From Planctomycetota bacterium (GTDB lineage Bacteria; Planctomycetota; MHYJ01; WSZJ01), in contig WSZJ01000014.1 of NCBI GenBank assembly GCA_009773755.1, positions 1 through 64,000 on the forward strand: a stretch of 64,000 nucleotides of DNA. Direction: 5' to 3'. A program made the translations under genes and the position numbers. Numbering within the stretch: position 1 is the stretch's first letter; every line of letters starts with the position of its first letter. Under the pieces are notes generated by a model, which ran no database searches, had not been told where the DNA came from, and saw only the letters and a list, made by a program, of their open reading frames with translations. Positions 1-64,000 of this stretch are shown piece after piece.

Positions 1-763
1 CGGCCTCGGCGCGCGGGGCGCGGCCCATGGGGTGCGCGGCCACCTTGCGGTATCCGGCAGGGATCTCCCAGGAGCCCCCGGGCGCGGCCTCCTCCGTCAC
101 CTTCGTCACCTCGTAGGTCTCTCGCACGATCGCGTCGGCGAACACCAGCGTCCACGTGGCGGAGACCAGCATCCCGTTTGACTTCGAAAGCGCTCCCGCG
201 ACCGCCGGCGAAATCACTCCCGCTTCGGCCAGCGTCGTCGCAATCCGGTCCACCCCGGACGCTCCAGCCGCGCGCCGGCCCTTCACGCCCGGCCCGCCTC
301 TCGGTTCCAGGGAGATCAACCTCGTCGCATTCCCCGCCACCACGCCGCCGTCCCCCTCGTCCTTCACCTCGCACTCGCCGGTCGCGGGTGCCAGGGCCTC
401 CAGGAAGCGCCTCAGCTCCGCCTCGTCGCCGCTTCCCGCCACCCGTGCCAGCGCCGCTTTCACGTCGGCGGCGGCCGCCTCGCGCGCTTTCGCCGCTTCC
501 TCAAACGTGACTTCCGTCCAGGTCCGAAGGGCGTGGTCGATGCGCCAGACGACCTTCTTGTCTGCGCGCACGATCCAGGATTCGCGGCTGACGCGGTCGT
601 CGCAGCGGACGCGGCCGTCGCCGATCCAGACGGTTTCGCGGCGGTTGGTGCGCTCGGCGCGCAATCCCGGCCGGGAGCGTTCCCATGTCGCGATGCGCTC
701 GATGCGTGTTTCGGCGGAAGAAGTGCAGGCTGAGGCGAGGAGGAGAAGCGCGGCGAGTCGCAT
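1..763 (-). CDS. hypothetical lipoprotein, 3' end off the window edge
   Basis: Open frame reads MRLAALLLLASACTSSAETRIERIATWERSRPGLRAERTNRRETVWIGDGRVRCDD... with a lipobox-like LLLASAC and no stop before base 1. It is absent from the ORF track because it is partial. Confidence 0.7.
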   Translation of the reverse strand, partial: MRLAALLLLASACTSSAETRIERIATWERSRPGLRAERTNRRETVWIGDGRVRCDDRVSRESWIVRADKKVVWRIDHALRTWTEVTFEEAAKAREAAAADVKAALARVAGSGDEAELRRFLEALAPATGECEVKDEGDGGVVAGNATRLISLEPRGGPGVKGRRAAGASGVDRIATTLAEAGVISPAVAGALSKSNGMLVSATWTLVFADAIVRETYEVTKVTEEAAPGGSWEIPAGYRKVAAHPMGRAPRAEA

Positions 764-772
764 GGCTGGATT

Positions 773-3247
773 CTACCGCGTTGCCTGCGCTTCCGGGCCG
801 CAGACGCGATTGCGCCCGAGGCCCTTGGCGCGGTAGAGCGCGCTGTCGGCGATTTTCACGAGCTCGTATTCCGTCGACATTTCCTCACCGAGGGCGCCGA
901 CGCCGATCGAGAGAGTCAGGCGCACCGTCTTGGATCCGCGGCCGACGGTGGAGAATTTCCGCGTCACGAAGCGCTTCCGCAGCAGCTCGGCCTTCTGGAG
1001 GGCATTGTCGAGGTTGCACTCCGGGAGGAGGAGGCAGAACTCGTCGCCGCCGTAGCGGCTGAGGATGTCGACGTTTCGCGACTGGACGCGAAGGAACTGG
1101 GCGACCTGCCTGAGTGTTTCGTCGCCGTCCTGGTGGCCGAAGCTGTCGTTGACCTCCTTGAAGTGATCGAGGTCGATCATGAGAAGGGCGAGGTCGCGGG
1201 AGTAGCGGCGGGCGCGCTTGACCTCCTCGGCGAGGCGGCGGTCGAACATGCGGCGGTTGTAGACGCTGGTGAGCTGGTCGATTTCGGACTGTTCCTTGAC
1301 GACGTTGTAGAGCCGGAGGTTTTCGAGAGCCAGGCCGATGATCTGGGCGACGGAGAGGAGGAGGTTCTGGTATTCGGCGCGGACGGTGTGCCCGCCCTGT
1401 CCGACGAGCACCTGAGTTTCCTTCGCGTCCAGCGACACATCGAGCACGCCGATGACGCCTTCGCGGCCGGGAAGCGGGATGGCGATCGAGCTGGACGACC
1501 AGTCGACTTCGGATTCTTCGCCGCGCGCGATGCGGGCGAGGCGGTGGCCTTTGTTCATGTCGAATCGCGAAGGGCCCGACTTCGCGGTCGGCACGGGAAA
1601 ACGCTGAACCAGGGTGGTGCCGTCGATGAGATAGACGGAAGCGGAGGCGTAGGACAGGCCGGGCTTCTGGGTCAGGATTTTCGAGGCGCGCGCCAGAACC
1701 TCTTCTTCATTCGCGCCCGAGAGCAGTGCGGGCGTCAGTTTCGGGACGTTCTTGATCTTCTCGGTGAGCGCGTAGATCTCCAGCGTTTTGCGCATGGCGT
1801 CGGTCGCGCGCTCCGTCAGGTCCTTCTTCATTTTCTCCTGCGTCGTCAGGTCGCGCATCGTCCCGATGATCATGTCGCGTCCCTGGATCTTGAGGCGCTG
1901 AACCGACACTTCGACCGGCTTCTTGTCGCCGGCCGCGGTCTTCACGCGCAACTCGTAGCGCTCGTTCGGCACGCTCTTGCGCTGGGCCCGCTTCTCCGCG
2001 ACCCGGTCCTTGCTCTCTTCCGCGATGATGTCCTCGACGCGCAACCGGCCGGCGGCGATCTGCGAGCGCGAGTAACCCATGAGGCGCAGCCAGGCGTCGT
2101 TCACGAGGGCGATCGACTGAGATTCGAAGTCGACCGCGTACTGCGGCTCGTTGGAATTCTCGAAGATCGTGCGGAAGATTTCGGGGCCGATGTCCGCGCG
2201 GGCCGCGGCGGGCTGGGCCGCCATCGGTTCGGGCATGTAGTCCTGCGGTGCGGGCGGGGAAAGGACGCCCCTGGGAATCGGCACGCCGTCGACTTCGACG
2301 GAAGGGGAAGAGAAGACGAGGTCCATCGGCGCTTCTCCCCTGCCCCCCGGTTTCGCCAGGCGCACGAACGCCGCGCCGGTGGCGAGGAGCGATTCCGCGG
2401 AGCTGCGTCCGACGCGCGCCGCGGAGTTGAGTCCGAAGCCGACGGACTCGACGCGCGTCCCGTCCTGCAGTATGTGGCGGAACTCGGGGTGCGAGACGGA
2501 GCCCAGGACGCCGCGGGCGAACGAGAGCGTCAGCTTTCCATCGCCCGACTGGGGCGGCCAGGCGTCCACGCGAAGGTCGCCCTTGAGGGACCCCGGTTCG
2601 ACCTCGAAGCGGACGAAGCCGGCCGGAAGGGCGCCGAACTCGCCGCGTTCGCGGATGACTCCGTCGCGGACTTCGCGCTCGGCGCCTGCCACGAATTCCA
2701 GGTCGGTTCCTCCGGCGCCGCGGATGCGGACGCGGCTTCCGGGCTCAATGGCGCCGGAAAGCGCGGTCGCCGACGAGCTGATGTCGGCGCTGGGGGCGTT
2801 GAGCAGGCGCATGAATTCTTCGGGCGAAAACCCCGCGATTTCCGCGCCGCGCAGGCCGGCGTCGCGAAGCGTGCGGAAGGCCTTGGTGCCGGAAAGAGGG
2901 CGTGCGGTCAGAAGAAGCGCGATGTTGGCGGCGCGAAGCGCCTCCGCGACGAAGTCCGGCGGCTCGGAGCCGTCATGGCGCGTCGGAATCACGAGGAGCG
3001 CGGCAGGGTAGCCGCGGTCGCGCGCCGCGCCTGCGATCCGCTCGGCGAGCGGAGCGCATTCGGGCTCGGCGACGACAAGCAGGGACTCGCGGTCCCGATG
3101 GCCGAAGCAATCCCGGAGAAGGACTTCGGCGGCATTGCGCTGCATGGTCGGCTGCGGTCCCTGACAGTGACAATGGTCGCGCCGGCCGCTGGATGCCGGC
3201 GCCCCTCGGGTTCGGCGTCCGGCCGGGAACCCCTTCCCCCCTGACAA
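773..3247 (-). CDS. M29-aminopeptidase-like N-terminal domain + PAS + GAF-like + GGDEF diguanylate cyclase
   Basis: C-terminus has DQLTSVYNRRMFDRRL and SRYGGDEFCLLLPE (GGDEF). PAS-like segment IFENSNEPQYAVDFESQSIALVNDAWLRLMGYSRSQI. N-terminus resembles M29 peptidases. The start may be the internal Met at 3145. Confidence 0.8.
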   Translation of the reverse strand: MSGGKGFPAGRRTRGAPASSGRRDHCHCQGPQPTMQRNAAEVLLRDCFGHRDRESLLVVAEPECAPLAERIAGAARDRGYPAALLVIPTRHDGSEPPDFVAEALRAANIALLLTARPLSGTKAFRTLRDAGLRGAEIAGFSPEEFMRLLNAPSADISSSATALSGAIEPGSRVRIRGAGGTDLEFVAGAEREVRDGVIRERGEFGALPAGFVRFEVEPGSLKGDLRVDAWPPQSGDGKLTLSFARGVLGSVSHPEFRHILQDGTRVESVGFGLNSAARVGRSSAESLLATGAAFVRLAKPGGRGEAPMDLVFSSPSVEVDGVPIPRGVLSPPAPQDYMPEPMAAQPAAARADIGPEIFRTIFENSNEPQYAVDFESQSIALVNDAWLRLMGYSRSQIAAGRLRVEDIIAEESKDRVAEKRAQRKSVPNERYELRVKTAAGDKKPVEVSVQRLKIQGRDMIIGTMRDLTTQEKMKKDLTERATDAMRKTLEIYALTEKIKNVPKLTPALLSGANEEEVLARASKILTQKPGLSYASASVYLIDGTTLVQRFPVPTAKSGPSRFDMNKGHRLARIARGEESEVDWSSSSIAIPLPGREGVIGVLDVSLDAKETQVLVGQGGHTVRAEYQNLLLSVAQIIGLALENLRLYNVVKEQSEIDQLTSVYNRRMFDRRLAEEVKRARRYSRDLALLMIDLDHFKEVNDSFGHQDGDETLRQVAQFLRVQSRNVDILSRYGGDEFCLLLPECNLDNALQKAELLRKRFVTRKFSTVGRGSKTVRLTLSIGVGALGEEMSTEYELVKIADSALYRAKGLGRNRVCGPEAQATR

Positions 3248-3380
3248 AGTATAGGAGGAGGCGCGGAATTCAAAAACGAAAAAGCGGTCAACTGCATAAA
3301 GTTTTCAGGTTTTCAGTACAAGTGAAGTCCAACTCGCAGATCTTGCCCCCGCGCCCGCGGTGATACACTTCCCCTCCTCC

Positions 3381-4674
3381 ATGAAACCCCTCCTTTCGGC
3401 CGCGATTCTCCTCACCATCGCCCTCTTCGCCACGGCCGACGCCGTCGTCCTCAAGACCGGCGAACGGTTTGTCGGCGACGTGACCGAGGAAGGCGATTCG
3501 TATCGCATCAAGAGCGACCGCTTCCCCGACGGCGTCGTCGTGAAGAAATCGGACGTGAAGGCGGTGTACCCGAAGGCGGAAGCGATGCTGGCGAAGCTGG
3601 AGGGGGAAGTGGCGAAAGCGAAGGAGCGGTACGACGCAGGGAAGAGAGCGGCGGACCCGAATCCGGACATGAAGGCGGTCGTGGACATGCTGTTCGACCC
3701 TGAGCTGGAAGCGGCGGACGGGGCGGAGGTTTACCCGGACCGGAGGAAAGATTTCGACGGGGTGACGAAGCGGATTCACGAGCTGCGGAAGCTGGCGCGG
3801 GAAGGGCAGGCGCTGAAGGGGCCGCCGGTGGATCCGAAGCCGGATCCGAAGCCTGACCCGAAGCCGGATCCCGGACCCGATCCGAAACCTGACCCCAAGC
3901 CGCTGCCGAAGCCGGATCCGGTGCCCGATCCTGGGCCGCAGAATTTCTCGGACCGCGCGACGATCTGGCTCGCGGCGCCCGAGGGATCTTCGCAGGCGGA
4001 CCTGGACAAGTGCGCGAAGCAGATGGCCTCGCGCTGCGGGACGTACGGATATGACGGAGTGAAAGGGAAGGCCGAGGCGGGGCGCCGACGGCGTCATGCG
4101 AATCCGGCTCGATGTGGAAGGCGGCTTCACGGCGACGATGGTGCAGACCGTCGGCGCCATGGCGAAGTTTGCCGGCAAGTCGTTCGAGATGCGCCTCTAC
4201 TATTTCGTTTCGGCCGGCGAGAAGGAACAGTTCATCGTTCCCCCCGACGCCCAGATCGCCGCCGCCAAGGCGCCGGCCGGCGCAAAGTGGCACCGCCGCG
4301 TCCGCTTCAATGTGGACGGCCCGGACGCGGCGCGCGACGCGACGCTGATGAGAACGGCGCCGGTCATCGCGCGGACGGAAGTTCTGCCGCCCTACAAGGA
4401 CAGGCCCGAATCGACGGCCGATTTCTACGTGATCAGCGAAGGGGCGGAGGCGCGGCTGAAGTCGGCGCTCAAGGGCGGCGGGAAATTCCAGTGCGAGGTG
4501 GTCGTCGACGACGTCGTGCTCGTCACCGACATCACGCCGCAGCCCAAGGAGCATGCGAAAGACGGCCGCGTCTGGTGGCGCCACGCGTTCAGCGAGAAGG
4601 AGCGCAAGGTTGTCGACGGGTACCGGACGGCGGCGATGCCGTTTGCGCTGAGGGTGGTAGACGCGGGGAAGTGA
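3381..4674 (+). CDS. secreted hypothetical protein with Pro/Lys/Asp repeat linker, interrupted by a +1 frameshift near 4077-4083
   Basis: Signal peptide MKPLLSAAILLTIALFATADA, linker PKPDPKPDPKPDPGPDPKPDPKP. The frame continues as AEAGADGVMRIRLDVEGGFTATMVQ if one G of the GGGG run is removed. Confidence 0.65.
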
Positions 4675-4725
4675 GTTGCGAGTTACGGGTTGCGAGTTGC
4701 GAGGAACGGCGGGGCGGCTCGCGGA

Positions 4726-7700
4726 TTACTGGCCCCGGAGCGCTCGTTCATACAGCAGTAGCCGCTGCTCCAGGTCGGTTCGCCCCGCGCCTTCGGACAT
4801 CATCCCGATGGCTTCCTTCTGAACGCGGATCGCCTCCTCGACCTGCCCTGCCGCAAACAGCGCCGCCGCTAACGTATCGAGAATGCCGCCGCGATGGTCG
4901 CCTCGGCCTGCTCCTTGCAGGTCGAGCAGCTGGATCGCCCGGCGGGCCGCTTCCACGGCGCGGCGTGCGAGGTCGGGCGGAGGAGAAGCGGACGTCGCGA
5001 CGATCCAGGCGAACTCGTTCCAGGCTTCGGCGTCGTTTGCGCGCAGCCTGACGAGGCGCTCGCCGGCGGCCGAAGCCGCCGAAAAATCGCTGTTGGCCAG
5101 CGACGTCCTCAGCTCGGAGCGGAGCTGGTCCGAGAGGCGCTGGAGCCCGTCGAGCTCGGCTTGAGCCGTCGCGGCGAGTACGGGGTCGGCCATCACGGCG
5201 CGGAATTGCTCGCGCGCGATGGAGAATTCGTCCGCGGCGACCGCGGCGCGCGCAAGGGACAGCCGGAGTCGCGAGCCGGGCGCGCGGGTGCGGGAAGCGC
5301 GCTCGAAGGCGGCGAATGCGGCGGGGTAATCGAGGCGCAGGCCGTGAAGCGCGACGGCGCGTTCCCAGTCGTCGCGAGACTCCGCTTCCACGGCCGCTTC
5401 GGCAAGCGCGTTTCCCCAGGACGATTCGGCGCCAGGCGGGCATGTCGCCGCGGAGATCTGCGAAACCTGCGCCGCCAGCAGGGCGCGCTTCAGGGAGGCG
5501 AGGCGCTCTCCCTCCTTCTCGGCGAGGCACCCGGCGAGATCAACGTCGAGGCGGCGGACGTGAAGGGTGCGGGCGAGGTCGGCGAACAGTCGCGTGGCGG
5601 TCGCGTCACCGAGGCGGGAGGCGGCCTTGGCGGCTTCGGCGGCGAGGAACGGGTCCCGCGTGCCGGAGGCGAGATCGATGATGTCGCGCCAGCGGCCGCT
5701 TCGCCGGGCTTCAATCGCGGCGCGGCGGCGCAATTCGGTCGCGGACTGGGCGGCCGCGCTTTTCGGGTTGCCGTCGGGGCGCAGAACGGAGACGGCGGCG
5801 CTTCGGCGCGCGCTGACCTTGTAGGCGTAAGCGCGACCGTCGCGGAAGGTGGCGAGGAGTTCCCGGACGCCGTCGCCATCGAGGTCGGCCCAGCGGGGGC
5901 GTGACCAGCCGTTTACGGCGCCGGTGCGCCAGGCCCATCGAATGTTGCCGGTGGTCCCTTCGAGGACCCAGATCCAACCGACGTCGAAGCTGGAGACCGC
6001 AACTTCGGGAAACCCGTCGCCGTCGATGTCCCAGAGTCCGGGACCGCCGCCGTTGCTCTGTTCCAGGACTCTCCGCCAGAGCTCTTTTCCTGTGAGGGCG
6101 TCGATGGCGACGTTGGTTCCGCGACCGCCCGAAGCGACGACGCAGGGGCCGAGGGCGGCGACGGAGCGGCTGCCGAGGCCGATCCGGAGGTCACGACGCC
6201 AGGATTCGGCGGGTTGGCCTCTGGCTGCGCTGAAGCGAACGACGCGGCCGCCCTGGCTCCAGGCGATGAGGTCGCGTTCGAAGGCGATCGCGCCGTGGGC
6301 GGGACCGCCCAGATCGAGCTTCCGGACTTCCTTGCCTGTGACCGGGTCGAGGCCATGCATCTCGTTGCCGGCAGGCACCCAGACGAGTCCTTCCCAGACC
6401 GCGATATCGCCGCGCCAGGGCCGGCCGAGCGGCGCGTTCCAGAGGAGGTCTCCGTTGCGGCCGTCCGCGGCGCGAACACCGGGCCCGCCTTCTCCGTCGC
6501 CGGTGATGAAATCGAGGACACCGTCGCCGTTGAGATCGCTGAGCTCCGGCGTGGAAAGCACGGGATGATCTTTCCGGTTCCAGACGATCCGGAGCGCCGG
6601 AGGGTCTTCCGCCACCTCCAGGAGCGCGCGTTCCTGCCCTGCCATGGCGATTTGAAAGGGCGGGGTGCCGGAGTAGACGGCCGACATTTTGCAAAGTGCG
6701 AAGGACTGCTCGGCGAGGACGCGCCCGTCGGCCGGGTCGACGAGCCGGTGCGGCAGGCCGGGGATGAACACGAAGCGCGCCGGGTTGCCGAGGACTTCGG
6801 GTTCCGTGCTGTGCATGTGGGTGTTTCCCTGGCGCCAGAGCACGGGCGGCTCGACCGCCGTCACGGCAGCGACCGTGCCGCCGTGGGAGCTCAGAACGAA
6901 ATCCTGCAGGCCATCGCCGTCGAAGTCGTCGAGGATCGGCGTCCCGGCGTACGAGCTCGTGTCGCTGTCGAACTGCCAGGGACGCTCGTTGGTGAGCGGA
7001 TTCAGCGCCATAAGATTACCGTCGGCGATCAGGATCAGCTCCTTCCGCCCGTCCCCGTCCATGTCGTAGATCGCCGGCGGGCACCCGGGATTGAGTTCCT
7101 TCTTGAACAGAAGCGCGCCGGTCGCGGCGTCGAACATTTCGAGAAGCGACGCCCGGCAGAAGATCGCTTCAAGCTTCCCGTCTCCGTCCAGATCTCCCGC
7201 CACCGGCGGCATGAACATTCCCCAGTCGTCGGGGGCGGCTGTCCACAGGATCTCTCCGTTTCTTCCATTCAGGGCGCAGGGTTCGTTGCCGGGGCCCGTC
7301 ATCAGGATGTCATCCGCTCCGTCTCCGTTCGCGTCGACGCAGGAAATCGGGCCGCCTGTGTTCCAGTTCCCACGCCGCCAGACAAGGTTCCCGTTCGCGC
7401 CCGAAATCGCTTCCAGCCCGCGCCCCGTGTTGCCGATCACGACCTCCGGTCTTCCGTCGCCGTCAACGTCGCCCCGCGCATAGGTCGGTGACCCCGCGAC
7501 CGGCACCGACCAGATCGTGCGCGCGTCGGCGCCGCGCACCGCAAGAACCGCACTTCGCGTGTGCGCCACGAAATCCGGCACACCGTCGTCGTCGAGATCG
7601 CCCCAGTCCACCGCGTCGCGCAGCCCCGGGAAATCCCACGCGAATTTTTCGACGCCCGACCGCCCGTCGAGCGCCACCAGCCGGTCCCCCGCGGCGTAAA

Positions 7701-9843
7701 CCACTTCCGGCTCCAGGTCGCCGTCCAGGTCGCTCAGGCTCATCGGGAGCCCGAAACTCGCCGTCAGCGGCGGCTTCCGCACGATCCACATCAGCTCCCC
7801 GTTCCTCCCGTCCAGCGCACGGATCCGCGCCGGCGTCTTGCTCGCCACCACCACGTCCGGCCGCCCGTCCCCGTTCAGATCCCCCGCCGCAATCCCCTCC
7901 GAAATCAGGTCCGCCGTCGTCCGCCACCTCATCAGCCCCGTCAGCGTGATGTTCTTCTTCACTTCTCCCCCCGCACGGATCTCGAGGGGGAATTCGCGCG
8001 GGAAGTGATTTCTCGCGTGCGCGACGACGCGGTAATGACCGGTGGGAAGCGGGAACTTCACGGCGGGCGCGGCCGCAATGATTTTCCGGTCGGTCCCTTC
8101 GGGGAAGAGGTCGATCCCGAGCTCCGGCGGGTCGGCGGTCAGCGTCAACGTTCCCGTTTCGTGCCTGAGCTGGCGGAAGTTCTCCTGCGTCGGGGCATCC
8201 GCCCTGACCGGCACGAGGAAGGAGACCGATTCGTAGTTCGCAAGCCGCAACTCAATGAAGCGGTCGCCGGTCGGCACCCGGCGGTTCCACAGGGGCGTGA
8301 TGCCCAGCAATCCGTCCTGATCCCGGACTTCGGCGCCGGACGGATCGGACGTCACCGAAATCTTCCCATACCTCGAGATGAGCTGTACGTCGAGTGTCGT
8401 CCGTTTTCGCGAAGACACCTCTACGTCAGCGGGGAAATCCACGAATTCCGCACGTGTGATTCTCACCTTGTGCTGGCCCGGCCAGGCCCGGACAACCGTG
8501 CCCTGGACGGATACGTCATCGATAAGAATGGTCGCGCCCTCCAGGTACCTTCCCCGGAAATGGATCTCTCCCGGGGAAAGAGTTGCCCAGGCCCCCGCGG
8601 CGCCAAGGAGCACGGCCGCGGCGATCGCCGCGGAGGCCAGTCGATTTCGTTCGACTCGCTTCCGGATCCGGTACGCCAGGCTCGCCCGCCGCGCCTGGAT
8701 CGCTTCGCCGGCCAGCCAATGATCGAGGTCCTGCGCCATCGCGGCGGCGTCGGCATAGCGGCGCGCGGGCTCCTTCTCCATCGCCTTCTGGACGATCGTT
8801 TCCAGGTCGCGGTCGACCTGCGGGTTCAGGCGGCGCACCGGCACCGGCTCCTGGTGCTGCACCTTGTCGATGACTTCGCCCATCGTCTCGCCGAGAAAAG
8901 GCGGCCGCAGCGTCAGCATCTCGTAAAGCGTCGCGCCGAGCCCGTAGACGTCCGTCGCCGGCCCGATCGCCTTCCTGTCGCCGCGCGCCTGCTCCGGCGC
9001 CATGTACGACGGCGTCCCCATCAGCGCCCCGCTGACCGTCAACTGCGTCGACGCCGACCCGTCCCGCGCCAGCCCGAAGTCGATCAGCACCGCGCGGTCG
9101 CGCCACTCGGGCGAAGGCATCCCGGGCTCAAGCGCGCCTTCCGGCGAGGACGGCGTCACCGTCGGCGCCGCCGCCGCCCCCTTGCCGCCCGATACCGTTG
9201 CCCACGAGAAGAAGCGCTTCAGCGCCCCGCCCAGCGACGTCGAATCCGGCTTGTCGTAGCGCGCGTCGCGCGGTTTCTCGCCGCGCGTCAGCATGATGTT
9301 GAGTGGCTTGATGTCGCGATGCACGACGCCGGCGCGGTGGGCCGAGTGAAGCGCCTGCGCGACCTGGGCAGCGACCGTTGCCGCCCGCCGCGGGTCCACG
9401 CGCTGGGTCCCGAGCACGCGCGCCAGGTCGAGGCCGCGGATGTGCTCCATGACGTAGTAGTGCGTTTTCCCGTCGAGCCCGGAGTCCATCACAGGGCAGA
9501 TCCCCGGATGTTTCAGCTGCCCGAGCACCTGGATTTCCCTCTGGAAGCGCGCCACCGCGTCCGGATCGTGGAACGCGCTGTCCGGCAGCACCTTGATCGC
9601 GACCTGTCGCCCGACCGACTCCTGGAGCGCGAGATAAATCGCGCCCATGCCGCCGCTTCCCAGTTTTTTCAGCAACCGGTATCCGCCGAGGCGCTGCGGC
9701 GCAGGCTCGGCCGCGGCGCCTGAAGGCAAGATTGCTGAGGGCGGCTTCCCCGCGACGACGGTCGCGTCGAACGCTGAGGGGACGGGGGGCGTTTTGCCGG
9801 ATGGATCCGGCGGCGGGCCCGAGGAAAGACGTTCGTCGCTCAC
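4726..9843 (-). CDS. Ser/Thr protein kinase with PEGA-like and FG-GAP/VCBS (PQQ-like) propeller repeats
   Basis: Kinase motifs GSGGMGAIYLA, VAIKVLPD, HRDIKPLNIML, LIDFGLA, MAPEQ. Many DLDGDGxPD/E repeats follow. Confidence 0.92.
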   Translation of the reverse strand: MSDERLSSGPPPDPSGKTPPVPSAFDATVVAGKPPSAILPSGAAAEPAPQRLGGYRLLKKLGSGGMGAIYLALQESVGRQVAIKVLPDSAFHDPDAVARFQREIQVLGQLKHPGICPVMDSGLDGKTHYYVMEHIRGLDLARVLGTQRVDPRRAATVAAQVAQALHSAHRAGVVHRDIKPLNIMLTRGEKPRDARYDKPDSTSLGGALKRFFSWATVSGGKGAAAAPTVTPSSPEGALEPGMPSPEWRDRAVLIDFGLARDGSASTQLTVSGALMGTPSYMAPEQARGDRKAIGPATDVYGLGATLYEMLTLRPPFLGETMGEVIDKVQHQEPVPVRRLNPQVDRDLETIVQKAMEKEPARRYADAAAMAQDLDHWLAGEAIQARRASLAYRIRKRVERNRLASAAIAAAVLLGAAGAWATLSPGEIHFRGRYLEGATILIDDVSVQGTVVRAWPGQHKVRITRAEFVDFPADVEVSSRKRTTLDVQLISRYGKISVTSDPSGAEVRDQDGLLGITPLWNRRVPTGDRFIELRLANYESVSFLVPVRADAPTQENFRQLRHETGTLTLTADPPELGIDLFPEGTDRKIIAAAPAVKFPLPTGHYRVVAHARNHFPREFPLEIRAGGEVKKNITLTGLMRWRTTADLISEGIAAGDLNGDGRPDVVVASKTPARIRALDGRNGELMWIVRKPPLTASFGLPMSLSDLDGDLEPEVVYAAGDRLVALDGRSGVEKFAWDFPGLRDAVDWGDLDDDGVPDFVAHTRSAVLAVRGADARTIWSVPVAGSPTYARGDVDGDGRPEVVIGNTGRGLEAISGANGNLVWRRGNWNTGGPISCVDANGDGADDILMTGPGNEPCALNGRNGEILWTAAPDDWGMFMPPVAGDLDGDGKLEAIFCRASLLEMFDAATGALLFKKELNPGCPPAIYDMDGDGRKELILIADGNLMALNPLTNERPWQFDSDTSSYAGTPILDDFDGDGLQDFVLSSHGGTVAAVTAVEPPVLWRQGNTHMHSTEPEVLGNPARFVFIPGLPHRLVDPADGRVLAEQSFALCKMSAVYSGTPPFQIAMAGQERALLEVAEDPPALRIVWNRKDHPVLSTPELSDLNGDGVLDFITGDGEGGPGVRAADGRNGDLLWNAPLGRPWRGDIAVWEGLVWVPAGNEMHGLDPVTGKEVRKLDLGGPAHGAIAFERDLIAWSQGGRVVRFSAARGQPAESWRRDLRIGLGSRSVAALGPCVVASGGRGTNVAIDALTGKELWRRVLEQSNGGGPGLWDIDGDGFPEVAVSSFDVGWIWVLEGTTGNIRWAWRTGAVNGWSRPRWADLDGDGVRELLATFRDGRAYAYKVSARRSAAVSVLRPDGNPKSAAAQSATELRRRAAIEARRSGRWRDIIDLASGTRDPFLAAEAAKAASRLGDATATRLFADLARTLHVRRLDVDLAGCLAEKEGERLASLKRALLAAQVSQISAATCPPGAESSWGNALAEAAVEAESRDDWERAVALHGLRLDYPAAFAAFERASRTRAPGSRLRLSLARAAVAADEFSIAREQFRAVMADPVLAATAQAELDGLQRLSDQLRSELRTSLANSDFSAASAAGERLVRLRANDAEAWNEFAWIVATSASPPPDLARRAVEAARRAIQLLDLQGAGRGDHRGGILDTLAAALFAAGQVEEAIRVQKEAIGMMSEGAGRTDLEQRLLLYERALRGQ

Positions 9844-9995
9844 GAACGCATGCTAACACGCCGCCCGAAGGATCGATCCGCCGCCCGAGCGGCTCAGGAC
9901 GGCGCTGATCCGGAGAATGAAATCGCGGAACCGCGCTCCAGGAGTCTGTGATATCATCTTTGATACTGTTCGCTCAATCCTGATAAGGAATCCCC

Positions 9996-10346
9996 ATGCG
10001 TGCACTTCGAAAGCAAGACAAAGCTCCCTCCGCAGTCGTCCAGGAGGCGTGGCTTCACGTCCGCTGTCGCCGGCATTCGCCCGCTTCGCTGGCGAGGGCC
10101 CTGGGCGTGTCCAGCGCGACGCTCGGCCGAGTTCTCGCGGAACTCAGAAAATACCTGGCTTGCCTTGGCATCCAGCTCCTGACCGTGAGCGACGGCGCGA
10201 AGACGTGGTATGGACTGGACGACGAAGAGTGGCGGGCGCGTTGCTGGAAAGACTCGCCGCTGAGGCGGCACGCGGGGTCGGTTCGGAAGTGGCGGGCGCC
10301 TCGGAAGGGGAGCCAGGACGACTTTCTGTACGGTCCCGCCCGATGA
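9996..10346 (+). CDS. putative antitoxin/HTH DNA-binding protein
   Basis: SPASLARALGVSSATLGRVLAELRKYL resembles a helix-turn-helix. ATGA overlap with the downstream PIN gene. Confidence 0.6.
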   Translation: MRALRKQDKAPSAVVQEAWLHVRCRRHSPASLARALGVSSATLGRVLAELRKYLACLGIQLLTVSDGAKTWYGLDDEEWRARCWKDSPLRRHAGSVRKWRAPRKGSQDDFLYGPAR

Positions 10347-10753
10347 GCGACGAGGTCTTCCTGGATTCCGGGCCGATCGTGGCCTGGCGGGTCAAACGGG
10401 ACCGGCATCATTGTCGCGCGCGGGAGACGTTCGAGAGCCTTGCATTTCACGGCACCGCGTACATCACGAGCACGGACATCCTTGACGAGGCCGTCACGCT
10501 GGTCCGGAAAGGAGCAGGATTCCGGGCAGGCCGACGCCTGTGGGAGGATCTCTCCTCGGGAGGGCTTGCGATTGTCCGGAGCGTTTCCGACTCCGTCCGG
10601 GCCGATGCATGGGCTGTTTTTCTCAGGCATGAACACCTGAACTTCAGCGTGACGGACTGCACCAGTCTCGCCCTGATGCGCAGGTACGGCATGAAGCGGA
10701 TCTTCACATTCGATGGCGCGTTTCGACGGGCGGGGGTCACGGTTGTGCCTTGA
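10343..10753 (+). CDS. PIN-domain (VapC-like) toxin
   Basis: MSDEVFLDSGPIVAWRVKRDRHH...TSTDILDEAVTLVRKGAGFRAG...FSVTDCTSLALMRRYGMKRIFTFDGAFRRAG: conserved acidic PIN residues. Start overlaps the stop of the upstream ORF. Confidence 0.85.
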   Translation: MSDEVFLDSGPIVAWRVKRDRHHCRARETFESLAFHGTAYITSTDILDEAVTLVRKGAGFRAGRRLWEDLSSGGLAIVRSVSDSVRADAWAVFLRHEHLNFSVTDCTSLALMRRYGMKRIFTFDGAFRRAGVTVVP

Positions 10754-10825
10754 TCGAACGGGGGATTCTCCGGGTCGAGGGAACATAGGCCGGCGGAGCC
10801 GCGACTGCCGCGACCCCGCCGCCTG

Positions 10826-11602
10826 TCATTCCAGCTTGCCCACCAGCTTGTCGACGCCGACGTAGAAATGGTTCCCGCCGCGGGCGCCGATTTCACGCAG
10901 AACCTCCAGCTCCCGCAGACGCACCAGCTGCGGGTTTGCCGCCAGAAGCGCGGCCTCCTTTTCCGACGCCGCAAGCCGCGTTTCCGCCACCCGCGCCGCC
11001 GTCTCAGCTTCCACCCGCGCCGTCTCCGACCGCGTGGCTGCGTCGAGCTTCACGACTTCGGCGTGCTTGCCGGCCGCGATGAGGAGGGCTTCACCCTCGC
11101 GCTCGGCCTCGATCGCCTTGTTCATGATCTCCCTGAGGTTGCCCGGGAAGACGAGGTCCTTGACGTCCGCCCGCTTGACCTCGACCCCGTACCCCGCGCC
11201 GCTCCGGCCGACGTCCTCGCGGACGGCGTCCGAGATGTCGTTGCGGTCGCGGAGGATCTGGTCGAGCGTCCGCGTGGCGAGGAAGCGCCGCGCGGCGAGC
11301 TGGACGTCCTCGTAGAGCCGGACTTCGTACGATTCGACGTTCTGGAGCGCGGCCGTTGCGTCCGTGACCTTGAAGTACACGAGGAGCGAGAGCCGGAGTG
11401 CGACCTTGTCGGCCGTGAGGATCTCCTGGTTCTTGATCGTGGCCGAGCGCTCGCGCAGGTCGACGATCGAAACGTCGCGGCGGATCGAGCGCAGCCAGTT
11501 CCAGAAGACGTGGCGCCCCGCCGCGAGAGCGCGGACGAGCGCGCCGTCTTCGTAGAGGATCCCGGCGTGGCCTTCACGGATGTAGTAGACCTGGCGGATC
11601 AT
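10826..11602 (-). CDS. slipin/stomatin-like SPFH-domain protein
   Basis: REGHAGILYEDGALVRALAAGRHVFWNW, QEILTADKVALRLSLLVYFKV, IMNKAIEAEREGEALLIAAGKHAEVVKL. Confidence 0.85.
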   Translation of the reverse strand: MIRQVYYIREGHAGILYEDGALVRALAAGRHVFWNWLRSIRRDVSIVDLRERSATIKNQEILTADKVALRLSLLVYFKVTDATAALQNVESYEVRLYEDVQLAARRFLATRTLDQILRDRNDISDAVREDVGRSGAGYGVEVKRADVKDLVFPGNLREIMNKAIEAEREGEALLIAAGKHAEVVKLDAATRSETARVEAETAARVAETRLAASEKEAALLAANPQLVRLRELEVLREIGARGGNHFYVGVDKLVGKLE

Positions 11603-11651
11603 GCTGAATGTCGACTCCTTGAATGGGGTTTCGTTGCTGTTGCCCTTTCCC

Positions 11652-11705
11652 TTTCCCGTTCCCTTTCCCGATAGGCCTGCAATCAGGCCGTTCGGGAACG
11701 GGAAA
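11652..11705. repeat. compound inverted repeat / hairpin upstream of the slipin gene
   Basis: TTTCCCGTTCCC (11652-11663) is the reverse complement of GGGAACGGGAAA (11694-11705). Inside sits a perfect GGCCTG-CAAT-CAGGCC hairpin (11674-11689). Confidence 0.75.
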
Positions 11706-12314
11706 TGGAGGACCTCACACGTGCCTCCGTATCACTCAGGCCTTCGACTTCCTTGAAGGCACTTCGTTTCAGGTCGGGGTGGCGCCCGATGGGCGTCCGA
11801 GGTGAAGGACGGGTGTCCGATAATGGTTCGGGTGGCGGAGTCGAACCGCCATAACCAGCCGTAGGCCGCTTCTTGGGCCCAGAGCGCGAATCACCCCGGT
11901 GTTGCAGTTTCGATGAGCGATCGCTTGAAAAGGTTCGCGAGATTGTGCCGGTCCGCGGCGGGCGGTCAGGAGATCCGACCGCTGGCCTTGTGCGATTCGC
12001 ATCTGCGGGCATCACCTGGGGCGAATCGCCCCATACTCGTCGCGTGCGAACATCAAAACCCCTGCTGATGCCGATTCCGGCGTGCACGGGAATTGCATCT
12101 GCCGAAAGGCGGAGGTGTGGCCATGACTGAATCCTTCGGGCTCTTCGAATCGGTCGTCCCATTGACGTCCACCGCGCGCATGCTGCTGCTCGCATTCGCC
12201 GCCGGTGTTTCCGCCCTTTGCGGCGCAATCATCGAGCCCCTCACGCCGCTTCGACTTCCGCGCATCCTGGGCACTCCCCACCGGGAACGCTGACTGCGGA
12301 TCACTTCCGTCGCG

Positions 12315-13147
12315 GTGACGACGGATCTGAAAGTCGCAGTCCGGGACTCCCGGCAGCGCACCCGAATCTGGGACGCCCGGTCCGGCCGCCTGATTGAAGA
12401 ACTCGAGCCGGGCGGCGAGGACTGCGACTCGCTCGGCGTCGCGAGCCCGGACGGCCGATGGGAAGCCGTGAACTGGCCGCGGTGCGTTGCCGTTCACGAT
12501 ACGCGGACGGGAAAGATCGCGACGCGAACCAGTCTGGACTGGCCTTTCCAGGTCTGGTCCTGGTCCCCCGACGGACGGCGCCTGCTGCTCATGACGAAAG
12601 GCGTCTGGAAAGGAAGCGATTTCCTATGGGTCTGGTCGCCGTTCGAGGGCGAGGAACCTCGGAAGCTGGACACCTATTATTCCGACATGAGCTTCTCCAT
12701 TACAGGCGCCGCGTGGTCGCCGGACGGCCGCACGATCGTTTCGGCTGCACACTGGGGGCTTGGGTTCTTCGACGCCGACTCCCGCGCACTTCTGGCCAGA
12801 CACTCGGAGCGGACTAGAGTCTCTTCCGTCGCCTGGTCCTCTCGCGGAATTCTTGCTCTGAAGCGGTCTGACGCCGGCGTCAGACTTGTTCGGCCCCGTG
12901 GTCGATTCCCTTCAGAGGAGGAAATTGAATCGGTCGGCGTGCTCTTCAGTTCATTTCAGCAGACACGCTGAGCCACCTTCCGGCGCGATTGTTTTCCTGC
13001 GTCACCTTCGCGTTTTTTCCGAAGGGCCATTGCATCGCCGCGGGACTGGAGGACGACACGGTTCTTCTGTTCGATCCAATTCAGGGGGCGAAGACCATCA
13101 CTCCCGTCGCTCCGGGAGGCCCGGATTCTTCGAACTCGAAGGACTGA
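12315..13147 (+). pseudogene. WD40-like beta-propeller protein, apparently frameshifted near 12950-12970
   Basis: RIWDARSGRLIEELEPGG, VWSWSPDGRRLLLM, AAWSPDGRTIVSAA repeats. After the first stop, another frame continues DTLSHLPARLFSCVTFAFFPKGHCIAAGLEDDTVLLFDPIQG. Confidence 0.5.
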
Positions 13148-13188
13148 GAGCTCTCCCGGTCGCCCGGCTCCGGGCATCGCTGATCGAC

Positions 13189-14320
13189 CTATGTTCGGCC
13201 GAGACGGATCCTGACGAGCAGATCGTCCAGCGCCACGCGACCTTGCGGCCCATCGGGGAGCGAGCTCGCGGCCGACGCTTCCTCGAGCGCCTTGACCAGC
13301 CGGTCGTGCTCGCGCTCGTGGAACGTGAGGTCTGCCTTTGCGAGGACGGCGCGCTCTTTGGCTTCGATCTTGAAGCGCATGAGCTCGTCGAGGTAGCCGA
13401 GCTTCGCCTCGGAGGCGAGGGTCGGAAGATGGGCGAGGATTTCGCCGGTCTTCATGAGGTGGATGCCGGTGAGGAGGACGCGGTAGATGTAGAGCAGCGG
13501 CTTCACGCGCGGCGGGTCCTCCTTGCGGAAGAGCCCGCGCTCGGTGACCGCGAAGCCAAGATAGTGATAGGCGTGGTGTTTCGTGATGCAGCGCGCCGCG
13601 GAGGTCCCAGTCGGAGTCGGGGGAAGGGAAGCCGTAGAGGTGCGCGCCGCTGACGGTGGCGAGAATCAGTCGGTTGGGGTGCTCGCGGACCGCGACCGCG
13701 GCGCGCGGGTCGATGACGAGGCCGTGCGGCGCGGGCGGCGCGACGGAGACGCGAACCGGGCGCGACTCGCCCGCGGCGCTTCCACGCGCCCTCACCAGGA
13801 ACGCGTTGACCGTTTCATGGTCGGGGCGCTCGGGAAGCGGCGACTCCGCGAGCGCCGCGTCGAACTCCTTGTGCAGTTGCACGCGCCACGCGTCGACCTC
13901 GATCCACGGCGTCTCGCCGCGCCGGATCGCGAGCAGCCTCTCGCGGTGCTCCTCGACGCGCACGGGGACGCGCCCTTCGCGCAGCGCCGTCACGCCGGAA
14001 AGAAGCAGCCGCACCAGGTGCATCGCGTGCTTCCAGCGGAACGCCCCCTGGTTGCGCAGGTCCTGCTCCAGCTTCCGGAACTGCGACATCACGTACCCGT
14101 TGTAGGTCTGGTAGATCATCTTCGACAGAAACGCCCCGCGCATTGCGAGCATCTCCTGCGCGAGCGGCGTAGCCGTCTCCACGATCGGCGACCACAGGCA
14201 CTCCAGCACGTTCGGGTTAGCCTTGAGCGCCATCGTCAGAAACTTCTGCAGCTCCCAGTAGCATTCCTGCGGAAACCGCACGCGGTACGAATGCGTGGCG
14301 TCCGCAGGCGCCTTCACCAC
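13189..14320 (-). pseudogene. degraded nucleotidyltransferase cassette (two related genes fused or deleted)
   Basis: First part has KANPNVLECLWSPIVE...YNGYVMSQFRKLEQDLRNQ...KHAMHLVRLLLSG without its N-terminal catalytic region. Second part starts LILATVSGAHLYGFPSPDSDWDLRGA, then after a gap and frame change KHHAYHYLGFAVTERGLFRKEDPPRVKPLLYIYRVLLTGIHLM. Confidence 0.55.
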
Positions 14321-14514
14321 GATTCCGACCGCCCCATGCGGGTGCAGCCGGGCGCCGCAGGTTCACGGCAACGGTCGCAGGCGGCGGCTCGCGGACCTCG
14401 CCGCGTGCTGGTTGACTGAAACCAAGCATCGCGCTTCCGGCCGATTCTCCTACAGGAAAACGGGAGGCCGGTCTATGGAACCCTGTGGGGGGGCGAATTC
14501 CAGCGAGGATCATC

Positions 14515-16248
14515 ATGAGCACCCAGGTTTCAGGCATTCAGCGCCTCCGTTCGCCCGGTCTTCCGGGCGTTTTCGCCGCGCTGGCTGTTCTTGCCGTTGC
14601 ATTGTCGCTGCCGTCCCGCTCGGGACGCGCCGTCTCGACGGCATCCACGCCGGAGCGGTGCCCGTCACGAGTGACAGCGCTCAGCGCCTCCGCGCCCTCC
14701 GGCCCGGAGGCATTTTTTCCCGAGATCCCCGCCGAGTCTCCCTGCGATCTCGGGTTCCACGAGGAAGGGGAGTCGGGCATTCCCGGCGACGAAACCATGT
14801 CCGGCGACTCCGGCTCCGAAGCGCTGGCTTTCGGTTCGGGGTCCGGTTCCGGCTCCGGCTCCGGCTCCGGATTCATGTCCGGCGGGTTGAGCTGGCGCTT
14901 TGACGCGACTATTCCCGAGGCCGTCCGGGCCTACATCCTCGATTTCTGGGCGGTCCTGGAGCCCATGCTTCTCCAGACGCTCGGGCCGCCTTCGGCGGCC
15001 ATCGCCGTGACGGTTCACCACAACCCGTACATGGGCGCGGGCGGGACTTACAACGCTTCGACGAATACTTTGAGCGTGAAGCGGCTGCCCGTCGGCGCCG
15101 ACGACGGCGGTTTCAACCAGGTGTTCACGCACGAGACCGTTCACGCCTACCAGGACGCAGCGCTCAATGCACCCCACGTCAGCTGGGCGGCCGAAGGCGT
15201 GGCCGTGTGCGCCAGCGCCCTGGTCGCCGAGCGGGTCCGCCCGGGACGGGCGTTCGCGGACTGGTGGAATCTCGCCTACATCACGGCCAATTACGACGCG
15301 TTGTCGCAGATGAGCGGACACGCACTCTCCGGCGTGACGTACTTCCCTTACGCCCCGAGCTACTTCGATTGCTACACCGCCAGCGGCGGTCTGTGGTTCA
15401 TCCTCACCGCCGCCCAGTCCGAGGCGGCCTCGGGTGACTTCGCCTCCTACGGATACCTGTCCCGGTTCTGCGCGAGGCTTCACGAAGCTCGACGGCAGTA
15501 TTCGCAGGCCGAAGTGCTCGCCACTATCCGCGAGACGGCCGCGCTACCCGTGGATGGGAATCCCGCCGATGCGTGGGTGGCGTCGCAGCCGATCACCAAC
15601 GTGCGAGGAGACGCCGGCGTCCATATTTGGGCGGCCATTTCCAACGGCCCCTTCGGAATCGGCGACCCTCCCTTCGGAAACAGCGTTCCCCTGCGGATCG
15701 GCGTGTTCCAAAGAAGCTACCCCGGCTACGGCGCCAACAACATGACGTACGACGTCCCGATCGATATCCGGGCCTGGGACTCTTCCGGTCTCGAAGTCTG
15801 GAACACCTCCGTGAAATTCGTTCGCGACGCGTTCAACTTCCCTCTCCGGGCCATTGAACTGCCCGAGCAGATTCGCCTTCGTCCCGGCGCCTACTCGGTT
15901 CAGATCGAAGCGGCGGTCGCCGGCTACGGCAAGGGCCGAACCACCGTGGCCGTGCAGGTCGTGTCCAGTTCTCCCTGGCAGTTCGCCCGCTCGCACGACA
16001 TCGAATACGGCCTCGGCGTCGTCTTCACCGACGATTCCACCTCGCTTCCGGTCGATCCTGGCTTCGGCACCGACGGCGCGATCGTCGGGAAGTGGTCCGG
16101 GGGTTACCTGGTCAGGCCCGGGCAAACCGTGAAGACGCCCTCCTCGGTCCAGTTCGAGATCAGGACCACGGCAGGAAGGCTCGTGCAGTCCACCCGGACG
16201 GCGCCGCTTCCTTACCGGAGAGTCTGCCGGATCGGTGTGAGTCCGTAA
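14515..16248 (+). CDS. secreted protein with HExxH metallopeptidase-like motif and (GS)n linker
   Basis: Hydrophobic N-terminus, SGSGSGSGSGSGF linker, NQVFTHETVHAYQDAALNAPHVSWAAEGVA (HETVH with downstream Glu). Confidence 0.65.
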   Translation: MSTQVSGIQRLRSPGLPGVFAALAVLAVALSLPSRSGRAVSTASTPERCPSRVTALSASAPSGPEAFFPEIPAESPCDLGFHEEGESGIPGDETMSGDSGSEALAFGSGSGSGSGSGSGFMSGGLSWRFDATIPEAVRAYILDFWAVLEPMLLQTLGPPSAAIAVTVHHNPYMGAGGTYNASTNTLSVKRLPVGADDGGFNQVFTHETVHAYQDAALNAPHVSWAAEGVAVCASALVAERVRPGRAFADWWNLAYITANYDALSQMSGHALSGVTYFPYAPSYFDCYTASGGLWFILTAAQSEAASGDFASYGYLSRFCARLHEARRQYSQAEVLATIRETAALPVDGNPADAWVASQPITNVRGDAGVHIWAAISNGPFGIGDPPFGNSVPLRIGVFQRSYPGYGANNMTYDVPIDIRAWDSSGLEVWNTSVKFVRDAFNFPLRAIELPEQIRLRPGAYSVQIEAAVAGYGKGRTTVAVQVVSSSPWQFARSHDIEYGLGVVFTDDSTSLPVDPGFGTDGAIVGKWSGGYLVRPGQTVKTPSSVQFEIRTTAGRLVQSTRTAPLPYRRVCRIGVSP

Positions 16249-16434
16249 CCCGGTCGGCAATCTCCGCACACTCCTGACGACTGGCCCGCCTTCGCCCCGG
16301 AATTCAAGTCCGCCGCCTGGCGAAGGCGGGCCGCTGAGAGAATCGCCGCGGGCGGGAGAGACCCGCCAGTGCTTCGAACGCCAATCGCCGCCGGTTTCTT
16401 CCCCAGGCCCGTGGTACTCTCCCCGCCAGAGACC

Positions 16435-17163
16435 ATGCGCTCCAACACTTCCATGGGCGGCAGTCAGTCCAGCTTCCCGCAGACCTCGGTGTGGGCTGTC
16501 CTCAAATCCGGGGAAGGCTGGGAAGCGCGTTATCAGCAGCACCTCGAGCGGCTAGCGCGGGCGTATTGGAAGCCGATCTACATCACGATTCGCCGCGGCT
16601 CGGCCCGTTCGGACGCAGACGCAAAGGACCTCACGCAGTCCTTCTGGATCCACCTCCAGGAACACGAGCTGCTGCGTCGCTTCGACAGGAACCGCGGGAA
16701 CTTCCGGACCTATCTGAAGCGCTGTCTGAAGAGCTTCCTGGGGACCGCGGCGCGGGATGCGGCGAGGCTCAAGCGGGGGGGCGACCGAGAGCCGGTTTCT
16801 CTCGACGCCGGTCTGGTGGAGGACGTCGCGGCTGCGGACGAGGGGCCGGAACGCAACTTCGACCGCGAGTGGGCTGCCGAGGTGCTTGCGCGAAGCGAGA
16901 GGGACGTGGAGGAGCGCCTCCGGCGCGAGGGGAAGGCGGTGCATGTGGAGGTGCTCCGGCTCTACACGACGAGCGAAAGCGGGGCCCGACCGACCTACCG
17001 CACCATTGCCGAACGGCTGGGAATTCGCGAATCCGACGTGGGAAACTACCTGCGTGTCGCCCGGCAGGCGCTTCGGGAGTGCGTCCTGGAAGCAATTCGC
17101 GAGTATGTAGTGGACCCGGATGCGGGTCCCGAGCTTGACGCGATTCTCGGCCCGGATCCATGA
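16435..17163 (+). CDS. ECF-type RNA polymerase sigma factor
   Basis: DAKDLTQSFWIHLQEHELLRRFDRNRGNFRTYLKRCLKSFL (sigma2-like) and RPTYRTIAERLGIRESDVGNYLRVARQALRE (sigma4 HTH). ATGA overlap with the kinase downstream. Confidence 0.8.
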   Translation: MRSNTSMGGSQSSFPQTSVWAVLKSGEGWEARYQQHLERLARAYWKPIYITIRRGSARSDADAKDLTQSFWIHLQEHELLRRFDRNRGNFRTYLKRCLKSFLGTAARDAARLKRGGDREPVSLDAGLVEDVAAADEGPERNFDREWAAEVLARSERDVEERLRREGKAVHVEVLRLYTTSESGARPTYRTIAERLGIRESDVGNYLRVARQALRECVLEAIREYVVDPDAGPELDAILGPDP

Positions 17164-20100
17164 ACGAACCGGCTTCAGGACATCTCGATGCGCTGCGAGA
17201 CCAGCTTCGCGAAGCGCGGGACGAGGGACTGGCGGAGCTCGCCGTGACGAGGGGGTATCTGGCGCGAGTCCGGTTCGAGGAGGGACTCGAGCGCCACCAG
17301 GCCGACGGACAGGGGCTTCTCGCCTGGCTCATTCAGCATGGGTGGCTGACAGCGGAGGAGGTGGCGCGCCTCCGGTCCGATCAAGGGCCGCGCGTGACGG
17401 AATGGACCCTCGGATTTCTGGCTCTCCAGATGAATCTCGTCACGCCAGAGCAGTTTTTCGAGTGCGCAGCGCTGTGGCTGAACGATTTCGACGCGGTCCA
17501 CCTCGTTCCGGATCATCCCGTGCGGGACTTCGGCGGCCTCCTGAAGGACATCGGACGGCTTGCTGAGGATGCCATGGCGACGCTGATAGCGGCTGCTGAA
17601 GCGCAGGGGTCGGCCGATCCCGTGGTCGATTCGGAAGTGAGGCGGCGGCTCCTGGACCTGCGGCCACCGGCTGAGCTGCGCGAATGGCTGATCCGCCTGC
17701 CCGTGAGGAAACATGCGAGGCCAGCGTTCGAGCCGCGTCCACGGGAAGAGAGATACGAGCTGGGAAATGAGATCGCTCGGGGCGGGCTCGGCCGCGTCGT
17801 GGAGGCTCTCGACCGGCACCTCAGGCGCGAGGTCGCGATCAAGCTCGTGCGGGAGGACACCCATCCGGACGTCGCGGAACGATTCGTGCGGGAGGCCGGG
17901 CTCGCCGCCAGGCTCGACCACCCCCACATCATCCCGATCTACGATTTCGACGTCATGCCCGGCCCCTCGGGCGCGAAGAGGCTCTTTCTCTGCATGAAAC
18001 GCGTCAGAGGCCAGAATCTGGCCGAAGTGATCCGCAGGGTCTCCGAGGGGGACACTTCCCAGGGCGGACGATTTTCCCGAGGGCGCCTGCTGAGTATTTT
18101 CCAGGACATCTGCCTCGGGATTGCGTACGCGCATTCAAAGGGCGTGATCCACCGCGACCTGAAACCGTCGAATGTGATGATCGGGGACTACGGCGAGACG
18201 CTGATCGTCGACTGGGGGCTGGCGAGGCCGATCGGCGAGGCCGGAGGCGACGGAACGATCCCGGAATCGGCTTCGCCGGAGATGCAGCCGCCGCTGTCGC
18301 CCCCGGGCCCCGTCGCTGAAGCGCCGCCCGACGAGACGGCGCTGACGCTCGAAGGCGTAGTCATGGGCACGCCAGCGTACATGCCGCCCGAACAGGCTAC
18401 CGGCCACCGCGATGACGTGGACCGCAGGAGCGACATCTTCGCGCTGGGAGGGATTCTCTTCGCGATCCTGACCTATCGTCCTCCATTCGAGGGAGAGAGT
18501 CGCGAGGAAGTGCTGGAGCGCGTGAAATCAGGGGTGCCCGACGCTCCGTCGGCCAGGATTCGCTCCTTCTACATCGCTGGCGCGGGCCTCCGCCCGGTGC
18601 CGCCCGATCCGGTCCCGCCCGAGTTGGATGCGATCTGCATGAAGGCGCTGGCGTTCCGCCGGGAGGACCGCTACCAGTCAGCGACCGATCTCCACGACGA
18701 CGTCCAGTTGTTCCTCGAAGGCGTGAAGGAGCGGGAGCGGGAGCACAGGCTGGCCGATGATGCTGTTGTCATGGCCAGTGACGCCATCGCGCGATGGAAG
18801 AGGCTGAGGGGGGAGGCGGTGGCGGCGGGCGAGAACGTCAAGCAGCAGGAGGAGGGCGTCCGGACTAAAGAGGAGAAGGCGGTATTGTGGATGGAAGAGG
18901 ACCGGGCTCGTGGCCTGGAACTCGAGGCGGTGGACGCCTTTGCGGATGCGAACGCGGCCTTGACAATTGCGTTGGGGCACGAGAAGCGGCACGCGAAGGC
19001 GCGGTTCCTTAAGGCGGAGCTTTTCTGGGACAAGTTTCTCGAAGCCGACAAGTCCGGCGACGAAAAGGAAATGCTCCTCTCCCGGCGGATTGTCGAGTCG
19101 TACAACGACGGGCCGTTCGACGCGCTCCTCAAGGGAGACGGGACCCTGACGGTGCGGACGCGGTCGTACGCCTGCCGCTGTCTTCTCGACGGTCGCACGG
19201 TCCTTCCCCACGAGCTGCGTCACTTTGGCTGCCATCCGTTCTCCGGACGCGCGCTCGGAAAGGACGAACGCGCCGATGGCCTGCCCGGTGTGGAGCCCAG
19301 GGAGCCTGTGCAGGTCAAAGTGCACTCAGCGTCGTGCAGTGCCGAGCCTGTCGTCGGGGCGGACGTCTGGCTCTGGCGCTATGCGGAGATCGGCCGGCTT
19401 CTCGTACCCGTCACTCAATCCGGACCGGAGTCGCCTGCGCGTGCCGGCGAGCCGCCCATCCGTGCCGTTTTCTCCGCCGACTCGCCCTTCTACCCGCACG
19501 GTCCTGGAACGTATCTCGGCAGGACGCCGATCGAGAACCGCGCATTGCCGATGGGCTCCTACCTGATCATCCTCTCGCGCGCCGGATTCGACGTAATCCG
19601 CTGTCCGGTGACCATCTCCCGCTGCGGTCACTGGGTCCAGAGTGTGACCCTGTTCCAGCCGGGCGAGACGTCCGCCGACCTCATTCCGGTCCCCGCGGGC
19701 AGGTACGGCTATCAGGGCGAACCCGGCGCTCCCATGGTCGATGCCGCGAAGTCGGAGGAACTGGACGACTTCTTCATCTCCCGCCATCCCGTGACTTGCC
19801 GCGAATACGCCGCCTTCCTCAACGACCTCTCGAAGACCAGGCCTTATGAAGCGGCGCAGCGCGTGCCGCGCGAATCCCAGACGAGCGGCTATTACTGGCC
19901 CGGGCCGCCGTACGCAGTTCCCACCAAGAACTGGCTCGCGCTGGCTGCGCCGGAACTGAAAGAGAAGGCGCGCCAGCTGCAGGACTCCACTGTCGACTGG
20001 GATGACTCCTGGCCGGTCTTCGGCGTGTCCTGGGAAGACGCAATGGCCTATTGCGCCTGGAGACGGGACACGGGAGGCGGACTGGTCACTCTTCCGCACG

Positions 20101-20465
20101 AGGTCGAGTGGGAAAAGGCCGCGCGTGGCACGGACCGCCGCTGGTTCCCCTTCGGGAAGCACTTCGACGAGGACTGGTGCAACGCCCGTCGAGCCCGCCT
20201 CGGCGCCGCGCGCCCGTCGACCGTGCAGGAATTCCCGCACGATGAATCGCCCTACGGCGTCCGCGGCCTGGCGGGAAACAGCCGGGACCACTGTCTGAAT
20301 GAGATTCCGGGGTTTTCCGGCTGGCGCCTGGGGCGCGGCGGCATCTGGACCGGCACCGGATTCAATGCACGCGCAACTCGCCGGTCCGCCAACCCCTCTC
20401 GCACCGTCATCAACAGCTGCGGATTCCGGTTGGCCCGGCCGTGTCGCTTGTCCCCGACACCCTGA
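17160..20465 (+). CDS. Ser/Thr protein kinase with FGE/SUMF1-like C-terminus (paralog K1)
   Basis: HRDLKPSNVM, LIVDWGLARP, MPPEQATGH. C-terminus HPVTCREYAAFLNDL...SPYGVRGLAGNSRDHCLN...RGGIWTG. Confidence 0.92.
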   Translation: MNEPASGHLDALRDQLREARDEGLAELAVTRGYLARVRFEEGLERHQADGQGLLAWLIQHGWLTAEEVARLRSDQGPRVTEWTLGFLALQMNLVTPEQFFECAALWLNDFDAVHLVPDHPVRDFGGLLKDIGRLAEDAMATLIAAAEAQGSADPVVDSEVRRRLLDLRPPAELREWLIRLPVRKHARPAFEPRPREERYELGNEIARGGLGRVVEALDRHLRREVAIKLVREDTHPDVAERFVREAGLAARLDHPHIIPIYDFDVMPGPSGAKRLFLCMKRVRGQNLAEVIRRVSEGDTSQGGRFSRGRLLSIFQDICLGIAYAHSKGVIHRDLKPSNVMIGDYGETLIVDWGLARPIGEAGGDGTIPESASPEMQPPLSPPGPVAEAPPDETALTLEGVVMGTPAYMPPEQATGHRDDVDRRSDIFALGGILFAILTYRPPFEGESREEVLERVKSGVPDAPSARIRSFYIAGAGLRPVPPDPVPPELDAICMKALAFRREDRYQSATDLHDDVQLFLEGVKEREREHRLADDAVVMASDAIARWKRLRGEAVAAGENVKQQEEGVRTKEEKAVLWMEEDRARGLELEAVDAFADANAALTIALGHEKRHAKARFLKAELFWDKFLEADKSGDEKEMLLSRRIVESYNDGPFDALLKGDGTLTVRTRSYACRCLLDGRTVLPHELRHFGCHPFSGRALGKDERADGLPGVEPREPVQVKVHSASCSAEPVVGADVWLWRYAEIGRLLVPVTQSGPESPARAGEPPIRAVFSADSPFYPHGPGTYLGRTPIENRALPMGSYLIILSRAGFDVIRCPVTISRCGHWVQSVTLFQPGETSADLIPVPAGRYGYQGEPGAPMVDAAKSEELDDFFISRHPVTCREYAAFLNDLSKTRPYEAAQRVPRESQTSGYYWPGPPYAVPTKNWLALAAPELKEKARQLQDSTVDWDDSWPVFGVSWEDAMAYCAWRRDTGGGLVTLPHEVEWEKAARGTDRRWFPFGKHFDEDWCNARRARLGAARPSTVQEFPHDESPYGVRGLAGNSRDHCLNEIPGFSGWRLGRGGIWTGTGFNARATRRSANPSRTVINSCGFRLARPCRLSPTP

Positions 20466-20673
20466 GCAGGCGCGGAATGGAAGGTGAATAATCGTGTGCC
20501 AGGCCTTCGCACCAGATTTCGACCGCGCAGGACTTCGAAATCCGAAATATTTCTCTACATGATCGTCGGCGGACGGTCTATGGGATCTTCGGAGGAGCCA
20601 CCCTCGGCGACAGCTTTCGAGGAGACCCCCCCAAGTACACGCGCGTCCGTTACCCCGGTCCCCGGAGCCTCCC

Positions 20674-21630
20674 ATGAAGCGATTCCCTCCCACCCTCGCC
20701 TTCCTGACATTCCTTGCCTCCCTGGCGAGCGCCGACATGCTCCTTCTCAAGAACAGGAGCGTCGTCGAAGGGCGCTTCGTCGAGAAGTCCGCCGACTCCG
20801 TGACACTTGAGAACTTCGACGGAAACGTCACGGTGAAATTCGCGGACATTCAGAAGTGGACGAAGGAGAAGGGTGCGTTCGAGGTGTACGGCGAGAAGCT
20901 GGCGAAGCTGAAAGGGAGCGACGCGGACGCGACCTACGCGCTCTCAAAATGGTGCCGCGACCGGCGGCTCTGGGCGCAGGCAAAGCCGTTGCTCGAGAAA
21001 ACGCTGGAGCTGAAACCGGGGCAGAAGGCGGCGACGAAGGACCTGGAACTCGTGAAGAAGGGTCTCGACGAGGCGTGGAAAGCGTCGCTCGTCCCGCTGA
21101 CGGTGCTCATCGGCATCAAGCAGGACCTGACGAAGGACGAGATCGAGAAGCTCTCGGAAGAAGTGAAAGCGGCAGGCGAGAAGTGCGCCGCCGCGACGCA
21201 CGGAGCGATGTACTTTGCGGAAATCGTGCTTTCGGATCAGAAGGCAGAGGGTCACCTCGTCTACGATTCCGATTTCACAGGGACGCCGAACGGCCGTTGG
21301 TGCATCCCGATGGGAACGAGGAATTGGTTCGCGCGCGTCATCTTCCACGAGCTCGGCCACGCCCTTCTCGACCTCGACGACGAATACAAGGGCGCCGGGT
21401 ACGGCGCCAATACCGGCGAGTCCTGACCCGATTGCATCATGGCCCTCCGGGACAAGGGCTTCTGCCACGCGAAAAATCACAACGGCAACGGCAACGGCGC
21501 CGGGTGCCGGGAGCGACTGGTCTGGAAGTGGCCGCAATTGAAGAAGGCATTTGCGGCGCTGGACGCGGCTGCGCCGGTGGAACGGCAGCCGCCCGAAACG
21601 AAGGTGACGATCAAAAACACGGGCAGGTGA
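20674..21630 (+). CDS. candidate selenoprotein: secreted HELGH zinc metallopeptidase with in-frame TGA (21424-21426)
   Basis: Signal peptide; VIFHELGHALLDLDDEYKGAGYGANTGES-[TGA]-PDCIMALRDKGFCHAKNHNGNGNGAGCRERLVWKW. The two ORFs flanking the TGA are in the same frame. Confidence 0.7.
21441..21460 (+). promoter_or_regulatory. candidate bacterial SECIS hairpin
   Basis: GGCCCT-CCGGGACA-AGGGCT: 6-bp stem (one G-U), 8-nt loop containing G, stem starting 14 nt after the TGA. Confidence 0.5.
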
Positions 21631-21679
21631 CGGCGCGTGCCCGAGGAGACCTGGGAATCCGTCCAGGCTTGTGCCCGGT

Positions 21680-22864
21680 CTACTTCATCGAATCCCGGCA
21701 CCGCAGCAGGATCATCAGCGCGAACGCCGTCCCGTAGGGCTTGTGCACGTCGAGCATCGGGTAGTCCCACCACGAGCCGTCCTCCTCCTGGTGCGGAAGG
21801 ACGAACGTGAGCATCGTCGCCGCATCCGCGCGGCGCTTTTCGGCGGGGAAGCGCTCCATGACGCGCGAGGCGTAGTAGTGGCCGAAGTAGTAGTAGTACG
21901 GCGCGGTCGCGTACCACGCTTCGTGCGGGAACTGGCGTTTGCGGCCGCACTCGATGAAGCGGTGCTCCTTGACGAGAAAGTCGAAGTTCGCCGTCGCCTT
22001 CTCGAGCGTCACGGAGGGAGAATTCCACGACAGGAGTGCGTCGTAGCAGGACTGCGAGCGACCCATCGCTCCTTTCGGCAGGTTGTAGCCCGCGGTCGGG
22101 GCGAACCAGTCGTCGAAGTTGTAGGTGAAAACGCCGAACGGCGTCCGGCAGCGCTCGACGACGCGCAGGCACCGCTTCACCATGAGTTCGGGGACGGCGA
22201 GGCCGGCTTTTTTCGCCTCAGCAAACGCAACGAGCCCCGCGGCGGTCGTGAAGCTGGTCGGCGCCATCGACGGGACCTGTGCGCCGACGATGAAGTCGTA
22301 ATAATTCCAGCCGCCGTACGCGGTCTGGTAACGGCCAAGAAGATCAAGGTGCTCCTGCGCGCCTTTCGTCACCGTCGCGAGGTGCGCGGGGTCGGTCTCC
22401 TTCTGCACGGCGAAGGCGAGGGCCTGAAGCGCGTACACGTACCCCCAGCAGTTGTAGATCTCGCCCGTCGAAGCGCGGCGAAGGGTGATCGCCTTCGTCG
22501 CGAGCCAGACTTCTCCGCGCCGCGCGGCTTCCAGCGCCTCGGGAGTGCCGACTTCGCGGAGCGCGAGACAGCACAGCGCGCTCGCGCCGACCTTGAACGC
22601 CTCCGGTGATCCGGGGAACGCCTCGTAACTTTCCCAGCCCTTCGCGCCGAGCCCTGTCGCGAACGCGCCGGTCGGGCGCTGGTTCTTCAGGAGAAACGCA
22701 ACTCCGTCGCGGATCGCGTCTTCGAGGTTCCGCTCGCGGACGGGAAGCTCGTCGATCGGCGTCGGCGCCGGACTCGCGGGTGGCGAGGAACACCCCGCGG
22801 CGAAAAGCGCCGCGGCCAGCGCGAGGCTCTTGAGAATCGGAAACCCGGATGTGTGAAGGCGCAT
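21680..22864 (-). CDS. lipoprotein with terpenoid-cyclase/prenyltransferase-like alpha-alpha toroid repeats
   Basis: LAAALFAAGCSSPP lipobox; repeats such as GVAFLLKNQRPTGAFATG, YGGWNYYDF, HQEEDGSWWDYPMLDVHKPYGTAFALMIL. Confidence 0.7.
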   Translation of the reverse strand: MRLHTSGFPILKSLALAAALFAAGCSSPPASPAPTPIDELPVRERNLEDAIRDGVAFLLKNQRPTGAFATGLGAKGWESYEAFPGSPEAFKVGASALCCLALREVGTPEALEAARRGEVWLATKAITLRRASTGEIYNCWGYVYALQALAFAVQKETDPAHLATVTKGAQEHLDLLGRYQTAYGGWNYYDFIVGAQVPSMAPTSFTTAAGLVAFAEAKKAGLAVPELMVKRCLRVVERCRTPFGVFTYNFDDWFAPTAGYNLPKGAMGRSQSCYDALLSWNSPSVTLEKATANFDFLVKEHRFIECGRKRQFPHEAWYATAPYYYYFGHYYASRVMERFPAEKRRADAATMLTFVLPHQEEDGSWWDYPMLDVHKPYGTAFALMILLRCRDSMK

Positions 22865-23035
22865 CAGGAACGACAATCCTAGCCCGCGGCGCGTCCCCTC
22901 GCAATCCCGGTCAATTCGCGCTCGGGCGGCCGCCGTCCTCGAAAAGGCCGCATCCGAATCCAAGTAGCTCCATCCCTCTGGGAGACCGACTTCATTGCCG
23001 GGATTGATGCAGGTGTGCTGGGCTCATAGCCCGGC

Positions 23036-24226
23036 CTACTCGGTGCGGAACTCGAGAGTCTGTCCTGTGTGCGCATGGATTTTCATTTCCCCACGGGTGG
23101 GCCACCCCGGGTCGTTCTCGTCGGTCGGGTCGCAGAAATACCGGAGGCTGAAGTCGATCAGCCAGATCGGCGTCCCTGTGGCAACGCCGGCGTCACTCCA
23201 GGCGACGTCTACTTTCAGCGTGCAGGTTGGACCATCGACAATTTTGTGCTTCCCAGTACGTTTTGACACTTCCTGTCGGAAGCGTTCTTCGAATATCCCG
23301 CGGGCGGTTTCCTCCTTCAGGAGAGGGCCACCGAAGGCGATGCGAGGTTCGATTCGCTTCCGGCCCGAATCGCGATAAAAGGAACGGATTTCCGAGGTCC
23401 AGGCGTCCAGTTGGATGTGGAGGCTGCCTTTCGTCACCACGGCTTCTCCCAAGTCCTCGCGTGGCGCCTGCACGAAATGCACCTCGTAATCGATGTCGTC
23501 GATCGTCTCGTCCTCGTGAACTTCATAAGCCCTTCCAGAGTGCAAGCGGCACCTGTCCAGCCGGTAATTGCGCTGCGCCCAGTCGGGGACGACCTGCATC
23601 GCAAATGACTCGGCAACTTCGGCGGCCCTTTCCGCGGAGATGGCAGCCCCCGCTGCGATCTGCTGTTCCATCCAGGTCTGCATGTCGGCCGGCCGGACAG
23701 CTTTCGGATTGCGGGTGGAATAGTCAGGTCCAAGACTCCGAAGCAATAGCGTCGGCCATTCGACGGCGAAGCTCCCGCAACTCCAGGTGCTGTACTTCGG
23801 ATCCCACCTGAAAATCTTCGCCGGATCAACAGTCCACGGCGTCGCCGGCTTGCCCTGACGAGCTGCGCTTTCGGCCTGGTCGCAGAGGGTAATGACTTGC
23901 GCCGGGACGGTGGATGCTGAAGTCTTCGATCCGGGCCGTGCAGGGCCTTTGGGGTCGGATGATGGATCGACGTGAGAATCATCCTGCGGGACTGGACTGT
24001 GATCAAGACCTTCAAGTGGCTGCGCCCCATCGCCTGCGTCCGGACCAGGCTGGCCTGCACTCGACCGGGAAGATAGCCGTCCGAAGCGTCGGGCGACGTC
24101 TGACGACTCCAAGGATTGGCGCCGCCACCAGAGCCAAGCCGCTGTCGCGAGAACGAAGATCGCGACGCCTCCGGCGAGGATGTTGCGAGCGCGGACGTTT
24201 CGGTGCATTCTCAAACGCTCCATCAC
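23036..24226 (-). CDS. hypothetical protein with N-terminal TM segment
   Basis: MMERLRMHRNVRARNILAGGVAIFVLATAAWLWW TM anchor. ATGA overlap with the upstream protease gene. Confidence 0.65.
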   Translation of the reverse strand: MMERLRMHRNVRARNILAGGVAIFVLATAAWLWWRRQSLESSDVARRFGRLSSRSSAGQPGPDAGDGAQPLEGLDHSPVPQDDSHVDPSSDPKGPARPGSKTSASTVPAQVITLCDQAESAARQGKPATPWTVDPAKIFRWDPKYSTWSCGSFAVEWPTLLLRSLGPDYSTRNPKAVRPADMQTWMEQQIAAGAAISAERAAEVAESFAMQVVPDWAQRNYRLDRCRLHSGRAYEVHEDETIDDIDYEVHFVQAPREDLGEAVVTKGSLHIQLDAWTSEIRSFYRDSGRKRIEPRIAFGGPLLKEETARGIFEERFRQEVSKRTGKHKIVDGPTCTLKVDVAWSDAGVATGTPIWLIDFSLRYFCDPTDENDPGWPTRGEMKIHAHTGQTLEFRTE

Positions 24227-25619
24227 TTCTTCTTGGATTTGCCGTACCGCGGGAGATCGGCCATGCGGACATTCGTCGTATCGACTCCTGGCGCTGTAAC
24301 GACCCGGACGATCGAATCATCGTCGGGGGCTTCGACTTTGTCGCGCCCCGCCTTGATGCTCTCCCGGAGGGTATGGAACGTCCCGTTTTTCTTCTCCTGG
24401 TCCTGAAAAAGTGCCGTCGCGAAGTCCGTGAACGTGGACGCAAGCTCGACGCGCACCCAGCCGATGGCGACATCCGCTCCGCGGTCCCTGCACACGTCGA
24501 TGAGCGACTTGCCTTTCAGATTCCCTTCGGCACCCGTGATGGGCGATGCCGTGCAGCACGAGTTGAGGATCACCAGCTCTGTATTCTTCATGTGTTTTGG
24601 GAAATCGATGGACCGATCTCCGAGAGCCTTCTCCAGGTACGGCGGCAGTTTGCCTGGTACGGGGCCGATCGCTCCTGAGCGTTCGTAGATGTACTCGACG
24701 ATGTCCGGGCCCTGCCCCGCTCCGGGAAGCTCGACGCCGTCGTACGTAATGAGCCTTGCTCCGTCCGAGTGCCCCTGGAAGACGAAGACCGCGCTACCTT
24801 CCCATCTCGCCTGGATTTTCAGCAGGGGTGCATCGTTGGGAGCAACGGGAATCGGCTCGTACCCGTTCAATTTGAACTCGTCACCAGGCACGATCGTTTC
24901 CAGAACGCCGCCGATTGCGGGCAGGTTACTGAAGAAGCCCTCACTGGCAAGGATGTCGCCGGGTTTCGGAGAGAATGAGCCGTTGAGGATCGCGACGAAA
25001 GGAGCCGGGTACTGATGGCCCATGAGGTTTGCGCGCGGTCTGGCGACGATCAGCCCTCCGGTCGGTCCGGTCATTGGGACGTCAGGGCATGCGGATGCGC
25101 TGACCTCAACGAAGTAATTCGCGGCGTCGCCGCGCACGATGAATCTCTTCGCGTCGCTTGTGTCCCGGCCGTCCCACTTAAGCTCGGCCACGTCTTCCGC
25201 GAAGTCGGCCTCGCCCTCGAAGACGATCGGGTCGTTCGCCAGCTTGTTCTCAGCACGGGAGTAGTACGTGGAGAGACGGTCGTTCGACTTGTTGTACTTC
25301 ACCGTGAATTTCGCGCTGGTCGCTTTTTCCGTGCATAGGAACTTGTAGGTGAGAGGGGGCGGTAGGGGCTGCACCGGAAAGAGAGCTTGCTTCACCTTGA
25401 ACGTCACCTTTCGCGGGTTCACCTCCGCCGTGTTCGACGCAGGCAGGTCCACGAGTTCGACCGGTTGGAATTCATCCCCCCCGGCCTGGGGTCTTCCACG
25501 TCAACTTCCAGGCCCGTGAGCCCGTATTTGTTCCCGATGGTGATCGTCTGCGCGTTCAGAGGTTGCGATGCCAGAACTGTCGCGACGAGCCACGTCACCT
25601 GCGTGAAGCGCAGTTTCAT
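24223..25619 (-). CDS. secreted clan CD-like (CHAT/caspase-like) cysteine protease, frameshifted at a poly-G7 tract
   Basis: Signal peptide MKLRFTQVTWLVATVLASQPLNAQ in one frame. After ccGGGGGGGatg the other frame reads DEFQPVELVDLPASN... His/Cys dyad candidates VFVFQGHSDGA and LVILNSCCTAS. Confidence 0.65.
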
Positions 25620-25868
25620 GCCTTTTCTCGCAATTCGGTGTTCACAGGAACTCCCTACAGGCTTGCTGTCGCGTGTGATCGTAGCCCTGGCGTCCGTTCG
25701 GAATCAAGGACGAACCTAGCTCGCTGTGTAGCACTACCCGCCGAATCGCGCGCCGGAAATTCTCCGCCGGGGCCTGCTACGCGGAAGGTGCAGGCCGCTG
25801 TTTGAGGTGTCCCTTCGGTTCGCCGCATCGTTAAATGTCAGGGTCGCTGCAGACGGAGGAAGCGGTTC

Positions 25869-27014
25869 ATGATGGCTCTTCGATTGGCTGCCGCGATCGT
25901 CGCGTTTGCCGGAGCGTTCTGCGCGAGTTTCGCCACGCGCGCGACGTCGCCGGGTAGTGGCGCCGCGTCTTCCTCCGGGTCACTCCCTGCGAATGCACTG
26001 GCGCCCGGCCCGCCGGCCCGCCGCGACGCTTCGTCCGATCCTGCCGCCGGCGACTCCCTCGAGCCGCTTCGCCGACAGGCGAAAGCGCTGCGCAAGCTCA
26101 CCGGAACGCTGACGGCGGAGGAGCGCCGCGCGCGGATTGAGGAGCTGCGCCTGCGGATGCCGAAACTGATCGAGGCCGGGGACGGGCTCGGGCTGGTCCA
26201 CCTGATGCGGGATCTCGCGGCCCTCGGGCCCGAGGCGTACGCAGCGGCGCTTCAGGTCGCCCACCTGTTCCTCGAGCCCGCCGACGGTGTGACGCACGTC
26301 TTCGGCGTGAGCGTGAAATGGTTCCGCGAACACGCGTTTTCCGGACTCGCGGGGCCGATGGCGGCCTGGGCGATCGAGATGCCCGACCTCGCGCCGCCGT
26401 GGTTTCGCCACTTTGCCGCCGACCGGCTTGTGCGAAATCGCGGATGGTGGCCGCAGCGGAAATCCTGGATGCTGGGCCGGATGCGCGTCGAGGACGACGA
26501 CGGCCTGGCGCGGATGTTCGGCGAGCGCGTGGGGGACTTCGCGGCGATCAAGGACATCGAGACGCTCGGCGAGATCGCGAGGCGCGCCGACGGCCCCGGC
26601 GGACGCGTGGGGGCGACGGAAGCGCTCGCCCGCGCGGACCCGATGTGGAGCCGGGGGGAGCTTGAATCGCTGGCCGCGGGCGCGGATCTCGAGGTGAGCG
26701 TCGAGGCGAAGCGCTGGCTGAGCGCAGGAACAAGCGGGCCGACGGCTACGCGAATCGTCGACGTGGCGATGAATTCGCGCGCGGAGAAGCTCGGGCTGCG
26801 GGCGGGGGACATCGTCCTGAAGATCCAGGAAGAGTCCTCGCGGGGAAAGTGGTCGTCGGATTTCACCAAATTCGATTCGAGGAAACACCCCGACGAAGTG
26901 GAAGTGATTCGCGGCAGTGCGCGCCTCAAAATCCGGATTCCGGTCGAACTCTGGCGCGATGAAACCCCGTGGGGCATCTCGGGGAGACCCTTCTTCGACG
27001 AGGCCCCGAAATGA
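25869..27014 (+). CDS. membrane-anchored PDZ-like domain protein
   Basis: N-terminal hydrophobic segment; NSRAEKLGLRAGDIVLKIQEES...HPDEVEVIRGSARLKIRIPV (PDZ-like). Confidence 0.65.
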   Translation: MMALRLAAAIVAFAGAFCASFATRATSPGSGAASSSGSLPANALAPGPPARRDASSDPAAGDSLEPLRRQAKALRKLTGTLTAEERRARIEELRLRMPKLIEAGDGLGLVHLMRDLAALGPEAYAAALQVAHLFLEPADGVTHVFGVSVKWFREHAFSGLAGPMAAWAIEMPDLAPPWFRHFAADRLVRNRGWWPQRKSWMLGRMRVEDDDGLARMFGERVGDFAAIKDIETLGEIARRADGPGGRVGATEALARADPMWSRGELESLAAGADLEVSVEAKRWLSAGTSGPTATRIVDVAMNSRAEKLGLRAGDIVLKIQEESSRGKWSSDFTKFDSRKHPDEVEVIRGSARLKIRIPVELWRDETPWGISGRPFFDEAPK

Positions 27015-28150
27015 AGGCGACGCTTCTCATCGTGGCGCTCTCAGCGGCGCTTGGCGCGGCGGCCGGCCGACTGATCCCGGCGCGCGAGCCGGAGCCAGCG
27101 CCGAGAGAGGAGGCGAGCGCGCCGATTCCGGCCGAGACGGCGCTGCCGGAGCCGGTGGATGAGTCGGCGCCGGAAACCGCCGGAGCGGCGAACACCGCGG
27201 CAGAAAAGAAAGCGTTGGAAGCGGAGATTGCGGCGCTTTCTGAGGACCCTCGCACCTGGAATGCGGAACAGCTGCAGCTCCGCAAAGATGAACTGCTGAA
27301 GCAGCTCGAGAAACTTCGCCGCCGCAACGACCCCATGGCCGTCCTCGACATCGCCCAGCAGCTTGCGCGGCTCGGGCCGGTGGCCTGGCCGGAAGCTCTC
27401 AAAGCGCTGACCGGCGAGATGGACTTGCTCAGGAACATGGGCGCGGACCGCTTCGATGTCTTCATCGACGCCTGCGACGGCGCCGTCCTCGACGTGATGC
27501 GATGGGCGTTGACGGAGCCGACGCTCAAGGACTCGGAGGACGCGCGATTGCTCGCTGCCCTCGCCTTGACGCGGCATTTCGACCAGGACGAACGCATTCC
27601 GGGGCTTCTTCTCCGGGCACTCTCGACCGAAGGCTCTGCCGACATTGCCGAGCTCCTCGCCGGCGCGATCCCCCGCATGTTCCAGGACGCAGTGATCCCG
27701 GACCTCGCCCCCGCCCTCCCCGTGGATCCACGCGATGCGCCCGGCGCACTCCTTGCCTGGTTCCGGGGCTTGCGCCTGTCAGACTGGACCGCCGCCGAAA
27801 AGTCGCATGTCCTCGCGAGCCTCGCCGGACACTCTTCCCCCGTCATTCGCGAAGCGGCCGCGGCGGCGCAGGCGCTTCTGTCCGCATCCGGGACCGGCTT
27901 CGCGCTGGAGTGGGTCGCGCCGAGCGCGGCAGCCACGCTCGGCGACCTCCGGCCGGGCGATGTGGTTCGCTCCGTGGAGGGCGAGGTGCCCGGGAGTTCC
28001 GATCACCTGCTGGAGATCCTGTCGCGCGTGAGAGTCGGCGAATCCGTCATCCTGACCGTCTGGCGCGAAGGCCAGGAGTTCGCCCTCGGGTGGTCGGGGC
28101 GCGCGGAGGTCAAGGCGAGAATCCGGGGATTTGCCCTTCAGCCCGAGTGA
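27011..28150 (+). CDS. membrane-anchored PDZ-like domain protein, paralog of the upstream gene
   Basis: MKATLLIVALSAALGAAAG; SAAATLGDLRPGDVVRSVEGEVPGSSDHLLEILSRVRVGESVILTVWREGQEF. ATGA overlap with the previous gene. Confidence 0.65.
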   Translation: MKATLLIVALSAALGAAAGRLIPAREPEPAPREEASAPIPAETALPEPVDESAPETAGAANTAAEKKALEAEIAALSEDPRTWNAEQLQLRKDELLKQLEKLRRRNDPMAVLDIAQQLARLGPVAWPEALKALTGEMDLLRNMGADRFDVFIDACDGAVLDVMRWALTEPTLKDSEDARLLAALALTRHFDQDERIPGLLLRALSTEGSADIAELLAGAIPRMFQDAVIPDLAPALPVDPRDAPGALLAWFRGLRLSDWTAAEKSHVLASLAGHSSPVIREAAAAAQALLSASGTGFALEWVAPSAAATLGDLRPGDVVRSVEGEVPGSSDHLLEILSRVRVGESVILTVWREGQEFALGWSGRAEVKARIRGFALQPE

Positions 28151-28267
28151 CCGCTACTTCAGCTCCCGCACGGAAGAGACCCAGCGGACCTTCCCGTCCA
28201 CCCAGACGAACGACCAGAGGCTGTCGCTGCCTTGTCGTCGGGGCTCGTAAGGCGCGAGACGCGCACG

Positions 28268-28930
28268 TCATCCGCTGCGTTCTTTGAGCCGCGCGGCGGC
28301 CTGCGCCTGTCCCGCCGCTTCGGCAAGCGCGAGCGGCGTTTTCCCGTCGACGGCGGCGCGCGGGTCGGCGCCGGAGTCGAGAAGCGCCTCGATGATCGCG
28401 ACGCTTCCGCACTGCGCGGCGAGGTGAAGCGGCGAGAGCTTGCAGGGCGAATTGCGGGAGTGAACGTCGGCGCCGCTGGCGAGGAGGAGGTTCACGACTT
28501 CGCCGCGGGCCTTGGCGGCGGCGGCCTGCAGCGGCGTGTAGGAGAGCTGGTTCTTCGTGACAGCCTCGATTTCCGAGCCGGCGAGGATGAGAGAGCGGGC
28601 GACTTTCGTGTGGCCGAAATAGCAGGCGAGCTGAAGAGGCGTGAAGCCGTCGGGCGCGAAGGATTTCACCGCCGCCGGATTCTGCGAGGCGAGGTCTTTC
28701 ACCCGGTCGAGCGCCCCGGCGGCGCTGGCCTCGAAGAGATCGAGCGTCGCTCCCGAAGCGATAAGCGCCTGCACGATGTCCGACAACCCGCGGAAGGCCG
28801 CCAGCAGCGCGACCGCTTTTCCGGACTCGCTCCGCGTGTTCGCAAGCGCCGGCTCGGCCGCCAGCGCAGCCTGGACGCGTTCGAGGTCCCCCGATTTCAC
28901 GATCTCGATGAATTCAGCGCCTGTCGGCAC
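28268..28930 (-). CDS. ankyrin-repeat protein
   Basis: GFTPLQLACYFGHTKVARSLILAGSEIE, SYTPLQAAAAKARGEVVNLLLASGADVHS, LSPLHLAAQCGSVAIIEALLDSGADPR. Confidence 0.9.
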   Translation of the reverse strand: MPTGAEFIEIVKSGDLERVQAALAAEPALANTRSESGKAVALLAAFRGLSDIVQALIASGATLDLFEASAAGALDRVKDLASQNPAAVKSFAPDGFTPLQLACYFGHTKVARSLILAGSEIEAVTKNQLSYTPLQAAAAKARGEVVNLLLASGADVHSRNSPCKLSPLHLAAQCGSVAIIEALLDSGADPRAAVDGKTPLALAEAAGQAQAAARLKERSG

Positions 28931-28975
28931 TTCTGTCCTCCCTGGATGGGGCTACGCGAGATGATATTGCACTTC

Positions 28976-29030
28976 TAAGCCGGGCCGAGAAAGACCATTC
29001 AGATACCTTCACCCTGGAGGGCCCGGCTTA
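28976..29030. repeat. intergenic inverted repeat
   Basis: TAAGCCGGGCC (28976-28986) and GGCCCGGCTTA (29020-29030) are perfect 11-bp reverse complements, followed by CCCTGAGCGAGCGAAGCGAGTCGAAGGG. Confidence 0.6.
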
Positions 29031-29327
29031 CCCTGAGCGAGCGAAGCGAGTCGAAGGGTCCGGCGTCTTAACTCAAGCAGGTCGGAAAGGAATTTTCGCT
29101 GGCCGCTTTGGATGCGATATCGCAATGAGCGAGTGTGCCCGCTTCGAAACCGAAGGAATGCCGGGGGGAAGGCGGCACGAGTAACATGGCGGGCGATGAA
29201 TCAAGCGAACGCCCTGTTGCTGCTGGGACTGCGGCCGATCCTTGCGACGCTCGAGTGACCTACGTCGTCCGGATTCTCGAAAGCGTAGAGAGCCGATCCA
29301 CCGAACCCCTTTGCAGGAGAGCGACAC

Positions 29328-29537
29328 ATGAAATTCGGCGCGCGCAACCAGATTGTGGGGACGGTGACGGCGATCAAGAGGGGCAACGTGATGGGGCAGG
29401 TGACGCTTGAAGTGAAGGGGCCCATCGAGATGAGTTCGGTGATGACGGTTGATTCGATCGACGAGCTGAAGCTGAAGAAGGGCGACAAGGCGCGCGTGAT
29501 CGTGAAGGCGATCCACGTGCTTCTGGCGACGGAGTAG
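29328..29537 (+). CDS. molybdenum-pterin-binding (Mop/TOBE) protein
   Basis: MKFGARNQIVGTVTAIKRGNVMGQVTLEVKGPIEMSSVMTVDSIDELKLKKGDKARVIVKAIHVLLATE. Confidence 0.85.
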   Translation: MKFGARNQIVGTVTAIKRGNVMGQVTLEVKGPIEMSSVMTVDSIDELKLKKGDKARVIVKAIHVLLATE

Positions 29538-29625
29538 AGGTTCCGGCGGCGGCTGACGACCGCCAGCCGCGCAATTCCTCCGGTGGATTCCTCACCGCCG
29601 CGCGAGGCGGCGGTGAGGGACAGGG

Positions 29626-32467
29626 CTATTTTGTCTGCCGGACTTCCAATGCGAGCCGGACGGTTGCCGTGGATCTGGCGTCGTCTACGACCATCAACTC
29701 AAGCGCGTACTTCCCGGCGGACTTGGTGCCAGGGGTGCCATAGAGCAAGCCTGAAGGTGACAGGAACATCCCGGCCGGCAGGCCGGGCGGCTGGGCGTGC
29801 CAGTAATACGTCCCGACGCCGCCGGTCGCCCTCAACTGGGTCGCGTAGAATGAGCCGGTCGTTGCAGCCGGAAGCGTCTGCGGTGGGATCTCCAGAGCTG
29901 CAGGAGGTTCAGCTGCGATGAAGAACGATTTCGCGGTCCAGTAGCCGGTCGCATCGACGATCGCGATCCTCAACGTGTAGAGTCCCTCCTGACCCTGCTG
30001 GAATTCCAAGAGGTAACCTCCGTCGAGGCGGATGGGCGTGAGACTTCCGTTGGGACCGTCCCAACTGATAACCAGCGTTCTGAAGGGACCGACCCCACCT
30101 GCGACTTCGATGTCAGGGAGTCTCATCTGCTGGCCGGCGAACACCCGCGGCAGCGACTCGGTGATGATGAAAGGAGGGTCGGGGGGAAGAGTCGCCGGAT
30201 CCAGCCCATCCGGGGTGAGGTCCCACCCGGGAAGCGGGTAAGGATAGGCAGGCCTGAGATTCGGGTTCAGGTAAAGGAAGTTGAAAATTCTGATCGCGTC
30301 TGTGCTATCCAGGCGTCCGTCGTCATTGAAGTCGGCGGCGTCACGACTGATCGTCCCGGTTCCCAGATACAGCCGGTTCAGCAGCGCGATTCCGTCGGAT
30401 ACGTTAACGACTTCGTCGGAATTGACGTCGCCTCGCAGGATCTGCCCCGGCAGCCGAGGGGCGTCGGGCATGCTGCGGAGCCCGATCCGGACAGGACTCG
30501 CCCAGCTGAGATGTCCTGCGCGGTCCCGGGCGTACGCCAGGAGTTCGTAGTCGCCGTCTCCCAGCGGAAACGTTCCGGTGGTGATTTCGCCCCGTCTTAT
30601 GGCCTGAACGATCCGGGGATCGTCCGCGCCATTTTCCGGGAGCAGGCCAGCCATGATGGACCCGATTCCCTTGAGGATGGTGAATGAATAGGTGGCCATC
30701 GCACCTTCATGTTCGGTGTCCGGGGTCGGGAGGAAGATCTGACCATCGCGGGGATTCCGGATCAGGAAGCCGGTCTGGCCGTCGAATTCGCCGCTGAGAG
30801 AGCGCACGTCGGAATCATCCGTTACAGCGACCTCCATGCGAACCTGGGCGAAATCGCCAAATTCACCGGATCTGAACGCACCCGCAGGAAATATCGCGTC
30901 GACGGTCGGGTAGGTGATCCTCACGACCGGAGGCTCGGTGTCGAGGGCGAGATTGTTTACGGTGATCGAAACACCAACCTCCGAGGTTTGACCCGTCGTG
31001 TCCGTGGCCGTAAGTTGCAGCCGTGCCGCTCCTTCCCGCATCAGGGTGGTGTTGAACCGGCAAGTGCGAACGCCGAGTCGATCCGTATAGGAACTGGCAG
31101 GCAAGTGACGGGAGCCGAACGAGTCGACCACAGAGAGAATCGGGTCGAAAACCCCGCGCTCGTCGGTCGCCCTGAAGGAGACGGTGTCATTGCCGACCTG
31201 GAAAACCTGCCCCTCATGGACGTTGAATAATTCCAGCCGGGGCGCCGGGTCGGCCTCGGCCTCAAACCGTTCCACGCGAACCCTGGCGCCATTGTCGTCC
31301 ACGCCGAGATTGAAGACTCTGAGCCCGCGGACGGGATCGACGAAGGGAGGCCCGACCGCCAAACCTTCCGGAACGCCTCCTGAGGGCCCGTTGTCAAGCA
31401 GGAGCTGGGTATGGCCGTAAGGACTGTACCTCAGGAAGATCTCATCGTACGCGCCGGCACGCCTGAGGGGACCGTGCTCCGGTCTGTCGTAATTCAGAGG
31501 CCTCGATCGTGAGCACGCGTGTCCCTTCCAGCGGAATCTCCAGGTAGCGGACCGGATTCAGCGAGGAGGCGTTGGCCTCAAGGGGCGCGACCAGGAACTC
31601 ACCCGTCCCGGCGACTCGAACGCCGCCCGGAAAACCGGCCGACGACTCGTTCGTCCCCGTCAGCCATCCCAGGCGCACCTTCTGCATCGCGTTGAGGTGA
31701 TGCCGCGGTTGAATGCTCTGTGCGTACCCGCCCATGACATCGTAGTTATCGCCGTAATCCAGCAAACGAAAGTCCGGCCCGAGCGGCCCTGCGTTCGACA
31801 TGGCAGAGCAGGAATGAGTCAGTCCGACGCCGTGCAGAAACTCGTGCATCAGAACCCCCGAAGGAACGGGTTCACCCTCAAGGCGAACCGGTTCGACGTA
31901 TTCATTTACAAGGCTCAGCGCCAACGAGAGCTGACGGCCCCGGAAGTCGAACGGAAATCCGGAGACCCGTTTCGACATCGACAGGCCGCGGGGATTGGAA
32001 TTGCCCATCGAATTGCCGGGATCGCAGAAGATGACATGGTCGTAGGCGGCCAGATCCACGTTGTCCTGCGCGGCACGCTCCAGGATTCTGCGCCAGACGT
32101 CGCTCGGCGTTACGGTCGTTTCCGATGCAGCAAGGCGGCCCTCTCTGAGGGAACCAAGAAGTTCCGGCATCAGATACCAGCCCACGACTCTCCCCTCCAC
32201 CCAGGCCTTCCCGTAGGAGACCTTGAGGAACCAATCATTGAGGGAATAGGCCGTGCCGAAGGTGACCGCTTCGACGTCCTCGAAAGTGGGGGCCGTCGCG
32301 GGGCGCGGCTCGTATGTCTGAAGGAGGATGACGAGAGTCTTCTGGGGACCCGTGGCCCCGGACCTGATGACGGCCAGCTCCTGCGACGTGAATTGAGTCT
32401 CGGCCCGAGTGCGGCCACACAGGCATGAAATCAGCGTCGTTACGACGACCAGGGTCATGATTCTCAT
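29626..32467 (-). CDS. secreted M6/gametolysin-like metallopeptidase with Ig-like domains and dockerin-like repeats, frameshifted near 31490-31505
   Basis: MHEFLHGVGLTHSC...YDVMGGYAQ (HExxH). After the frame change the other frame reads LNYDRPEHGPLRRAGAYDEIFLRYSPYGHTQLLLDNGP. Later GDVNSDEVVNVSDGIALLNRLYLG and DFNDDGRLDSTDAIRIFNFLYL (dockerin type I). Confidence 0.75.
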
Positions 32468-32823
32468 TGCGGCCTCCCGTTGGTTTTCGCGCGAATGACA
32501 GGGATCAGTCGAAGGCAGGACTCACGGTCTTCTGCCGAAAGATCGGGGCGTTCGAGGACAGTTTCAAGATGCCGAAGGGCCTCCCGCAGGGCCGCGTGCT
32601 CCTCCGTTTCGGGCGCGGCCTCGAGCGGTTCGAATGCGTCGGGGATGGGTCTGGCCACGTCCGGTGAGGTTCGTGACCCGGCCTGGGACCCCGCGTCACG
32701 AGTCGAGCACCGGGACGGCGACGAACCCCGGTACGGATCAGGCCACGCGCGAGAAAGCAAGGCGGCGGCCAGCAGCAATGCACCGAACAGCGGGCCCACC
32801 GCGAGAATGAACAGTCGCATCAT
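32464..32823 (-). CDS. small membrane protein
   Basis: MMRLFILAVGPLFGALLLAAALLSRAW...; ATGA overlap with the downstream M6-like gene. Confidence 0.5.
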   Translation of the reverse strand: MMRLFILAVGPLFGALLLAAALLSRAWPDPYRGSSPSRCSTRDAGSQAGSRTSPDVARPIPDAFEPLEAAPETEEHAALREALRHLETVLERPDLSAEDRESCLRLIPVIRAKTNGRPQ

Positions 32824-33054
32824 TTGTCTCCTTCCTTCACGAGGTGAACGCGCTTGCGCGCGTAGATCCACATGCTCATGGCCTTTCTCAGTGCCCCGTT
32901 TCCAACTCCTGAAGTGCATGAATCGCGGCCACTTCCAGGAAAATCCCGCAATCTCCCTGATTGACCTGTACATCGCGGTCTGTCCCCCGATGCGGCCGAC
33001 CGACGCCCCCGGCCGTGTGCTATCCTTTTTCCTTACTCCTCCGGAAGCCGCGCC

Positions 33055-36024
33055 ATGCCCGATAAGGACGACTGGATCCAGCGCTTCATCAGGAAGGGCC
33101 TCCTCACCCCCGAACAGGCCGATCAGGTAGCGGGCATGGAGCGGGCGCCTTCCGAGGTCACGAGGGTGGAGGAGACATTCGGCAGCACGCCGACCAGGGG
33201 GGAACCGGGCTCGGATTCGCCACAGCTCGTGGCGTGCGCGCCATGCGGAAAGGTGTTCCCGGCTCCCGGCCTGGACGCGTCGCGTCCGCCCGCGTGCCCC
33301 GCCTGCGGCGGAAGCACCCGGCTGGTGGAACTGGGCGGTCGCCTCCTGCCGTCGTCGCCGCAGACTCCGGCCCCGGAAGAACGGAGATTCGGCCGGTACG
33401 CGCTTCGACGCGAGCTGGGACGCGGCGGAATGGGGGTCGTCCACGAGGCCTGGGATTCGAAGCTCGGGCGGCCTGTCGCGCTGAAGATGCTCTCCGCTCC
33501 CGGGAAGGAGCTCGACGAGGAGGCGGTGGAGCGCCTTATGCGCGAGGCGCGCGCTGCCGCCAAGTTGCACCATCCAGGAATCGTGGCCGTTCACGACATC
33601 GGACGCGCCGAGGGGCGGCACTATTTCACCATGGAGCTCATCTCCGGCGGCTCGCTCGAGCAGCGCTTCTCCGGCGAGAAGTCCTGGGCCGGCTTTCCTC
33701 AGAGGCGCAGGTTAGAAGTGGTGCTGGCGGTCGCCGAAGCTCTTGGGTATGCGCACTCGCAGGGGATCGTGCACCGCGACATCAAGCCTTCGAACATTCT
33801 GTTCGATCCTGATGGCCGCCCGAAACTGACGGATTTCGGCCTTGCCAAGGAATTGTCGCCGCTCGGCGCAGGGTCGCTGACGATGACCGGTGTCGTGATG
33901 GGAACACCACATTACATGTCGCCGGAGCAGGCCTCAGGGGAGTCGAGGGACATCACGCCGGCCTCGGACGTCTTCAGCCTTGGCGTCGTCCTCTACCGCG
34001 CCATCAGCGGGCGGCTGCCTTTCGGGGGCGAGGGCCTGGAGGCGCTCCACGCGGCGATGTACAGCCATCCATCCCGACCGACGCGGCGTGGCGCGAGGAC
34101 GCCCGTCGCGCTCCAGGCAGTGTGCCTCAAATGCCTCGAGAAGGATCCTGCGGACCGCTACTCCGACGGGTGCGCGCTTGCGTCTGAGCTGCGACGTGTG
34201 ATCGCGGGAGTCAAAGTAGAGGCCCGGCTTCCCAAACGAAGGGTCCTTCCGGCGCGATTCGGGCGGCGTGCGCCGCAGCGTGTTCCCGCGCGGGCGTCCG
34301 AATCCGGTGCCCTGCGCCTCCTGGAACTCGGCCGACCCGCCCTCGACCGCGCCTGCAAGGCGGTTTACGACAATGACGCCGACGACGCCGAGATCGCCCG
34401 TCGCCTCGAATCCGCCCGCAACTGCTTTCGGCTCGCTCTTGACAAGGCCCCGCGCCTCCCCCTGGCGCACTACCTCCTCGGACAGACCCACGATCTGTCC
34501 GGAGACGATGCCGCCGCCGAACTCTGCTGGCGCGAAACTCTCAAGCTCGACCCGGCCTTCGGCCCCGCACATTTCCAGCTTGGCAGGCTGCTCTTCGCGC
34601 GCGCGTTCGCGGTCTCCGTCCGCTTCCGCTATGAACCGCCCAACCTGAGACAAGACAGGCTGCGTGAAGCCCAGGCGGTGGCGGGAGAGGCCACGCGGAG
34701 CTTCGACGCGGCCTTGGCGAAGGGAAGCGGATTCGACGACGCGCTTCATCAGAAAGTCGCTCTCGCGCTGACTGCAATGATCAAAGAAGACGTCAGCGGC
34801 GCGCGCGCGGCGTGTGAGGAAGGCCTGCGGGAATTTGCCCGCTCCGAGGGCCGGGAAGAGTTCCACTGGCTGCTGGGATTGACGTCCAAGGGCGAGGAGG
34901 CGTTGCGTCATCTCGACCAGGCGCTCGAAATCCGGCCTCGATTCGGGCGCGCCCTGTTCGCCCGGGGCCTCCGCCGACGCGACCTCGGCGACGATCCAGG
35001 CGCGCTCGAGGACATGCGCGGTGTCGTGCGCTTTCTACCCCGTTTCGCGACTGGCTGGTTCTGCCTGGGAACGCGCTGCCTGTTGTCGGGGCTGGCCTCC
35101 GAGGCGGTGTCCTGTTTCCAGAAAGGGCTGGCAATCGGTTCGAGTCACCCTCAGATCTGGGCAAACCTGAGCCTGGCCAGGCTGGACATGGGAGACGTCC
35201 CGGCCGCCCTCGCGGATGCCGCTCGAGCGCTTGAGTGCAATCCGGCCGATCCGTATGCGTGGATCAGCCGTGCTAAAGCTCTCATTCGACTGGGCCGGCC
35301 TGCGGAGGCGCGTCCTGACCTCAGGGAAGCATGGAAGCTTGGGCCGGGCGACGCGGAATTCTGCAACGAAATCGGCCGCGCCATGTCCGCGGCGGGGGAT
35401 TCCGAAGGAGCGATTTCGGTGCTGACGGAGTGCATTCGACTGAATCCGCAGCATTCGATCAGCTGGAACAATCGCGGCTCCGTGCGAATGGACTTCATGG
35501 GGGACGCATCCGGTGCCAGGGACGACTTCGAGGCCGCCCTCCGGATCGATCCCCGCTATGTGAACGCGCTGAGCAACCTGTCGTACGCGCGCCTCGAGCT
35601 CGGCGACGCGACGGGCGCCGAAAGGGATGCCTCCGAGGCGATCCGGCTCAGCCCGAAGTACGGTAAGCCCTGGAGGCGAAGGGCGGAGGCGCGCGTTCGC
35701 CAGGGACGGTTTGAGGAAGCTCTGGCAGACGTGGAGGAGGCGCTCCGCCTCACGGTCGACGATGGAAGGGCCTGGCGCACGAGTGGCGAGGCGAAGCTTC
35801 TGCTGGGGCGATTGGCCGAGTCGCGGTCCGATCTCGATCGCGCAGTCGAGATGCTGCCGCTGGAAGCCTCGTCCTGGCGGCTCCGGGGCACGGTCCGCGC
35901 GGCGCTCGGGGACCAGGCGGGAGCGATCGAGGATCACAGGAAGGTGCTGGAACTGGCCCCCCTGGGATCTCCCGACCGCGTGATGGCGGAATCGTACCTG
36001 CGAGAGGCAGGCCGGGCAACCTGA
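33055..36024 (+). CDS. Ser/Thr protein kinase with zinc-ribbon-like N-terminus and TPR repeats
   Basis: CAPCGKVF...CPACGG; GRGGMGVVHEAWD, HRDIKPSNILF, LTDFGLAKE; long C-terminal TPR array. Confidence 0.92.
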   Translation: MPDKDDWIQRFIRKGLLTPEQADQVAGMERAPSEVTRVEETFGSTPTRGEPGSDSPQLVACAPCGKVFPAPGLDASRPPACPACGGSTRLVELGGRLLPSSPQTPAPEERRFGRYALRRELGRGGMGVVHEAWDSKLGRPVALKMLSAPGKELDEEAVERLMREARAAAKLHHPGIVAVHDIGRAEGRHYFTMELISGGSLEQRFSGEKSWAGFPQRRRLEVVLAVAEALGYAHSQGIVHRDIKPSNILFDPDGRPKLTDFGLAKELSPLGAGSLTMTGVVMGTPHYMSPEQASGESRDITPASDVFSLGVVLYRAISGRLPFGGEGLEALHAAMYSHPSRPTRRGARTPVALQAVCLKCLEKDPADRYSDGCALASELRRVIAGVKVEARLPKRRVLPARFGRRAPQRVPARASESGALRLLELGRPALDRACKAVYDNDADDAEIARRLESARNCFRLALDKAPRLPLAHYLLGQTHDLSGDDAAAELCWRETLKLDPAFGPAHFQLGRLLFARAFAVSVRFRYEPPNLRQDRLREAQAVAGEATRSFDAALAKGSGFDDALHQKVALALTAMIKEDVSGARAACEEGLREFARSEGREEFHWLLGLTSKGEEALRHLDQALEIRPRFGRALFARGLRRRDLGDDPGALEDMRGVVRFLPRFATGWFCLGTRCLLSGLASEAVSCFQKGLAIGSSHPQIWANLSLARLDMGDVPAALADAARALECNPADPYAWISRAKALIRLGRPAEARPDLREAWKLGPGDAEFCNEIGRAMSAAGDSEGAISVLTECIRLNPQHSISWNNRGSVRMDFMGDASGARDDFEAALRIDPRYVNALSNLSYARLELGDATGAERDASEAIRLSPKYGKPWRRRAEARVRQGRFEEALADVEEALRLTVDDGRAWRTSGEAKLLLGRLAESRSDLDRAVEMLPLEASSWRLRGTVRAALGDQAGAIEDHRKVLELAPLGSPDRVMAESYLREAGRAT

Positions 36025-36208
36025 GCGAACAAGGGTAGGTGTTTTCCCACCTGCGCCCTCCCGCATCTTCGGAACCGTTCGACTCGCCCTTCGGGCTCGC
36101 TCACGGTAAGCCAGGCCGAACGAAGTGAAGGCATGAGAACAGACTTACCCGGCCCGGCTTAAGCGCACGACCGTCTCACCCGCGTGTTATCCTCGCGCCC
36201 ACCGAGAC

Positions 36209-36943
36209 ATGAGACATCAAGATTCTTTCCCCGTGCCTGGCCCCCGGAGGTTCGGCTCCACCGCCTGGAGCCTCATCCGCCACGCCCAGACCCTTCGCCC
36301 CACCCAGCGCGCGCGCTCCCTCGGCCAGCTCCTGGCCCTCTACTGGCGTCCCGTCTACTGGACTCTCCGGACCGAATGGAACGCCTCCCCCGAGGACGCC
36401 CGGGATCTCACGCAGGAATATTTTGCGATGTTCCTCGAGAAGCGCCTGCTCGCAGGCGTCGCGCACGAGAAGGGCCGTTTCCGCGCGTGGGTCAAAGCCA
36501 CGCTTCGCAACTTCATGCTCATGCGCAAGCGAGCGCGAAAGGCGCAGAAGCGAGGCGGCCACCTCCGAATCCGGCCACTCGACGATCTCGATCGCGTCGA
36601 GTCCGAGGCGGCGCTCGACAAGCGGACTCCAGAGAGGCGATTCGACCAGGAGCTCATGCGATCGATTTTCCAGGAGGCGCTGAAAAAACTTGGCGCCGAG
36701 AGCGCACGCAAAGGGAAGAAGCAACATTTCGAGCTGTTCAAAGCGTTCTACGTCGATGGCGGTGCAGAAGAATCGGATTACGGCGCGCTCCAGGCCCGGT
36801 TCGGACTCGGGCCGAACGACGTCAAGCACCGGCTGAACGCGATGCGGAAGCGCCTCAGGGAGTTGATCCTCTCGCATCTGCGCGACGGCCCGAGCACAGA
36901 AGAACAACTATTGGCCGAAGTGCGCGAGATCTTCGAAGGGTAA
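36209..36943 (+). CDS. ECF-type sigma factor
   Basis: SPEDARDLTQEYFAMFLEKRLLAGVAHEKGRFRAWVKATLRNFM; SDYGALQARFGLGPNDVKHRLNAMRKRLREL. Confidence 0.78.
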   Translation: MRHQDSFPVPGPRRFGSTAWSLIRHAQTLRPTQRARSLGQLLALYWRPVYWTLRTEWNASPEDARDLTQEYFAMFLEKRLLAGVAHEKGRFRAWVKATLRNFMLMRKRARKAQKRGGHLRIRPLDDLDRVESEAALDKRTPERRFDQELMRSIFQEALKKLGAESARKGKKQHFELFKAFYVDGGAEESDYGALQARFGLGPNDVKHRLNAMRKRLRELILSHLRDGPSTEEQLLAEVREIFEG

Positions 36944-37079
36944 TCCTCCATCGCGGATTCGAGGATGCAGGCAGTTTCCGAGCTGAACCGGAAAGAATCC
37001 GCCCTGGGATTGCCGACAGTCGGGCACGCACCCGTAACGAAAGGGAGGCTGATGCGGCGGCGCCCGTGGTGGCGGCAGA

Positions 37080-38180
37080 TCAGTTCAGCCAGTCACGCAG
37101 GATCGCCTCGCGGTCCCCATCGAGCGCCGGCGGCGGCTTCACCTTCATCTCCCCGAACGGCGACCCGAGCGTCTCGCGGCCGTCGCCGAGCGGGACGACC
37201 ATGTGGCGGGCGCGGACCTGCTCGTCGTGGAGCGCCTCGGCGACGTCGTAGACGGGCCCGGCCGGGAGCCCCTTTTCCCAGAGGTGGTTCACCCACCAGT
37301 CGCGCGGGTGCTTGGCAAATTCCTTCGCGAGGATCGCGTCGAGCGCGGCGCGGTTGAGGCGGCGGGAGGGCATGTCGATGAAGCGGTGATCAGAGGCGGT
37401 CTTCAGCGAGAGCGCGTCGCAGAGAGGCTTCCAGAATTTCTCCGTGAAGATCGCGACGGCGACGAACTTTCCGTCGGAGCACTTCCAGGCGCCGTACGGC
37501 ACGTTGTAAGCGTGCGAGGAGCCGATCGGGCCCGGCGGCGGATTCCCGGCGAGCGTGAATTGAGCCATGTAGGTGAGCATGGAAAGCGAGCAGTCGAGGA
37601 GCGAGAGGTCGATGTCGCGGCCCGTTCCCGATGTTTTTATTTCATGAAGAGCCGCGAGCGTCGCGATCGCGCCGTAAAGCCCGCCCGCGAGGTCGCCCGT
37701 GGGGACGCCGTTCTTGCACGGGGCGCGGCCGGGCTCGCCGGTGGCGGACATGGAGCCGGACATCGCCTGAATGACGAGGTCGAAGGCGGGGAGGTCGCGG
37801 TACGGTCCGGTCGCGCCGAAAGAAGTAATCGCGACGGTGATGAGGCGCGGGTTGGCAACGCGGAACATGGGCAGATCGCACCCAAGCCGCGTCGCGGCGT
37901 CGGGCCTGAAATTGTGCCAGAGGACGTCGGCCTTCCCTGCGAGCTTCGCCAGCAGTGTGCGCCCTTCGCCCGACTTCAGATCGATCGCGATCGACCGTTT
38001 GTTCCGGTTCACTGAAACGTAGTACGGCGACTCGGGACCGCCGCCGATCGTTCGCGTCGGGTCGCCGCCGTCGGGGTCCTCGACCTTCACCACATCCGCA
38101 CCGAGATCCGCGAGAAGCATCGTGCCGTACGGGCCGGCCAGAACGCGGGTCAGGTCGAGAACCTTCAGTCCTCGCAGCAT
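37080..38180 (-). CDS. CaiB/BaiF family (class III) CoA-transferase
   Basis: MLRGLKVLDLTRVLAGPYGTMLLADLGADVVKVEDPDGGDPTRTIGGGPESPYYVSVNRNKRSIAIDLKSGEG... Confidence 0.93.
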   Translation of the reverse strand: MLRGLKVLDLTRVLAGPYGTMLLADLGADVVKVEDPDGGDPTRTIGGGPESPYYVSVNRNKRSIAIDLKSGEGRTLLAKLAGKADVLWHNFRPDAATRLGCDLPMFRVANPRLITVAITSFGATGPYRDLPAFDLVIQAMSGSMSATGEPGRAPCKNGVPTGDLAGGLYGAIATLAALHEIKTSGTGRDIDLSLLDCSLSMLTYMAQFTLAGNPPPGPIGSSHAYNVPYGAWKCSDGKFVAVAIFTEKFWKPLCDALSLKTASDHRFIDMPSRRLNRAALDAILAKEFAKHPRDWWVNHLWEKGLPAGPVYDVAEALHDEQVRARHMVVPLGDGRETLGSPFGEMKVKPPPALDGDREAILRDWLN

Positions 38181-38322
38181 GGGGGAATGATAAGCTCGCG
38201 GAAGCGGAGAAGCCGAGATTACGGTCAGCATGATCGTGGCGGATCTGAAGCACCTCAAACGCGCGCTCGCTTCTTCCGGCCCTGCTGATGCCTGATCCCG
38301 CCTTGCTACCATCTGCGCCAGG

Positions 38323-41273
38323 GTGCGGGATATCGACGCGCCGGTATCGACTCAGGAGCCGCCCGTGAGCGATCGAAAGGACCTCGAATTCGGGCTCACC
38401 GCGCTTCAGCTCAAACTCCTCTCCCGCGAGCAGCTTCTGGTCGCCGTGTCCGAGTGGTTCAACGAGATGAACATCGCGGGGCTCGTTCCAGGTCACGCCG
38501 CGCGGGACCTCGAGCGCGTCCTGCTCGACCTGCGGCTTCTCAAACCGTCGGAAGCGAACTCGGTTCACGAGTCGCTCCGCTCGCGCGCTTCCGGGCAGGA
38601 GCCTGTGCTTGATCCGGCGACGCGGGAAGCGCTCTTCCAGCTCTCTCCTCCCGCCGAGGTGCGCGTGTGGCTTCGGGGAATGTCGCGGCCTGCGCCGGCG
38701 CCCTCGTTCAAGCCGCGGCCGCGCGACGAGCGATACGAGTTCCGGGAGGAGATTGCGCGGGGCGGGCTGGGGCGGGTTCTGGATGCGCTGGACCGGGACC
38801 TCGGGCGGGACGTGGCGGTCAAGCTGACGCTCGACGGGCTGCGCGCGGACGACGTGGAGCGATTCGTGCGGGAAGCGCGGCTGACGGCGCAGCTCGACCA
38901 TCCGAACATCGTGCCCGTCTACGATTTCGGCGTGAGGCCGCGAGCCGGCGGCGGGGAAGAGTACTACTTGTGCATGAAGCGCATACGGGGGATGGATCTG
39001 GAATTGCTGATCACGGGTTTGAGGCTGGGGGACGCGGCGCTCGCGGAAAAGTTCACACGGGGAAGGCTGCTGGCGGTCTTCCAGGACGTGTGCCTGGGAA
39101 TTGCGTATGCGCATTCGAAAGGAGTGATTCACCGGGACCTCAAGCCGCCGAACGTGATGGTCGGGGAATTCGGCGAAACTCTGATCGTGGACTGGGGGCT
39201 GGCGAAGGAGATGGGGAAGCCGGAGCCGCACTTCGGCGCGGCGGGTCCCCGGGTGGAGCGCACGACGGCGCCCGCCCCCGACGCCACTCAGCTCACCCTG
39301 GCCGGAGACGTGCTGGGGACGCCGACCTTCATGGCGCCCGAACAGTTCGAGGGGCGGCTCGAGGACATCGACGCGCGCAGCGACGTCTACGCGCTCGGTT
39401 CCATCCTCTACTCCATTGTCGCGCTCCGCCCTGCCTTCCTCGCCGACGAGGTGGGCGCCATCGGCGACGTTCTCCGCTCCGGCCGCCTCCGACCTCCGTC
39501 GGCCGTGTCGAGAGCCGCGGAGCCGGTCCCGCCGGAACTCGATGCCGTCTGCCTGCGCGCCATGGCGTACCGCCGCGAAGACCGCTTCCAGTCCGCCCTC
39601 GAGCTCCACGACGAAATCCAGCGCTTTCTCGAAGGATCCCGCGAGCTCGAACGGCGCCGTCGAGCCGCCCGCGAGCGATCCGCCGAGGGGCTCCGCCAGC
39701 TGGCGCGCTATCGCGAGCTCGACGGCGAAATCCAGGCGCGCCAGAACGATGTCGAGCGGCTGCAGAAGGCGCTCGGAAATTACGGGCCTGCGGACAGGAA
39801 GCGGCCCATCTGGGACGCGCAGGAGAGCGTGAAGGTCCTGCGCGAAGACCGGATCGACGCGTACACGAAAGCGGGGGCCGAGTTCGGGCAGGCGCTGGTC
39901 GCGGATCCGGCGTGCGCGGAGGCGCTGGCGGGGATGTGCGAGCTGCAATTGGAGAAATACCTGGAAGCGGAGGCGGTTCGCGACGACGACGAGATGCAGC
40001 TCCGCTGGAACATCCTGGCGCACCACGACCGGCAGGGGACGTTTGCGGCCCGGCTCGACGCGCCGGGCCGTCTGTTGCTTCGCACCTGGACCCGCCCGTG
40101 CGATTGCCTGCGGCCGGTAAAAGAGCCGGGATGGCGGGTGGAATTTGGCGAGGCGTGGACCGTGCCATGGCGGGATGGGCGTGCACGTCCAGGGGAAGCG
40201 CTTCGCGACGAAGACCTGCCTGTGCCCAAGGTTCTGGTGAGCCCTCGCGGAACCTACTGGGGGCACGGCGCGAAATTCCGGGCGTCGAGGTGTCGATCGC
40301 AAAGTACGAGACGAAAGACCGTCGGCTTGTCCCGGGCGCCGCGCGGGTGCTCGGCACGACGCCGCTCGCGGACGTCGAGCTGCCCCAGGGCTCCTGGCTC
40401 TGCACGCTCAAGCCGCCCGCGCCCTTCATTCCCGCCCGCTTCCCGGTCCGGATCGACCGGGCCGGCCGGGCGTCGCACGACATCACGCTCTATCGGGAAG
40501 GCGAAGTGCCTGCAGGATTCGCAGTCGTTCCCGGGGGCGAATTTCCCTACGGCGGAATCGAACCCGGCCGCCGTCAGGGAATGACGCGCGTCACCGAGGA
40601 CTGCTTCTTCGCGCGCTTCCCGGTCACCTGCCGAGAGTACCTCGAGTTCCTCAACGACCTGTGCGCGCAGGGCCGCATCGACGAGGCGCGCCGCCGGGCT
40701 CCACGGGACAGCGGACACACGCTCTGGATCGAAGAGGCCTCCGCAGGGCGAGCCGCGCGCTTCCGCCTCCCGCGTCCCGACGAGCGCCCCGCGCAGGCGT
40801 GGGAAGCGGAGTGGCCGGTCATGTCGGTGGACTGGCACGACGGCCTCGCCTACTGCGGCTGGCGCTCGACGCGCGACGGCATCGTCTTCACGCTGCCCCA
40901 CGACGAGGAGTTCGAAAAAGCCGGCCGCGGCCTCGACCGCCGCGACTTCCCTTACGGTCCCGAGTTCGACGCCGCGTACAGCCACACCAGCGGCTCCCGT
41001 TCCAGCGGCGCCGCGCCACTCCCCGTGGGTTCCTCCCCCGAGGACGAATCCCCCTACGGCGTCCGCGACCTCTCCGGCGGCGCCTCCACCTGGACCCTCA
41101 ACGGCGCCGCCGGCGCTTCACGCTCCCTCGTCATCATCCGCGGCGGCGCATGGTCCGACAGCGGCTGGAGTTCGAGGCTGACGCAGCGGCGTGGAAGCGA
41201 GCCGGAGACCGTGCTGTCGCACATCGGACTGCGGCTCGTCGCGCGGCCGGTGTGGCATCCTTTCCCGCACTGA
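38323..41273 (+). CDS. Ser/Thr protein kinase with FGE/SUMF1-like C-terminus (paralog K2), frameshifted at a G5 run near 40258-40263
   Basis: HRDLKPPNVM, LIVDWGLAKE. The first frame ends ...RGTYWGHG and another frame continues ARREIPGVEVSIAKYETKDRRLV... to RGGAWSDSG. Adding one G to TGGGGGC restores YWGARREIPGVEV. Confidence 0.85.
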
Positions 41274-41362
41274 CCTTTGAGGCGATCCGCCTGCGGGGAG
41301 AGATCGAGGCGGCCCACAGCGTGCTACGCTTGAATCAACTCCGTCTCATCAGGAACCGCCGC

Positions 41363-44359
41363 ATGGCCCGGGAATCCGACATCCTCTTCGCCCTCCTTGC
41401 GCTCCGCGCCGGGGTTGCGCCGCGCGACAGGATTCTGGAGTGCGCGATGGTCCTGGCCGAGACTCCTGACGCCAGGTTGGAACAGCTGCTCGCTGAACAG
41501 GGATTGCTCTCCGAAGAACGGCTCGGGGCGTTGCAAGCCGAAGTGCGCGCGGAGATCGGGCGGCACGGCGGCGACGCCGCGAAAGCCGTAACGAGCGCTT
41601 CGCAGGACCCCGAGTTGCGGCGGGTGCTGGAAGCAGGATTCCTGAGCGAGCATCGCGTCACCGCGCTTCCGTTGGTCCCGGATCCCGCGGTCATCGTCGC
41701 CCGGCCCAGCGGCGCACGCTACGAACTCGGCCGTGAACTGGGCCACGGAGGCATCGGCCGCGTCGTGAGCGCCCAGGACCGGGACCTCGCGCGCGACGTC
41801 GCGCTGAAAATCGTCCCCGTCGATGATGCTCCCGACACCGCCGCCCGCTTCGTGCGCGAAGCCCGGCTCTCCGCGCGGCTCCAGCACCCGAATATCGTCC
41901 CCGTCCACGACTTCGGCTCCCTCACCGGACCGGGCGGAGAGCAGCAGCTGTTCATCTGCATGAAGCGAATCGAAGGACGCGACCTGATGTCGCTTCTCAG
42001 GGAGATTGTCGAGGGAGACGGGTCGCTTGCCGCCGTGTTTACGCGGGCGCGGCTGCTGCGCATATTCCAGGACGTCTGCCTGGCGGTGGCTTATGCCCAC
42101 TCGAAAGGCGTCATCCACCGGGACTTGAAGCCCTCCAACGTCATGCTCGGCGAATACGGGGAGGTGCTGGTCGTTGACTGGGGCCTCGCGAAGGAGCGAG
42201 GGCAGGACGCTCCGCCCGCCCGGGCGCCGCTTCCGGAAAGCACGACGGTCCACACGCCGGTCGGCGACGTGATGGGCACGCCCTGGTACATGCCCCCTGA
42301 ACAGGCGCTCGGTCACTACGATGAGATCGACGAGCGCAGCGACATCTTCAGCCTCGGTGCGATCCTCTACGAGATCCTCACGTTTCAGCCGCCGTTTCCT
42401 GGAGCATCCGCCGAAGAAGCTCTTCGCCGCGCCCAGGCAGGGCGCATTCTGATTCCGTCGCACCTGCTCGCGATGGAGGCCTGGCCTCCTGTCGCGATGG
42501 CGCAGGGCATTTCACCGGAGCTCGACTCGATCTGCATGAAGGCGCTCGCGCCGAAACGCGAGGAACGCTACGCGCGGGCGATGGAGCTGCACGACGAAAT
42601 TCAGTTGTTCCTTGAAGGCGTGAAGGAGCGGGAGCGAAACCACCACCAGGCGGAAGAGGCAGTCGCCAAGGCCAGGAGCGCCGCGGCGCGGCAGAAGCAG
42701 CTTCAGCAGGCGGCGTCGCAGGCGGAGGCGGAGGCGAAGCGGCAGGAGAAGGAAGCGGAGCCGCTGGAAGCGAAACCGTCGCTCTGGGCGGCGCAGGACC
42801 GGGTCGATGCGCTGAGGCGGGCGGCTGTCGAGGCGTTTTCGGAAGCGAACGCGGCGATCGGGTTGGCGCTTGGATTTGAAAGGGGGAATGTGGAGGCGCG
42901 GCAGCTCTGGGCGGAGCTGGCGTGGGCGAAATTTCTGAAAGCGGAGGAGGACGGAAAGGAAGAGGAAATGCTCCTCAACCGCCGCCTGGTGGAGCGGTAC
43001 AACGACGGCCCCTTCGATGCCCTGCTCGCCGGCGAGGGCGCGCTGACGGTGCGAACGCGGGCGTATGAGTGCCGGTGTCTGCTCGCAGGGCGCGACGCCC
43101 GGCCCGAGGAGCTGGGGCGCCTGGGCTACCACCTGTTTTCAGGACGATCCCTGGAAGGTCACCCGGGCGCGGAGGGAGTGCCGGATTTGGAGCCTGCGAC
43201 GCCGGTCCGTCTCAAGGCGCACGGGTCGGGGTGCGCGGCCGCGCCTGTGCTCGGCGCTCACGTGTGGCTCTGGCGCTACGAGGAGATCGGCCGGTTGCTC
43301 ATGCCTGCGACGCCGGAAGGAGCGACGCGGGGACCGGTCGCGCCGCCCCTGGATACGCTGTTTCCGGCGGACTCGCCTTTTCGGCCACAGGGCCCGGGAG
43401 AATACCTCGGGCTGACGCCTCTCCGGGCACGGGCCCTCCCCATGGGCTCCTACCTTCTCGTGCTGCACCGGGACGGCTTCGAACCGATCCGTTGTCCCGT
43501 CACGATCCCGCGCTGCGGGACCTGGGAACAGGACGTGACTCTCTTCCGCCCGGGCGAAATCCCGGCGGGCTTTCTCCCGATTCCCTCCTCATCTGTCTGC
43601 TACCAGGGCGACTCAGGTAATCCGCATTCCGAACCCGGCAAAACAGTCGACCTCGACGACTATTTCATGGCGCGCCATCCAGTGACCTGCCGCGAATACT
43701 GCGAGTTCCTGAACGATCTGGCGAAAACACGCCCCGATGAGGCCGCGAGACGGGCGCCGCGTGAAGCGGATTCGAGCGGGTTCTACTGGCCGGGACCTCC
43801 CTGGGCCGTGCCGACCGCGGCCTGGCTCGCCGGCGCGCCCGCCGAGCTCAAGGCGAAGGCGAAGCGGCTCTCGTCCAGTCCCGTGGATTGGGAAGAGGAC
43901 TGGCCCGTGTTCAGCGTTTCGTGGGAGGACGGCATGGCGTACGCGGCGTGGAAGCGAGCGGGCGACGGAAGCCCGGCGACGCTGCCGCATGAAATGGAGT
44001 GGGAAAAGGCGGCGCGCGGGACGGATCGCAGGCCCTACCCGTTTGGCCGGCACCTCGACGAGCGCTGGTGCAACAACATCCGCTCGCATCCGGGAGAAAG
44101 CCGGCCGTCGGTCGTGACCGGGTTTCCCTTCGACGAATCGCCCTACGGCGTTCGCGGCTTCGCGGGGAACAGCCGCGACGCCTGCCTGAATTCCGCCGCC
44201 CCCGATCATCCCGGCTGGAGGATCTTCCGCGGCGGGTACTGGCCCATGACCGGGATCGTTTCCCGCGCCTCGCACCGCGGAGGGCTCACGACCCGCAGCG
44301 TGCTTTTCATTTACGGCTTTCGCCTGGCACAACCCGCTCGGCTGGCGGGGCCGGGTTGA
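41363..44359 (+). CDS. Ser/Thr protein kinase with FGE/SUMF1-like C-terminus (paralog K3)
   Basis: MARESDILFALLALRAGV start chosen; HRDLKPSNVML, LVVDWGLAKE; HPVTCREYCEFLNDL, GVRGFAGNSRDACLN, RGGYWPMTG. Confidence 0.9.
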   Translation: MARESDILFALLALRAGVAPRDRILECAMVLAETPDARLEQLLAEQGLLSEERLGALQAEVRAEIGRHGGDAAKAVTSASQDPELRRVLEAGFLSEHRVTALPLVPDPAVIVARPSGARYELGRELGHGGIGRVVSAQDRDLARDVALKIVPVDDAPDTAARFVREARLSARLQHPNIVPVHDFGSLTGPGGEQQLFICMKRIEGRDLMSLLREIVEGDGSLAAVFTRARLLRIFQDVCLAVAYAHSKGVIHRDLKPSNVMLGEYGEVLVVDWGLAKERGQDAPPARAPLPESTTVHTPVGDVMGTPWYMPPEQALGHYDEIDERSDIFSLGAILYEILTFQPPFPGASAEEALRRAQAGRILIPSHLLAMEAWPPVAMAQGISPELDSICMKALAPKREERYARAMELHDEIQLFLEGVKERERNHHQAEEAVAKARSAAARQKQLQQAASQAEAEAKRQEKEAEPLEAKPSLWAAQDRVDALRRAAVEAFSEANAAIGLALGFERGNVEARQLWAELAWAKFLKAEEDGKEEEMLLNRRLVERYNDGPFDALLAGEGALTVRTRAYECRCLLAGRDARPEELGRLGYHLFSGRSLEGHPGAEGVPDLEPATPVRLKAHGSGCAAAPVLGAHVWLWRYEEIGRLLMPATPEGATRGPVAPPLDTLFPADSPFRPQGPGEYLGLTPLRARALPMGSYLLVLHRDGFEPIRCPVTIPRCGTWEQDVTLFRPGEIPAGFLPIPSSSVCYQGDSGNPHSEPGKTVDLDDYFMARHPVTCREYCEFLNDLAKTRPDEAARRAPREADSSGFYWPGPPWAVPTAAWLAGAPAELKAKAKRLSSSPVDWEEDWPVFSVSWEDGMAYAAWKRAGDGSPATLPHEMEWEKAARGTDRRPYPFGRHLDERWCNNIRSHPGESRPSVVTGFPFDESPYGVRGFAGNSRDACLNSAAPDHPGWRIFRGGYWPMTGIVSRASHRGGLTTRSVLFIYGFRLAQPARLAGPG

Positions 44360-44417
44360 TCCACGCTGCCCTCGTCGCCAGAGTGCGGATAGCCGATCGT
44401 CGCGCGCGGTCCCGAAA

Positions 44418-47400
44418 TCACTTTCCCGATGAAATTTCGAAGTAAATGACGTCGTCGACCCGCCGGATAGCGCGCAGCGCGGCGCTCCCTTCCGAGAGCT
44501 CCGTCCGACCCTCCTGCGGCCACGCGACATGGCCCTCGTCCGCCGGAATCCCGCGACGCGCCGGGTCGAGGCCGTGCGCGGGGATCAGCTGGACGCGCGT
44601 TTGAGGCGAAGCGGGGCGGTCGTTGGGGCCGACGCGCAGGACGAATAGCCCTTCGCACGGAAGGTCGCTCATGAATCCCTCGCGGCGGCGGTTTTCGAGC
44701 AGGAGGTATTCGCTTCCGTCGGGCTTGAGCAGGACTCGGAACGACTCGCCGGGGTCGAAGTTGACGGGGCGAAGCGCGAGCTTCTGCGGTCTTGCGGGGT
44801 CGACCGTGACGGGGCGGAGCCAGCCGATGCACTGTTTGCACCAGGCGCAGAGGTGGAACGGGCGGGCCTCGGCGGAGGGAGCGGCGCCGTGCGTGCCGTA
44901 GGCGATGAGGCAGAATGGACCGAGCGGGTTCTTCGTGGCGCCGAGGCCGTACTTGTCGTCGACGCCGAAGGTGTGGGCGAGCTCGTGACAGGCGACGCCG
45001 ATCGGGGCGAAGTGGCCGCGGTAGCGTTCGCCGGCCTTGAACGCGACGACGCCCGGGCGGTCCTTGAGGGAGAGGCGCATCGGCCAGAGGGCGCTGGTGC
45101 GCGCGACGGGATTGCCGGCCCAGAGGAAGACGATCGCGTCGAAGCCGTCGAGCGCGGCCTTGCCGTCGCGGGCGAGAACGGCCCTGGCCAGCTCGCGCTC
45201 GACGACGTCGGAGCCGAAGCTGGCGTCGCGCATCCCGGTCCATGAGCCCGGAAGGAGGACCCAGTCGAACACGGTTCCGGTCGCGTCGAAAGTGCTTCCG
45301 GACATTTCGGCGTAGAAATCGCGCAGACTGCCGTACGTCGGCTGGCCGGTCGGCGACGTCCCCGGCCCGGCCCCCTTCGAGAAAAACGAGCGCTCGATCT
45401 CCTCGCGTCCGAAAGAGTGACGGCGGTCCTTCCATTCGCCGAGAACCACGGCGACTTTCATCCGCGGCCTCTTCAGACTGCATTCGAACCCCGGGCCGAG
45501 CTCGCGCACGGGAACGCCTTTCCTGAAGAACTCGTTTTCCGCCGGGACGGCCTTGTCGGGCGTCGCGAAGCCGTCCTCGATCGTGTAGTCCTTCCGGATC
45601 GGCCGTGTCTCGCTCGTCGGCGGGCGGACCGGGAGGCGCACGACGCCGGCCCTCGGGTGGCGCACGATCAAGGTCACCGGCCCTGTTGCAGAAGCGATTT
45701 TCACGCGCACCTCCGCCGAGGCGCCGCCCGCCAGCCTCTCAACCGCCGTCGCCTCCGCCAGTCCTTCCGCTTCGAACGCCACCGGCGCCGACAGCTTCAA
45801 CGCGACCGCCTTCCAAGTGTCCGTCGGCATCTCGCCCGCGTTTTGCAGCGTCGCGCGCACTTCGAATCCGCCCTCGGTCGCTTCGATCACCGGGTCCACC
45901 AGCTCCAGTCGCGGCAGCCGCTCCGCTTCGTCCTTGATCCACTCCCAGCTTTTCCTGGCGATCTCGCGAAGCGCCGCGGGTTCCGGATTGCGCGCGCTCA
46001 GCTTGCGGTCGTCGCCGCCCAGGAGAATTTCCCCGAGCTGCGGGTGTTTGAACGGCTTTGCGGGGACGAAGCGGTCTTCGCTCCACTCGCGCGGCTCGAG
46101 CTCCAGGATGAGCGACGGAATTCCGCGCGCGCCGAACGCCCACGCGATCGCGAGGCCGGCGCCTTCGTGATCGAGCGGCGCGGGCGGATAACCCAGCGTT
46201 TTTTCGCCGCGCGCGGCGATCGCTTCGAAAAGCGCCTTGTCTTCGCCGGGGCGCCAGAAGAAGAGGCACTTGCCGTCGTTGTGGACATCGAGGAAGAGCG
46301 CGATGTTCGGGCGGGCGGCGACGGCTTTCATGATCGCCTGCGTTTCGGGCTCGGAAGCGGCCTCCGGGCCGTGTGACCCCTCGAATTCCTTCCGCACCTT
46401 GAACCCGACCGGGAAGTTCCGGTTGAGGTCGACGCCGCCGGCCGGATCTTCCGAATACTTTCCGTCGCCGTCGTCGTCGACTCCCTCGCGGCCCGCGAAC
46501 GAAAACCGCTTCGCCCCGTCGCCGCGCACGACCCGCCCGCCTTTCAGCACAAAGTCCCCCTTGTCGTCCGGTTTCCACATGAGGCCGATCTCGCCGTCGC
46601 CGTCGAGGTCCTCGTATCCGTCCTCGTCGGTCTTCCCGTCGCCGTCGGCGTCGAAGGGGCGGTAGTTGTAGCGGGGGCGCCACCTGGTGCAGGGACCGCC
46701 CATGAAGTGCGCGAACGCGTCGGGGCTCGCGGCGGGGACGACGTAGAAGGTGGTCCGCGCGACGACCTTGTCGGTCCCGCGGCTGCGCGCAGGATTCGCG
46801 GCGAGCTGCCAGGCGACGTAGAGCGCCGTCATCGCCGCGCTCGCTTCGTTCCCGTGAAGCGCGCCCTGCACCCAGACCGCGGGTTTCTCCTCCGGCGCGC
46901 CGGCCGAGCGGTCCGTGATCTCGAGCACGAGGATGTCGCGCCCCTGGACCGACTTCCCCAGGCTCGCCAGCCGCGCGCGCCCCGGGAATCGCTTCGCCAG
47001 ATCCTTCAGGTGCTCCGTGACCTGCCGGTTGCCGAGATACCGGTCCCAGGTCCAGAGCCGCTTCGCGACCAGCCACTCCGTCCGCGCCCTGTACAGGGAA
47101 CCGGGCGCATTCTCGAGGGCGTCGAGCTGCTTCTGCGCGCGGGCGGCGAGATCGGGGAAGCGCGCTCCCTGCGTCCGGACGCGCCACCACGATTCGAACG
47201 CGCGGCCGGGCTCTTTCGTCGCTTCGACCTTCGCCGCTTCATCCGCGAGTACCGATGTTTTTATTTCTAGATCGGCGAAAATCGCCTTCGCCTCCGCGGA
47301 CTCCTCGCGCGCCGCGTGGGTCGACGCCCGCAGCCAGTCACCGGACGCCGCCGCTTCCTTCGCGACGGCCAGATCGTCTTCCGTGCGATTTCCCGCAAGA

Positions 47401-48122
47401 AACTCCAGGTACCGGAACAGCCGCGCATACTCCTCGACCGAGGCGAACCGGTGGTCGGTCTCAGGCACCTCCCGGTACATCGCCCGCCCGCCGGCCCTGT
47501 CGATCGCGAGGAACGCCTCCCACGAGCCGTCCTTTCGGACGACGTCCTCCTCGCCGGTCACGAAGAGGAACGGAAACGCCTTCGCCTTCAGGAGCGACCC
47601 GTCCGAGAGACCCACGACATTGCTCGGCCCCGGGCACACGACCAGGCTCCCCGCGAATTCGCCGCCGAGCTGCAGCCCCCCGCTGCAGAGGAAGTCCGAT
47701 CCCGACGAAAACCCCGCCAGGTACACCCGCTTCAGGTCGATCGTGTACCGCTTCTTCACGTCCGCCAGCACCGCCGCGACGTACGCCACGTCGTCCCGCT
47801 CGCCTTCGATCATTCCCCACGCCCGCGTGCGCGAATTCGGCGCGGCGACGAGACACGGCACCTGCAGCGAGAATCGCGACCACACTTCGCGCACCGTCAG
47901 CGACCCGCCCTTCGCCGACGGCGCGATCGCCCCGTGCAGGTCGACGATCAGCGGCCACGCCGTCTTCGCGTCGTACCCCGGCGGCACCGCGATCGCGTAC
48001 GTCGCTTTCGCCTTCTCGACGTCGAAGTCGGGAAGCGGGAATTCCTGGGGCTCCCCGGCAGGACAGGGAAGGGCCGCGAGCGCCAGGATCAGGGAGCAGA
48101 GCGGGCGTCGCGGCATGGACAT
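44418..48122 (-). CDS. multidomain secreted hydrolase: alpha/beta hydrolase + M14 carboxypeptidase + M6-like metallopeptidase
   Basis: LAGFSSGSDF (nucleophile elbow), GALHGNEASAA...VDLNRNFP...LDVHNDG...ILELEPRE (M14), CHELAHTFGVDDKYG (HExxH), plus DADGDGKTDEDG / DLDGDGE Ca-loop-like motifs. Confidence 0.85.
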   Translation of the reverse strand: MSMPRRPLCSLILALAALPCPAGEPQEFPLPDFDVEKAKATYAIAVPPGYDAKTAWPLIVDLHGAIAPSAKGGSLTVREVWSRFSLQVPCLVAAPNSRTRAWGMIEGERDDVAYVAAVLADVKKRYTIDLKRVYLAGFSSGSDFLCSGGLQLGGEFAGSLVVCPGPSNVVGLSDGSLLKAKAFPFLFVTGEEDVVRKDGSWEAFLAIDRAGGRAMYREVPETDHRFASVEEYARLFRYLEFLAGNRTEDDLAVAKEAAASGDWLRASTHAAREESAEAKAIFADLEIKTSVLADEAAKVEATKEPGRAFESWWRVRTQGARFPDLAARAQKQLDALENAPGSLYRARTEWLVAKRLWTWDRYLGNRQVTEHLKDLAKRFPGRARLASLGKSVQGRDILVLEITDRSAGAPEEKPAVWVQGALHGNEASAAMTALYVAWQLAANPARSRGTDKVVARTTFYVVPAASPDAFAHFMGGPCTRWRPRYNYRPFDADGDGKTDEDGYEDLDGDGEIGLMWKPDDKGDFVLKGGRVVRGDGAKRFSFAGREGVDDDGDGKYSEDPAGGVDLNRNFPVGFKVRKEFEGSHGPEAASEPETQAIMKAVAARPNIALFLDVHNDGKCLFFWRPGEDKALFEAIAARGEKTLGYPPAPLDHEGAGLAIAWAFGARGIPSLILELEPREWSEDRFVPAKPFKHPQLGEILLGGDDRKLSARNPEPAALREIARKSWEWIKDEAERLPRLELVDPVIEATEGGFEVRATLQNAGEMPTDTWKAVALKLSAPVAFEAEGLAEATAVERLAGGASAEVRVKIASATGPVTLIVRHPRAGVVRLPVRPPTSETRPIRKDYTIEDGFATPDKAVPAENEFFRKGVPVRELGPGFECSLKRPRMKVAVVLGEWKDRRHSFGREEIERSFFSKGAGPGTSPTGQPTYGSLRDFYAEMSGSTFDATGTVFDWVLLPGSWTGMRDASFGSDVVERELARAVLARDGKAALDGFDAIVFLWAGNPVARTSALWPMRLSLKDRPGVVAFKAGERYRGHFAPIGVACHELAHTFGVDDKYGLGATKNPLGPFCLIAYGTHGAAPSAEARPFHLCAWCKQCIGWLRPVTVDPARPQKLALRPVNFDPGESFRVLLKPDGSEYLLLENRRREGFMSDLPCEGLFVLRVGPNDRPASPQTRVQLIPAHGLDPARRGIPADEGHVAWPQEGRTELSEGSAALRAIRRVDDVIYFEISSGK

Positions 48123-48265
48123 CCTCCTCGGGAATCAGCATGCCAACGGGCGCGCTCCACGTATCTTAGGAAAAATCGTCTCCGAGCAGCCGAAGTCCTC
48201 CCGTTGTTCGATCCCCTCCCATGGGCTATCATCAGGATTCGATTTCAACAGCGAGGAGACCTCTC

Positions 48266-49108
48266 ATGAAATTGTGCGCTCTTCCCGTAATCGCCCTTCT
48301 GGCCGCCCTGCAGGCCCACGCCGGCGGCGTCACCTGGGAGAAGTCGTTCGAGGAAGCCAAAGTCAAGGCCGGGCTCGAAGGCCGGCTGATGTACCTCGAC
48401 TTCTTCACCGACTGGTGAGGCTATTGCAAGAAAATGGATGCGGATACGTATCCACGGGCGGACGTCGTTGAAGCGCTGAAGCCGTACCTCTGCGTGCACA
48501 TCAATGCGGAGAAGGAAGGGAAGGACGTCGCCAGCAAGTACGGCGTGAACAGTTTCCCGCGGCTGATGATCCTGGACCCGATGGGGAACAAGCTGATGGA
48601 GATCAAGGGGAAGCCGCAGGACGAGGGGTTCGGCGAGCGGCTGCCTTACGACATTCATAACGCGATGGCGGTGGCGGCGAAGGCCGGGGATTTCAAGGTC
48701 TCCGCGGCGAGCATGGTGTATCTGAGACGGTGGTTCGAAGGCACCGAAGCGCGCAAGGCCGCCGAGGACTGGTACAAGCAGCTCGAGGCGAACGCCGACT
48801 TCAAGGCGGCGTACGACGAGGCGCAGAAGAAGCTGGAAGACGGGCTGGCGAAGGCGAAGGAAGAAGCGGTCGGCCAGCGTGAGGCGCTCGAGAAGGCGCG
48901 CATCGTCGCCGAGGAGAAGGAGCGCAAGGACCTCATGGCGACGGCCGCCGAGCATTCGAAGAAAAGCCGGCGCAAGGAAGCGATCGAGTGCTGGCAGAAG
49001 GTCAATGACCGCTGGCCGGACTCGGAAGAAGCGAAGACGGCGCGCGGGAAGCTGAAATTTTTCGGCGTCAAGGTCGAGGAGCCGAAGCAGGATCCAGCGC
49101 CGAAATAA
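48266..49108 (+). CDS. candidate selenoprotein: secreted thioredoxin-fold protein with in-frame TGA (48416-48418) at the catalytic Cys position
   Basis: MKLCALPVIALLAALQAHAGGVTWEKSFEEAKVKAGLEGRLMYLDFFTDW-[TGA]-GYCKKMDADTYPRADVVEALKPYLCVHINAEKEGKDVASKYGVNSFPRLMILDPMG. The frame is continuous across the TGA. Confidence 0.88.
48435..48454 (+). promoter_or_regulatory. candidate bacterial SECIS hairpin
   Basis: TGGATG-CGGATACG-TATCCA: 6-bp stem (one G-U), 8-nt loop with G, stem starting 16 nt after the TGA. Confidence 0.55.
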
Positions 49109-49157
49109 GGGCTCCGCTGCCGTAGAGTAAGATCTGCCCGCACTCCGGGGAGGATCC

Positions 49158-52100
49158 ATGACCGGGCGGAACGAGCCTCAGGAACTCCTGTACGGGCTGC
49201 TCGCGCTTCAGATGGGGAAGCTCCGGAAGCAGGATCTGGTCGGGGCGGTCGAGATCTGGCTGAACGATCTGGACCTGGAGCGCCTGGGGTCGTCCGCCGC
49301 CCATCGAGACCTCAGGTCGGTCCTGAGGGAACAGAAACTGGTGGCTTCAGCAGCGGAAGAAGACGTCGAGGCCGCGGTCCAGTGCATGCCCGAAGCGGGG
49401 CCGGAGAGGGGTCCGGCGATCGAGGACGACCTGCGCCGATGCCTGCTCGACCTCGAACCGCCCCAAGCCTTGCGCGCCTGGCTGCTGTCTCTCGGCGCGC
49501 GCGCTTCCCAGACGCCCTGGAGTCCTGTTCCGCGCGAGGACCGCTATGTTCTGAGCGCGGAAATCGGGAGGGGAGGGCTCGGAAGCGTGTTCGACGCGGA
49601 GGACCGGGACCTGGGGCGCGAAGTGGCGATCAAGGTCCTCCGCGACGGGGGACAGGCCGATGCGGAGCGCTTCGTCCGAGAGGCGAAGCTGACAGCCCGG
49701 CTAGACCACCCGAACGTCGTACCTGTCCATGATTTCGGCCTGCTGTCCGCCTCGGGCGGAAACCCGAAGCTTTTCCTCTGCATGAAGCGCATCCGGGGCC
49801 GGACGCTGAGAGACCTGGTGGACGGCCTTTGCGCCGGCGCCGCGGAGGCGAGGCGCACGTTGTCGCGAGCGCGGCTGCTGGCGATCTTCCAGGACGTCTG
49901 CCTCGGAGTCGCCTACGCGCACTCCCGCGGGATCATCCACCGCGACCTGAAACCGGCCAACGTGATGGTCGGCGAATTCGGCGAGACTCTCGTGGTCGAC
50001 TGGGGGCTCGCGAAAATCGCCGGCGCGCCGGAGGAAGTCACCGCGGAACATCCGGTGAGGCAGGTGCCGGACCAGGATGCAACGCAGTTGACTCTCGCGG
50101 GAAGCGTCCTGGGCACACCGGCCTACATGGCTCCGGAGCAGGCTGAGGGGAGGCTGGAAGACGTCGACGCGCGCAGCGACATCTACGCCCTCGGCGCGAT
50201 CCTGTACGTCCTCCTTACGTGGCAGCTTCCATGGCCGGCGGGCCCGAATCCTTCCACGCGACGCGGGCTTCCCATGCTGCCCTCCGAACGTGTCGCCGCG
50301 GAGGGCCCGGAAGGCAACCCGCCAGTGTCCCCCGACCTCGACGCGATCTGCCTCCGCGCGATGGCGGTCCGCAGGGAAGACCGCTTCCAGTCCGCTATGG
50401 AGTTGCACCACGAAATCCAGCTCTTCCTGGAAGGCGTGAAAGATCGAGAACGGAACCATGGCCTGGCGGAGGGGGCGGTGGCGAAGGCGAAGGCGGCGAT
50501 GGAGCGGCAGAAGCGGCTCGTGGACGATGCGAAGCTTGCGGCCGAGGAGGCGAAGAAGGTGCTGAAGGAGTTGAAGCCGACGGACGACAAGGCGGCGCTC
50601 TGGGCGGCGCAAGACAGGGCGAAGGAGCTGGAATTCGGGGCGATCGACGCGTTCGGCGAGGCGAATGCGGAGTTGACGGTCGCGCTGGGGCACGAGAAGG
50701 AGCACCTGGATGCGAGGCGGCTGCGGGCTGAGCTGCACTGGAAACGGTATCTCGAGGCGGAGGCGCGCGACGACGAGAAGGAGATGCGGGTCGATCGCGC
50801 CATTGTGGAGAGGTACAACGACGGGCCTTTCGACGCGTTGTTGAACGGCGACGGAACGCTGACGGTGCGGACGCGGGCATATCCGTGCCTGTGTCTGGCC
50901 GATGGACGGACGGTGAAACCGGAGGAACTGGCGTGGCAGGGGTATCACCCGTTTTCGGGAAGGGCGCTGGACGGTCACACCCGGGCTGAAGGGCTGCCTG
51001 CGCTGGAGCCAGGGGAACCAGTCAGACTCAAAGTGCATGCGGCGACCTGCGGGGCGGTCGCGCTCGACGGCGCGGAGGTGTGGTTGTTTCGATATCAGGA
51101 GGCCGGCCGGCGGCTGATGCCAGGAACGCCCGACTTTCGCGCGACGAATGTCGCCGTGAGGTGCATCGCCGTGCCGCCAGCCGTCGTCGATGCGCTCTTC
51201 GAGCCGTCATCCCCGTATCGTCCGCAGGGACCCGGACTCTACCTCGGCCGCACGCCGATCGACCGGCAAGCTCTTCCGATGGGCTCGTATCTCCTGTTGG
51301 TTTCCCACGAGGGGCGCGCGCCGCAGCGCGTGCCGGTGTCGATTCCCCGTTGCGGCGCATGCGAGCAGGAGGTGACGCTTTTTCGGCCCGAGGAAATCCC
51401 GCCGGGGTTCATCCCGATTCCCGCGGGAGCGTTCGGGTACCAGGGCGACCCACTGAATCCGTACGCCTTTCCCGCCGAGACGATAACCGTGGACGACATC
51501 TTCTTCGCCCGTTACCCCGTGACCTGCCGCGAGTATGCGGAATTCCTGAATGATCTCGCGAAGACGCGGCCCGAGGAAGCGGCGCGCCGGGTCCCCCGCG
51601 GGTCGCCGGAGAGCGATTTCTACTGGACTGGTCCGCCTGGCCCTGAGCGAGCGGAAGGACCGTACGCGGTTCCAACGGAGGCCTGGTTCGCGTGGGCGCC
51701 TGCCATGGTCAAGTCGAAGGCGCGACGGCTCACGGGCTGTCCCGTGGATTGGGAGGAAGACTGGCCTGTCTTCGGCGTCTCGTGGGAGGACGGGATGGCG
51801 TACTGCGCCTGGAAGCGCGGACGCGAAGCACGGCTGACGACGCTTCCGCATGAGCTGGAATGGGAGAAGTCGGCGCGCGGCACTGATTGGAGATATTTCG
51901 TCTGGGGACGCCACTGGGACGATCGTTGGGCGAACGCGAACCGCTCGGCGCCCGGCGGGCTGCGCCCGTCCCGCGTCGACGAGTTCTCACCGGACGAATC
52001 GCCGTACGGCGTTCGCGGGCTGGCCGGGAACAGTCGCGACTTTTGCCTCAACGACCCCGGACCGGACTATTTCGGCTGGCGGATTTCGCGCGGCGGCCGA

Positions 52101-52220
52101 TGGGCGGATTCGGGCATCAACGCGCGCGCGACGAATCGCACGGGCTACACAACGCGAATCGTCAACGATAGTCTCGGGTTCCGTACGGCATCCGTCATCC
52201 GACTCTCAAGGACACCTTAA
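49158..52220 (+). CDS. Ser/Thr protein kinase with FGE/SUMF1-like C-terminus (paralog K4)
   Basis: HRDLKPANVM, LVVDWGLAKI, MAPEQAEG; YPVTCREYAEFLNDL, GVRGLAGNSRDFCLND, RGGRWADSG. Confidence 0.92.
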   Translation: MTGRNEPQELLYGLLALQMGKLRKQDLVGAVEIWLNDLDLERLGSSAAHRDLRSVLREQKLVASAAEEDVEAAVQCMPEAGPERGPAIEDDLRRCLLDLEPPQALRAWLLSLGARASQTPWSPVPREDRYVLSAEIGRGGLGSVFDAEDRDLGREVAIKVLRDGGQADAERFVREAKLTARLDHPNVVPVHDFGLLSASGGNPKLFLCMKRIRGRTLRDLVDGLCAGAAEARRTLSRARLLAIFQDVCLGVAYAHSRGIIHRDLKPANVMVGEFGETLVVDWGLAKIAGAPEEVTAEHPVRQVPDQDATQLTLAGSVLGTPAYMAPEQAEGRLEDVDARSDIYALGAILYVLLTWQLPWPAGPNPSTRRGLPMLPSERVAAEGPEGNPPVSPDLDAICLRAMAVRREDRFQSAMELHHEIQLFLEGVKDRERNHGLAEGAVAKAKAAMERQKRLVDDAKLAAEEAKKVLKELKPTDDKAALWAAQDRAKELEFGAIDAFGEANAELTVALGHEKEHLDARRLRAELHWKRYLEAEARDDEKEMRVDRAIVERYNDGPFDALLNGDGTLTVRTRAYPCLCLADGRTVKPEELAWQGYHPFSGRALDGHTRAEGLPALEPGEPVRLKVHAATCGAVALDGAEVWLFRYQEAGRRLMPGTPDFRATNVAVRCIAVPPAVVDALFEPSSPYRPQGPGLYLGRTPIDRQALPMGSYLLLVSHEGRAPQRVPVSIPRCGACEQEVTLFRPEEIPPGFIPIPAGAFGYQGDPLNPYAFPAETITVDDIFFARYPVTCREYAEFLNDLAKTRPEEAARRVPRGSPESDFYWTGPPGPERAEGPYAVPTEAWFAWAPAMVKSKARRLTGCPVDWEEDWPVFGVSWEDGMAYCAWKRGREARLTTLPHELEWEKSARGTDWRYFVWGRHWDDRWANANRSAPGGLRPSRVDEFSPDESPYGVRGLAGNSRDFCLNDPGPDYFGWRISRGGRWADSGINARATNRTGYTTRIVNDSLGFRTASVIRLSRTP

Positions 52221-52266
52221 CCCGCTCTTGTCTGTCCCGCCGTCCCTCACCACCGGGAGCTGTCGA

Positions 52267-54981
52267 GTGACTCGCGAAGCCGATCTGGAATTCGGGCTTG
52301 CCGTCCTGCGCCTGAAGTTCGTCACGCCGGAGCAGCTCGAACGCGTGATGGCGGCGCGGCTGGGCCCGGCGCTTCGTGACCAGTTGCTGGCGTCGGGGGC
52401 GCTGACCGAGGACCAGGCTCACGCCGCCGACGAAGCGGCGCGCGGCTCCGGCCGGTACCGCCTCGGGCCCGAACTCGGCCACGGCGCGCTGGGGCGGGTC
52501 GTGCAGGCGTTCGACTCGTCCCTCAAGCGCGACGTTGCGGTGAAACTGGTGCTCGAAAACCTTCCGGCGGAACTTCGCGAACGCTTCGTCCGCGAAGCCG
52601 AGCTTTCCGGCCGGCTCGAGCATCCGAACATCGTGCCGGTCTATGATTTCGGGGAGCTGGAGGGAAAGAAACTATTCCTCTGCATGAAGCGCGTCCACGG
52701 ACGCGACATGGCGAAGCTGCTGAAGGACCTGGTGAAGGGAGACGCGGCCACGTGCGAAATGTACTCGCGGGCGCGGCTGCTCGCGCTGTTCCAGGACATC
52801 TGTCTCGGCGTTGCGTTCGCGCACTCGAAGGGGATCATCCATCGCGACCTCAAGCCGTCGAACGTGATGATCGGCGATTACGGCGAAACGCTGATCGTGG
52901 ACTGGGGGCTCGCCAAGGAAAAGTCGGTAGTCGGGAGCCGGGAGTCGGGAGAAACGACGCTGACTGAGGCGAACACGACCGACGCGACGATCGTCTATGC
53001 GCGAGAGACGGGTTCGTCGTCTCGGACAATGGAGGGCGAGATCGTCGGCACGCCGGACTACATGCCGCCCGAGCAGGCCGCGGGGCGCCTTGCGGACGTG
53101 GACGAGCGCAGTGACATCTACTCGCTGGGCGCGATTCTTTTCGAGATCCTGACGTTCCAGCCGCCTATCGCGGCGAAGTCGCTGAAGGAGCTGCTCGGCA
53201 AGGTGCGCTCCGGCGTGGTGCGGAAGCCCTCGAGCGTCGTTGCCGCGATTCCGCAGGAGCTGGATGCGATCTGCCTGAAGGCGCTCGCGTTGAGGCGCGA
53301 AGACCGATACCAGACGGCGAAGGCGCTTCACGACGAAATCCAGCTCTTTCTCGAAGGAGTGAAGGAGCGCGAGCGCAGGAAGCAGGAGGCGCGCGAGCGT
53401 TTCGAGGCGGGGCGGCGGTGGTTCGCGCGGTACCGGGAGCTGCGGGGCGAGATCGAGGCCCAGGACAAGGTCGTCAAGGAGTGGGCCGGCAAGATCAAGC
53501 CGCACCAGCCGCCGGAGGAGAAACGGCCGCTGTGGGACGCCGAGGCGCGGCTGAGGGCGCTTCGCGAGGATCGCATCGAGGCGTTCGCGCAGGCGTCGGC
53601 GGAATTCGGCCAGGCGCTGACGGTGGACGCGGCGTCGGCAGAGGCCTCGGACGGAAAGTGCGAGTTGTATCTCGACCGGTTTCTGGAAGCGGAGGGGAAG
53701 CGGGATCGGGAAGAGATGCTGCTGAATCGCAAGGTGCTCGCGACGTACGACCGGGAAGGGAAGCACGCCGCGCGTCTGGACGCGCCGGGGAAGCTGACGC
53801 TTCGGACGTTTGCGTACGGCTGCGACTGCCTGCGGCCCGTGAAGCATCCGGAATGGCGCGTGGAAATCGCGGAGGCGGTCTCGGTCCCGTGGCGCGACGG
53901 CCGGCCGCGCCCGGACCTGCCCCTGACGGACACGGACTGCCCCGTCCCCGCCGTTTCGACGTTCCCTGAAGGCGTACGGTGGGGCCACACCGGGACGTGC
54001 GTCCGGCGCGAAGTCACGGGAGTCGAGGTTTCCATCGCGAATTACGAAGAGCGCGACAAGCGCCTCGTGCTGGGGCCAGAGCGCGTTCTCGGCCGGACGC
54101 CGCTTCCGGACGTCGTCGTGCCGCGCGGTTCGTGGCTGTGCGTCCTCCGGCACCCGGACTTCGCCCCTGTGCGCCTGCCGGTCCGGATGGACCGCGGCGG
54201 CGCGTGGACTCAGGAGGTCAACCTTTACCGGGCCGACGAAATCCCGGAGGGGTTCTGTTTCGTCCCCGGCGGACCGTTCATCTTCAGCGGCACCTGGGCG
54301 GGCGGCCACGAAGCGGAGACGAAGGTGACGGAGGACCTCTTCGTCGCGCGCTTCGCGACGACCTGCGCCGGGTACCTGGAGTTCCTGAACGACCTCTGCG
54401 CGCAAGGGCAGACGCCGGAAGCCCGCAAACGCCAGCCGCGCGAAGGAGACCGGAAGTGGTGGATCGAGGAGGGCGGGCGGTTCCGCCTGCCGACGCCCGC
54501 GGAAGACTCGAGGATGGAGTGGGACCTTCGCTGGCCTGTGCTCTCCGTGAACTGGTTCGACGCCGTGGCGTACTGCGCGTGGAAGTCGAAGCGTGACGGC
54601 CGGGTCCATGCGCTGCTGCACGAGGAGGAATACGAGAAGGCCGTGAGAGGCGTGGACGGCCGTGTCTTCTCCTACGGAAACGAGTACGACGGGAGCTACT
54701 CGCACACGAATGCTTCGATTCCCGGGAAAGTCACCCCGATGCCGGTGGATTCGTTCCCGATCGATGAATCGCCCTACGGTCTTCGCGGCCTCTCGGGAGG
54801 GATCATGACGTGGGGCTTCAGCGCGCCGCCGGTTCCCTTGCACGCCTGGCGCAGCCTCAGAGGCGGGACGTGGAACTATCCCTTCCCCTACGCGCGCACA
54901 GGCGAACGGCGCGGCGATCTGCCCACCAACGTGACCTCGCTCCACGGGTTGCGCGTCGTTGTGCGGCCGAGGAGTTCGTAA
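52267..54981 (+). CDS. Ser/Thr protein kinase with FGE/SUMF1-like C-terminus (paralog K5), GTG start
   Basis: VTREADLEFGLAVLRLKFVTPEQLERVM start; HRDLKPSNVM, LIVDWGLAKE, MPPEQAAG; GLRGLSGGIMTWGF, RGGTWNYPF. Confidence 0.9.
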   Translation: MTREADLEFGLAVLRLKFVTPEQLERVMAARLGPALRDQLLASGALTEDQAHAADEAARGSGRYRLGPELGHGALGRVVQAFDSSLKRDVAVKLVLENLPAELRERFVREAELSGRLEHPNIVPVYDFGELEGKKLFLCMKRVHGRDMAKLLKDLVKGDAATCEMYSRARLLALFQDICLGVAFAHSKGIIHRDLKPSNVMIGDYGETLIVDWGLAKEKSVVGSRESGETTLTEANTTDATIVYARETGSSSRTMEGEIVGTPDYMPPEQAAGRLADVDERSDIYSLGAILFEILTFQPPIAAKSLKELLGKVRSGVVRKPSSVVAAIPQELDAICLKALALRREDRYQTAKALHDEIQLFLEGVKERERRKQEARERFEAGRRWFARYRELRGEIEAQDKVVKEWAGKIKPHQPPEEKRPLWDAEARLRALREDRIEAFAQASAEFGQALTVDAASAEASDGKCELYLDRFLEAEGKRDREEMLLNRKVLATYDREGKHAARLDAPGKLTLRTFAYGCDCLRPVKHPEWRVEIAEAVSVPWRDGRPRPDLPLTDTDCPVPAVSTFPEGVRWGHTGTCVRREVTGVEVSIANYEERDKRLVLGPERVLGRTPLPDVVVPRGSWLCVLRHPDFAPVRLPVRMDRGGAWTQEVNLYRADEIPEGFCFVPGGPFIFSGTWAGGHEAETKVTEDLFVARFATTCAGYLEFLNDLCAQGQTPEARKRQPREGDRKWWIEEGGRFRLPTPAEDSRMEWDLRWPVLSVNWFDAVAYCAWKSKRDGRVHALLHEEEYEKAVRGVDGRVFSYGNEYDGSYSHTNASIPGKVTPMPVDSFPIDESPYGLRGLSGGIMTWGFSAPPVPLHAWRSLRGGTWNYPFPYARTGERRGDLPTNVTSLHGLRVVVRPRSS

Positions 54982-55039
54982 GCTCGTTCGAGGCGCCTCG
55001 CGCGATTGCCTGCGATCCGCGCTTGAGAGAATCCTGACG

Positions 55040-55267
55040 TCAAGCGACGGAATACTCTCGGATCTCGACTCGAACGCCTTCTTTCGCGGCTTGCTCGGCC
55101 GTCTGGAGCAACTCTGCGGAGGCGGCCTCGTCGATGTACGCCTCGCCGCAGACCGGGCAGACCTGTGCCGGCACTCCTCGAACGACCAGAGTCAGGGCGC
55201 CCCGCTCCAATGTCACGGTCGTCTTACCCGCAGCCGTGGCGCCATTCCTGCAGATCACGCAAATCAT
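55040..55267 (-). CDS. YgiT/MqsA-type zinc-finger antitoxin-like protein
   Basis: MICVICRNGATAAGKTTVTLERGALTLVVRGVPAQVCPVCGEAYIDEAASAELL: paired CxxC motifs. Confidence 0.8.
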   Translation of the reverse strand: MICVICRNGATAAGKTTVTLERGALTLVVRGVPAQVCPVCGEAYIDEAASAELLQTAEQAAKEGVRVEIREYSVA

Positions 55268-55389
55268 GTTCGTTTGCTCCTGAAGTCGGGGTACTCCTGG
55301 AGAACTTCTCCGCCCGCCACGACTCCGGCCGCGTCCGCAACTGAAATGCCGCGCTCGAACATCCGTTGGAGTGCGTGAAGCCGGAACAC
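55264..55389 (-). pseudogene. truncated DUF4258-like toxin
   Basis: VFRLHALQRMFERGISVADAAGVVAGGEVLQEYPDFRSKRT; ATGA overlap with the YgiT-type gene. The C-terminal half usual for DUF4258 is missing. Confidence 0.45.
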
Positions 55390-55572
55390 GAGGCGAGAGT
55401 AGGGCAGCGGTTCCTCCTTCAGGAAAAATGCGAACTCGGATTCTATCTCCTGCGAGTCGCGTCCGGGCGCGGGTTCTCAACCGCCGCGTCGTCGCCTTCG
55501 CGCCCAACCCGCCCCGCACGGTGTCGTTGTATGAGCAGGTATCGATGCCATATCCACCTGCAGGAGATCGCC

Positions 55573-56274
55573 ATGCGAGGATTTGTCCTTGTTTTTCCCA
55601 TGTGCGCCCTGGCCGCGGGTTGTGCGGGCAACGGCACTGATGCACGGCACGAAAAGTCCTCTGCGGCGACCGCGGTCGATGGCATTCACGCCGAGATCAA
55701 TCCCGTTCATCCGAAGATTGCGCGCGAGATCCAGAACGGGTCCGTGAGAATCGACTGGAACGGCCTCAGGTTGGAACAGCTCATCCATGGGGTCGCTCTC
55801 GCGACAGGTCGCGTCTTTGTCTTCGATCGGCGCAGAGTGGAAGGGAAGCCTCCGGCCAACCTCAGTCGCAGTTGCGAAATCCAGCTTCAACAGCTGTACC
55901 TGCTGCTGGAAACGGTTTTAGCAGGAAACCAACTTGCATGTTTGCCGCAGACGGTGCCGCTTTCCGCAGTGTCGAGTTGGGAGGTCCTCCGCGTAGTACC
56001 CCGAATGTATTCCCGCAAAGGAGCGAATCCCTACCTTGAAGAATCGAATTCCATTTCCGCGTCGGATATTCCGTTTCTGGTCGTCGCTGGACCTGACATG
56101 CCGGCGAGCGCGGTGAGGCGCGCCCTCGTTCGGATCCACCGAAGGTCAGGAATGCCAGGAACACACGGCTCATCCTTAGACCCTTCGGAACAAGCTACCG
56201 ACTCCGGGTCCGTAGACAACCCTCTCTGCGACCTTTTCCGCTTCCGGAGCCCCTATCCCCAGTGCCTGAGATAG
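55573..56274 (+). CDS. lipoprotein related to the N-terminal domain of the downstream GspD secretin
   Basis: MCALAAGCAG lipobox. IDWNGLRLEQLIHGVALATGRVFVFDRRRVEGKPPANLSRSCEIQLQQLYLLLETVLAGNQLACLPQ aligns with GspD VDWNGVTVENLIVMVSNLTGKAFIYDKEALKAKPPVNLSRPMQVTESGVYALFESVMAGMQLALVPK. Confidence 0.65.
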   Translation: MRGFVLVFPMCALAAGCAGNGTDARHEKSSAATAVDGIHAEINPVHPKIAREIQNGSVRIDWNGLRLEQLIHGVALATGRVFVFDRRRVEGKPPANLSRSCEIQLQQLYLLLETVLAGNQLACLPQTVPLSAVSSWEVLRVVPRMYSRKGANPYLEESNSISASDIPFLVVAGPDMPASAVRRALVRIHRRSGMPGTHGSSLDPSEQATDSGSVDNPLCDLFRFRSPYPQCLR

Positions 56275-56359
56275 CCTTCAACGGGTCCGGCATTCCCCGA
56301 AATCTCCAACTCGCCCCGCCCCCGCTCGTTAAACCTCTGCCCCCTTCCAGAGACCAAAC

Positions 56360-56962
56360 ATGTCCCCTGAAGAACGCGACCTTCTCAAGCGCTGCGAACG
56401 CGGAGAAGACGGCGCTTACCGCGAGCTGGTGGAGCGCTTCGAGCGGCCGCTGATCCAGTTCATCGTGCGGTACGTGGACGACAGGGCGCTGGCGGAGGAC
56501 CTGTTCCAGGAGACGTTTCTGCGGGTGATCAAGAACCTGCGCACGTACCGGCCGGAGGGCGCGTTCTCGACGTGGCTGTACACGATCGCGCGCAACCTGT
56601 GCCTCGACCACATCAAGCACGTGCGCAAGGTGAAGATGACGTCGATGGAGTCGCCGGTCGGTGAAGAGGGCGGCAAGGTGCTGTACCTGCAGGACGTGCT
56701 GCGGGACGGCGGGATGGCGCCGGATGACCGCGCGGAGTTGACCGAAGAGGAACAGCGCGTGCGCGAGTGCGTGTCGCAGTTGCCGCCAGTGAAGAAGGAA
56801 GCGCTGATCCTGCGCGTCTACCACAGCCTTTCCTACAAGGAGATTGCGGAGATCACCGACTGCCCGGTTGGGACGGCGAAGTTCCGGGTGCACGAAGCGA
56901 TGCAGGCTCTGGGAGAGCTTGTGAGAGCGGGTTCGGGAGGAGAAGCGGAGGCGGTGCTGTGA
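56360..56962 (+). CDS. RpoE-like ECF sigma factor
   Basis: DRALAEDLFQETFLRVIKNLRTYRPEGAFSTWLYTIARNLCLDHIK and LRVYHSLSYKEIAEITDCPVGTAKFRVHEAMQAL. Confidence 0.93.
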   Translation: MSPEERDLLKRCERGEDGAYRELVERFERPLIQFIVRYVDDRALAEDLFQETFLRVIKNLRTYRPEGAFSTWLYTIARNLCLDHIKHVRKVKMTSMESPVGEEGGKVLYLQDVLRDGGMAPDDRAELTEEEQRVRECVSQLPPVKKEALILRVYHSLSYKEIAEITDCPVGTAKFRVHEAMQALGELVRAGSGGEAEAVL

Positions 56963-57663
56963 GCTGCGCTGAAACGAAAAAGCTGCTGCCGGCGATGGTC
57001 CTCGGCGACCTTGAGGGAGCCGAGCGGGACGCGGCGGTGGAGCATCTGAAGAATTGCGAGGCGTGCCGCGTGGAGCGGGCGCATCTCGAGAAGACGCTTC
57101 GTATCGCGGAGAAGCTGCCGGTGGCCGCGGAGCCGAGCGGGACGCGGCGGATGCGCGTCGTCGCGGCGATGGCGGCCGCTTCGGCCGACGAGTCGCGTGT
57201 CGAGAAGCCGCGGCGGAGCGGCTGGAAGCGCTGGGGGCTGGCGGCGGCGGTGTTGATTGCCGTGCTCGGCACCGGCGTCGCGACGGGGCGGATCGGGTTT
57301 GCGGCGCCGACGTACCAGCTCAAGGTCGAGGACGTCCGCGGCGAGGCGCTGGTCAAGCGGGCCGACAGCCCGACGTGGGAGGCGCTTCTGCCCGGAACGA
57401 CGATCCTGATGGGTGACCGCGTGCTGACGAACGGCGGCCGCGTCTGGTTCCGTTCGAGCGCGAAGGACGTGATCGTGCTTGCGGACGGGTCGCAGATCAT
57501 GATCAACCGGTCGGATCTCGCGGCGCCCAGCGTCATGCTGGTCTACGGCGAGCTCTGGGCCGAGGTGACCCCGCGCGACAAGGGGCGCCTGCGCTTCGAA
57601 TCGGCCGAGAGCGAAGGATCGGTCGAGGTCATCGGGACGAAGTTCCACCTGGAGTACCGCTGA
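56959..57663 (+). CDS. anti-sigma factor: zinc-finger N-terminus, TM helix, FecR-like C-terminus
   Basis: GTG start overlapping the sigma stop; CAETKKLLPAMVLGDLEGAERDAAVEHLKNCEACRVE; WGLAAAVLIAVLGTGVATG; VRGEALVKRADSPTWEALLPGTTILMGDRVLTNGGRVWF. Confidence 0.87.
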   Translation: MSCAETKKLLPAMVLGDLEGAERDAAVEHLKNCEACRVERAHLEKTLRIAEKLPVAAEPSGTRRMRVVAAMAAASADESRVEKPRRSGWKRWGLAAAVLIAVLGTGVATGRIGFAAPTYQLKVEDVRGEALVKRADSPTWEALLPGTTILMGDRVLTNGGRVWFRSSAKDVIVLADGSQIMINRSDLAAPSVMLVYGELWAEVTPRDKGRLRFESAESEGSVEVIGTKFHLEYR

Positions 57664-58421
57664 TGAAAAACATGCTGAGGTTCGTGGCCGCTGTTGCGTT
57701 GACCGGTGGCCTTATGGTTGCCGGCGAGCCCGGCGGGATCGTGAGGGTCGACCTGCGCGACGTGCCGCTGGCCGAAGCGCTCGGGCGGCTCGAGAAGGAG
57801 ACCGGTCGCAAGTTTGAATACACCCCCGGCACGGTCGAGAGCCGGAGAGTGGATTTCGTAAAGAGCGGCACGGTCGCAGAGGTCCTCGCTGCTTTCGCGA
57901 CGACACTGGAAGTGACCGAATCGATCACGCTCGTTCCCGGCAAGGACGGAGCCCACAAACTCCTTCCCTTCACCAGGAAGCCCTCGACCAACCCGCGGCC
58001 CGTCGCGCGCAGCCGTCGCCTGGCCGTCGACGTCGTCGAGGGCACGGTGATGCTCTTCGGCGGGCAGGGAAGCGTCGCGGTCCGCGCGGGCGAGCGTTCC
58101 TGGGTCTACTCGGGCTCGCTTCCGGCCGCGCCTGTCCCGTGCGACCCCGCAACCGTGGCGCTGTGGCGCATGCCCGAGGCGCTGTCCGCGTCCTCCGGGC
58201 TCCAGGCGCGCGTTCCGCTGCCGGAAATCCGCTTCCAGCTCCTCGGTTACACCGAGTCCGGCCAGCCGATCGTCGAGTACGAGGTCAACGGCGCTCGCTG
58301 TGTCCTCGATTTCGGGACTCTCGACATCCCGGAGGAGGAGCGGCGCAAGATCGTGATCGAAAACGGCGAGCTGGTGGTGCCGATCAACGTCCGCGTGCAG
58401 ATCCCGAAGGCCGGCAAGTAA
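57663..58421 (+). CDS. secreted protein with secretin/TonB short N-terminal (STN)-like domain
   Basis: RVDLRDVPLAEALGRLEKETGRKFEYTPGTVESRRVDFVKSGTVAEVLAAFATTLEV; start overlaps the anti-sigma stop. Confidence 0.6.
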   Translation: MKNMLRFVAAVALTGGLMVAGEPGGIVRVDLRDVPLAEALGRLEKETGRKFEYTPGTVESRRVDFVKSGTVAEVLAAFATTLEVTESITLVPGKDGAHKLLPFTRKPSTNPRPVARSRRLAVDVVEGTVMLFGGQGSVAVRAGERSWVYSGSLPAAPVPCDPATVALWRMPEALSASSGLQARVPLPEIRFQLLGYTESGQPIVEYEVNGARCVLDFGTLDIPEEERRKIVIENGELVVPINVRVQIPKAGK

Positions 58422-58457
58422 CACCAACCCAAGCCGCACAACCCGACGGAGCCGAAC

Positions 58458-60539
58458 ATGCGCCGTGCCCTGACCGCTTTTCTTGTTCTTGTCGCCGCCG
58501 CTTCCGCCTCGTTCGCGCAGGCGCCGGAGCCGCCCAAGCCGGAGCCGCAGATCGACGTCGACTGGAACGGCGTGACGGTCGAAAACCTGATCGTGATGGT
58601 GTCGAACCTCACGGGGAAGGCGTTCATTTACGACAAGGAAGCGCTGAAGGCGAAGCCGCCGGTGAACCTGTCGCGGCCGATGCAGGTCACGGAGAGCGGC
58701 GTGTACGCGCTGTTCGAGTCGGTGATGGCGGGGATGCAGCTGGCGCTGGTGCCGAAGAATCTGGAAGTTGAGCGCGGAATGCCGACGATCGAGGTGATTA
58801 CGATCGTGAAGCGCGAAGAAAGCTCGAAGCAGCCCCTGGCGGTCGTGCTGAACGAAGCGGCGGACAAGCTCCTGGCGCGCGACCAGATGGTGACGGCGGT
58901 GATCGCGCTCCGGTACGCCAGCGCGCGCGACATCCTCGCGCCGGCGCAGGCGCTGCTGTCGGACCCGCGCAACGTTCTGGCGAGCGAAACGCTGAACGCG
59001 ATCATCATCACGGACTATGCGCTGAACGTGAAGCGCATCCAGGGGATCATCGCGATGATCGACCGGAAGCAGCCCGACGTGCTGCTCGAGGTGATCGCGC
59101 TGCGAAATGCCAGCGCGACTGAGCTGGAGCCGAAGCTGAACCAGCTCGTGCAGACGCTCCAGCGCGCGCAGCCACCGCGTCCCGGCGTGCCGGTGCCGCA
59201 GCAGGAGCAGGTGTCGATCGGGTCGGACTTCCGGACGAACTCGCTGATCGTGCTGGCGCTTCCCGACCGCATGACGCAGATCAAGGACATGATCGCGAAG
59301 CTGGACATCCGGCCCGAGCGTTCGCCGACGAATCTGCACGTCTACCGGCTGAAGCACGCGCGGGCCGAGCAACTCGCTACGGTGCTGCAGTCGATCTTCG
59401 GAGGCGGAACCACGAGCGCAGCGGCGCCGAGGCCGGGCGCGGGGCAGCCTCTGCGCGGCGGCGACGCCGTGACGGGCGGAGCGCAGGCGCCTCCGAACCA
59501 GCAGGTGCAGGTGTCGATCACGGCCGATCTCCAGAACAACGCGCTTCTCGTGGTCGCGACGCCGGAGGTCTGGGACGCGATGGAAGCGTTCATCGCGGAG
59601 CTCGACAAGCGCCGGCCGCAGGTCGTCATCGAGGCCGCCATTTTCGAAATCAACGACAACGACTCGTTCGATCTCGGCGTCGAACTGGCCGCGGCCGCGA
59701 ATCCCGCGGATGGCAGGACGCGAGGCTTCGGCGGCGCGAACTTCGGGCTCGGCACGCTCTCCGACACCGACGGCGACCTCATCCCCGACATCAAGATCCC
59801 CGACACCAGTCTCACCGGCTTCACCGGAGGTCTGTTCCGCGGCGCCGCCGGCAAACTTCCGATCCTGCTCCACGCGATGAGCGAGAAGCGCAAGATCAAC
59901 GTGCTCTCGCTCCCGCAGGTGACGACGAATGACAACGAGGCCGCGACGCTGACGCTGACCGAAATCGTGACGACGGCGACGACCTCCCAGGGAACTGCGA
60001 CGACCAACACTTCGGCAGGCCCGACAACCTCCGCCGGCATCACGCTCAAGATCACGCCGCACATCTCCGCCGACAACTACCTGCAGCTCGAAGTCGATCT
60101 CACCGTGTCGCAATTCCAGGCGCGCCCGACGGCCAATGCGACCGTTCCTCCGCCCGTCACGAACCGCTCGGTCGTCACCAAGGTCACCCTCCCCAACACC
60201 TACACCGTCGTCATCGGCGGCCTCGTGAGCGACCAGCTCCGCGAAACCGTCACCGGCATCCCGATCCTCCAGGAAATCCCGATCCTCGGTAACCTCTTCC
60301 AGCGCACCGTCAAGGACGGCACCAAAGTCACCCTCTACCTTTTCATCACACCCATCATCCTCAGCGACCCCGACTTCACCGACTTCAAGCGCCTGACGCT
60401 GCGCAAACAGGAAGCGATCTTCCGCCTCTCCAAGCGCTGGGTCGGCGAGCACCAGCTCGGCGAGCACGAACCGAACGCCGCGGACCTCTTCGAATTCCAC
60501 AGCCCCTTCAAGAAGGGCGCGGGGGAGAAGACCAGGTAA
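58458..60539 (+). CDS. gspD: type II secretion system secretin
   Basis: N-domains followed by the secretin domain (RRPQVVIEAAIFEIN...VLSLPQVTTNDNEAATLTLTEIV...TYTVVIGGLVSDQLRETVTGIPILQEIPILGNLFQ). Confidence 0.93.
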   Translation: MRRALTAFLVLVAAASASFAQAPEPPKPEPQIDVDWNGVTVENLIVMVSNLTGKAFIYDKEALKAKPPVNLSRPMQVTESGVYALFESVMAGMQLALVPKNLEVERGMPTIEVITIVKREESSKQPLAVVLNEAADKLLARDQMVTAVIALRYASARDILAPAQALLSDPRNVLASETLNAIIITDYALNVKRIQGIIAMIDRKQPDVLLEVIALRNASATELEPKLNQLVQTLQRAQPPRPGVPVPQQEQVSIGSDFRTNSLIVLALPDRMTQIKDMIAKLDIRPERSPTNLHVYRLKHARAEQLATVLQSIFGGGTTSAAAPRPGAGQPLRGGDAVTGGAQAPPNQQVQVSITADLQNNALLVVATPEVWDAMEAFIAELDKRRPQVVIEAAIFEINDNDSFDLGVELAAAANPADGRTRGFGGANFGLGTLSDTDGDLIPDIKIPDTSLTGFTGGLFRGAAGKLPILLHAMSEKRKINVLSLPQVTTNDNEAATLTLTEIVTTATTSQGTATTNTSAGPTTSAGITLKITPHISADNYLQLEVDLTVSQFQARPTANATVPPPVTNRSVVTKVTLPNTYTVVIGGLVSDQLRETVTGIPILQEIPILGNLFQRTVKDGTKVTLYLFITPIILSDPDFTDFKRLTLRKQEAIFRLSKRWVGEHQLGEHEPNAADLFEFHSPFKKGAGEKTR

Positions 60540-62245
60540 TGCTGCTGCTCGAACGCTTCCGGAAGGCCCTCTCCGAGGACGGCGGCCTCGCCGACAACAA
60601 AGTCGACGAGGCTTTCGCCGTCTCCGCGGAGTCGCGGGAGCCGATCGACCGGGTGCTCCTGACGCGCGGCTTCATGAACGAGAAGCAGATGCTGCGGGCG
60701 TTCTCGAAGGCGCTGGCGGTGCCGCTGATGGACCGGCTGACGGATGCGGAAGTGCCGCCGGCGTTCGTGGAAGCGGTGCCGGTGCAGTTTGCGCGGAGCC
60801 ACAACCTGGTGGGGATCGGCGAGGTGAACGGGACGGTTCAGGTGGCGACGTGCAACCCGTTCGATTTCCATCCGCTGGACGAGCTGGCGCTCATGACGGG
60901 GAAGTCGGTGACGATCGTGATGGCGCCGAAGAGCGAGATCACGGCGCTGATCAACAAGGCGTACCAGAAGAAGATGGACGTCGTGGACGAGATGCTGGAG
61001 GACCTGGAAGAAGGGGAGATGGCGGGGATCGCGCGCGAGCTGGAGGAGGGGCACGACCTCCTCGACATGGCGAACAAGGCGCCGATCATCAAGCTGGTGA
61101 ACATGGTGATGTTCCAGGCGCTGAAGATGCGTGCGAGCGACATTCACATTCAGCCTTACGAAGAAAAGCTCCAGGTCCGGTACCGGATCGACGGCATTCT
61201 TTACGACATGATGACGCCTCCGAAGAAGATCCAGGAGGCGATCATCAGCCGCATCAAGATCATGGGGAAGATGGACATCGCGGAGCGGCGGTTGCCGCAG
61301 GATGGCCGCGCGACGATCAAGGTGGGCGACAACGACGTGGACGTGCGTATTTCGAGCGTTCCGACTTCGAACGGCGAGCGGATCGTGATGCGGTTGCTCG
61401 ACAAGAGCGCGCGGCTGCTCGACCTGCACGACCTGGGGCTCGACGACATGCAGTTCGGGACGATGTCGAAGCTGGTGAAGTGTTCGCACGGGGTGCTGCT
61501 CGTCACGGGGCCGACGGGGTCGGGCAAATCGACGACGCTCTATTCGGCGCTGAAGACGATCAACTCGACGGCGAAGAACGTGATCACGATCGAGGACCCG
61601 GTCGAGTACCACATCCAGGGAATCAGCCAGATCGAGGTGTCGACGAAGAAGGGGCTGACGTTCGCGACGGGGCTGCGGTCGATCGTCCGCCAGGATCCGA
61701 ACATCATCATGGTCGGCGAAATCCGCGACGGCGAAACGGCGGACATCGCGATCCAGTCGTCGCTCACCGGCCACCTTGTGTTCTCCACCCTGCACACCAA
61801 CGACGCCCCCGGCGCGATCACCCGTCTCCTCGACCTCGGAGTGGAACCCTTCCTCGTCGCCTCTTCGCTCATCGGCGTCATCGCGCAGCGTCTCGTCCGC
61901 CTGATCTGTCCGGGCTGTCGCGAGCCGCTTGCGGTAACCGCCGAGGACCTGCGCTCGATCGGCCTCACGCCCGACCAGTGCCCGACCATGAGCCTGTGGA
62001 AAGGCCGCGGCTGCGACCGCTGCCTGGGCACCGGCTATCACGACCGCACCGGCATCTACGAAATTCTCCCCGTGAGCGATCTCCTGCGCGACCAGATCGT
62101 TTCAAAGGTCAGCTCGACGGTCATAAAGCAGGAAGCGGTCAAGGTTGGCCTCCGAACCCTCCGCATGGACGGCGCGCTGAAGGTGCTGCAGGGGAGGACG
62201 ACGATCGAAGAGGTGATCCGCGTGACGCAGATGGACGTCATTTGA
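60539..62245 (+). CDS. gspE: type II secretion ATPase
   Basis: Walker A GPTGSGKSTTLYSAL, EDPVEYHIQGISQIEV, GEIRDGETADIAIQSSLTGHLVFSTLHTNDA, zinc motif CPGC...CDRC. Start overlaps the gspD stop. Confidence 0.96.
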   Translation: MLLLERFRKALSEDGGLADNKVDEAFAVSAESREPIDRVLLTRGFMNEKQMLRAFSKALAVPLMDRLTDAEVPPAFVEAVPVQFARSHNLVGIGEVNGTVQVATCNPFDFHPLDELALMTGKSVTIVMAPKSEITALINKAYQKKMDVVDEMLEDLEEGEMAGIARELEEGHDLLDMANKAPIIKLVNMVMFQALKMRASDIHIQPYEEKLQVRYRIDGILYDMMTPPKKIQEAIISRIKIMGKMDIAERRLPQDGRATIKVGDNDVDVRISSVPTSNGERIVMRLLDKSARLLDLHDLGLDDMQFGTMSKLVKCSHGVLLVTGPTGSGKSTTLYSALKTINSTAKNVITIEDPVEYHIQGISQIEVSTKKGLTFATGLRSIVRQDPNIIMVGEIRDGETADIAIQSSLTGHLVFSTLHTNDAPGAITRLLDLGVEPFLVASSLIGVIAQRLVRLICPGCREPLAVTAEDLRSIGLTPDQCPTMSLWKGRGCDRCLGTGYHDRTGIYEILPVSDLLRDQIVSKVSSTVIKQEAVKVGLRTLRMDGALKVLQGRTTIEEVIRVTQMDVI

Positions 62246-62247
62246 GT

Positions 62248-62321
62248 GGGTAGTGTGTAGTTGGTAGGGGGTAGGAACGACTCTCGTTCAAGGGGCCGTT
62301 CCTACCCCCTACTCACTACCC
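62248..62321. repeat. long inverted repeat between gspE and gspF
   Basis: GTAGGGGGTAGGAACG (62264-62279) is the perfect 16-bp reverse complement of CGTTCCTACCCCCTAC (62297-62312). Outer arms GGGTAGTG (62248-62255) and CACTACCC (62314-62321). Confidence 0.85.
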
Positions 62322-62363
62322 TCTGCCAACTCCACTCCGAGGGAGCGGCCGTTCTCAGCAAAC

Positions 62364-63590
62364 ATGCCCGTCTTCAGCTACAAAGCGTTTAAAGAAAGCG
62401 GCGCCGCCGCCGCGGGCGTCATCGACGCCGATTCTCCGCGCGAGGCGCGCTCCAAGTTGCGGATGCAGAACCTGCACGTCACGCAGCTCGACGCGGTCGT
62501 GCAGGGGATGAAGGCGGAGGCGCAGAAGAAGCGCCGGCTTTTCCTGCCGAAGTTCGCGCAGCGCAAGAGTCCGATCGAGATCGCCCTCGTCACCCGCCAG
62601 CTCGCCACCCTCCTCGGCGCCGGCACGCCTCTCAACGAGGCGATGAAGGCGATCATCGAGCAGACCGGCAACACGAAGATCAACGCCGTCATGCGAGACG
62701 TCCGCGAGCGCATCGGTCAGGGATCGACGTTCGGCGACGCCCTCGCGAACCACCCCGCCTACTTCGGCGACCTCTACGTCAACATGGTCCGCTCGGGCGA
62801 GGCCTCCGGCTCGCTCGACCAGATTCTCCTCCGCCTTGCCGACTACATGCACCAGCAGAACCGCCTCGCCGGCAAGGTCATGGCCGCCATGACCTACCCC
62901 ATGGTCATGCTGGTGGTCGGCCTCGGCGTCGTCACCTTCCTCCTCGGGTTCGTCGTCCCGCGCATCCTCGACGTCCTCGAGAAGCAGAAGATCGCCATGC
63001 CGCTGCCGACGGTCATTCTCGTCACCATCACCAACATTCTCCGCGGGTACTGGCCCTTCCTCCTCGGCGGCGTCATCGCCGCCTGGATCGTATTCAAGCT
63101 GTTCACGAACACGCCCCACGGCCGCCGCGCCTGGGACGGCTTCATCCTCCGCGTCCCCGCCCTCGGGGAACTTTTCCGCAAGGCCGCGATCTCGCGGTTC
63201 GCTTCGACGCTCGCCACCCTGCTCGAGTCCGGCCTTCCCGTCATGGAAGCGCTCTCGATCACGGAGCGCATCATGGGAAACGTCGTCCTCGCGGAAGTCG
63301 TCGCAAAGGTGCGATCGAGAGTCATGGAAGGTTCCGACATCAGCGCGCCGCTGAAACAGTCGAAGCTGTTCCCGCCGACCGTCTGCTACATGGTCGCGAT
63401 CGGCGAAGAGTCGGGGCAGCTCGACCAGATGCTGCGCAAGGTCGCGCAGTCCTATGACGAGGAGATCGAGCTCACGACGCAGAAGGTCACGAGTCTGATC
63501 GAGCCGATCATGATCGTCGTTATGGCGGTCGTGGTCGGGTTCATCGTCATGAGCGTGCTGCTGCCGATCCTGGACCTATCCAACATGTAG
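62364..63590 (+). CDS. gspF: type II secretion inner-membrane platform protein
   Basis: MPVFSYKAFKESGAAAAGVIDADSPREARSKLR, LATLLGAGTPLNEAMKAI, ESGLPVMEALSITERIMGN, YDEEIELTTQKVTSLIEPIMIVVMAVVVGFIVMSVLLPI. Confidence 0.95.
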   Translation: MPVFSYKAFKESGAAAAGVIDADSPREARSKLRMQNLHVTQLDAVVQGMKAEAQKKRRLFLPKFAQRKSPIEIALVTRQLATLLGAGTPLNEAMKAIIEQTGNTKINAVMRDVRERIGQGSTFGDALANHPAYFGDLYVNMVRSGEASGSLDQILLRLADYMHQQNRLAGKVMAAMTYPMVMLVVGLGVVTFLLGFVVPRILDVLEKQKIAMPLPTVILVTITNILRGYWPFLLGGVIAAWIVFKLFTNTPHGRRAWDGFILRVPALGELFRKAAISRFASTLATLLESGLPVMEALSITERIMGNVVLAEVVAKVRSRVMEGSDISAPLKQSKLFPPTVCYMVAIGEESGQLDQMLRKVAQSYDEEIELTTQKVTSLIEPIMIVVMAVVVGFIVMSVLLPILDLSNM

Positions 63591-63608
63591 GGTCTGCGGC
63601 AAAAAGTG

Positions 63609-63731
63609 GTCTTAACCACAGAGCGCACAGAGAAAAAACTCTCTGAACCCTCCGATTCCTGAGTCCCGCGATCTTCGCGCGAACATTCGGTCGACGAAGT
63701 TGCTTTTCTCTGTGACCTCTGTGGTTAAGAC
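63609..63731. repeat. intergenic inverted-repeat element
   Basis: GTCTTAACCACAGAGCGCACAGAGAAAA (63609-63636) versus TTTTCTCTGTGACCTCTGTGGTTAAGAC (63704-63731): 28-bp arms with only two mismatches. Confidence 0.85.
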
Positions 63732-63820
63732 CTCTGTTCGGCGCGAGACGCTCACCCCGAGGAACCCAACAGAATGCGGGGAGTGTCGTTGAACTTGCCG
63801 GAGCCTGAGGAGGTTCGTCA

Positions 63821-64000
63821 ATGAACGAAGAAGCCTGGAAAGGGCCGCCACGCCCGTCGTTCCTGACGGCCATGGTTGAGAATGCCGCGGATTTCTTCTC
63901 GCCGCGGTGCCTGATCTTGCTTGGTGCTACCGTGATCGGCTGCCTGATCTACCGCGGCTTCGCAACCCCTGTTCTCGTGCAACGGACAAGCAAATCAAAA
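63821..64000 (+). CDS. hypothetical membrane protein, 3' end off the window edge
   Basis: MNEEAWKGPPRPSFLTAMVENAADFFSPRCLILLGATVIGCLIYRGFATPVLVQRTSKSK... open to the window end. Confidence 0.45.
   Translation, partial: MNEEAWKGPPRPSFLTAMVENAADFFSPRCLILLGATVIGCLIYRGFATPVLVQRTSKSK

Follow-up and report, generated by a model that had tools for sequence, protein, structure and literature searches.

A thioredoxin-like gene with an in-frame TGA codon

We analysed the first 64,000 nucleotides of contig WSZJ01000014.1 (hereafter the window) from GCA_009773755.1, an uncultured Planctomycetota MAG (88% complete, 1.6% contaminated). Two genes of the window contain an in-frame TGA codon at which selenocysteine (Sec, U) is predicted, one coding for a thioredoxin-like protein and the other for a metallopeptidase (Table 1). 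Both are flanked by genes for large serine/threonine kinases with formylglycine-generating-enzyme-like C-termini (17160-20465, 40661-44359, 49158-52220 and 51850-54981, according to their translations). Two other frames joined across a TGA, 46374(+) and 49349(-), were rejected because real genes lie antisense to them.

Table 1. Features of the two candidate selenoprotein genes (positions in the window)
Feature	Position	Strand	Details
Metallopeptidase gene, M64/M6-like, signal peptide-bearing (candidate selenoprotein)	20674..21630	+	TGA 21424-21426; terminal TGA 21628-21630
Shine-Dalgarno-like GAGGAG	48253..48258	+	7 nt before ATG 48266; read from sequence
Exported thioredoxin-like selenoprotein gene (predicted)	48266..49108	+	280 codons; Sec at codon 51; stop TAA 49106-49108
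Signal-peptide-like N-terminal segment	48266..48325	+	K2, hydrophobic core, A-H-A before G; by inspection; low pLDDT at residues 1-15
Sec-UGA codon, first position of UxxC	48416..48418	+	TGA in 5/5 same-genus orthologues; Cys in WCxxC homologues
Resolving Cys (Cys54) of UxxC	48425..48427	+	Invariant in alignment A2
Bacterial SECIS hairpin (predicted)	48435..48454	+	8-bp stem 48435-48442/48447-48454; loop GAUA 48443-48446
C-terminal all-helical domain	48638..49060	+	Residues about 125-265; long helix 177-232; AlphaFold model

Apart from this TGA, the frame of the thioredoxin-like gene is open from its ATG to its TAA, with no further in-frame stop. The residues around the codon read FFTDW-U-GYCKKMDADTYP, with the active-site motif W-U-G-Y-C-K; thus, as the original prediction had it, the TGA lies in frame at the first catalytic Cys of a thioredoxin fold. 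With Cys in place of U, the protein scored above the Pfam cut-offs with Thioredoxin (PF00085; 37.6 bits) and Thioredoxin_7 (PF13899; 36.8 bits, or 31 with X for U, gathering cut-off 27). With PF13098 (cut-off 27), the outcome depended on the residue put for U, at 32.7 bits with Cys but 25.4 with X. The AlphaFold model (mean pLDDT 91) shows a thioredoxin domain followed by an all-helical domain. The best domain-level matches by both profile and fold were the C-terminal (gamma) domain of DsbD and DsbH. Thioredoxins were also retrieved by both routes, YbbN by Foldseek and PDI domains by profile. From the DsbD-gamma, DsbH and thioredoxin matches, together with the signal-peptide-like N-terminus, we infer an envelope disulfide reductase, which is the role that we favour.

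A selenoprotein with a different role is possible, if clearly less likely, and competes with the functional assignment only. It might serve in envelope oxidation or isomerisation, in line with the PDI matches, or act as a holdase like Escherichia coli YbbN (CnoX), the top full-length Foldseek match, in which a thioredoxin domain likewise precedes a helical repeat domain. However, YbbN is cytosolic and devoid of CxxC catalysis, and its full-length superposition on the model is poor (rmsd 24.7), so that only the domains match. Given this value, the presence of UxxC and the signal-like N-terminus seen by inspection, we did not class the protein among the YbbN/CnoX chaperedoxins. Moreover, the nearest periplasmic domain matches, DsbD-gamma and DsbH, are reductive.

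Conservation and decoding of the TGA codon

Homologues with Cys at the aligned position, which the original prediction had proposed to look for, were found: L030, L027 and L034 are of the WCxxC type. Column C51 of alignment A2 is invariant, and the TGA is therefore aligned with the catalytic Cys of these homologues. Orthologues at 70-79% identity are present in four genomes of the same genus (G003, G004, G005 and G006, the G005 copy being split over two contigs), in a collection that holds only seven genomes of the order. All four have TGA at this codon, and neither TAA nor TAG was seen there. Their surroundings showed no shared neighbourhood except for kinase genes in some. Between orthologues, dN is 0.15-0.28 against a dS of 0.54-0.82 upstream of the TGA, and about 0.12-0.21 against about 0.7 downstream. 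Purifying selection thus acts on both sides of the codon.

These data bear on the ways in which the codon could be a stop. That it ends a 50-residue leader, with a second polypeptide restarting at an ATG (48434) situated 15 nt past the TGA and opening a 224-residue ORF, is very improbable. Such a restart would break the thioredoxin fold at its active site, with loss of the signal peptide and of the resolving Cys, and would leave unexplained both why TGA is kept and never replaced by TAA or TAG and why homologues have Cys at the aligned codon. Still less weight attaches to a true stop arisen by nonsense mutation or assembly error in a pseudogene: TGA is indeed the commonest stop in the window, but the same TGA occupies one catalytic codon in five species, with purifying selection on either side, no other in-frame stop and never a TAA or TAG. 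Sequencing error (TGC or TGT misread as TGA) is excluded in practice because those five species were assembled separately. The argument that a chance nonsense mutation is unlikely, made at the outset from the window alone, is borne out by the four orthologues out of four, by TGA at the same active-site position in more than 20 paralogues of the order and by the Pfam scores above cut-offs.

The original prediction made Sec dependent on selA, selB, selC and selD, and all four are present in the source genome. We detected a tRNA-Sec (selC; 71.9 bits, anticodon TCA), SelA (544 bits), SelB with its C-terminal domain (344 bits) and SelD (370 bits), the gene of the latter having an in-frame TGA of its own. 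The tRNA-Sec gene has a Thioredoxin_7 gene with Sec as a near neighbour, approximately 300 bp away (L176; G000:C145:60-151 and 437-688). SelA was found in 241 of the 392 sampled genomes of the phylum, and Sec use as such is therefore common in Planctomycetota. Many frames of the genome contain TGA, as they would if the codon were reassigned genome-wide or read as Cys or Trp without Sec machinery, but this explanation is next to negligible since TGA terminates 16 of the 30 long ORFs of the window (a count that takes in a few spurious ORFs or ORFs closed by a Sec codon) and also several selenoprotein genes, the genome has a tRNA-Sec whose anticodon is TCA, and the in-frame TGAs recur at catalytic U/C positions. 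It is almost certain that the TGA at 48416 specifies selenocysteine as an active-site residue of a thioredoxin-like enzyme predicted to be exported.

The SECIS hairpin and the proposed mechanism

The hairpin downstream of the TGA had been described as a 6-bp stem with an 8-nt loop; its outer coordinates and its 16-nt distance from the TGA proved exact, while the structure is better drawn as 8 bp closed by a GAUA tetraloop. Published rules for bacterial SECIS elements ask for a loop of 3-9 nt with a G in its first two positions, a stem of 4-16 bp, a spacing of 16-37 nt and a minimum free energy of at most -7.5 (PMC13188914). The window hairpin satisfies them, with 8 bp, the loop GAUA, 24 nt between UGA and loop, and -13.4 kcal/mol. 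An Rfam scan of the window gave nothing at gathering thresholds.

Covariation was of little help. Since most of the SECIS stems have the same sequence, RNAalifold found no pairs and no consensus structure on them, and the three pairs with double changes in count_structure_pairs did not stand out clearly from shuffles, which attain the observed scores. Single compensatory cases are seen in L032 (GGGTACG/CGTACCC) and L020 (GGAAACG/CGTTTCC), the latter stem being kept through Asp-to-Glu and Tyr-to-Phe changes. Formal covariation being weak, we compared the sites with synonymous recodings drawn with local codon usage, which separates RNA from protein constraint, and used three kinds of control. 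The window hairpin is more stable than its recodings (z -2.38, p 0.01), and so are 49 Sec sites on average (mean z -1.63), these being orthologues and paralogues and hence not fully independent. The controls stayed near zero: -0.05 at 90 nt downstream, +0.04 upstream and +0.13 for 11 Cys homologues. Among the orthologues, synonymous identity reaches 0.93 over the ten codons that start two after the TGA, as against 0.66 overall, the second rank among 270 windows of that size. Thus, the hairpin is conserved beyond coding need, although a clear one is absent in some paralogues (L026, L031, L036 and L029). Together with the Sec machinery and the conserved TGA, this recoding-supported hairpin bears out the original prediction of a UxxC selenoprotein.

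According to the reading that we regard as very likely, the hairpin 16 nt after the UGA would recruit SelB with Sec-tRNA(Sec), so that the UGA is read as Sec rather than as a stop. Once the protein has been exported, U51 of the U51-G-Y-C54 motif would attack a disulfide, or a selenenylsulfide, of an envelope substrate, and Cys54 would resolve the intermediate, in the manner of DsbD-gamma or DsbH, whose thioredoxin domains are periplasmic and reducing. The role of the helical C-terminal domain is probably to position either the enzyme or a client. The frame, the machinery, the TGA conservation, the two-sided selection, the RNA-level constraint and the fold were established by computation; Sec insertion itself, export, the direction of the reaction and its substrates are inferred.

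Other candidate selenoproteins and comparison with known systems

The second candidate gene of the window would code for a protein with the motif HELGH...DEY...U-PDC-IM. Its U takes the place of the first Cys in a CxxC that is conserved and that occurs in distant homologues precisely at the U-PDC site. The TGA is kept in an orthologue at 79% identity (G004) and in a paralogue at 72% (C281), with dN much lower than dS both before and after it. Its hairpin has an 8-nt loop without an initial G and was not significant by synonymous recoding (z -0.4 to -1.0, p 0.19-0.37). Peptidase_M64 (PF09471) matched only around HExxH, at 17.9 bits for a cut-off of 26, and we therefore filed the protein as M64/M6-like only. 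Our literature search found no selenoprotein of such a metallopeptidase kind, and the text of a 2026 review of prokaryotic selenoproteins mentions neither peptidases nor proteases (PMC13188914). A metallopeptidase with Sec would thus add to the selenoproteins a class of protein that this catalogue lacks.

In the source MAG, we counted at least 32 candidate selenoprotein genes with 34 Sec codons: 29 of the thioredoxin fold, in which individual reading placed the TGA at the active-site codon, SelD and two metallopeptidase copies. This census covers Thioredoxin_7, AhpC-TSA, SelD and families met on the way, in searches and the stretches around matches; C262:38801, C30, C14 and C292 are weaker calls without hairpin support. 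TGA is present in 20 of the 27 Thioredoxin_7 matches and in 6 of 25 for AhpC-TSA. The pattern W-U-x-x-C-K occurs at only three places in the genome, far fewer than the loci of the family searches, and a motif search is therefore a poor census. Three matches of SECIS model R1 were left out of the count: C128:6899 and C172:1233 (G000) have no convincing genes, and C221:184 has TGC at that codon, not TGA. Published maximum selenoprotein counts are 57 and 63. Two further arrangements were observed, namely an AhpC-TSA-like frame whose in-frame TGA falls in a deiodinase-like motif, GSYT-U-PPF (L194; G000:C79:18804-19226), and a UxxC thioredoxin domain fused to a heavy-metal-associated (CopZ-like) domain (L160; G000:C36).

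Two C242 genes harbour a double-Sec motif, FR-U-xx-U-xx-C, with two TGAs; it is also present in G004 (2), G001 (2), G120 and G192. The double-Sec Trx7/PDZ loci (L180:1345-1365 and 2803-2823, L231, L232, L233, L234, L235 and L236) thus span five genomes of the class, and a C-xx-U-xx-C form was observed in L178. In a small tree, the Cys genes L030 and L034 are nested in Sec clades with local support of 0.95 and 0.83, and their hairpins are gone. This tree, built from a short alignment and only suggestive, suggests that both are apparent Sec-to-Cys reversions, an event described in the 2026 review as rare and for the most part confined to FdhA and SelD (PMC13188914).

Taken as a whole, the order probably possesses one of the larger bacterial selenoproteomes, which grew for the most part as exported proteins of the thioredoxin fold were duplicated and retained both UxxC and a SECIS. 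The Trx7/PDZ proteins with the double-Sec motif UxxUxxC, found across the class, would belong to it, as would the secreted UxxC metallopeptidase as a new family. Genes of this kind would come out of standard gene callers truncated or in pieces, so that much of the envelope redox system of the lineage would be missed. The paralogue set offers many Sec/Cys pairs of one fold in one genus, including the two apparent reversions; with such pairs in close relatives, the question of why Sec is used rather than Cys becomes testable by residue swaps. Of these results, the expansion across the lineage and the peptidase merit further study.

The thioredoxin-like gene itself is a further example of already known Sec thioredoxin-like proteins, and its wider setting is more notable. 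Like the catalogued Sec thioredoxins and thiol:disulfide interchange proteins (UxxC; PF00085, PF13098; PMC13188914), its product has the thioredoxin fold with U first in UxxC and a bSECIS directly downstream. It differs from them in being PF13899-type and, as predicted, exported, in its extra helical C-terminal domain and in belonging to a paralogue expansion of Planctomycetota, a phylum without mention in that review. Compared with DsbD-gamma and DsbH, it has Sec for Cys and the helical domain and lacks the DsbD membrane domain. It shares a Thioredoxin_7 fold with Sec with the NF041199 Trx7/PDZ (seleno)protein, but it lacks a PDZ domain and gave no match to the model (cut-off 300 bits), against which a C242 paralogue scored 378 bits; the catalogued NF041199 motif is CxxU with one Sec, in contrast with UxxUxxC in the paralogues found here. 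In the same phylum, the planctomycete symbionts P1 and P2 of Porphyra have selenoproteins and the full Sec machinery, P1 with six putative antioxidant selenoproteins (PMC4807772) against the 32 candidates of the source MAG.
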